From positions 1-31,552 of IMG/VR virus record IMGVR_UViG_3300048918_000254: a stretch of DNA of 31,552 nucleotides, one strand, 5' to 3'. The DNA comes from a virus. Of this stretch, positions 1 through 31,552 are shown in pieces. Numbering within the stretch: position 1 is the first letter of the stretch; each line of letters starts with the position of its first letter. The translations under genes were made by a program, and so were the position numbers. The notes beneath the pieces were generated by a model. That model was not told the DNA's origin. It searched no databases and worked only from the letters and a program-made list of their open reading frames with translations.

Positions 1-2
1 AA

Positions 3-665
3 ATGGCCGATTGGGCTTCAGTCGCAAAAGATATCGCGAAATACGCGCCGATTCTCGGGAATCTCATTCCGGGCGTCGGGACCGTGGCGGGCGTCGCAGT
101 CGGCGCGGCGGCCAGCATTGCGGCGTCGGCGCTTGGTGTGCCGGCCGATCCGGATAGCGTCGAGACGGCGCTCAAAACGGATCCGGAAGCGTACGTTAAA
201 TTGCGTCAGGCGGAACTCGACAACTCCGCGAAACTCGCCGAGCTCGCCGTCACGCGCGAGCAAAATCAACTCGTCGCGTCGACCGCGCAATATCAGGCGG
301 ACGCAGCCGATCGCGCGAGCGCGCGCAACCTGGCGGCGGAGGATAAAGATCACACGGCGCGCAACCTGGCGTATCTCTACACGCTCGCTTTGTTTGGCGT
401 GATCGCCGCGCATCTCGCGATTATCGTGCGCGGCGTCGCTGTCGATGCAATCGCAATGTCGCTTATCTCGACGCTCGAAGGCGTGTTGATTTCGATGGTT
501 CTCGGATCGAAGGAATTTTATTTCGGCTCGTCGTCGAGTGCCGTGAAGCAAGCGACCGCGATCACAAATTTCGCTACAGCGCCGGGAACGGTGACGGCGC
601 CTGACACGACAACCGTAAGCACGCCGTCTGACTCGACAATTACCGTTAAACCGCAGGGAACATAA
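3..665 (+). CDS. Phage holin, 3-TM (GTA-holin-like)
   Basis: 220 aa. It fits the 'holin of 3 TMs' family (PF11351), which forms inner-membrane lesions at lysis. What is seen: a glycine/alanine-rich hydrophobic stretch at about residues 14-45, a charged middle with KLRQAEL (about 66-72) and DRASARN (about 102-108), then two hydrophobic segments (about 121-141 and 148-166), followed by KEFYFGSSSSAVKQ, a pattern typical of this family just after the last TM. The C-terminal ~35 residues are a Thr/Ser/Pro-rich tail that looks like an extra extension. The ATG lies 2 bases inside the window, so its ribosome binding site cannot be seen and a longer start is not excluded. The stop overlaps the next ATG (TAATG), suggesting translational coupling. 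No endolysin is visible; it may lie upstream of the window. Confidence 0.8.
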   Translation: MADWASVAKDIAKYAPILGNLIPGVGTVAGVAVGAAASIAASALGVPADPDSVETALKTDPEAYVKLRQAELDNSAKLAELAVTREQNQLVASTAQYQADAADRASARNLAAEDKDHTARNLAYLYTLALFGVIAAHLAIIVRGVAVDAIAMSLISTLEGVLISMVLGSKEFYFGSSSSAVKQATAITNFATAPGTVTAPDTTTVSTPSDSTITVKPQGT

Positions 666-1081
666 TGGCAAGCAATCTCAAATACAGCACGGCACTTAAA
701 AACGCGCAGCAAAACGCGATCACGTCGACGCTCGGCGCAAACGCCGTGCTCAATCTTTATAGCGGATCGCAGCCGGCGAGCCCCGATACGGCGATCGGCG
801 CGCAGGTATTGCTCGCGTCACTTACGTGCAATGCAACTTTCGCGCCGGCGGCATCGGGCGGAGTGCTCACGCTCAATAGCATCTCGAACGGCACGGGCAC
901 GGCGGGCGCCGGCGCCGGTACGGCCGCAACGTGGTATCGCCTCACGACGTCAGGTGGTACGGCGCACGTCGACGGCACTGTCGGCACGTCGTCGGCCGAT
1001 TTGATTATGACGGGCTCAACGAGCATCGCAACCGGGCAGACTGTGAGCGTCACCGGCGCGACATACACGAACGCGCAGTAA
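665..1081 (+). CDS. Phage structural/tail-associated protein
   Basis: 138 aa. It resembles a family of small beta-rich phage proteins near tail-fibre genes, with an N-terminal 'YS.ALKNAQ.NAI', a central 'LYSG..P..PD.A' and a C-terminal 'TVSVTGATYT' segment. The sequence is rich in Gly/Ala/Thr with no membrane segment, and includes ATWYRLTTSGG (about residues 89-99) and ADLIMTG (about 111-117), as expected for a beta-sandwich particle protein. The ATG overlaps the holin stop (TAATG) and has an AGGGAA Shine-Dalgarno a few bases upstream. It sits between the holin and the fibre-like protein. The exact role (tail, fibre base or decoration) is not determinable from sequence alone. Confidence 0.6.
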   Translation: MASNLKYSTALKNAQQNAITSTLGANAVLNLYSGSQPASPDTAIGAQVLLASLTCNATFAPAASGGVLTLNSISNGTGTAGAGAGTAATWYRLTTSGGTAHVDGTVGTSSADLIMTGSTSIATGQTVSVTGATYTNAQ

Positions 1082-1088
1082 TTAGCGT

Positions 1089-2858
1089 ATGGGGTCGCTC
1101 ACCGGCTCCAATTCCGTAAATACCGCGGGCTCCGTATTCAACCTTACGACGCCCGCTCAAACGGATTGGATCGTCTATCCGCAAGTCACAACGCCAACGC
1201 GTAAAAGCGGGGCGGGCTCGACTATTGGTGCAGCGACAACGATCGGCGCGGTAACGTTTGCGACGTTCAATTACGGAAACTCCGCATTCACGTGGACGGG
1301 CGGCACGCCTACAGCGAGCGGAACGGGCGTCGCCGGCGGGATATACACCAATCCGACTACGGCGTCGGCCGTCGGACAGGGTATTCAGTTCACGCTCCCC
1401 GCGGATACCACGACGCGCACGGCTGTAATTTATTGGGGCGCCAACTCGTGCGCGCCCCAACTCGTCGCAACGCTCTCAGACGGTAGCGCAACGCCGCTCA
1501 CGCTCACGCCGACGGCGACTGGCGCCAATATTGACGTCTACTATTCGGCAACGATCACGTGGGCGGCGAATAGTGCCGGGCAAACGCTCACGATCGCGGC
1601 GACTGTTAAAACGCTGCAATCTGGCGGGAACATTTTCATCGGGGCGGCGAAATATCTCGCCTCCGCATCGAGCGCGACGGGTAGCGCAGCGAGCACGCAA
1701 GCGGCGAACACGACGAGCGGCTCCGGATCGGTGAGCGTTTCCGGGAGCGCGGCGAGCACGCAAAGCAACGCGGCGAGCGCATCCGGCGCCGTGCTCGTGT
1801 CAGGCGCGGCGAGCGGCACACAAGCGGCGAATAGCGGCGCGGCATCGGGCACTGTGAGCGCGACGGGTAGCGCAGCGAGCACGCAAGCGGCAAACACGAC
1901 GAGCGCGGCGGGGTCCGTCACGTTATCGGGCATCGCCGCAGGTAGCCAGGCGCCTAACGTGAGCGCGGCCGCCGGCGCGATCGCTGTCACTGGCGCGGCG
2001 AGCGCGACGCAAGCGCCCAATACCGGCGCCGGCACTGCGTCAAACGGAAGCACGGAGTCGATAAACGGGACGATGATCCCGAATAACGCGACGCAAATTA
2101 TCGACGGATCGGGCGCCGTGTGGACGCTCACCGGCGACGGGCACGCGGCGAAGAATGGCGTCAATCAGTCGACCGGCTCGGCGAGCGCTTACACGCTCAT
2201 GCTGTACTGGAACCATGTTATTTACGCCTATAACACCGCCGGCGAATGGCGCAAAAATACGGCGACACCGTGGACGGTAACAACGGATCCGCGCCCCGCG
2301 GCGGCCGTCGGCGCTGGGTCGGCAACGCAGGCACAGAACACGACGAGCGCGGCCGGCGGAGTGCTCGTATCGGGGAGCGGCGCGTCGTCTCAGGTGAGCG
2401 CGACGAGCGCCTCCGGATCGGTCGCATTGGCGGGGAGCGCCTCGTCGACGCAGCGCGGCAACACGGGCGCGGCAATTGGCAGCCCGGTAATCGGCGGCAA
2501 CGCGGCGAGCTCGCAGGCACGGAACACGGGAACGGCGAGCGCCGGTGCAATCGTCGGCGGGAGCGTGGCAAGCCTGCAGACGCCCCAATCCGCAGCCGGC
2601 ACGGGGATAATTAGCGTTACGGGCGCGGCGAGTGGCGCGCAGGCGGCCAACACTGGCGAGGCGATCGGGGCTGTCCTCATTCCTCCGGCTGTCGGCGCCG
2701 CGGCGAGTGTGCAAGCGCCTAACACGGGATATGCGACTGGCGCGGCGATATTGTCGCCGGTAATATGGACTGTGCCGGCCGAGAAATACGTCGAACAAGT
2801 GCCATTCCAACAATACGTTTTTATCGTTCCAGCGGAACGCAGAATCGAGACTATCTAA
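1089..2858 (+). CDS. Repetitive tail fibre/adhesin-like protein
   Basis: 589 aa, low complexity, very rich in Ala, Ser, Gly and Thr. Residues 1 to about 185 form a non-repetitive beta-rich head containing TAVIYWGANSC. From about residue 190 there are degenerate repeats of about 20 aa built on G-x-A-[SA]-x-T-Q-A-x-N-[TS], most of them ending V-x-[VL]-[ST]-G. At about 318-402 the repeats are interrupted by a compact module (NGTMIPNNATQIIDGSG, VWTLTG, LMLYWNHVIYAYN, then W and DPRP), like the small sugar-binding-type modules in proteobacterial secreted proteins and fibres. Repeats resume to about 565, followed by a different, aromatic and charged tail (EKYVEQVPFQQYVFIVPAE). A 50-bp stretch is repeated with one mismatch (1670-1719 and 1856-1905). 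Role inferred: receptor-contacting fibre. No chaperone domain is seen. Confidence 0.6.
   Translation: MGSLTGSNSVNTAGSVFNLTTPAQTDWIVYPQVTTPTRKSGAGSTIGAATTIGAVTFATFNYGNSAFTWTGGTPTASGTGVAGGIYTNPTTASAVGQGIQFTLPADTTTRTAVIYWGANSCAPQLVATLSDGSATPLTLTPTATGANIDVYYSATITWAANSAGQTLTIAATVKTLQSGGNIFIGAAKYLASASSATGSAASTQAANTTSGSGSVSVSGSAASTQSNAASASGAVLVSGAASGTQAANSGAASGTVSATGSAASTQAANTTSAAGSVTLSGIAAGSQAPNVSAAAGAIAVTGAASATQAPNTGAGTASNGSTESINGTMIPNNATQIIDGSGAVWTLTGDGHAAKNGVNQSTGSASAYTLMLYWNHVIYAYNTAGEWRKNTATPWTVTTDPRPAAAVGAGSATQAQNTTSAAGGVLVSGSGASSQVSATSASGSVALAGSASSTQRGNTGAAIGSPVIGGNAASSQARNTGTASAGAIVGGSVASLQTPQSAAGTGIISVTGAASGAQAANTGEAIGAVLIPPAVGAAASVQAPNTGYATGAAILSPVIWTVPAEKYVEQVPFQQYVFIVPAERRIETI
1670..1905 (+). 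repeat. 50-bp near-identical direct repeat inside the fibre gene
   Basis: Positions 1670-1719 and 1856-1905 match over 50 bases with a single mismatch (G in the first copy, A in the second). They encode two nearly identical peptide repeats containing GSAASTQAANTT. Such recent duplications show that the repeat tract expands or contracts by recombination. Confidence 0.85.
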
Positions 2859-3125
2859 ATGTTCGTCGTCGAAAAAGATCCGAGCACCATACGCCAATAC
2901 GGAATTGATCTCCGGCGGCAACTCGCAAGCGGCGAGACGATCACGGGGCTCTTTGTGTCCGCGTCGCGCGTGACGACTGATAGCGGGACGATCACGGGGA
3001 CGCAATGCCTGGCGCTATGCTCCGGCGGGGAACCGGGCGCGCTCGCCGAGGTGCATTTCACCTATACGACGAGCCTCGGATTTACCGATACGCGCACGAT
3101 CTATCTGAGCATCATTGAACGTTAA
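2859..3125 (+). CDS. Fibre-tail adaptor-like small protein
   Basis: 88 aa. The layout matches small phage proteins grouped as fibre-tail adaptors: an N-terminal 'KDP..I..YGIDL...LASGETI', a middle beta segment, then 'CSGGEPGALAEVHFTYTTSLGFTDTRTIYLSI', a beta-sandwich ending in a strand. Family knowledge suggests it joins the fibre to the tail. It directly follows the fibre-like gene (stop codon, then ATG) and is the last rightward gene before a strong bidirectional terminator. Family assignment rests on pattern memory and should be treated as probable. Confidence 0.55.
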   Translation: MFVVEKDPSTIRQYGIDLRRQLASGETITGLFVSASRVTTDSGTITGTQCLALCSGGEPGALAEVHFTYTTSLGFTDTRTIYLSIIER

Positions 3126-3148
3126 AAAGCCCCTTGCGGGGCTCGTTT
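3124..3148. terminator. Bidirectional intrinsic terminator
   Basis: A 6-bp perfect stem (AGCCCC at 3128-3133, TTGC loop, GGGGCT at 3138-3143) has a run of A's on its left side and TTTT on its right, so it can end both the rightward tail transcript and the leftward transcript of the gene at 3152-3400. It lies exactly between two converging genes. Confidence 0.85.
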
Positions 3149-3151
3149 TAC

Positions 3152-3400
3152 TTAAGCTCTGTTCAACTTTTCGAATGCGTCGATTGCTTGCTCGCGTGTT
3201 ATTTTTTGATACTTTTCCATGACACGCCAAGTTTTTATCATCTTACCGGCGCTGTAATTCGTACAGAGAACATACAGGCCGAACGATTCGCCGGTAAACT
3301 CACAAACACGTTTAGCGGCAATAATCTTTTCACCTTTTGCGTTCTTACCTTCGCAACGTGCCGAACCGAATTTGTTAGTGAGGGTGTAAAGGGTTGCCAT
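3152..3400 (-). CDS. Small protein of unknown function under its own operator-promoter
   Basis: 82 aa, unrecognised. It is basic and soluble, with three Cys residues and a C-terminal helical end (KYQKITREQAIDAFEKL). The ATG has a good GGAGAAA Shine-Dalgarno. It is a single-gene unit: the palindromic promoter at 3437-3465 lies just upstream and the terminator at 3124-3148 just downstream. This gene-plus-own-promoter layout resembles an accessory cassette. No function is proposed. Confidence 0.75.
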   Translation of the reverse strand: MATLYTLTNKFGSARCEGKNAKGEKIIAAKRVCEFTGESFGLYVLCTNYSAGKMIKTWRVMEKYQKITREQAIDAFEKLNRA

Positions 3401-3436
3401 AATTTCTCCGGTCCGGTTTCGTGTTGCGATGTAGTT

Positions 3437-3465
3437 ATATTAGCCACTGTTGACGGCTCCGTCAA
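3437..3465 (-). promoter_or_regulatory. Palindromic operator-promoter P1 (leftward)
   Basis: The palindrome TTGACGGCTCCGTCAA occupies 3450-3465 with perfect 7-bp arms. Read leftward, one arm is the -35 box TTGACG (3460-3465), followed by a 17-bp spacer and the -10 box TAATAT (3437-3442), upstream of the 82-aa gene. The rightward reading has no good -10 box. A protein bound to the palindrome would cover the -35 box. Confidence 0.8.
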
Positions 3466-3489
3466 TAACTATTTATCTCCGGGGAAACC

Positions 3490-3687
3490 CTACTGCACCG
3501 TTATAGGTTGCTCGATCACCGCGCGCAGTTCGCACGTCAACTCGATTACGCGCTCCGCATCGATCGATTCGTGCACGGCGACGCGATACGCCTCGATCAC
3601 GGAGTCATTCGAGATATAGCACTGAGCGGATCGGCGCGCGAGGGGTACGCGCACAATCCAACTCACGCAGACGTGGTAACAGTTCAT
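3490..3687 (-). CDS. Small hypothetical protein, last gene of the micro-ORF operon
   Basis: 65 aa, unrecognised, Cys-containing (C3, C7, C23), mixed alpha/beta in appearance (VIEAYRVAVHESIDAERVIELTCELRAVI). The ATG overlaps the TGA of the upstream gene by 4 bp (ATGA), a typical coupling arrangement that supports the start. It ends the leftward operon begun by promoter P2. Function unknown. Confidence 0.6.
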   Translation of the reverse strand: MNCYHVCVSWIVRVPLARRSAQCYISNDSVIEAYRVAVHESIDAERVIELTCELRAVIEQPITVQ

Positions 3688-3896
3688 CCGTAGTATTTTG
3701 ACCGAAGTTGCTCGATCTCTTTGTCGCGATCTTTCAGTCGCGCCTCGAGCGTCTTGATTTGCGCTTGCAACACGGCTTCCCGATCGATCGCGTGTTGCGC
3801 CAGGATGAACATCCCATCCGAGCGCGGAAACTCGCTAAACACGCCGGGAGCGATCGCGCGCAGATCCATCCGATGCCATTGAAAAGTGGCGGCCAT
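3684..3896 (-). CDS. Small protein with C-terminal coiled coil
   Basis: 70 aa. The N-terminus (MAATFQWHRMDL) is aromatic; about residues 32-67 form a charged heptad-like helix (EAVLQAQIKTLEARLKDRDK...), likely a coiled coil. The start is the ATG at 3896 because a strong GGAGGGGG Shine-Dalgarno lies just upstream; an in-frame GTG at 3911 overlaps that Shine-Dalgarno and is less likely. It overlaps the next gene by 4 bp, and the upstream membrane-protein gene ends 2 bases before its start. Function unknown. Confidence 0.65.
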   Translation of the reverse strand: MAATFQWHRMDLRAIAPGVFSEFPRSDGMFILAQHAIDREAVLQAQIKTLEARLKDRDKEIEQLRSKYYG

Positions 3897-3898
3897 TT

Positions 3899-4084
3899 TT
3901 ACCCCCTCCACGCGCAGAGTAAGCCGAGGATGATGCCGGCGGCGAGCGTGCCGAGCACCGTGAACGCGCGATCGAATTTGCGGCGATAACCGATCTCGAT
4001 AATGCGCGACTGATGGTACGGACCGAAAACATCTTGTATTGTGCGCGGCGTCGGTCGGTAATGCTTAATATCTTTACTGAACAT
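3899..4084 (-). CDS. Small membrane protein, C-terminal TM
   Basis: 61 aa. A basic/aromatic N-terminal half (about residues 1-38) is followed by one hydrophobic segment (about 41-58: TVLGTLAAGIILGLLCAW) and a short RG end, so it is probably anchored with the N-terminus in the cytoplasm. Its ATG overlaps the end of the 26-aa ORF upstream. It belongs to the leftward chain of micro-ORFs. Function unknown; holin/antiholin or membrane-stress roles are possible but unsupported. Confidence 0.65.
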   Translation of the reverse strand: MFSKDIKHYRPTPRTIQDVFGPYHQSRIIEIGYRRKFDRAFTVLGTLAAGIILGLLCAWRG

Positions 4085-4154
4085 ACAGAAACACCCCGTA
4101 GAGTATCGCCGCGCAGGCGATTATTATGGAAAGAATGCGCACGATTAGCACCAT
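4074..4154 (-). CDS. 26-aa predicted TM micropeptide
   Basis: Reading the minus strand gives MVLIVRILSIIIACAAILYG followed by VFLYVQ and TAA: a single hydrophobic helix. Its ATG overlaps the end of the 38-aa ORF upstream by 10 bases, and its stop overlaps the start of the 61-aa gene downstream by 11 bases, so translation can pass along the chain. No clear Shine-Dalgarno is seen, consistent with coupling. It is too short for ordinary gene callers. Confidence 0.5.
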   Translation of the reverse strand: MVLIVRILSIIIACAAILYGVFLYVQ

Positions 4155-4261
4155 GCAATTTCAGAGAAATCGACGCATCCGCAAATCGCCCAATTCTGAG
4201 CGTCGCGCCATTTACATGCGATGAGGTAATGCGTATCGAACACAGCGAGACGAGTAAGCAT
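4145..4261 (-). CDS. 38-aa Cys/Trp-rich micropeptide
   Basis: Minus-strand ORF starting MLTRLAVFDTHYLIACKW and ending CVDFSEIAWC. It has four Cys and three Trp residues in a pattern like small phage proteins with short W/C-rich beta modules. The ATG overlaps the stop of the 25-aa ORF upstream (TAATG) and its stop overlaps the start of the 26-aa ORF. No known function. Confidence 0.5.
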   Translation of the reverse strand: MLTRLAVFDTHYLIACKWRDAQNWAICGCVDFSEIAWC

Positions 4262-4338
4262 TACGCGCCCCGGATAAATGCCAGAATTACGAACGCGAAT
4301 ACGCCCCAAGCCAGGAACGCGTAAATACTGGAGTGCAT
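4261..4338 (-). CDS. 25-aa predicted TM micropeptide, first gene after P2
   Basis: Minus-strand ORF starting MHSSIYAFLAWGVFAFVILA and ending FIRGA, then TAA. It is almost entirely one hydrophobic helix with a positive end. It is the first ORF downstream of promoter P2. The only Shine-Dalgarno-like bases upstream (AGAGAA) lie in the 3' arm of a leader hairpin (4345-4382), so translation may depend on that structure opening. Function unknown. Confidence 0.5.
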   Translation of the reverse strand: MHSSIYAFLAWGVFAFVILAFIRGA

Positions 4339-4344
4339 TTTGAT

Positions 4345-4382
4345 TTCTCTGTAATCCCGCCGGCGTGACGGGTTACAGAGAA
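4345..4382 (-). promoter_or_regulatory. 5'-leader hairpin of the micro-ORF operon
   Basis: Arms TTCTCTGTAA (4345-4354) and TTACAGAGAA (4373-4382) pair perfectly and are extended by CCCG/CGGG with one bulged base, leaving a 9-nt loop. The hairpin starts at about the predicted transcription start of P2 and ends 6 bases before the first ATG; its 3' arm in the RNA contains the only Shine-Dalgarno-like AGAGAA. It could protect the 5' end or limit ribosome access. Inference only. Confidence 0.5.
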
Positions 4383-4410
4383 TATTAGGCGCTATTGACG
4401 GTGCCGTCAA
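4382..4410 (-). promoter_or_regulatory. Palindromic operator-promoter P2 (leftward)
   Basis: The palindrome TTGACGGTGCCGTCAA is at 4395-4410. Leftward -35 TTGACG (4405-4410), 17-bp spacer, -10 TAATAT (4382-4387). It serves the chain of small genes from 4338 down to 3490 and lies just after the stop of the DNA polymerase gene, which reads the same way. Confidence 0.8.
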
Positions 4411-4432
4411 GTATGAAGATACGATAAATCGA

Positions 4433-6304
4433 CTAGGTAGAAACCCCTAGTTCGGAGAGCATCGCGTATGCTTCGCGCACGTACCAGGCGTAGTCGAGAT
4501 CCTCGGGGAACGCGTCGACCATATCCATCATTGGCACGGCCCCTTGTGATCGCGGTACGAGGTGCCCGTTCTTTGCGTTATTGATCGCGCCCATCTCGCC
4601 GGCAGCGTAATACCATCGAACGGACTTGCCTAGATACCGATCACCTTTCACGGCGCCGCCGGTGACGTTGCGGATCGTCAGAAAGCGCCGCACGTCGCGA
4701 CACTCGCCGATGGTTTGTTCGATCGGGATCCAGCGCGCGAGACGGTTCGCCACGGCGTCGACACAAATCATATTGGCGGGGCTTTTGGCGAGCCCGGCAT
4801 CCGCGAATACGCCTTTCGTCTTAACCTCGCCGTCAGGTTTGAGCGCGACATAATTGTTCACGTCGCGACTATAGAGCGCCGCGTAATCGGTGAATTCCAT
4901 ATTGAACCCGGTGCGCGCTTCCCATTCTTTGATGAGGCGATCGCGCACAAATTCGAGTCCGACGGGGCACTTGATAACGATCCCGTCCGTGTTCGCCGAG
5001 ACGACGGGTATCGCGGCGAGCTCGAGCGCCTCGATTAGCATGAGGAGCGATAATTGGCCCGTGATCGTCGTTTGGATCAGCAACGTCGGGGAAAAAAGCT
5101 TGCTGTATTTCGAGCCAAATTTACCGAACGATCCGTTCAAAACAATCTTGAACCCCTCGTTCAGCGTGGCGAAGCGCTTCCCCTCCGGCGTACCCTTCAG
5201 CACTTTCGCTTGCGTCTTTGCGTGAACGCGCGTGTCGAAAATTCCACGGTACACGGTGAGAAACGTCTCCCCCATTTGCGCGGGGAAATAGCGGCCGTTG
5301 AGAATGATCGTCGGATAAAAACTCGTGACGTCCGCGTCGCGCAGTGTGAATGTGCCGTCGCATACGTGCGAGACGGTGCTCTCCGATGAGTGGAGTCCGC
5401 CGATCCCCATGCGGTAAACGCTTGTGCCGATCGCTACCTTCGCATCCTTCAATTCCTTCGGCATTTGCACGCCGGTTTTTACATCCTCGTCGTCTATCGC
5501 TTGCTCTTTGTCCGTCACGGTAAATTGAGCATTGCGAACCATATCGAGCACGGATTGCAATTGCTCCGTTTGGAATCCGACGAATGCGGGGATCTCGTAA
5601 CGGAACGTTGTGCCGTGTTTCCACGTCGGTTTTTGCACAGTGAACGGCATCTCGGCGGCGATCACGGCTTCCGCAATTTGCGCGTCGGATTTGCTGCGGA
5701 GATCGATCTTATATTTCTCGCTCAACTCCGCGCGCAACACGAGGCGCGGCGCGATGGCGTGCATGAGATCGAGCGTCGTGATGCGATCGTTCTGGCAGTA
5801 TCCGACGATCGCGGGGCGCTCCTCGACGGGTAGCGGCTGCGTGAAGTCGACGGGCGATTCCTGCAACTTCTGAGAGTGCAGGCGGCCGCCGTACGTTTTG
5901 AGCGAGATCCGCACACCTGGCGCGGGCTCCATCACGTCGACGTGATCCCATTGCGGCTCGGGGAGATTGAGCAGCCGGTAAATTTCCCACGGCTTTTTAC
6001 CGCCGACGATAATCATATCGTTGAGTTGCTTTAACTGCGCGCACGTGAACCCGCGCAGCGCCGCAACGATCATCGGGAGATCGTAATTGTTGCCGTTGTA
6101 AGTTATGAGCGTGAAGCAATCGAGCGCACGCTGCGCGCCGGCAATATCGAGCGGATGCCCGTCGAACATCTCAAAATCGATGTGCTCGCCGCTCTCCGTC
6201 GTGAGCCCGAGCAACCAGTAATCGACGAAGCATTCCGTATCGCACGCGGCGACGGGTAGCTTTGCGAACGCGTGCCTACTGATAGGCGGAGGGGGGATAA
6301 ACAT
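4433..6304 (-). CDS. Family B DNA polymerase with 3'-5' exonuclease
   Basis: 623 aa; replicates phage DNA. Exonuclease motifs: Exo I DTE (D22, E24), Exo II NGNNYD (70-75), Exo III YCQND (169-173). Polymerase motifs: A DVTSFYP (325-331), B KIVLNGSFG (386-394), C ANTDGI (437-442). Motif C differs from the usual DTDS: the first Asp is Asn and the last Ser is Gly, but the second Asp, the metal ligand in known family B enzymes, is kept (D440). The distance between motifs A and B is short, so the large TPR1 insertion of protein-primed phi29-type enzymes appears absent. It pairs naturally with the primase-helicase at 20072. Length is short for family B but usual for phage versions. The Shine-Dalgarno is weak (GGGAAAG), so expression may depend on read-through from upstream. 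Confidence 0.9.
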   Translation of the reverse strand: MFIPPPPISRHAFAKLPVAACDTECFVDYWLLGLTTESGEHIDFEMFDGHPLDIAGAQRALDCFTLITYNGNNYDLPMIVAALRGFTCAQLKQLNDMIIVGGKKPWEIYRLLNLPEPQWDHVDVMEPAPGVRISLKTYGGRLHSQKLQESPVDFTQPLPVEERPAIVGYCQNDRITTLDLMHAIAPRLVLRAELSEKYKIDLRSKSDAQIAEAVIAAEMPFTVQKPTWKHGTTFRYEIPAFVGFQTEQLQSVLDMVRNAQFTVTDKEQAIDDEDVKTGVQMPKELKDAKVAIGTSVYRMGIGGLHSSESTVSHVCDGTFTLRDADVTSFYPTIILNGRYFPAQMGETFLTVYRGIFDTRVHAKTQAKVLKGTPEGKRFATLNEGFKIVLNGSFGKFGSKYSKLFSPTLLIQTTITGQLSLLMLIEALELAAIPVVSANTDGIVIKCPVGLEFVRDRLIKEWEARTGFNMEFTDYAALYSRDVNNYVALKPDGEVKTKGVFADAGLAKSPANMICVDAVANRLARWIPIEQTIGECRDVRRFLTIRNVTGGAVKGDRYLGKSVRWYYAAGEMGAINNAKNGHLVPRSQGAVPMMDMVDAFPEDLDYAWYVREAYAMLSELGVST

Positions 6305-6374
6305 TTATGGACTTTCCCGTTGTCACCGGCCAGGCGGGTAGATCCGACGCCCCGGAGCGTCGGCCCGTTAAATC

Positions 6375-6653
6375 TCAATCCGTTACCAGTCGCGCGAGGC
6401 GCGCGTAACCATCGATGATCGCGGCGAGCGGGCGATAACAATCGCTCAAAACGAATATTGAATGTCGCGAGTGATCCGTATCCACGAACATTTCACGCTT
6501 ATAGACGATGCGATCCGCGGGGTTAAATAGCAGATCGCCCAAATAGCCAGGCGCATCGCTACCCGGTGCGCCCAACTCGTAATATTTGAGAATGTCCGGC
6601 ACGTCGTGAACCTCACCGTCACGCGGCCCGCCAACAAATAAGCATCGAGTCAT
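6375..6653 (-). CDS. Small phage protein with GGPRDG N-terminus
   Basis: 92 aa. It begins MTRCLFVGGPRDGEVHDVPD, a signature shared by many small phage proteins of unknown role (hydrophobic strand, then GGPxDG, then a short acidic turn). The rest has YKREMFVD and a C-terminal helix. The ATG at 6653 is preferred over an in-frame TTG at 6692, since it sits after an AAGGGG Shine-Dalgarno. That Shine-Dalgarno lies inside the stem of the terminator hairpin at 6657-6676, so transcripts reading through may be poorly translated. Lies between the ssDNA-binding protein and the polymerase. Confidence 0.65.
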   Translation of the reverse strand: MTRCLFVGGPRDGEVHDVPDILKYYELGAPGSDAPGYLGDLLFNPADRIVYKREMFVDTDHSRHSIFVLSDCYRPLAAIIDGYARLARLVTD

Positions 6654-6656
6654 AGC

Positions 6657-6676
6657 AAAACGCCCCTTGCGGGGCG
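6657..6676 (-). terminator. Intrinsic terminator after the ssDNA-binding protein gene
   Basis: Read leftward, CGCCCC-GCAA-GGGGCG (6661-6676) forms a 6-bp stem with a tetraloop followed by TTTT. It lies between the ssDNA-binding gene and the 92-aa gene, only 8 bases before the latter's ATG. It probably lowers transcription into the polymerase gene, giving more ssDNA-binding protein than polymerase. Confidence 0.7.
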
Positions 6677-6684
6677 CCTCGTTG

Positions 6685-7635
6685 TTAGGCAAACATGCCG
6701 TGTTGAGTGAGTAGCGCGTCGGTCCATCCGGCGCCGATGAGCGCCTCGTATGTCGCGCCGTTTGCCTTTGCGCTCATTGCGCGGGCGGCGACGGGCGGAG
6801 GTGCAGTCGGAATCGGCGCGGCGACGGGCGGCGGAGCGATCGCGCCCGGCGGAGTGAGGATCGCCGTGTGCGGGGCGGGCGGCTCAATAGATGCGGGAAC
6901 CGTCGGCGGCGTAGGCGCCCCACCGTTCACGGCCGGCGGCACAACAGGGGCAGGGGCGGTAACGGGGGCAGTCGGCGAAGGCGCAGACGGGGCAAGCGCC
7001 GACAAAGGGGTTGCACTCACCGTCGCCGGGCGGGCGGCGGATCCAAAGCCCACGGCGGATGCGTCCGGTCCCGACGAGATGCGGCCGCCGGCATCGTAGC
7101 CGACGAAGCAAACCATCGAGTGGTTAAGATACACGCCCGGCTTTTGCTGGTTATTGTTGTCGACGATATTTACGTACGCCTCGATCCAATCGCCCGGCAG
7201 CACGGCGTTTTCCTCGATCCACAGCGTCGGCTTTTGCGTGTTCGGATCGATCCGATACACCTTCGGCGCGAACGAGGATCCGAGCGACACGATCCAATGA
7301 CCGGCGTGCCCCGTACGATCTTTGAGGGGCGTGGGCGCCTGCAACGTGATCTTATCGGAGTCGCCGTCGCGCACTTTCCACGAATAGTTTTCCGCCAGTT
7401 GACCGGCGTTCGGAACGCGGATGTGACCGATCGCCCAAATCTTTGCGCCCCACGTCGACGTGGCCCAATGTTGGCCCGGCGTTTTCGGGATTGCGACGCC
7501 GAACTCGTATTTCACGTACGGCTTACCGTTCGAATCGATGTACGGCTTCCCTTCCATGTTTTTATCACGGCCGTTATAAAGCGAGCCCCACACAACGCGG
7601 CCAGGCGGCAAAAGGATTTCGTTATCGGATGCCAT
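6685..7635 (-). CDS. ssDNA-binding protein, DUF2815-like
   Basis: 316 aa. The N-terminal ~180 residues look like the OB-fold single-strand DNA-binding family DUF2815: an opening strand VVWGSLYNGRD, KPYVKYEFGVAIPK (about 38-51), and GDWIEAYVNIVDNNNQQKPG then VYLNHSMVCFVGY (about 148-180). A long Pro/Ala/Val-rich linker (about 205-290) follows, then a terminal peptide YEALIGAGWTDALLTQHGMF, a short 'GWTDxxL..HGM' tail seen on several phage replication proteins that may recruit partners. It is transcribed from P3. The linker is longer than in typical members. Role in coating ssDNA during replication/recombination is inferred from family and neighbours. Confidence 0.75.
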   Translation of the reverse strand: MASDNEILLPPGRVVWGSLYNGRDKNMEGKPYIDSNGKPYVKYEFGVAIPKTPGQHWATSTWGAKIWAIGHIRVPNAGQLAENYSWKVRDGDSDKITLQAPTPLKDRTGHAGHWIVSLGSSFAPKVYRIDPNTQKPTLWIEENAVLPGDWIEAYVNIVDNNNQQKPGVYLNHSMVCFVGYDAGGRISSGPDASAVGFGSAARPATVSATPLSALAPSAPSPTAPVTAPAPVVPPAVNGGAPTPPTVPASIEPPAPHTAILTPPGAIAPPPVAAPIPTAPPPVAARAMSAKANGATYEALIGAGWTDALLTQHGMFA

Positions 7636-7679
7636 AATTTCAGTATTCCTTAGAGGATGGATGATGTACTGCAGGACGG

Positions 7680-7708
7680 ATACTATCGGATATTGACGGA
7701 GGCGTCAA
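7680..7708 (-). promoter_or_regulatory. Palindromic operator-promoter P3 (leftward)
   Basis: TTGACGGAGGCGTCAA at 7693-7708 is the palindrome with one arm mismatch. Leftward -35 TTGACG (7703-7708), 17-bp spacer, -10 TAGTAT (7680-7685). It is just upstream of the ssDNA-binding gene and right after the stop of the 75-aa gene. Confidence 0.8.
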
Positions 7709-7929
7709 CTACAAAATAGCTGGAACGCTTGTTCTAGCGCGGATACTTGGCTTTCGAGAGTCTCGATCGCGACGTCGCGCGAATCCACGTCGCTTTCGAG
7801 CTCGGCGATGTATTCCACATCGGTGCGCATCCCGTCGACGAAGCGGGAGCGCATCTCCTCGAGCGCCGTTGCATTGTGCGGATCCATGCAAAGCACGCGG
7901 CGCAATTCGTCGTCTAGTAAATTACGCAT
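7705..7929 (-). CDS. Small coiled-coil protein
   Basis: About 74 aa from the ATG at 7929 (MRNLLDDELRRVLCMDP...). The C-terminal half is an acidic heptad helix (YIAELESDVDSRDVAIETLESQ...), likely a coiled coil. The ATG at 7929 overlaps the stop of the hidden 46-aa gene (ATGCGTAA), supporting that start; an in-frame ATG at 7953 would give 82 aa. Function unknown; it is the last gene of the DUF2800 operon. Confidence 0.6.
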   Translation of the reverse strand: MRNLLDDELRRVLCMDPHNATALEEMRSRFVDGMRTDVEYIAELESDVDSRDVAIETLESQVSALEQAFQLFCS

Positions 7930-8062
7930 TGTTGTGGCGCTCGCAAAAATCATTGGCGTCGATGGCGTGCGACATGCACACGTTGAACCCGCGCCAGTAC
8001 CATCGATCGTTTCGGAAATATAAATGCGGCTTCCACTTGCAGGGCTGTCGAAAATTACGCAC
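7922..8062 (-). CDS. Hidden 46-aa small phage protein (GTG start)
   Basis: Minus-strand ORF: V/MRNFRQPCKWKPHLYFRND, then RWYWRGFNVCMSHAIDAND, then FCERHNNA. The pattern (basic/aromatic start, K-P-x-L-Y-x-R, W-x-W, then C and an A-x-x-A-x-x-F/W-C end) is like the tiny 'RPxLYxxxGxWxCxG...AxxW' phage proteins. The GTG overlaps the stop of the 378-aa gene (GTGCGTAA) and its TAA overlaps the ATG of the next gene (ATGCGTAA) with the same 8-base geometry, filling an otherwise empty 100-bp gap. Function unknown. Confidence 0.55.
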   Translation of the reverse strand: MRNFRQPCKWKPHLYFRNDRWYWRGFNVCMSHAIDANDFCERHNNA

Positions 8063-9191
8063 CGAAAATTCTCCGCGCTTTTTTGTCGTCGGCCGGAACG
8101 AGCTTCACCTCGCCAGGCGGCGTATGGGAATATGCGCCGACGATCTCCGCGGGCAAACCGGCTTTGATCGCTTGCTTAGGCGTGACGGGCACGGCGGGCT
8201 TAAACAACTTCGCATCCGCAAGCCCCATCATTGCGGCGAGCGCTTTGAGCGTCTCCGCGTCCGCCGTCCACGCCTGGCGCCCGTAACCTTGCTCGAGCGA
8301 ATAGAACGGGATGTGCGCGCCCATTCTCATTTGCGCTTTCGCTTGCTCCTCGAGCCCGGATACGCGCGCATCGAGCATTATCTTTGCACGCTGCAGCATA
8401 CGGAGCTCGGCGCCGGTCGACGTCGGGGAAATATCGAGCGGTACGGATGAATACGCACGCTCGGCGGACTCATACGCGGCGCTTGTTGCAGCCTCACAGA
8501 ACACGCGGCCGCGGCAATCCCCGCAATACTCGTTCACCGTTGCGGGCGGATCCTCTAGGTGCGCGCGATCCGCCATAAGGCGAAGCGTGTTCACGTACGG
8601 ACGGAGATCGCACGCCATGACGGACCATTCCCGGTCGACGCCGCGGCGATGGTATGCGCGCGGTTGGATCACGTGCAGCACGACGCGCGTATTTTGATCA
8701 GCGATCCCGTTAATTCCGAGCACGTTTAGCACGGCTTCCGCGTAGTTGATTAGCTGGTAATTCTCAAACTCGTCGACGAAACGATGACCGCCTTTCAATT
8801 CGTACACGTGCACAATGCCAGGCTGCGCGAACCATAAATCCATACGCCCCTTATTGTTCGCGTGAACGGTCGGAATCTCTAAAAACTCCTCGACGTGTAG
8901 CTCCGCGTCGCCGCACGTTGCAAGCACACTCTCCGTGTACAGTTGCGCCGCTTCGCGCATCTCCTCATCGATCGTCACGCCATTACTGGCGACGGTGAGC
9001 CCGGAGACGCGGAGATATTCATCGGTCGTCGTGCCGGCGCGCAACGCATCGGCACACACTTGCGCGAGCGCTACGCCCCATCGGCGCGCTTCCGAATCCC
9101 CTTCCGGCGGTTCCGGATTGAGCGCGGCGAGCGTCGGCTGCGCGGCGCACCGTACCCACATATGCGCGTTACTCGGCGGAAGGGTCGGCAT
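8055..9191 (-). CDS. PD-(D/E)XK nuclease, DUF2800 family
   Basis: 378 aa. DUF2800 proteins are Cas4/RecB-like phage nucleases linked to recombination and replication. Core seen: GRMDLWF (D118), then VYELKGG (E131, K133), then a Gln-containing helix (NYQLINYAEA, Q146), i.e. D...ExK...Q. A cysteine group C223, C226 and C232 plus C15 resembles the Fe-S cysteine set of Cas4/AddB-type relatives, though cluster binding is inference. The N-terminus (LPPSNAHMWVRC) is typical of the family. The ATG overlaps the upstream stop (TAATG), so it is coupled to the 310-aa partner gene. Confidence 0.8.
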   Translation of the reverse strand: MPTLPPSNAHMWVRCAAQPTLAALNPEPPEGDSEARRWGVALAQVCADALRAGTTTDEYLRVSGLTVASNGVTIDEEMREAAQLYTESVLATCGDAELHVEEFLEIPTVHANNKGRMDLWFAQPGIVHVYELKGGHRFVDEFENYQLINYAEAVLNVLGINGIADQNTRVVLHVIQPRAYHRRGVDREWSVMACDLRPYVNTLRLMADRAHLEDPPATVNEYCGDCRGRVFCEAATSAAYESAERAYSSVPLDISPTSTGAELRMLQRAKIMLDARVSGLEEQAKAQMRMGAHIPFYSLEQGYGRQAWTADAETLKALAAMMGLADAKLFKPAVPVTPKQAIKAGLPAEIVGAYSHTPPGEVKLVPADDKKARRIFGA

Positions 9192-10123
9192 TATGACTTC
9201 ACCATTTCGACGACTTCACGGATCTTTGCGACGGCCGCGGGGATCAAGTCGGGACGCATCGAAAGCGCCGGCATACCGGGCAATCCGAGCAATTGGATCA
9301 CTTCGTTAATTTCCGATTGCGTGATCTCTTTGCGCGCGTGATAACCCATCACCCATTGAACGAACGCCGGGAACGTTGCGGGATCTTGCGACACTTGTGG
9401 CGGAGCGATCGTCACGGGCGGCGCCGGCACATCGAGCGGATCGTTCGCTACCGGTACAGGGGGCACAATCGCGACCGGCGGGGTCGGAACGCGCGGCGGC
9501 GTTACAGCGGCGGCCGGGGCGCCCATGATCGCGCGCAATTCCGCCTCGACGGATGCGACGATCGCCGGGTCGACGCCGCGCTTTTGGCGCCACGTACCAT
9601 CGGCAATTTTCGCCTTCGTGCCGGCGTGGATCCGTTCATCCCACGGGAACCCTGCGCTATCCGTGTCGACGCCTGCAGGGCTCGAAGGGGCCGCAGGAAC
9701 CGAAGGGACAACCGCCGAGGGAACGGGCGGAACTACAGGCGGAAGCGGCACGCTCACCGGCGTCGAGATAGCGGGCACAGTCGGCGACGGAACGACACCC
9801 GCAGTAGAGAGGGCATGGCCGAACAGTTCCGTAGGATCGACGTTTGGGCGATCGGCATCCTTTCCGACGACGGGCTCGTTTTCCGCATCGGTAATTGCGC
9901 CAGTCTCGCCGGCCGTCACAAACGGGGGCGTATCGGCCGGCGGGAGATGCTTATGCTCCGCAATTTTGCGGCTAATTTCCGACGTGTCGGCGTCGAGTTT
10001 GAGTGTAAGCGTCTCGACAGTGTGCTTTGCCGTATCGCCGGCAAGCGCCGACAGAAAATTAGCAGTTGCACGGAGCACAGATTGCGACGGGAGCGCGTGC
10101 TCGTCGAAGGAAATTTGAATCAT
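9191..10123 (-). CDS. Phage replication-associated protein with PWDxRIHA motif
   Basis: 310 aa. The central block 'DSAGFPWDERIHAGTKAKI' then 'DGTWRQKRGVD' (about residues 155-185) is a motif recurrent in phage proteins found beside DUF2800 nucleases and ssDNA-binding proteins; its function is not established. Upstream is an acidic/helical N-terminus and a Pro/Val-rich linker (about 108-150); a second Pro/Val-rich linker (about 203-245) precedes a C-terminal helical domain. Linkers of the same composition occur in the ssDNA-binding protein. First gene after P4. It may be a scaffold in recombination; this is inference. Confidence 0.6.
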   Translation of the reverse strand: MIQISFDEHALPSQSVLRATANFLSALAGDTAKHTVETLTLKLDADTSEISRKIAEHKHLPPADTPPFVTAGETGAITDAENEPVVGKDADRPNVDPTELFGHALSTAGVVPSPTVPAISTPVSVPLPPVVPPVPSAVVPSVPAAPSSPAGVDTDSAGFPWDERIHAGTKAKIADGTWRQKRGVDPAIVASVEAELRAIMGAPAAAVTPPRVPTPPVAIVPPVPVANDPLDVPAPPVTIAPPQVSQDPATFPAFVQWVMGYHARKEITQSEINEVIQLLGLPGMPALSMRPDLIPAAVAKIREVVEMVKS

Positions 10124-10156
10124 TGTTTGGCCTCGTTTGGGTTGTCTACGGGATGG

Positions 10157-10185
10157 ATAATATGCGATACTGACGGGACGGTCAA
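10157..10185 (-). promoter_or_regulatory. Palindromic operator-promoter P4 (leftward, in a divergent gap)
   Basis: CTGACGGGACGGTCAA (10170-10185) is a diverged copy of the palindrome. Leftward -35 TTGACC (10180-10185), 17-bp spacer, -10 TATTAT (10157-10162). The divergent gene at 10202 could use TTGTCT (10142-10147), 18 bp, then an extended -10 TGCGATACT (10163-10171), with the operator over its start site. A rightward promoter using the palindrome itself would start transcription past the ATG and its GAGG Shine-Dalgarno, so that is unlikely. Confidence 0.7.
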
Positions 10186-10201
10186 TAGAGGATACAAAAT
10201 T

Positions 10202-10969
10202 ATGGACGTAGTAGTCGCAGCCTATGGGATGGGTACGAACTCAACAGCATTTCTTATAGAGATGGTGCGTCGGGGCGAACGCGTCGATCTCATCCTCTCC
10301 GCGGACACTGGCGGCGAACGCCCAGAAACCTACGAATATCGCGATATGTTTTCCGACTGGCTCGTTGCGCGCGGATATCCGGCGATTCAATCGATCAAGA
10401 AAGGCGGCCGCGAGGAGACGCTCGAGGAAAACTGTTTGCGGATGGAGATGTTGCCGAGTCTCGCGTATGGGTTTAAGGGGTGTTCGCACAAATATAAAAT
10501 TGAACCGCAGGAACGGGAATGTAACCGATTCGAGCCGGCGCGTGCGGCGTGGAAGCGCGGTGAGAAAGTTGTAAAACTCATTGGGTACGATATGGACGAG
10601 CCGCATCGCGCGGCGATTCCGGAGGATGCGAAATATCGCTATCGCTATCCGTTGCTCGAGTGGGGATGGGGGCGCGAGGAGTGTGTCGCCGCGATCGATG
10701 CGGCCGGCCTTCCGCAACCTGGCAAATCGGCATGTTTCTTTTGCCCGTCTATGACGATGCCGGAAATTTTCGATTTACGTGATAAGCATCCCACCTTGCT
10801 TGCGCGTGCGATATGGATCGAGTCTGTCGCGAGCAACTCAGGGAACCTAAAGACGGTTAAGGGGCTCGGGCGCCGCTTCAATTGGAAAGATCGCCTAGAG
10901 AGCGGCGACACTGATTGGACGGGCGATACGCCGATTTCGTGCGACTGTTACGACGTGAGCGGGGAATAA
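10202..10969 (+). CDS. PP-loop (PAPS reductase-like) ATPase
   Basis: 255 aa. Family: adenine nucleotide alpha-hydrolase fold (PAPS reductase/DndC-like). A modified PP-loop at residues 8-15 (YGMGTNST, against the usual SGGxDS) follows the first beta strand; ADTGGERPETYEY (34-46) is a typical second motif. Cysteines C94 (GCSHKYK) and the CFFC pair C178/C181 (SACFFCPS), with CDC near the end, could bind an Fe-S cluster or zinc. The substrate is not determinable: sulfur activation, nucleotide or DNA modification are all possible. The ATG has a GAGG Shine-Dalgarno. The long N-terminal extension that an open frame allows back to 9293 is rejected. It heads a rightward helicase/methyltransferase/nuclease operon. 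Confidence 0.75.
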   Translation: MDVVVAAYGMGTNSTAFLIEMVRRGERVDLILSADTGGERPETYEYRDMFSDWLVARGYPAIQSIKKGGREETLEENCLRMEMLPSLAYGFKGCSHKYKIEPQERECNRFEPARAAWKRGEKVVKLIGYDMDEPHRAAIPEDAKYRYRYPLLEWGWGREECVAAIDAAGLPQPGKSACFFCPSMTMPEIFDLRDKHPTLLARAIWIESVASNSGNLKTVKGLGRRFNWKDRLESGDTDWTGDTPISCDCYDVSGE

Positions 10970-10972
10970 ATT

Positions 10973-11182
10973 ATGGCGTACACGAAGAAAGCGATCCGCG
11001 CGCAACTAGCAGAAAATGCTGTATCGAAACTCGGCGCGCTCGAGATCGTCGTCACGCAACACGCGCGGTTAAGCGTTGGCTATTGGGTCGTCACGATCCA
11101 TAAAAATAACGGCGTTGTGTGGAGCGGCCCGCTAAATAAAGCCGTCGATGTGATCTATCGTGAGGTGAGCAATGCTGCGTGA
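10973..11182 (+). CDS. Small hypothetical protein
   Basis: 69 aa, unrecognised. Basic N-terminal helix (MAYTKKAIRAQLAENAVSKL) followed by beta strands (IVVTQ, YWVVTIHKN, VVWSGP) and a final helix: a plausible small alpha/beta fold. Shine-Dalgarno GGGG. It overlaps the helicase start by 11 bases, so it is co-translated with it. Function unknown. Confidence 0.65.
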   Translation: MAYTKKAIRAQLAENAVSKLGALEIVVTQHARLSVGYWVVTIHKNNGVVWSGPLNKAVDVIYREVSNAA

Positions 11183-12812
11183 CTATCAATCCCGCGTCGA
11201 CGCGGAAATCACGACGGCGTTTAGCGCCGGGGCGGATGATGTGCTCGCCGTGATGCCGACGGGCGCCGGTAAAACGGTGCTTTTCTCACATCGTATCGTG
11301 AACGCCGAGGGGCCCGCGGGAGCGATCGCGCACCGTTCCGAGCTCGTCGCGCAAATTAGCATGGCGCTCGCACGCAATGGCGTACGGCATCGGATCATCG
11401 GATCGCCCGCACTGGCGCGAAATGCCGTCGCGATGCATATGGCCGAGCTCGGCAAATCTTTCTATGACCCGAGCGCGCGTAATTGGGCGGCCGGCGTCGA
11501 CACGCTCGTTCGCCTCGATCCGAACGATCGGTTATTTAGCGAATCGGTGCTCGTCGTAAATGACGAGGGGCATCACCTGTTACGCGAGAATAAATGGGGC
11601 AAGGCTCGCCAAATGTTCAAGCGGGCGAAGGGGCTCGCCGTCACAGCGACGCCGGGGCGCCCCGACGGCCGCGGGCTCGGGCGTCACGCCGACGGACTAA
11701 TCGACGTTATGGTGATGGGCCCGGGGATGCGTGAGCTAATCGATCGAAAATATCTCACGCCGTATCGTGTTCTGTGCCCGCCTAGCGACCTCGATCTATC
11801 GAACGTGCCCGTCGGATCCGGCGGCGACTATCAACACGACGCACTGCGCGCGGCGACGCATAAATCGCATATCGTCGGCGACGTCGTGCAGCATTACCTG
11901 AGATACACGCCTGGCAAGTTGGGAATGACGTTCGCTGTCGATATTGAGAGCGCGCAGAACATCGCCGCAGCATTCGAGCAAGCGGGCGTCCCGGCGATCG
12001 CCGTCGACGGAAAGATGAGCGACTTAGAGCGCTCCACGGCGATGCGCAAATTTCGCACGGGGCAAATTAAGCAACTCGTGAGCGTTGATCTTATGGGCGA
12101 AGGCGTCGACGTGCCGGCGCTCGAAGTGGTTTCATTCGCACGCGCGACGCAAAGCGTGATTGTCTACATGCAGCAATTCGGGCGTGCACTGCGTTTGATG
12201 GACGGCAAAACACACGCTTGGGTTTTGGATCACGTCGGGAACGTGCTGCGTCACCGTCCGCCGGATGCGTTCCGGGAATGGTCGCTCGATCGGCGCGACA
12301 AGTGTAAGAAATCCGACGTGAACGAGATTCCGCTGCGTGTGTGTCCGAATGAGAACGCGAACGGAACGGGGCTCGCGTGCGCCTCGCCATACGAGCGCGC
12401 GCTCCCGTGTTGCCCGTACTGTGGATTCAAGCCGGAGCCGTCACTGCGCGGCGCTCCGGAGCAAGTCGACGGCGATCTATTGGAATTGGACGAGGCTGTA
12501 TTAGCGGCGATGCGCGGCGAGATTGCGCGTGTCGACGGGCCCGTTCGGATTCCGCAGAACGTCGACCAGATTGTCGCGCGTGCGATCGCGAACAAGCATC
12601 ACGAACGCCAGGAACAGCAGCGCGAACTCCGCGCAGCAATCGCACAGTGGGCGGGCTATCAGAAATGGTACGGCCGCAGCGATGCGGAAATTTACCGGCG
12701 GTTTTTCTTCACATACGGAATGGACATTATGACGGCGCAAACGCTCGGCGCGCGCGACGCGACGGAGCTCTCCGCGCGGATCAATGCTGGAATGTTAGAG
12801 GTGACGGCGTGA
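11172..12812 (+). CDS. SF2 DEAD/DEAH-type helicase with zinc ribbon
   Basis: 546 aa. ATP-dependent helicase/translocase of the type found in phage replication modules. Motif Q-like LRDYQ near the N-terminus, Walker A MPTGAGKT (28-35), motif II DEGHH (131-135, a DEAH variant), motif III TATP (158-161), motif V-like GEGVDVPALE (309-318) and motif VI QQFGRALR (334-341). A Cys group (C391, C403, C413/C414, C417) probably forms a zinc ribbon. The C-terminal ~110 residues form a helical domain. It starts at an ATG with GAGGTGA Shine-Dalgarno and its stop overlaps the methyltransferase GTG by 4 bases. Its neighbours suggest work in recombination or replication fork handling. Confidence 0.88.
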   Translation: MLRDYQSRVDAEITTAFSAGADDVLAVMPTGAGKTVLFSHRIVNAEGPAGAIAHRSELVAQISMALARNGVRHRIIGSPALARNAVAMHMAELGKSFYDPSARNWAAGVDTLVRLDPNDRLFSESVLVVNDEGHHLLRENKWGKARQMFKRAKGLAVTATPGRPDGRGLGRHADGLIDVMVMGPGMRELIDRKYLTPYRVLCPPSDLDLSNVPVGSGGDYQHDALRAATHKSHIVGDVVQHYLRYTPGKLGMTFAVDIESAQNIAAAFEQAGVPAIAVDGKMSDLERSTAMRKFRTGQIKQLVSVDLMGEGVDVPALEVVSFARATQSVIVYMQQFGRALRLMDGKTHAWVLDHVGNVLRHRPPDAFREWSLDRRDKCKKSDVNEIPLRVCPNENANGTGLACASPYERALPCCPYCGFKPEPSLRGAPEQVDGDLLELDEAVLAAMRGEIARVDGPVRIPQNVDQIVARAIANKHHERQEQQRELRAAIAQWAGYQKWYGRSDAEIYRRFFFTYGMDIMTAQTLGARDATELSARINAGMLEVTA

Positions 12813-13705
12813 ATACAATAATTTTCGGGGATTGCCGCGAGACGCTCGCCGGCTTTGCTGCGTTCGGATTCAAAGCGCAAATGTGCGTTACGTCGCCGCC
12901 CTATTTCGGACTGCGCGACTACGGGCACGAGGGGCAACTCGGGTTAGAGGAAACGCCAGAGCAATATATCGTGGCAATGGTCGACGTGTTCCGGGGCGTG
13001 CGCGATGTGCTCGCCGATGACGGCACGTTGTGGCTCAATATTGGCGACTCGTACGGGAAAAACAAACAATTGTTGGGCGTACCCTGGCGCATGGCGCTTG
13101 CGCTTCAAAGTGACGGATGGATATTGCGTCAAGATATTATTTGGAGCAAACCTAATCCGATGCCGGAGAGTGTGAGCGACCGTTGCACGAAGGCGCACGA
13201 GTACGTTTTCCTACTGAGCAAAAGCGCACGATATTTTTACGACGCCGAGGCGATCGCGACTCCGCTTGCCGCCTCAAGTGTTAAGCGACTTGCGCAGCCG
13301 ACTTTATCGATACAGGAAGGGAGCACACGGGTTCCGGGTAAAACCAATGGAAATATGAAAGCCGTCGGCCCGCGCTTTGGGGGTGATAAGTACGGAGATG
13401 ACGCACGCGAGGAACATCGCACAAAATCAGGGAACGAATATAAAGGTGAAAGCGGCAAGGCGAACCGGCGCAGCGTTTGGACAGTCGCGACGCAGCCTTA
13501 CAAGGGCGCCCACTTCGCTACCTTTCCACCGGCACTCGTTGAGCCGTGCATCCTGGCGGGGAGCCGTCCCGGTGACGTCGTGCTCGATCCGTTTATGGGA
13601 AGCGGGACAACCGCGCAAGTCGCCGTCCAACACGGGCGGCAATATCTCGGATGTGAACTCAATCCGGAATATGAGGCGCTACAGCAAAAGAGGCTTGCAG
13701 CATGA
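12809..13705 (+). CDS. DNA methyltransferase (N4-C or N6-A type, beta-class)
   Basis: 298 aa. Catalytic motif TSPPY (28-32) comes first and the AdoMet-binding motif DPFMGSGT (260-267) comes last, the beta-class order. Target specificity is not readable; no restriction enzyme lies beside it, so it is probably a solitary methylase that protects phage DNA from host restriction or marks its own DNA. A Gly/Lys/Arg-rich insert lies between (about residues 170-220: PGKTNGNMKAVGPRFGGDK...), probably the target-recognition region. GTG start, with AGAGG upstream, overlapping the helicase stop by 4 bases. The larger open frame extending back to 12377 is a shadow of the helicase. Confidence 0.88.
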   Translation: MNTIIFGDCRETLAGFAAFGFKAQMCVTSPPYFGLRDYGHEGQLGLEETPEQYIVAMVDVFRGVRDVLADDGTLWLNIGDSYGKNKQLLGVPWRMALALQSDGWILRQDIIWSKPNPMPESVSDRCTKAHEYVFLLSKSARYFYDAEAIATPLAASSVKRLAQPTLSIQEGSTRVPGKTNGNMKAVGPRFGGDKYGDDAREEHRTKSGNEYKGESGKANRRSVWTVATQPYKGAHFATFPPALVEPCILAGSRPGDVVLDPFMGSGTTAQVAVQHGRQYLGCELNPEYEALQQKRLAA

Positions 13706-14175
13706 CCCTCAACCAATGGGCGATCAAACACGGCGTAACGGTATCGGCGCTCGCCGAGCTACGCGCCGTGATGCAGCACGAGACGGGCGCGCTCACCGTG
13801 AGCGACGCCGGCGGCGAGGCGACGGCGCAAAGCCTGGTGCGCCTCGAGGCGGCCCGCAAGGGAGTGAAACTGTTCCGCAATAACGTCGGCGTGCTGCGCG
13901 ACGATCGGGGCGTTCCTATTCGCTACGGGCTCGCAAATGACTCTAAGCAAATGAACGAGACGATCAAATCTGGCGATCTTATTGGCATCCGACCGACGCT
14001 CATCGAGCCGCATATGCTCGGATGGATCCTCGGACAATTCGTATCGCGCGAAGTGAAGCGCCCAGGATGGCGCTATACCGGCACCCCGCACGAGAAAGCG
14101 CAAATGGCGTGGGCTCAATTGATCGTAGCAAATGGCGGAGACGCGGGGTTTTGCTGCGGCGAGGGTACGATTTAA
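13702..14175 (+). CDS. VRR-NUC nuclease
   Basis: 157 aa. Matches phage VRR-NUC enzymes (PD-(D/E)XK fold, Holliday-junction/flap-type nucleases): FRNNVG (59-64), RGVPIRYGL (69-77), SGDLIGI (90-96; D92), REVKRPG (116-122; E117, K119) and an EKAQMAWAQL helix (131-140; Q134). The N-terminal ~40 residues are extra. Usual length for phage members. The ATG overlaps the methyltransferase stop by 4 bases. Together with the SF2 helicase it forms a nuclease-helicase recombination pair. Confidence 0.85.
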   Translation: MTLNQWAIKHGVTVSALAELRAVMQHETGALTVSDAGGEATAQSLVRLEAARKGVKLFRNNVGVLRDDRGVPIRYGLANDSKQMNETIKSGDLIGIRPTLIEPHMLGWILGQFVSREVKRPGWRYTGTPHEKAQMAWAQLIVANGGDAGFCCGEGTI

Positions 14176-14177
14176 TA

Positions 14178-14206
14178 TTGACTGGCTCGTCAATAGTCGC
14201 TACCAT
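14178..14206 (+). promoter_or_regulatory. Diverged operator-promoter P5 (rightward), regulator gene
   Basis: TTGACTGGCTCGTCAA (14178-14193) keeps the outer TTGAC...GTCAA but not the inner G-C pairs. It is the only clear rightward member: -35 TTGACT (14178-14183), 17-bp spacer, -10 TACCAT (14201-14206), 36 bp before the ATG of the TetR-like gene. A weaker operator on the regulator's own promoter would suit autoregulation. Inference. Confidence 0.65.
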
Positions 14207-14241
14207 TCGGCAAGACCATATCTATATCTAACGGAAATTTA

Positions 14242-14553
14242 ATGAGCACACGACTCGAACCCAAGACGCGAGAGACGCAACTATTAAAGGCGGCGATCAT
14301 CCTCGCAAAGCGCATCGGCTATGCGAACATCACGCGCGACGCGATCGCACTCGAGGCGGGCGTCGCGTCCGGGCTCGTCTCGTATCGTCTCGGCAATATG
14401 GCGAGCATCCGCACGGCCGTGATGCGCCAGGCTGTGCGTGACGGCGTAATCGAGATCATCGCGCAAGGGCTCGCCGCCGGTGACGAACAAGCAAAGAAAG
14501 CGCCGCCGGAGATGCGAACTCGAGCGGCGCAATACTTGATGCGCGGGAAATAA
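14242..14553 (+). CDS. Mini TetR-type transcription regulator
   Basis: 103 aa. The N-terminal ~65 residues are a TetR-type DNA-binding domain: LLKAAIILAKRIGYANIT (14-31), helix-turn-helix TRDAIALEAG-VASG-LVSYRLG (31-51), then an ASIRTAVMRQAV helix. TetR proteins are usually about 190-220 aa; here only about 40 residues follow, so the ligand-binding and most dimerisation helices are absent. TetR-type domains bind palindromes as dimers, and this protein has an own promoter carrying a variant of the palindromic operator that is repeated across the window, making it the best candidate regulator. An ACGGAAAT Shine-Dalgarno precedes the ATG; the gene is followed by a strong terminator. Confidence 0.75.
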   Translation: MSTRLEPKTRETQLLKAAIILAKRIGYANITRDAIALEAGVASGLVSYRLGNMASIRTAVMRQAVRDGVIEIIAQGLAAGDEQAKKAPPEMRTRAAQYLMRGK

Positions 14554-14555
14554 CT

Positions 14556-14580
14556 AAGGGGCTCCGCGGAGCCCCTTTTC
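14556..14580. terminator. Bidirectional intrinsic terminator between converging genes
   Basis: An almost uninterrupted inverted repeat (14556-14577; arms AAGGGGCTCC and GGAGCCCCTT around GC) is followed by TTTTC. It ends the rightward regulator transcript; its left-hand AA bases give only a weak U-run for the leftward transcript from 14781. Confidence 0.8.
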
Positions 14581-14781
14581 TTATCTGCGTGTTTCGTGTC
14601 GCTGTCGGATGTGATCGAGATATGCGAGCACGGCGTCGGTAACATCCCATCCGCTCGCCAGTGCGGGAATTTGCCGGAGCTCGTTCTGGAACCGCACGTT
14701 ATTGGCGGATGCGATAAAGCCGAGCGACTCGGCAATTTCCTCGCGCGAGTCGTGATTAGTCTGTTCGAGTAAATTGCGCAT
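14581..14781 (-). CDS. Small hypothetical protein
   Basis: 66 aa, helical and charged (MRNLLEQTNHDSREEIAESLG...). Two likely helices around NNVRFQNELRQ and VTDAVLAYLDHIRQRHE. The ATG overlaps the upstream stop (TAATG). It begins MRNLL like the 74-aa gene at 7929, but the similarity stops there. Last gene of the leftward secreted-protein operon. Function unknown. Confidence 0.6.
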   Translation of the reverse strand: MRNLLEQTNHDSREEIAESLGFIASANNVRFQNELRQIPALASGWDVTDAVLAYLDHIRQRHETRR

Positions 14782-15299
14782 TACTGGATCCGCGTCGATG
14801 CCGGTTGCGTATCCGTGCGAGATTGCATCTCGGCGGGCTTACGTGAGCATTCCAAGCCGGCATCTTGCATCGCTTCGTACACGGCGGGGCTCACCTGGCA
14901 GCGCACATTGATCGCGGCGCGTTGCAACTTAACGCGGATCGCCTCGTCGCTCGTAACAGTCGACTGGCGCGTCAATTCTGCGGCCGCTACCTCGAGCACG
15001 CACGATGCGCTATCTTTCGACGCTCCGCCGACGATCGAAAAGCCCGCAACGGCCATTCCCGCCTGCGCCGTGCTCGAGCAATTCATTTGGCTAAACGATG
15101 ACGCGTAAGCGCCCAAAACCGGAGCACTAACGTTTCGAACCGTCGACGTGGTATCAGCGGGAGATTGTGAAAACTGGATGGACCCTTGCGCCGTGCTCGT
15201 TGCTGCGCTTTGTTGCGTTGCCGTGGCCGACGTCGATTGCGCTTTTGCATGGGAGACGGCGCCGAGCGCGATGAGTGCTGCGATGATTGTTTTTGTCAT
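14781..15299 (-). CDS. Secreted phage protein with Cys-containing repeat-like core
   Basis: 172 aa. Signal peptide MTKTIIAALIALGAVSHAKA (residues 1-20, cleavage predicted after AKA). The mature part has a Ser/Thr/Gln-rich start, then VRNVSAPVLGAYASSFSQMNC, then GMAVAGFSIVGGASKDSASC and a helical Cys-containing end. This core (C..S..G..VAG.SIVGG...D..C) is a recognisable pattern of widespread phage proteins of unknown role, often found near lysis or tail genes. The chosen ATG (15299) has a GGA Shine-Dalgarno; a longer frame to 15338 lacks support. Likely periplasmic. Confidence 0.65.
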   Translation of the reverse strand: MTKTIIAALIALGAVSHAKAQSTSATATQQSAATSTAQGSIQFSQSPADTTSTVRNVSAPVLGAYASSFSQMNCSSTAQAGMAVAGFSIVGGASKDSASCVLEVAAAELTRQSTVTSDEAIRVKLQRAAINVRCQVSPAVYEAMQDAGLECSRKPAEMQSRTDTQPASTRIQ

Positions 15300-15327
15300 T
15301 TTGATAATCCAATGGCCGAAGGATTGA

Positions 15328-15347
15328 GGGGCGCTCATTGGCGCCCC
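15328..15347. other. GC-rich hairpin between two leftward genes
   Basis: GGGGCGC (15328-15334), 6-nt loop, GCGCCCC (15341-15347). The T-run lies on the right side (GTATTTTT), so as an intrinsic terminator it would stop rightward, not leftward, RNA. No rightward gene ends here. It may limit antisense transcription or act as an RNA-processing/stability hairpin. Confidence 0.5.
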
Positions 15348-15353
15348 GTATTT

Positions 15354-15749
15354 TTAGTAAGCGAACGAGCCGTTCACGTAGTTGTAACCCGATGCGCTGT
15401 AATCGACGCCGGCGCCCGCCTTCGTCTCGCCGTAACCGCCGTTGCTCACCGTGCCGTACGAATTGGTGACGGTGTTCGATCCGCCGATCGCGCCGGATCC
15501 CGACACGCCTGCAGCGAACGAAGGTGCAACGCCGATCGCGCCACCCGTAGCGCCTGCAGCGTAGCCCGCGGCCGCGCTGTTCGATTCCTGATGCGAGTAC
15601 CCGCCGTTGCCGTTCACGCCACTCGACGCCATGCTACCGCCGGAGAGCGAGACGCTCGAACCGAACCCGGCGCCGGCCGCGAACGTGGTTGCCTGTGCTG
15701 CGGATGCGGCGACGAACAGTGCGACGGCGGCGAAGATTGCTTTTTTCAT
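15354..15749 (-). CDS. Secreted Gly/Ser/Ala-rich protein
   Basis: 131 aa. Signal peptide MKKAIFAAVALFVAASAAQA (1-20), then a low-complexity mature part rich in Gly, Ser, Ala, Asn and Tyr (GSGAIGGSNTVTN, GYSHQESNSAAAGYAAGATGG). No Cys in the mature chain and no clear motif. It is driven by promoter P6; Shine-Dalgarno AGGAA. Probably exported; role unknown (surface-associated, adhesive or structural). No hit can be claimed. Confidence 0.65.
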   Translation of the reverse strand: MKKAIFAAVALFVAASAAQATTFAAGAGFGSSVSLSGGSMASSGVNGNGGYSHQESNSAAAGYAAGATGGAIGVAPSFAAGVSGSGAIGGSNTVTNSYGTVSNGGYGETKAGAGVDYSASGYNYVNGSFAY

Positions 15750-15802
15750 TTTGAGGATTCCTAAGGGTTATTCGGTGAACCCGCACCGGAACGGTATGAC
15801 AA

Positions 15803-15831
15803 ATACTAGGGGTTGCTGACGGAGCCGTCAA
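15803..15831 (-). promoter_or_regulatory. Palindromic operator-promoter P6 (leftward)
   Basis: CTGACGGAGCCGTCAA (15816-15831), perfect except the first base. Leftward -35 TTGACG (15826-15831), 17-bp spacer, -10 TAGTAT (15803-15808). Controls the secreted-protein genes from 15749 leftward. Confidence 0.8.
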
Positions 15832-15834
15832 CTA

Positions 15835-16110
15835 CTATTTGATAGGACTAAACACACCAACGGCGTACTTGTGCGAGCGATAGTTGAGATCCGTCGCGAT
15901 AACCCAGGGGGCGGAGATCGCGTAACATCCTGTGTTCACCGGCTCGCCGTTCGCATCCGTCACGTAATAAAAGTACGATTGCGATTTCCCGCATTGGGAA
16001 TCGGTGAGGATGATATTTCCACCAGTCACGGTCGTGGCGTACCAGGTATCTTTGGCTTGCGTGGATGCGGCGCACACGAGGAGCGCGGCGGCGATGAGGA
16101 ATTTACGCAT
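15835..16110 (-). CDS. Small secreted protein with two Cys
   Basis: 91 aa. Signal peptide MRKFLIAAALLVCAASTQA (1-19), mature part with aromatic/beta segments (DTWYATTVTGGNIILTDSQC, YFYYVTDANGEPVNTGCYAI). Two cysteines about 22 residues apart could form a disulphide in the periplasm. The ATG overlaps the upstream stop (TAATG). Function unknown; possible exclusion or surface-modifying protein. Unrecognised. Confidence 0.65.
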   Translation of the reverse strand: MRKFLIAAALLVCAASTQAKDTWYATTVTGGNIILTDSQCGKSQSYFYYVTDANGEPVNTGCYAISAPWVIATDLNYRSHKYAVGVFSPIK

Positions 16111-16334
16111 TACAGTCTCCGCGGTTGCAGGTTGATAATCCGCGCGATCACGTGCGCAGTGTCGATCGCGAGCATTGCCTTTGCGCCCGGCTCCGTGAGA
16201 TTCGCCTCCTCGTCGCGGATATAACCGCCGGCGATCCACGGCACTTGATTCGCGTTGAGGTTATACGCGTAACGCTTTTTAGCTGCAGTTGCGTCGACGA
16301 TCGCTGCGATACCGCTTTTGTATTCTTTGGCCAT
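16110..16334 (-). CDS. Small hypothetical protein
   Basis: 74 aa, basic N-terminus (MAKEYKSGIAAIVDATAAKKR), then a WIAGGYIRDEEANLTEPG segment and a C-terminal hydrophobic/charged helix. No signal peptide. Part of the P7 operon. The stop overlaps the next ATG. Function unknown. Confidence 0.55.
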   Translation of the reverse strand: MAKEYKSGIAAIVDATAAKKRYAYNLNANQVPWIAGGYIRDEEANLTEPGAKAMLAIDTAHVIARIINLQPRRL

Positions 16335-16341
16335 TTTATTT

Positions 16342-16668
16342 TTACTCGTTCCAGGTTACTTCGGCGCACGCAATGCGCTCGCCGCGCTTGTATCCGATAA
16401 CGGCATTCTCCGCGCCGTCTTTAGTATCAAACCAGTTCGCGATACCTCCGTTATAAAGATTGACGTACACGGTGCGAACGATCGGTTGCATACGCACGAC
16501 GCTCGGATGATTCACATTAACGCGGCCGAATGCGGTATCCCCGACGGGCTCCGTCGCGATGTGTCCGCTACGCAGTACGCCGACAAACGACTCGACGCGC
16601 CATTCCCCATTACTGCAAACTTCAATGATCGCGCCGTTACGAGCGGCATCCAGATTAAACGTTGTCAA
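16342..16668 (-). CDS. Small phage protein (TTG start)
   Basis: 108 aa, unrecognised family of the type FDL..A..G..V......W......., with a C-terminal 'VYVNLYNGG' (about 66-74) and 'RIACAEVTW' (98-106) block that is common in phage proteins of unknown role. The TTG start at 16668 is supported by an AAAGGGGA Shine-Dalgarno a few bases upstream; no ATG is nearby. It overlaps the end of the 58-aa gene upstream by 14 bases. Confidence 0.55.
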   Translation of the reverse strand: MTTFNLDAARNGAIIEVCSNGEWRVESFVGVLRSGHIATEPVGDTAFGRVNVNHPSVVRMQPIVRTVYVNLYNGGIANWFDTKDGAENAVIGYKRGERIACAEVTWNE

Positions 16669-16831
16669 CTCTTTCCCCTTTCAATTTATGACCGAACATA
16701 ACCGCGCTACGTACAGAATTTGCGGTAACTCTTTTAAAACGTGCCGTGATGTGTTGCGATGGAAATATCCAGCACATACCGTCGCTTGCGAATAAACAAG
16801 TAAAGCGTCCGCGGTGATATTTATTCACCAT
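16655..16831 (-). CDS. Small hypothetical protein
   Basis: 58 aa from the ATG at 16831 (MVNKYHRGRFTCLFASDGMC...), basic, with aromatic and Cys residues and no membrane segment. Its start lies 8 bases upstream of the stop of the membrane micro-gene, so they overlap. Function unknown. A longer frame to 16882 lacks support. Confidence 0.5.
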   Translation of the reverse strand: MVNKYHRGRFTCLFASDGMCWIFPSQHITARFKRVTANSVRSAVMFGHKLKGERVDNV

Positions 16832-16958
16832 GACGAATACCGCGATCAAATGAGCGATCGAACGGCCGCACGGGATACGCACGGTCGACGATAAACATTG
16901 TGAGCCAGATTGAGCCGAGAGCTATTACGAGTCCGGCGAGAAGCAATTCGAGTCCCAT
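16821..16958 (-). CDS. 45-aa small membrane protein
   Basis: Minus-strand ORF MGLELLLAGLVIALGSIWLT then MFIVDRAYPVRPFDRSFDRG and IRHGE. One hydrophobic segment (about 3-24) is followed by a basic tail: an N-terminally anchored small protein. Shine-Dalgarno GGGG lies just upstream and it is the first ORF after promoter P7, overlapping the start of the next gene by 11 bases. Too short for routine calling; unrecognised. Confidence 0.5.
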   Translation of the reverse strand: MGLELLLAGLVIALGSIWLTMFIVDRAYPVRPFDRSFDRGIRHGE

Positions 16959-16988
16959 CTCTTACCCCGTTTGATCTTGTATGACCAG

Positions 16989-17017
16989 ATATTAGGGCTT
17001 ATTGACGGAGCCGTCAA
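16989..17017 (-). promoter_or_regulatory. Palindromic operator-promoter P7 (leftward)
   Basis: TTGACGGAGCCGTCAA (17002-17017), perfect arms. Leftward -35 TTGACG (17012-17017), 17-bp spacer, -10 TAATAT (16989-16994). It starts the operon 16958 to 15835, ending just before P6. Confidence 0.82.
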
Positions 17018-17037
17018 GTAGGACAATACAAATTATT

Positions 17038-17538
17038 TTATGCTGCGGCAAATTTAGGCGTCGCGCGCCCGGTGCGGATCCGGACGACGTTACCCGCGGC
17101 GAGGCGCTTCGTGTACGTGGCACACGCGCGCGTGTACTGGCGGCGGCTCACCGTCTCGACAAGTTGCTCAAATACGTGGATCCCGCCATTTATCGCGGCG
17201 AGCTCGCCAGGTTCGACCGTGTACGCGCCGGCCGCCTGGTAGCGCTCGGCGATATCGATCATTGCGTTCTGCGCGTCTCGTATCGCCTGCAGCGCTTGCT
17301 CTTTGTTGCCGGCCGTCTCGCAAAGCACGGCGGCGATATTCATCGCGGTTACGATTTCATCCCATCGGCCGCGCGTGCCGTTACCCGCGCAGAGATCGAT
17401 CGCGGCGATATGAACGCTCGTAAGCACCTCGAGACGCTCCTCACCTTTCATCGGCGCATCCGCATCGTGCAGGAACGTAACGTAATTTTTCGGCTCAATG
17501 CGCTTGTGCGCTTTGCGGGGCTTTTTATTTGTCGGCAT
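17038..17538 (-). CDS. Phage protein of unknown function
   Basis: 166 aa from the ATG at 17538 (MPTNKKPRKAHKRIEPKNY...). Basic N-terminal tail, then an all-helical body (ADAPMKGEERLEVLTSVHIA, ...AMNIAAVLCETAGNK, AIRDAQNAMIDIAERYQAAG, HVFEQLVETVS, ARACATYT-like end). Similar helical proteins occur in many phages of Burkholderiales, with no known role. It overlaps the end of the gene upstream by 14 bases. Confidence 0.6.
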   Translation of the reverse strand: MPTNKKPRKAHKRIEPKNYVTFLHDADAPMKGEERLEVLTSVHIAAIDLCAGNGTRGRWDEIVTAMNIAAVLCETAGNKEQALQAIRDAQNAMIDIAERYQAAGAYTVEPGELAAINGGIHVFEQLVETVSRRQYTRACATYTKRLAAGNVVRIRTGRATPKFAAA

Positions 17539-17929
17539 CTTTCTGTTTCGTTGCGGGAATGGGTGCGGCGTAGACGACGCGCGATACGCTATTTGCGGAA
17601 CGCTCTGCGAAAAGCTCCGGGCACATATCGAGCCATGCAAGCCGTTTCGCGTCCCATACCTGATAAATCGCCTCCTGCCCGCTCACAGTGCGGCGTGCGT
17701 AGAGTGGTGTGCCGACTTCGTAATTGAACGCGGCAACGTCTTTGTTCCAACGAAGCACGCGTTGCACTTCGTCACCTTCGACGAAGGCGACCGGCTGCGC
17801 CTCCTGCCCGCTCACAGTGCGGCGTGCTGCTTGCCAGTAGTGGAAAGCAACGTCAACGCCGGTTTGAATCTTCGGGTTTTCGCGCATCAATTGCTGATAG
17901 TCCGATTCGAATTGTTCTGCATCTGTCAT
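17525..17929 (-). CDS. Phage protein with direct-repeat motif
   Basis: 134 aa. N-terminal 'FESDYQQLMRENPKIQTGVDVAFHYWQAA' is a version of the F-E-x-x-Y...Y-x-x-W-x-A phage motif. A 10-residue peptide ARRTVSGQEA occurs twice, coded by an exact 30-bp direct repeat. The rest resembles fragments of the neighbouring 328-aa protein (xAQPV..., EGDEVQRVLRW). A GGAGAAG Shine-Dalgarno and 4-base overlap with the upstream gene support the start. Function unknown. Confidence 0.6.
   Translation of the reverse strand: MTDAEQFESDYQQLMRENPKIQTGVDVAFHYWQAARRTVSGQEAQPVAFVEGDEVQRVLRWNKDVAAFNYEVGTPLYARRTVSGQEAIYQVWDAKRLAWLDMCPELFAERSANSVSRVVYAAPIPATKQKDADK
17669..17827 (-). repeat. Exact 30-bp direct repeat
   Basis: Positions 17669-17698 and 17798-17827 are identical over 30 bases (CGCCTCCTGCCCGCTCACAG...GTGC). 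They code for the repeated peptide ARRTVSGQEA inside the 134-aa protein. Other short matches in this gene pair (18363-18378 / 18543-18558; 18518-18537 / 18620-18639, one mismatch) indicate a segment that grows by recombination between short repeats. Confidence 0.85.
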
Positions 17930-18912
17930 TTCTTCTCCTTAGCGGCTAGGATTGCGGCGTCGATTTCTTCGACAGTTGACGTGATGCAGTGGTAGTCCAA
18001 AAGCCACAGAAAGCGCGCTTCCAATCGATCGTACTTATCGCATACCTGATCGTGGATAGAGCGTGGCACGTCAGTCAGCGCCGCATCCTTTTCGGCGTCC
18101 GCACGCTTCTGACGCAACGCATCGAGTTCATCAGCGATACGCTTCACGACAGATTTCGGCAACAGACATTCGTCAACCCAACCCTTGGAGGCGTGCTCGC
18201 GTAGCTTCGTCGTATTGATCTGCGCTCCCGCTGTGTCGGCGTCCGCACGCTCAGGCGCATACACAAGTAAATGCTTCCATGCGCGTGGATCAACTTCGGA
18301 AGCCTCACTCCCAAGCCGATCAACTAAATCCATCATTGCGTCGCTGATTGGCTGCGCACGCTCAGGCGTAGGGGCTGCTCTGCGAAGGGCTTGCATCAAA
18401 GAAAACGCCTTCGTCACTTTGCCGCGCAGAAAGTGGACATATCCGGCATCGTCTGCAAACTTATCGCCCGGCATCGCATATGCTTCGTAAATCAGTTTAA
18501 ACGCCTGTTCAAATTCCGGCTGCGCCTCGCGCGGTGCAGGAACAGGCGTAGGGGCTGCGACGCATTTCCCTATAACGTTTTTGCAGGTAGGACACTCTGT
18601 CAAAGTTGCAAAGCACACCGGCTGCGCCTCACGCGGTGCGCACTCGGCTTGCGGGGCATGGCGCTGCGCGAATGCTTTCCCGGCCCTGTAACCCTTCGCA
18701 TACGCTTCGCCCGCCTCACCCTTGCCGCCATCGGCTCGGGCTGACAGTGCGGCTCGGGCCAACCAACCTCTCCATGCGCGCTGCACGTCAAAATCATCGT
18801 AAAACTCGCCGTCGCCCTCAAGAGCGGGCGACAGGTCAAGTTCTCCTGTGCGCATCCACGCCTCGAACCGCTCCCGCTCCGCATCGTCTGCCGCGCGTTT
18901 TTCGTCTGTCAT
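17926..18912 (-). CDS. Low-complexity phage protein, Ea22-like motif
   Basis: 328 aa. The N-terminal segment ERFEAWMRTGELDLSPAL...FDVQRAWRGWLARAAL (about 14-58) follows the F-E-x-W......W-x-x-W-x-A-R pattern of widespread small phage proteins (Ea22-like), function unknown. A repetitive Pro/Ala/Glu linker with several 'PREAQP' copies and a CPTCK motif follows (C110 and C113), then a helical part and a C-terminal coiled-coil-like end with DRLEARFLWLLDYH. The ATG at 18912 has GGGAG upstream. The 5'-end overlaps the stop of the SGNH gene by only a few bases. Probably accessory. Confidence 0.6.
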   Translation of the reverse strand: MTDEKRAADDAERERFEAWMRTGELDLSPALEGDGEFYDDFDVQRAWRGWLARAALSARADGGKGEAGEAYAKGYRAGKAFAQRHAPQAECAPREAQPVCFATLTECPTCKNVIGKCVAAPTPVPAPREAQPEFEQAFKLIYEAYAMPGDKFADDAGYVHFLRGKVTKAFSLMQALRRAAPTPERAQPISDAMMDLVDRLGSEASEVDPRAWKHLLVYAPERADADTAGAQINTTKLREHASKGWVDECLLPKSVVKRIADELDALRQKRADAEKDAALTDVPRSIHDQVCDKYDRLEARFLWLLDYHCITSTVEEIDAAILAAKEKK

Positions 18913-18914
18913 TT

Positions 18915-19757
18915 TCAAAATCTCCCAAGGTTGTAAGTCAATACGCTAGAGAATTCCCGATGCCCCCAAGCGTTAGGGTGCGTACCGTCGTAATCAAACC
19001 AACTGGTAGGGATCGAGCCATTTGCTACCCAAGGCCAAACCGAGTCCTGAATGCTGACTATCATTGCGACATTGTGCGATTGGCCTACGGGAATATGGCA
19101 GCGTTGCGCATTTTTACCAGTCGGAAGCATCGTTTCGAACATGACCGTAACGCTACCGTTTAAGTCCAATTGACGAAGCAACCGATCGTATCCCGCTTGT
19201 ACAGCGACGACGTTTGCGTCGCAAATATAATTATCGTTTACTGCAAATTCGACGATCGCAATATCACACTTGACGCCAGGTTTAGCGAGAAACGCGCCGA
19301 TTCGATCCGCGCCTTGCGCGCTTGATGTACCGGAAACCGCATCGTTAAACATATTGAATTTGCTATTTGGGTATTTAGCCTGATACCACATCAACACTTC
19401 ACCGGCGTACGTCTTACTTATATCCGGCCAACCGTGCTCACCGACAGTAATTGACCCGCCCTCAAAGCAAAGCCCATACGTGCCGCCAATTTTCATTACC
19501 CGATCGAGCTCGGCAAGGTGCGCATACTGAGATCCGACATAAATGCGCCCCGCCTTTGCCATATCCACGCTTATTGCGCAAGCCGTGTCGCTAGGATTGT
19601 TGAGTAGGCAGGTTGTGCCCGCTGTCGCAACTGTCGGAACCCATACAGGTGCAATGACCGATACTTGCGCGGCGATCGCGTCATTTGTACCGGATCCCCC
19701 ACCGCACGCGGCGAGGATGAGGCTTGCGGCGAACGTTGCTATCTTACGGTATGACAT
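18915..19757 (-). CDS. SGNH/GDSL-type esterase lipoprotein
   Basis: 280 aa. Lipoprotein signal: hydrophobic stretch ending LILAAC with Cys at position 18 (predicted lipidation), then a GGGSG linker. SGNH motifs: block I GGSI (S102, variant of GDS), block III FAVNDN (N174), block V DGTHPN (D257, H260). Family role: serine esterase/acetylhydrolase, often on O-acetylated sugars. Attached to the cell envelope, it could alter surface polysaccharide during infection and affect superinfection; this is inference. The block II Gly lies near 143-146 (SGTS). Good AGGA Shine-Dalgarno. It begins an operon with the 328-aa gene and is divergent from the RHH gene. Confidence 0.8.
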   Translation of the reverse strand: MSYRKIATFAASLILAACGGGSGTNDAIAAQVSVIAPVWVPTVATAGTTCLLNNPSDTACAISVDMAKAGRIYVGSQYAHLAELDRVMKIGGTYGLCFEGGSITVGEHGWPDISKTYAGEVLMWYQAKYPNSKFNMFNDAVSGTSSAQGADRIGAFLAKPGVKCDIAIVEFAVNDNYICDANVVAVQAGYDRLLRQLDLNGSVTVMFETMLPTGKNAQRCHIPVGQSHNVAMIVSIQDSVWPWVANGSIPTSWFDYDGTHPNAWGHREFSSVLTYNLGRF

Positions 19758-19767
19758 AATGTAGTCC

Positions 19768-19796
19768 TTTTGTGTGAGGTATCAATATGCTATAGT
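19768..19796 (+). promoter_or_regulatory. Rightward promoter for the RHH/primase operon
   Basis: TTTTGT (19768-19773), 17-bp spacer, extended -10 TGCTATAGT (19788-19796). It lies in the divergent gap between the SGNH gene and the RHH gene and has no TTGACGG palindrome, unlike most other promoters here, so it may be controlled differently, for instance by the RHH protein itself. Confidence 0.5.
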
Positions 19797-19839
19797 GTAT
19801 GCGATGTATTACAAATAATCAACTTAGGAATAGCACCCG

Positions 19840-20028
19840 ATGAGCGACAAGACTGATATGTTTACGTTTCGGCTGCGGCCGGACGAGCGGCGACGAATCA
19901 TCGCGCTACGCGGAATCTTAGAACAGGAATTGGGGCACAGAGTGTCGCTAGGGGACGTCGTACGCGCCGGGATCGAATGCCTCGAGGCGAAGTACGAAAA
20001 GAAAACGCCCGACACGCGGGGAGCATGA
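19840..20028 (+). CDS. Ribbon-helix-helix DNA-binding protein (small)
   Basis: 62 aa. Likely an Arc/CopG-type fold: beta strand MFTFRLRPDERR (about 7-18), helix IIALRGILEQELG (19-31), loop HRVSL, helix GDVVRAGIECLEAK (37-50), then a basic tail. Such proteins bind DNA as dimers and often regulate their own promoter. It precedes the primase-helicase and is probably an early regulator. AGGAA Shine-Dalgarno 9 bases upstream. It is a second candidate, after the TetR-like protein, for the operator regulon. Confidence 0.7.
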   Translation: MSDKTDMFTFRLRPDERRRIIALRGILEQELGHRVSLGDVVRAGIECLEAKYEKKTPDTRGA

Positions 20029-20036
20029 CGGGCGTT
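20004..20036 (+). promoter_or_regulatory. Hairpin at the end of the RHH gene, possible attenuator
   Basis: AACGCCCG (20004-20011) pairs with CGGGCGTT (20029-20036) across a 17-nt loop; the stop codon (20026-20028) is in the loop, and the 3' side is followed by AATTT. It could be a weak terminator before the primase gene or a simple stability hairpin. Confidence 0.35.
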
Positions 20037-20071
20037 AATTTGCAGCAAGGCCAAAGAATACGGAACAAATT

Positions 20072-22600
20072 ATGCTTGACTTGCAAGCGTTGCGCAACGC
20101 ACTAAGCGGCCCATTTGTCGCTTTCACCGCATATAAACAATTTATTACCTTTCGTCTGACGTGGAACGCCGAGAAAGGCAAATACGACAAAATCCCCCTA
20201 GGGAGCAGTACGGACTCGTCGACTTGGCTCGATTGGAGCACCGCGCTCGCGCTCGCCGAGCAGCAAGGGCTCGGCGTCGGCTTCGTATTTAGCGAGGCGG
20301 ATCCGTTCTTTTTCCTCGATATCGACGGCGCGCACGACGGCGCATCATGGTCGCCGCTCGCGTCTGAACTGTGCCAGCAATTTAGCGGATGTGCCGTCGA
20401 GGTGAGCGCCTCACAATCCGGGCTCCATATTTTCGGCACGTACACGGGGCAGGCGCCGGAGCACCGCAGCCGCAATGCCGCGCTACGGCTCGAGCTCTAT
20501 CACACGGGGCGCTTTGTGGCGCTCACGGGTATGGGCGCCGTGGGGAGCGCAGCACACGCCGCGGACGCCGCGCTCGCGCAGGTAATTAGTGATCGCTTCC
20601 CGCCGGCCGCACCTGGCGCAATTGCCGCGCTCGATTGGGATGCGGGTCCGGTCGACGGATGGAGCGGGCCGACGGATGATGCGGAGTTGCTCGCCACGAT
20701 GCGCCGCAGCAAGCCGACACCCGGATTCGGCGGAACGGCACCGGCGCACGTCTCGCATTTCCTCGATATGGATATCCCCGCGCTCGCGAAGCGCTTCCCT
20801 CCGCAGACACCCGGCAAACCGTTCGATGCGTCGGCCGCGGATATGAGCTTCGCCTCGACGCTCGCATTTTGGACCGGGAAAGATGCCGCGCGTATGGTGC
20901 GCATCCTCCGCGCGTCGCCGATGTGGCGCGATAAATGGGAACGCGAGGAATACCAATCGAGCACCATCCGCGCGGCGATCGGGTCGACGCCGAATGTTTA
21001 TACGAACGTGCGTGCCGTCGCTGTGGATGGTGCGCTGGACCGCAGTATCGCCCCTGTTCCCGTTGTACGTTCCGCGTTGATCGCCGCGTATTCCGCGCGG
21101 ATGAATCCCGATACGGGGCGCACACCTGACATGCTCTACGCACTGGCGAAAGAGATCGCCGCGGACAATAACGTTCAGCGCGAGGATAAGCGCGGACCGA
21201 TCGCCGAGAATTTGAAAGCGGCGTTCCAGAATTGCGGCGTGAAATACAACACGGCGGCCGTGCGCGAAATGGTGTGTCCGAGCACGGTGCGCCTCGCCGA
21301 TGAATACGGATGGTTGCAAGGATGGGTATTTCTCACGACGGGCGATCAGTTTTATAACCCGGCGTACGGCGAGCCGATCAGCGCCACGGCGTTTAACGCA
21401 CTGTTCAATCGCTACATCGCGCCGGCGGAAGGCAAGCAACCGAACGCGGCGAAGGATGCCGTTGACGTGCTGAACATCCCCGTCGTATCGCAGCGCATGT
21501 ACGTGCCGTTTTATCCCCTCATGTTTGAAAATCGCGGGATCCGGTGCATTAACTCGTACCGGCCGGAGAGCGTGCCGACGGGCCGTGTGTGGAGCAACCA
21601 GGCTGAAAGCGATGCGGTTACAACCGTGCTCTCCCATTTGTCGACGCTCCTCGGCGATCAATACGAGACGTTCATCGCGTGGATCGCGCACAACGTGCAA
21701 AAGCCGGGCGTCCGGATACGCTTCGCGCCGCTCATCAAAGGTACGCAGGGTGATGGTAAGAGCGCCATTACCACGCTGCTTAAAGCCGTGATGGGCGATG
21801 AGAACGTGACGAGCATCTCGAATGCGGAGGTGAAGTCAGAATTTACCGATTGGGCGTGGAATGCGAGCGTCGGCGTGATCGAGGAGCTCCGGATGGAAGG
21901 GGATCGCCGGCACGCTATCGCGAACGCTGCAAAGACGCTCATCACGAACGATTACACCAAGATCATCCCGAAGGGCTCGAAGGGTTTCGAAGTGATCGCG
22001 ACGATGAATATCGCCGGGTACACGAACCACGAGGATGCGGTTCCCCTGGATGACGACGATCGCCGCTGGTGGGTCATTTTCTCGCCGTTCAAACGGTATT
22101 CCGACGTCGAGGCGAAATTCGGAGATCCCGTCTCGTACTTCGATCGGCTGTTCCACTCGATCAGCAACTACGCGCCCGCGTTGCGCTTTTACTTTGAGAC
22201 GTACGCGATCCCCGCATCGTTCCGGCCGAACGGTCGTGCTCCGGAGACGGCCGCCAAGCGGGCGATGATGCACGCAGGCGACGGAGATTTGATTACGGAC
22301 GCGAACGGGTTGCTCGAAGTGGGCGCCGCGGGCGTAACGCGTGATGTGATCTCCTCGCGTCATTTCCTCGCGGAGCTCGCGTCGTTACGCAATGAAAAGC
22401 CGCTGCAAACCCGCGCGGCCGGTCGGCTAATTGAGACGCTCGGATTTCATCGCGTCACTAAAAATGTGAGATGGAACGGAGATTTTCAAAAATTATGGAC
22501 GAAACCAGGAATAACGCACGATACGGATAATTTGCGCAAAATTTTGGACGAATCTTTAATTTTATCGGCCGGTTTCGGGCAGTGTGGCCAAAGCGTATAA
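20072..22600 (+). CDS. Primase-helicase (D5-like SF3 with primase-polymerase domain)
   Basis: 842 aa, bifunctional replication protein. N-terminal primase-polymerase-like part: FLDIDGAHDG (about 82-91) with the two metal-binding Asp residues, SGLHIFG (about 116-122), LYHTGRFVALTG (about 144-155). The helicase part carries Walker A GTQGDGKS (about 556-563), Walker B-type VGVIEEL (about 600-606) and sensor ATMNI (about 643-647), followed by an arginine region (DDRRWW). The length is usual for phage D5/VapE-type proteins. An AT-rich repeat region right after the gene is a plausible site of action (origin). The Shine-Dalgarno is GGAA with good spacing. It pairs with the family B polymerase at 4433. 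Confidence 0.85.
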   Translation: MLDLQALRNALSGPFVAFTAYKQFITFRLTWNAEKGKYDKIPLGSSTDSSTWLDWSTALALAEQQGLGVGFVFSEADPFFFLDIDGAHDGASWSPLASELCQQFSGCAVEVSASQSGLHIFGTYTGQAPEHRSRNAALRLELYHTGRFVALTGMGAVGSAAHAADAALAQVISDRFPPAAPGAIAALDWDAGPVDGWSGPTDDAELLATMRRSKPTPGFGGTAPAHVSHFLDMDIPALAKRFPPQTPGKPFDASAADMSFASTLAFWTGKDAARMVRILRASPMWRDKWEREEYQSSTIRAAIGSTPNVYTNVRAVAVDGALDRSIAPVPVVRSALIAAYSARMNPDTGRTPDMLYALAKEIAADNNVQREDKRGPIAENLKAAFQNCGVKYNTAAVREMVCPSTVRLADEYGWLQGWVFLTTGDQFYNPAYGEPISATAFNALFNRYIAPAEGKQPNAAKDAVDVLNIPVVSQRMYVPFYPLMFENRGIRCINSYRPESVPTGRVWSNQAESDAVTTVLSHLSTLLGDQYETFIAWIAHNVQKPGVRIRFAPLIKGTQGDGKSAITTLLKAVMGDENVTSISNAEVKSEFTDWAWNASVGVIEELRMEGDRRHAIANAAKTLITNDYTKIIPKGSKGFEVIATMNIAGYTNHEDAVPLDDDDRRWWVIFSPFKRYSDVEAKFGDPVSYFDRLFHSISNYAPALRFYFETYAIPASFRPNGRAPETAAKRAMMHAGDGDLITDANGLLEVGAAGVTRDVISSRHFLAELASLRNEKPLQTRAAGRLIETLGFHRVTKNVRWNGDFQKLWTKPGITHDTDNLRKILDESLILSAGFGQCGQSV

Positions 22601-22867
22601 AACATTAGCCACGGCGCAAACCCTTGTGGGGTAAGGCTCTCAGGGTTTGTGGCTAAATGTGGCTAATGTTGTTACCTCACCCTTCCTATATACACATATG
22701 CGTGTCACTAGACGTACTTTATAATTATGTAATTTTTATTTTTATTTACACTCTACCTTTTATCTTTTATTAGCCACATTAGCCACAAAAGAAAAAGAGT
22801 AATAGAATCAAAGAGTTACAGCGTGGCTAAAGTTGTGGCTATAACGTGGCGAATGTTTATTAGCCAC
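22584..22867. repeat. TTAGCCAC/GTGGCTAA repeat cluster in an AT-rich gap (candidate origin)
   Basis: The 8-mer occurs at 22605-22612, 22770-22777, 22779-22786 and 22860-22867 (TTAGCCAC) and at 22649-22656, 22659-22666 and 22823-22830 (GTGGCTAA); near matches (one mismatch) are at 22584-22591, 22835-22842 and 22846-22853. Some pairs are tandem at 9- or 10-bp spacing. An AT-rich core (about 22690-22770) sits between two groups. The first group also forms a large inverted repeat, TTAGCCAC...AAACCC/GGGTTT...GTGGCTAA (22605-22656). This combination of iterons plus AT-rich core next to the primase-helicase is typical of replication origins. Confidence 0.6.
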
Positions 22868-22869
22868 AC

Positions 22870-22900
22870 TTGACGAAAAGTTAGACGGATCGGCTAAACT
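22870..22900 (+). promoter_or_regulatory. Possible rightward promoter before the small terminase
   Basis: TTGACG (22870-22875), 19-bp spacer, TAAACT (22895-22900), directly after the last TTAGCCAC copy. The spacer is longer than the usual 17 bp and there is no palindrome, so the call is weak. The GTG start of the small terminase is at 22943. Confidence 0.3.
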
Positions 22901-22942
22901 GTGTTAGACCGCAAGTGAAGCGCAACGGGGCGATAAATTACA

Positions 22943-23713
22943 GTGGCAGAATTAACGCAAAAACAAATCGACTTTGCTCGGAATTACATCGAGTCCGACC
23001 GGAACGCATCGAAGGCGTATCGGTGGAGTTACGACGCCACGAACATGACGCGCGAGACGATCGCGCAGTGCGCCTCACGTCTCCTGGCGGATCCCCGCGT
23101 GAAAGCGGAGATCGATCGCATCTCTCATAAAGCCGCGGAGCACGTCGAATTTACGGCGGCCGACTGGTTGCGCCATAACGTCGAGATCGCGACGGCCGAT
23201 CCGAACGAGTTGATCCGAACGCGGCTAATTTGCTGTCGACATTGCTACGGCGCGAACGGCGCGTTCCAGTGGCGTGACGAGATGGAATGGGCCGATGCAT
23301 GTGCGGAGTCATTTGCGGCCGCGGCGCGCGCCGAGCGCGAGGGAAGCACGGAGACTGTGCCGATCCCTGGGAATGATGGGGGCTATGGATTCGATCGTAC
23401 GCGGCCGCCACGGGGCGAATGCGAGCGTTGCGGGGGCGAAGGTACGTATGAGGTGTTTGTGGCCGACTCGGGGCGTCTGGCGGGCCCGGCGCGGCGTCTC
23501 TATGCCGGCGTGAAGCAAACGAAGTACGGCGTCGAGGTGCTTATGCGAAACCAGGATCTAGCGCTCAAAAATATCGGTAATTATTTCGGATTAAATAATC
23601 TGCAGCGTCACGAGATCACGGGGAAAGACGGCGGCCCGATTATTTCGGCGCAGTCACTTTCAGACGAGCACCTCGCGCAAATTATCGCGAAGCACGAAGC
23701 GGGTAAGGTATGA
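22943..23713 (+). CDS. Terminase small subunit (TerS) with zinc-finger insert
   Basis: 256 aa. N-terminal ~60 residues match Terminase_2-type small subunits, which bind DNA at the packaging start: LTQKQIDFARNYIESDRNASKAYRWSYD-like start and a helix-turn-helix in ETIAQCASRLLADPRV. An insert carries two CxxC pairs (CRHC near 94-97 and CERC near 157-160), a likely zinc-binding element that is not in simple TerS proteins. The C-terminus is Asp/Glu and Asn rich (NYFGLNNLQRHE) with the GKDGG... element seen in many TerS. GTG start; it follows the candidate origin and is well placed before the large subunit, though separated from it by one gene. Confidence 0.75.
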   Translation: MAELTQKQIDFARNYIESDRNASKAYRWSYDATNMTRETIAQCASRLLADPRVKAEIDRISHKAAEHVEFTAADWLRHNVEIATADPNELIRTRLICCRHCYGANGAFQWRDEMEWADACAESFAAAARAEREGSTETVPIPGNDGGYGFDRTRPPRGECERCGGEGTYEVFVADSGRLAGPARRLYAGVKQTKYGVEVLMRNQDLALKNIGNYFGLNNLQRHEITGKDGGPIISAQSLSDEHLAQIIAKHEAGKV

Positions 23714-23725
23714 GGATTGCTCTGA

Positions 23726-23754
23726 TTGACGCGCAACGGGGCGCCGCCTAGTAT
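23726..23754 (+). promoter_or_regulatory. Non-palindromic promoter (rightward), TTGACG-17-TAGTAT
   Basis: -35 TTGACG (23726-23731), exact 17-bp spacer, -10 TAGTAT (23749-23754), just before the 225-aa gene. It has the same boxes as the palindromic promoters but lacks the second CCGTCAA arm, so it should be less sensitive to a regulator that binds the palindrome. Confidence 0.65.
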
Positions 23755-23795
23755 TTCGTGGCAATTCCTCATAACCGATCGGAGATTTCAGAAAA

Positions 23796-24473
23796 ATGGG
23801 TAAACTTTATTTCAACGGCGCGCAGCAAATCGTTTTCCGGTCGGATGACGATCAATCCGGCAATCCGGATGTGCGCACAATCAAAGCGTCGAAAATTGCA
23901 GGGCTCGTCGCTTCCGGCGCATCGGTGGATCCGAGCGCGGAACAGGATTACGAGCAACCCGTCGACGAGCCCGGCACGGATGACGCGCCGGTGACGGCAG
24001 AAGGCGCCACGCTCCCGACGGATGCCCGGCTCCCGCCGAGCGACGAGCAGCCGAGCACGACGCAAACGTTCGTTACGGATCCGGTGAGCGGCCAAACCGT
24101 CGTGCAAACCGATTCGCAAAATCCCGTGCAGCCGGAAGCGCCGATCGCTATTCCCGTACCGCCGGCACAATCCGCCGAAGATCAAGCGGCGATCGTTCAC
24201 GCGGGGATCCTGCAGCGCGCATCGGAAATCGGGAGCGCTCCGCAAGTTGCCGCATCCGGCGGGGCATCGGGCATTGTGATCGATCCGACGCAACACGCAT
24301 CGGCGAAGGATCAATTTGCGGGCGTCATGGCGAAGTTGCACGAGCTCGAAGGCGAAGGGGTCGACGAGTTGCGCAACACGCTCCGCGCGATCGGAACCCT
24401 CCTCCACTTGCATAGCCAGGCGTCGCACGATGCCGAGCACACGGGCAATTACAAGGCGGGCGATACGCAGTAA
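23796..24473 (+). CDS. Acidic protein of unknown function between the terminase genes
   Basis: 225 aa, unrecognised. N-terminal ~50 residues form a small globular part (MGKLYFNGAQQIVFRSDDDQ, RTIKASKIAGLVASG); the centre (about 50-150) is acidic and Pro/Gln/Thr-rich, and the C-terminal third is alpha-helical (FAGVMAKLHELEGEGVDELR, LLHLHSQASHDAEH). It could be a virion or scaffold-associated protein. The Pro-rich linker resembles those of other proteins in this phage. Own promoter at 23726. No function assigned. Confidence 0.6.
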   Translation: MGKLYFNGAQQIVFRSDDDQSGNPDVRTIKASKIAGLVASGASVDPSAEQDYEQPVDEPGTDDAPVTAEGATLPTDARLPPSDEQPSTTQTFVTDPVSGQTVVQTDSQNPVQPEAPIAIPVPPAQSAEDQAAIVHAGILQRASEIGSAPQVAASGGASGIVIDPTQHASAKDQFAGVMAKLHELEGEGVDELRNTLRAIGTLLHLHSQASHDAEHTGNYKAGDTQ

Positions 24474-24488
24474 CCGGGCGAGTCGTGA

Positions 24489-24646
24489 GCCGGAGCACGT
24501 AAAATTCCGGCAGTAGATCGGGCGCCGCGTGTATTTGCGGGCGTCGTCGGAACCGTAACCGACAAAGATTTCCCCGCTGGCGGCGGGATTGCGCCTGGTC
24601 CGCGCAAATTCAAAGGGGCGCTCGATTACTCGGCGCCCCTCTTTTT
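24489..24646 (+). ncRNA. Candidate structured RNA ending in a terminator, before TerL
   Basis: No ORF fits the 209-bp gap 24474-24682. It contains in order: GCCGGA/TCCGGC (24489-24511, 11-nt loop), GTCGG/CCGAC (24546-24563), CCCGC/GCGGG (24573-24587), TTGCGC/GCGCAA (24589-24607) and the terminator AGGGGCGC/GCGCCCCT (24614-24640) followed by TCTTTTT. Five non-overlapping perfect stems in about 150 nt is notable even for GC-rich DNA. It might be a small RNA or a long structured leader of the large terminase. No promoter is evident at its 5' end, so the status is tentative. Confidence 0.35.
24614..24646 (+). terminator. Intrinsic terminator upstream of the large terminase gene
   Basis: Stem AGGGGCGC (24614-24621) / GCGCCCCT (24633-24640) with an 11-nt loop, then C and TTTTT (24642-24646). 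It ends a transcript that includes the 225-aa gene. TerL therefore probably needs read-through, antitermination or a separate promoter. A lone half-operator CCGTCAA is at 24657-24663. Confidence 0.75.
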
Positions 24647-24682
24647 ATGTATTATCCCGTCAAATAGCTACAGAGTTATCCT

Positions 24683-26131
24683 ATGATCCCGTTCGAGATC
24701 CCCGTAATTGAAGCGGCGCGCGAATTACAGCGTCGACGCCTGGCTCGCAGCAATCTCCACGACTTTATTCGCTACGTGAATCCGGAATACATCGTTTCGG
24801 AGTTTTCGCGCGTCGTGTGCCTAGAGCTCGACGCGTTTCTTGACCAAGTGGAGCGCGGGCAACGTCCCGTACTCATCTTGCAGGCGCCGCCACAGCACGG
24901 AAAGTCGGAGATCGTCTCGCGCAATCTCCCCGCGTACGTATTCGGACGGTGGGCCGATTGGAATATGGCGGGGCTCTCGTACGCCGCGGATCTCGCCGAG
25001 GATATGGGGCGCGACGTGCAACGCGTCATGCAGACGGAGGAATACATCGCGTTATTTCCCCTGTCGACGCTCAATCGCAAAATTACCGGCGTGCAGCCGA
25101 AACTCAATTCGAAGGCGTTCGAGATCCCCGGCGCGAAAGGTTCGTATCGTGGCGCGGGCGTCGGCGGACCCCTTACGGGCCGGAAAGTGAATATCGGACT
25201 AATCGACGATCCGATTAAAAACGCCCAAGAGGCGCTATCGAAGGTGACGAAGGATGGTATCGAGAATTGGTACAAATCCACGTTCCTTACCCGCCTGGCG
25301 CATCTCTCCGGCCAAATCATCATGGCGACCTCGTGGGCGCAAGATGATCTATCGGGCCGTGTGATCGCCAGCAATCCGAATGCGCGCGTGCTGAAATTCC
25401 CCGCGATCGCCGAGGATAACGATCCGCTCGGGCGCGAACCGGGCGCCGCGCTCGTACCGGAATTGCATCCGCTCGATCAATTGTTGGAATTTAAGGTTGC
25501 GCTCGGCGAATATTTTTGGGCGGCGATGTATCAGCAAAACCCGCGGCCGATGGGCGGTAATATCTTTTCGACGGATGGCGTGCGCTATTACCGACGCTCG
25601 GAATTGCCGTTACGCTTCGATAAAGTCGTCACATCCTGGGATTGCACCTTCAAAGATACGGACGGGACCGATTATGTCGTCGGCCAGGTGTGGGGCAAAA
25701 AGGCGGCGAATAGCTACCTCCTCGCACAGACTCGCGCGCGAATGACGTTCACAAAGACGCAGACGGCGATTAAAGAGATGCACCGGGACTTTCCGGACGC
25801 GCGGCGCATATTGATCGAGGATAAAGCGAACGGTCCCGCCGTGATCGATACGCTCAAAGTGACCGTGCCGGGGATCATTCCGGTCGAACCGGACGGAAGC
25901 AAAGAGGCGCGCGCCCACGCGATCACGGCGTATTGGGAAGCGGGTAACGTCTGGTTGCCGCACAAAGAGGACGCGCCGTGGATCGTCGGATTTGTCGACG
26001 AGGTGACGACATTCCCCGCGGCCGCGCATGACGATCAGGTCGACGCGATGACACAGGCTTTGCGCGATCTCTATCCGGGCCGTATTATGCCGATGAATAT
26101 CAATCCGGCGCTTTTACAGGGGCGGCAATGA
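24683..26131 (+). CDS. Terminase large subunit (TerL)
   Basis: 482 aa. Motor and nuclease of DNA packaging. ATPase domain: Walker A-like QAPPQHGKSE (67-76), Walker B VNIGLIDDP (about 168-176; catalytic acidic pair DD). Nuclease domain: SWDCTFKD (about 318-325; the first Asp), LIEDKANG (about 376-383) and HDDQVDAM (about 449-456), giving the three acidic residues of the RNase H-like fold. The length matches the Terminase_6/GpA-type phage enzymes. Shine-Dalgarno is weak. The stop is 36 bp from the end of an antisense gene. Confidence 0.92.
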   Translation: MIPFEIPVIEAARELQRRRLARSNLHDFIRYVNPEYIVSEFSRVVCLELDAFLDQVERGQRPVLILQAPPQHGKSEIVSRNLPAYVFGRWADWNMAGLSYAADLAEDMGRDVQRVMQTEEYIALFPLSTLNRKITGVQPKLNSKAFEIPGAKGSYRGAGVGGPLTGRKVNIGLIDDPIKNAQEALSKVTKDGIENWYKSTFLTRLAHLSGQIIMATSWAQDDLSGRVIASNPNARVLKFPAIAEDNDPLGREPGAALVPELHPLDQLLEFKVALGEYFWAAMYQQNPRPMGGNIFSTDGVRYYRRSELPLRFDKVVTSWDCTFKDTDGTDYVVGQVWGKKAANSYLLAQTRARMTFTKTQTAIKEMHRDFPDARRILIEDKANGPAVIDTLKVTVPGIIPVEPDGSKEARAHAITAYWEAGNVWLPHKEDAPWIVGFVDEVTTFPAAAHDDQVDAMTQALRDLYPGRIMPMNINPALLQGRQ

Positions 26132-26143
26132 AAAACGATTTAT

Positions 26144-26159
26144 GCCCCTATTACGGGGC
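26144..26159. terminator. Weak hairpin between converging TerL and antisense genes
   Basis: GCCCC (26144-26148) pairs with GGGGC (26155-26159) around a 6-nt loop. Neither side has a good T-run, so it is at best a weak terminator. Confidence 0.3.
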
Positions 26160-26167
26160 CGGTTTGG

Positions 26168-26407
26168 TTAGTAGGCAAAGCCGATGGATTCGAACCAATC
26201 GCGCGCCGCTTGGGATTCTTCAAACGCTACTGTCAGCGGAAGCGAGTCGAAACAGGCTACCTTATAAATTGCGCTATCAACTTCGGCTGTTTCGCCCGCG
26301 TTGTTACCTGCCGCCATCCAAGCATCGCGAGCAGCAGCGGGCATGTTTGAACCACGCGATACAATCATTTCTGCTTCGATCAGGGCATACATTTTTGCGT
26401 AGTTCAT
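26168..26407 (-). CDS. Antisense small protein inside the packaging cluster
   Basis: 79 aa, unrecognised. Helical N-terminus (MNYAKMYALIEAEMIVSRGS), a segment AARDAWMAAGNNAGETAEVD, and a C-terminal FEESQAARDWFESIGF. GGAG Shine-Dalgarno with fair spacing. It is read leftward from promoter P8, opposite to terminase and portal, the only leftward gene between 19840 and the end. The gene plus its own operator-promoter looks like an inserted accessory cassette. Function unknown. Confidence 0.7.
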   Translation of the reverse strand: MNYAKMYALIEAEMIVSRGSNMPAAARDAWMAAGNNAGETAEVDSAIYKVACFDSLPLTVAFEESQAARDWFESIGFAY

Positions 26408-26439
26408 TTCGGTTTGCTCCGTTGCGTTTCAGTGATTAC

Positions 26440-26468
26440 AGTATCGCCGTTATTGACGGCGCCGTCAA
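26440..26468 (-). promoter_or_regulatory. Palindromic operator-promoter P8 (leftward)
   Basis: TTGACGGCGCCGTCAA (26453-26468): a perfect palindrome including the centre. Leftward -35 TTGACG (26463-26468), 17-bp spacer, -10 GATACT (26440-26445), driving the antisense gene. The portal's Shine-Dalgarno (AGGAA, 26470-26474) and ATG (26484) lie upstream of where a rightward transcript from this site would begin, so rightward portal transcription must come from upstream. Confidence 0.75.
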
Positions 26469-26483
26469 TAGGAATTTATAAAA

Positions 26484-28022
26484 ATGTTCGCTTTTTTCCG
26501 TAATTGGCGCGCTCGCCGCGCGGCACGTAGCGCGGCGAATATCCGCGTCGAGGAGCGCACCGCAGAAGTGTCGCTCAAGCAAATTAACGCCGTGCTCGGA
26601 TCGTTCACTCCTCCGCAGGCGCCTGGCACGGCTCCGAGCGGCGTCGAGGTGCGCCCGCCAGTGATGCCCGCCGGCGTCGTGCCGGAAGGCGTCAAGATCG
26701 CCCAGGATCGCGCGTTGTCCGGCGTCTATGAGTATGCGAACGATTTCCTCAACGGGCACGGATTTATAGGATTCCCCGCGCTCATCGGACTCACGCAGCA
26801 GCCGGAGTATCGAAAGATCGTCAGCGTGATCGCCGAGGAGATGACGCGCAAATGGATCAAGATCCAGGCGAAAGGCGGCGACGATAAATCCGATGCGATC
26901 GCCGAGCTCACCGATGCGATGCGTCATTTCAAGTTGCGCGAGCACTTTCACGAAATCGCAATTCACGACGGGTTCTACGGGCGCGGGCAACTTTACATCG
27001 ATCTCAAAGACAAGCTAGGGAACCCGATTTCCGCGGATCCGGCGCTTCGTAAATTGCCGCTCATCGTCGACAAGCGCACGATCGGTATCGGCGCGCTCAA
27101 CGGGTTTAAAACGGTCGAGGCGATGTGGAGTTATCCGGGCGCCTACAATTCGGACAAGCCGCTCCGGAACGATTTCTATAATCCGTCGACGTGGTACGTG
27201 ATGGGCGATGAAATCTCCGCGTCGCGCCTCATGACGTTCGTATCGCAGCCGGTTCCGGACGTGCTCAAACCGGCGTATGCGTTCGCCGGACTCTCGATGA
27301 TCCAGGTCGCGATGCCGTACGTCGGTAACTGGCTACGCACGCGCGACAGTGTTTCGGATCTCGTGAACGGCTTCTCTGTGCCGATCCTTAAAACGAATAT
27401 GGCGGGCGCGCTATCCGGCGGCGCCGGCCAGCAGGAGACGTTGCGCGTCGGATTGTTCCAAAAGTGGCGTAGTAATTTCGGCGTCTGGATGCTCAATAAG
27501 GGCACGGACGGCGCCGGCGATGCCGAAGAATTCAATTTTGAAAACGTTCCGCTCTCCGGGCTCGATAAATTGCAGGCGCAAGCCCAGGAACAGCAAGCGA
27601 GCATATCGAGCATTCCGCTCGTCAAGTTGCTAGGAATCACGCCGAGCGGGCTAAACGCCTCGAGTGATGGCGAGGTGCGCGTCTTTTACGATCACATCAA
27701 AGCACGCCAGGAACGTTTTTTCCGCCCCGGCCTCGAGCGCGCGCTGCAAATTATCCAATTGCACCTGTGGGGAGAGATCGACGAGGATCTTGAGATCGTT
27801 TTCGAGTCGCTATGGGAAATGGACGCGTTGCAGGCGTCGCAAATCCGTGTGAACGATGCGCAGACGGCGAGCACGTATATTGCCGATGGCGTGCTGATGC
27901 CGGAGGAGGTGCGCCAATCCGTCGCGGACGATACGGACAACCCGTACCATTCGATCGATACGAGCATCGCCCCGGAGGTGGATGAGCCGGACGACGGGCC
28001 GGCACTGCGCGAGGCGGCTTAA
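26484..28022 (+). CDS. Portal protein (DUF1073 type)
   Basis: 512 aa; forms the head-tail channel ring. The N-terminal region is basic/amphipathic with a Pro-rich linker, then FLNGHGFIGFPALIGLTQQPEYRKIVSVIAEEMTRKWIKI (about 88-127), a hallmark of DUF1073 portals, IAIHDGFYGRGQLYID (about 158-173), and LDKLQAQAQEQQASISSIPLVKLLGITPSGLNASSDGEV (about 361-399), the segment preceding the C-terminal helical crown. The C-terminus is acidic (DEPDDGP). The length is usual. The gene is followed after one base by the head morphogenesis gene. Shine-Dalgarno AGGAA. Confidence 0.88.
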   Translation: MFAFFRNWRARRAARSAANIRVEERTAEVSLKQINAVLGSFTPPQAPGTAPSGVEVRPPVMPAGVVPEGVKIAQDRALSGVYEYANDFLNGHGFIGFPALIGLTQQPEYRKIVSVIAEEMTRKWIKIQAKGGDDKSDAIAELTDAMRHFKLREHFHEIAIHDGFYGRGQLYIDLKDKLGNPISADPALRKLPLIVDKRTIGIGALNGFKTVEAMWSYPGAYNSDKPLRNDFYNPSTWYVMGDEISASRLMTFVSQPVPDVLKPAYAFAGLSMIQVAMPYVGNWLRTRDSVSDLVNGFSVPILKTNMAGALSGGAGQQETLRVGLFQKWRSNFGVWMLNKGTDGAGDAEEFNFENVPLSGLDKLQAQAQEQQASISSIPLVKLLGITPSGLNASSDGEVRVFYDHIKARQERFFRPGLERALQIIQLHLWGEIDEDLEIVFESLWEMDALQASQIRVNDAQTASTYIADGVLMPEEVRQSVADDTDNPYHSIDTSIAPEVDEPDDGPALREAA

Positions 28023-28023
28023 C

Positions 28024-31552: not shown

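Follow-up and report, generated by a model that had tools for sequence, protein, structure and literature searches.

A candidate replication origin directly downstream of an NrS-1-type primase-polymerase gene in a tailed phage

What is the function of the short repeats that are packed between a primase-helicase gene and a terminase gene in the IMG/VR virus record IMGVR_UViG_3300048918_000254? The stretch of DNA that was analysed, referred to here as the window, is the entire 31,552-base record, which comes from environmental DNA and is probably a fragment. An initial annotation had read the repeats, at positions 22584-22867, as the iterons of a replication origin.

The repeat array and the adjoining gene

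Seven exact copies of the 8-mer TTAGCCAC and three copies with one mismatch were found at positions 22584-22867, in agreement with the seven exact and about three near copies, in both orientations, that had been annotated. When the reverse complement of this word, GTGGCTAA, is used to define the strand, the exact copies are located at 22605-22612 (-), 22649-22656 (+), 22659-22666 (+), 22770-22777 (-), 22779-22786 (-), 22823-22830 (+) and 22860-22867 (-), while the copies with one mismatch are located at 22584-22591 (GTGGCCAA, +), 22835-22842 (GTGGCTAT, +) and 22846-22853 (GTGGCGAA, +). A single further exact copy of TTAGCCAC/GTGGCTAA was found outside the array in the 31.5 kb, at position 3440. 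In 5,000 dinucleotide-preserving shuffles of the segment 22580-22880, the most frequent 8-mer reached a maximum of 3 copies against the 7 observed, and the most frequent 7-mer a maximum of 4 copies against the 8 observed.

The layout of the array is two copies of GTGGCTAA (the left inner pair, at 22649 and 22659), a spacer of about 100 bp, two copies of TTAGCCAC (the right inner pair, at 22770 and 22779) and then more copies. The spacer (22671-22769) is the AT-rich stretch that the annotation had noticed and is a candidate melting region; its AT content is about 72%, increasing to about 88% in its best 40 bp (22715-22754), against 42% in the locus. The larger inverted repeat that had been placed at 22605-22656 is also present, but it is longer, forming a potential DNA stem-loop at 22601-22670 with the outer arms AACATTAGCCAC/GTGGCTAATGTT and the inner stem CAAACCCT/AGGGTTTG. 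This stem-loop (-20.6 kcal/mol, z -7.05) was equalled by 0 of 200 shuffles, and it is built partly of opposite iterons, the remainder being the CAAACCCT/AGGGTTTG stem. The Rfam search gave no match. The gap had been described as free of genes, which holds except for the copy at 22584-22591; since this copy lies within the last codons of the primase gene, whose stop codon is at 22598-22600, the array is not wholly in the gene-free gap.

The gene that ends in the array (20072-22600, + strand) encodes a protein of 842 aa, the proposed initiator. Its Pfam matches were PF22763 NrS1-1_pol-like_HBD (1.2e-19), DUF5906 (1.4e-14) and VapE-like (3.1e-6), and phmmer matched it to the NrS-1 primase (7rr4/6a9w, 1e-21), the NrS-1 C-terminal region (6k9e, 9e-12) and the SaPI5 primase-helicase (7ola, 2.6e-14). 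The AlphaFold2 model (mean pLDDT 88) consists of a primase-polymerase (PrimPol) domain, a helix-bundle domain (HBD), a helicase domain and a C-terminal winged helix, and with Foldseek the whole model matched the NrS-1 C-terminal region (6k9c, 1.1e-19) and SaPI5 7ola (1.1e-8). The annotated name, D5-like primase-helicase, was right with respect to the D5/SF3-like helicase domain, but the protein is not simply D5-like; the combination of PrimPol, HBD and helicase domains makes it an NrS-1-type PrimPol.

The residues D83, D85, S112, G117 and H119, presumably the catalytic residues of the AEP fold as judged from knowledge of the family, were invariant in 43 aligned relatives and correspond to the DxD and SxH-type motifs of this fold. 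The HBD (aa 254-311, 20831-21004, +), located by the PF22763 match, corresponds to the template-reading domain of NrS-1-type PrimPols. The SF3/D5-like helicase core (aa 556-665, 21737-22066, +), located by the DUF5906 match, contains a Walker A motif, GxxGxGK, of which G557, G560, G562 and K563 were invariant in 43 relatives. The C-terminal winged helix predicted by AlphaFold2 (aa 727-839, 22250-22588, +), the proposed iteron reader, has the secondary-structure order H-E-H-H-E-E-H, with a recognition helix at aa 780-789 and a wing at aa 798-806. When this domain was compared alone with Foldseek the matches were weak, none with E < 0.001, and the top ones were mostly winged-helix domains.

The next gene downstream, outside the candidate origin, encodes the terminase small subunit TerS (22943-23713, +; PF03592, 7.4e-14), and it is followed by one ORF and by TerL. 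The ORF separating TerS and TerL (23796-24473, +) had no PHROG match. The phage also encodes a gp2.5-like SSB, an exonuclease-family protein and a DNA polymerase; the gene of the latter (4433-6304, -) matched phrog_1252 (2e-179) and had no Pfam match at 1e-3.

Repeat arrays after the PrimPol genes of relatives

No relatives were retrieved from viral contigs when the PrimPol of the window was used as a single query sequence, and alignment-based searches were needed to find them. We compared 227 PrimPol loci from viral and genome contigs, non-identical at the gene end and with enough downstream sequence. At least five copies of one 7-mer were present near the PrimPol stop, in the 400 bp from -30 to +370, at 35 of the 227 loci, and upstream of the gene at two. 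The FastTree tree placed the window in a clade of 27 loci with a support of 100. The absence of the repeat beside the primase genes of relatives had been named in the annotation as grounds for rejecting an origin; arrays directly 3' of PrimPol were present in 25 of the 27 clade members, some of them (e.g. L090, L093 and L141) called by eye and with fewer exact copies. The other two, L091 and L142, had no recognisable array after PrimPol; in L142, three CCCAAAAATCCCGCCACA-like repeats, which do not make a clear iteron array, were seen at about +150 to +260 past the stop. Arrays were rare outside the clade (3 of 31 chosen loci). Pseudomonas phage Psp6 is a further locus with an array, at about 22.99-23.21 kb, and no array was found in the gap past PrimPol in PEi21, SppYZU01, Scuro, Milano, KsaM-C1 and pKp383.

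The repeat word varies from phage to phage (GGTTACA, GGTCCCA, GGTAACA, GGTCACA, CCATACA, CATTACA, GTGGCTA; words other than the GTGGCTAA of the window include GGTTACAAG and GGTCCCAAG) while the layout is constant. The spacing of 7-10 bp within pairs recurs among the relatives despite the replaced iteron, and the AT-rich spacer is about 70 bp long in the Silvanus/L027 group, as against 105-125 bp in the L010 group and the window. In Stenotrophomonas phage Silvanus, whose array is at about 40.86-41.06 kb, 7 of the 8 copies of GGTTACA found in a scan of all but about 2 kb of the genome lie in the array. Opposite iterons give most relatives a hairpin potential as well; it is reminiscent of the stem-loop origin of pRN1 (PMC4234260), but it results partly from the inverted repeats themselves. 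The annotation had recommended a search for the same 8-mer array beside the primases of related phages; the array and its position recur, but the spelling of the 8-mer is specific to each lineage, so a search for the identical 8-mer would miss the arrays of the relatives. Candidate origins that a fixed-motif search misses can be found by looking directly behind the PrimPol gene for any repeated word, whatever its spelling.

Several other features were observed past these genes. The sequence CCCTT-N9-GGCTCTCAG was seen by eye in the window (22623-22645) and, as the reverse complement and with equal spacing, past the PrimPol stop of L010, whose iterons are different; it is possibly a second conserved origin element. 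Perfect 9-bp tandem repeats follow PrimPol immediately in L242 (+26 to +134 of the stop), L256, L240 and L244, which are chromosomal and prophage-like, and they are arranged in two inverted blocks in three of these four loci. More distant PrimPols on archaeal and Bacillales chromosomes, at the loci L268 (Haloterrigena), L273, L275 and L280 (Bacillales), have arrays of GTGTAAA or AGTAAC-type repeats after the gene. The Psp6 primase (L002) is annotated as two overlapping ORFs, 2959-4614 and 4584-5501, which probably represent a single PrimPol interrupted by a frameshift or a sequencing error. High-copy repeats located further past PrimPol in the sister lineage were examined in seven loci and rejected as arrays, being mostly coding, with pentapeptide or Ala/Pro repeats (L003, L012, L021, L061 and L087), while those of L018 and L073 were not clearly coding. 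Genes with pentapeptide repeats of the ADLRGANL type lie a few hundred bases past PrimPol in several phages of this lineage, as in L003 (5918-6496), L021 (8598-9427) and L012 (8975-9558).

The protein part that tracks the repeat, and other readings of the array

The part of PrimPol that follows the repeat was sought in ten loci with closely similar PrimPols, in which one iteron class has a single member. The sisters L130 and L107 have different iterons (GGTCCCAAG and GGTTACAGG, respectively), and their identity is 94% in the primase, 99% in the HBD and 95% in the helicase, with the linker also inside the 94-99% range, as against 80% in the C-terminus. When L098 is compared with L130, the primase is 76% identical while the helicase and the C-terminus are both 100% identical, and the iteron is identical. 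Mantel correlations between iteron sharing and local protein similarity in the ten loci were about 0 for the primase, HBD and helicase (aa 1-690), 0.38 for aa 691-750 and 0.71-0.75 (p<0.002) for aa 751-875. In a wider set of 24 more distant loci, where a sharper signal had been expected, the C-terminus gave a trend that was not significant (partial r 0.19, p 0.06).

Twenty-three alignment columns are pure for iteron class, 14 of them in the winged helix, and 11 of the 12 columns that separate the multi-member classes CC, AA and TA are located there by hand count. The wing position corresponding to N798 of the window is Q, L, V or F when the middle of the iteron is CC, AA, TA or CA, respectively. 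The nn of GGTnnCA switches in concert in most copies among these ten loci while shared spacer blocks are kept, which block recombination alone explains poorly. Part of the correlation could nevertheless stem from recombination tracts carrying both the iteron and the winged helix, since the coding region adjoins the array. The C-terminal winged helix is likely the part of PrimPol that reads the iteron, and the co-variation makes the primase-helicase the likely partner of the repeats, as had been annotated. For the window, a long branch with about 29-33% identity to the clade, the pairing of iteron and protein is for this reason inferred from the clade.

It is conceivable, though doubtful, that the switching of iterons is adaptive, the iteron word and the wing having been replaced together several times in phages with 84-94% identical PrimPols. 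If it is, it would perhaps protect the phage from co-infecting phages or satellites that have the same origin and could take over its replication, and it would provide a natural code linking wing residues to iteron bases. The close relatives with swapped iterons supply natural pairs between which binding and replication could be exchanged.

Four other readings of the array fit the relatives less well than an origin does. The iterons could be single-stranded template or priming sites read by the HBD, as the NrS-1 polymerase reads TTTGGTTA and GTGG, its experimentally found sites (PMC8718748). This looked strong in the window alone, where GTGG is contained in GTGGCTAA and TGTGGCTA has six of the eight letters of TTTGGTTA, and relatives with GGTTACA share GGTTA with the NrSPol site, but it failed on the relatives: GGTCCCA and CCATACA iterons have no NrSPol motifs, HBD similarity does not track the iteron in the close set, and L130 and L107 differ in their iterons with HBDs that are 99% identical. 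The NrS-1 phage contains only two sites of this kind, and no array (PMC7102993). We judge this reading very unlikely, but priming at GTG-type sites within a melted core is compatible with iterons bound by an initiator.

A cos or pac packaging site, with the repeats bound by TerS, is also very unlikely. TerS starts 75 bp past the array in the window and also follows the array in the L010 group; however, where TerS lies elsewhere the array is still found beside PrimPol. The gene after the array is a lysis gene in Silvanus and, as judged by inspection, also in L027 and L112, and the TerS and TerL genes of Silvanus are about 40 kb from the array along the linear record. The correlation of TerS similarity with the iteron in the ten close loci was weak and not significant (r 0.24, p 0.067), unlike that of the PrimPol C-terminus.

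Operators for a phage regulator, controlling the packaging operon or the PrimPol promoter, are highly improbable as the main role of the array, which may still have a secondary regulatory one. The array does sit between two operons, and the early region has a small TetR_N-like HTH gene (14242-14553), but this gene was not found in the flanks of about 4 kb around the PrimPol genes of the L010 group, promoter and terminator scans were no better than shuffles, and the downstream genes vary while the array stays with PrimPol. A cluster of host DnaA boxes (TTATNCACA) has almost no probability: TTAGCCACA is one base away from TTATCCACA, but TTATNCACA, by which a DnaA-box origin is recognised, has no match in the window, and unrelated repeats (GGTTACA, GGTCCCA) occupy the identical layout in the relatives.

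A proposed origin and its relation to known systems

The computational comparison establishes the array, its position, its constant layout with changing sequence and the co-variation of iteron and winged helix. The architecture, together with the homology to SaPI/PICI origins, makes it very probable that replication starts at the array. We regard it as highly likely that 22584-22867 is a replication origin which would work as follows. The C-terminal winged helix of the PrimPol-helicase would bind the 8-bp iterons in their double-stranded form, a step that is well founded in the precedents of SaPI Rep and Cch2 (PMC6092414, PMC7581432). Two oppositely oriented helicase rings would be loaded by the inverted pairs that flank the AT core, the core would melt, the PrimPol and HBD domains of the same protein would lay the first primers, and the phage DNA polymerase and SSB would extend them in both directions. 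Binding, the loading of two rings, melting, priming and bidirectionality are what we infer.

GTGG and GTGA are priming sites of the NrSPol type, GTGG being efficient (PMC8718748), and by inspection such sites are present in several cores. The block AGGTGGTCATCAT/AGGTGGCCACCAT in the middle of the AT core, which contains GTGG, is kept in all ten close relatives (e.g. at about +135 to +150 in L101). The GC skew of the window and of Psp6 does not turn at the array, which neither supports nor refutes an origin there.

The origin design of SaPIs and PICIs, described as unique to those satellites, would by this comparison extend to complete tailed phages, one clade of which carries it beside NrS-1-type PrimPols, with the C-terminal winged helix as the likely origin reader. 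The basis of origin recognition is not clear for NrS-1 (PMC7102993), and the sequence motifs for it are not yet identified in pRN1 (PMC4234260).

Four systems can be compared with the window. The NrS-1 system has the same protein family across the PrimPol, HBD and helicase domains, but there are two 8-nt template sites in the NrS-1 genome (PMC7102993) as against an iteron array here, and the window phage, Psp6 and Silvanus encode a separate DNA polymerase as well. ORF904 of pRN1 likewise combines an AEP primase, an SF3 helicase and a winged helix, and the required origin element 3' of its gene is a stem-loop (PMC4234260), comparable in position to the strong stem-loop of the window; however, no iterons were found in pRN1, whereas iterons dominate in the window and its stem arms are partly inverted iterons. 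In SCCmec, the isolated C-terminus of Cch2 binds the putative origin, which has short AAGTG repeats directly downstream of the gene (PMC7581432). The window shares the position of the repeats and would likewise have a C-terminal reader, but Cch2 is a helicase on its own and has three repeats, while in the window the PrimPol and helicase are fused and ten repeats lie in both orientations.

The closest likeness is to the SaPI/PICI rep-ori of staphylococcal pathogenicity islands and Gram-negative PICIs; in SaPIs, Rep reads iterons directly downstream of its own gene via its C-terminal domain (PMC6092414, PMC7581432). The window PrimPol is homologous to the SaPI5 primase-helicase, and the array, which is found where PrimPol ends (22600) in the window and at the corresponding place in the relatives, is positioned immediately 3' of the primase-helicase gene as the SaPI/PICI origin is 3' of the primase-helicase/rep gene. 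The repeat sequences are not alike, and the window protein is an NrS-1-type primase that contains an HBD. A PICI is a small satellite without structural genes of its own, whereas the window belongs to a tailed phage and carries TerS, TerL and portal genes. The origin proposed for the window would work like a PICI rep-ori, with which it shares position and layout, in a phage that is not a PICI.
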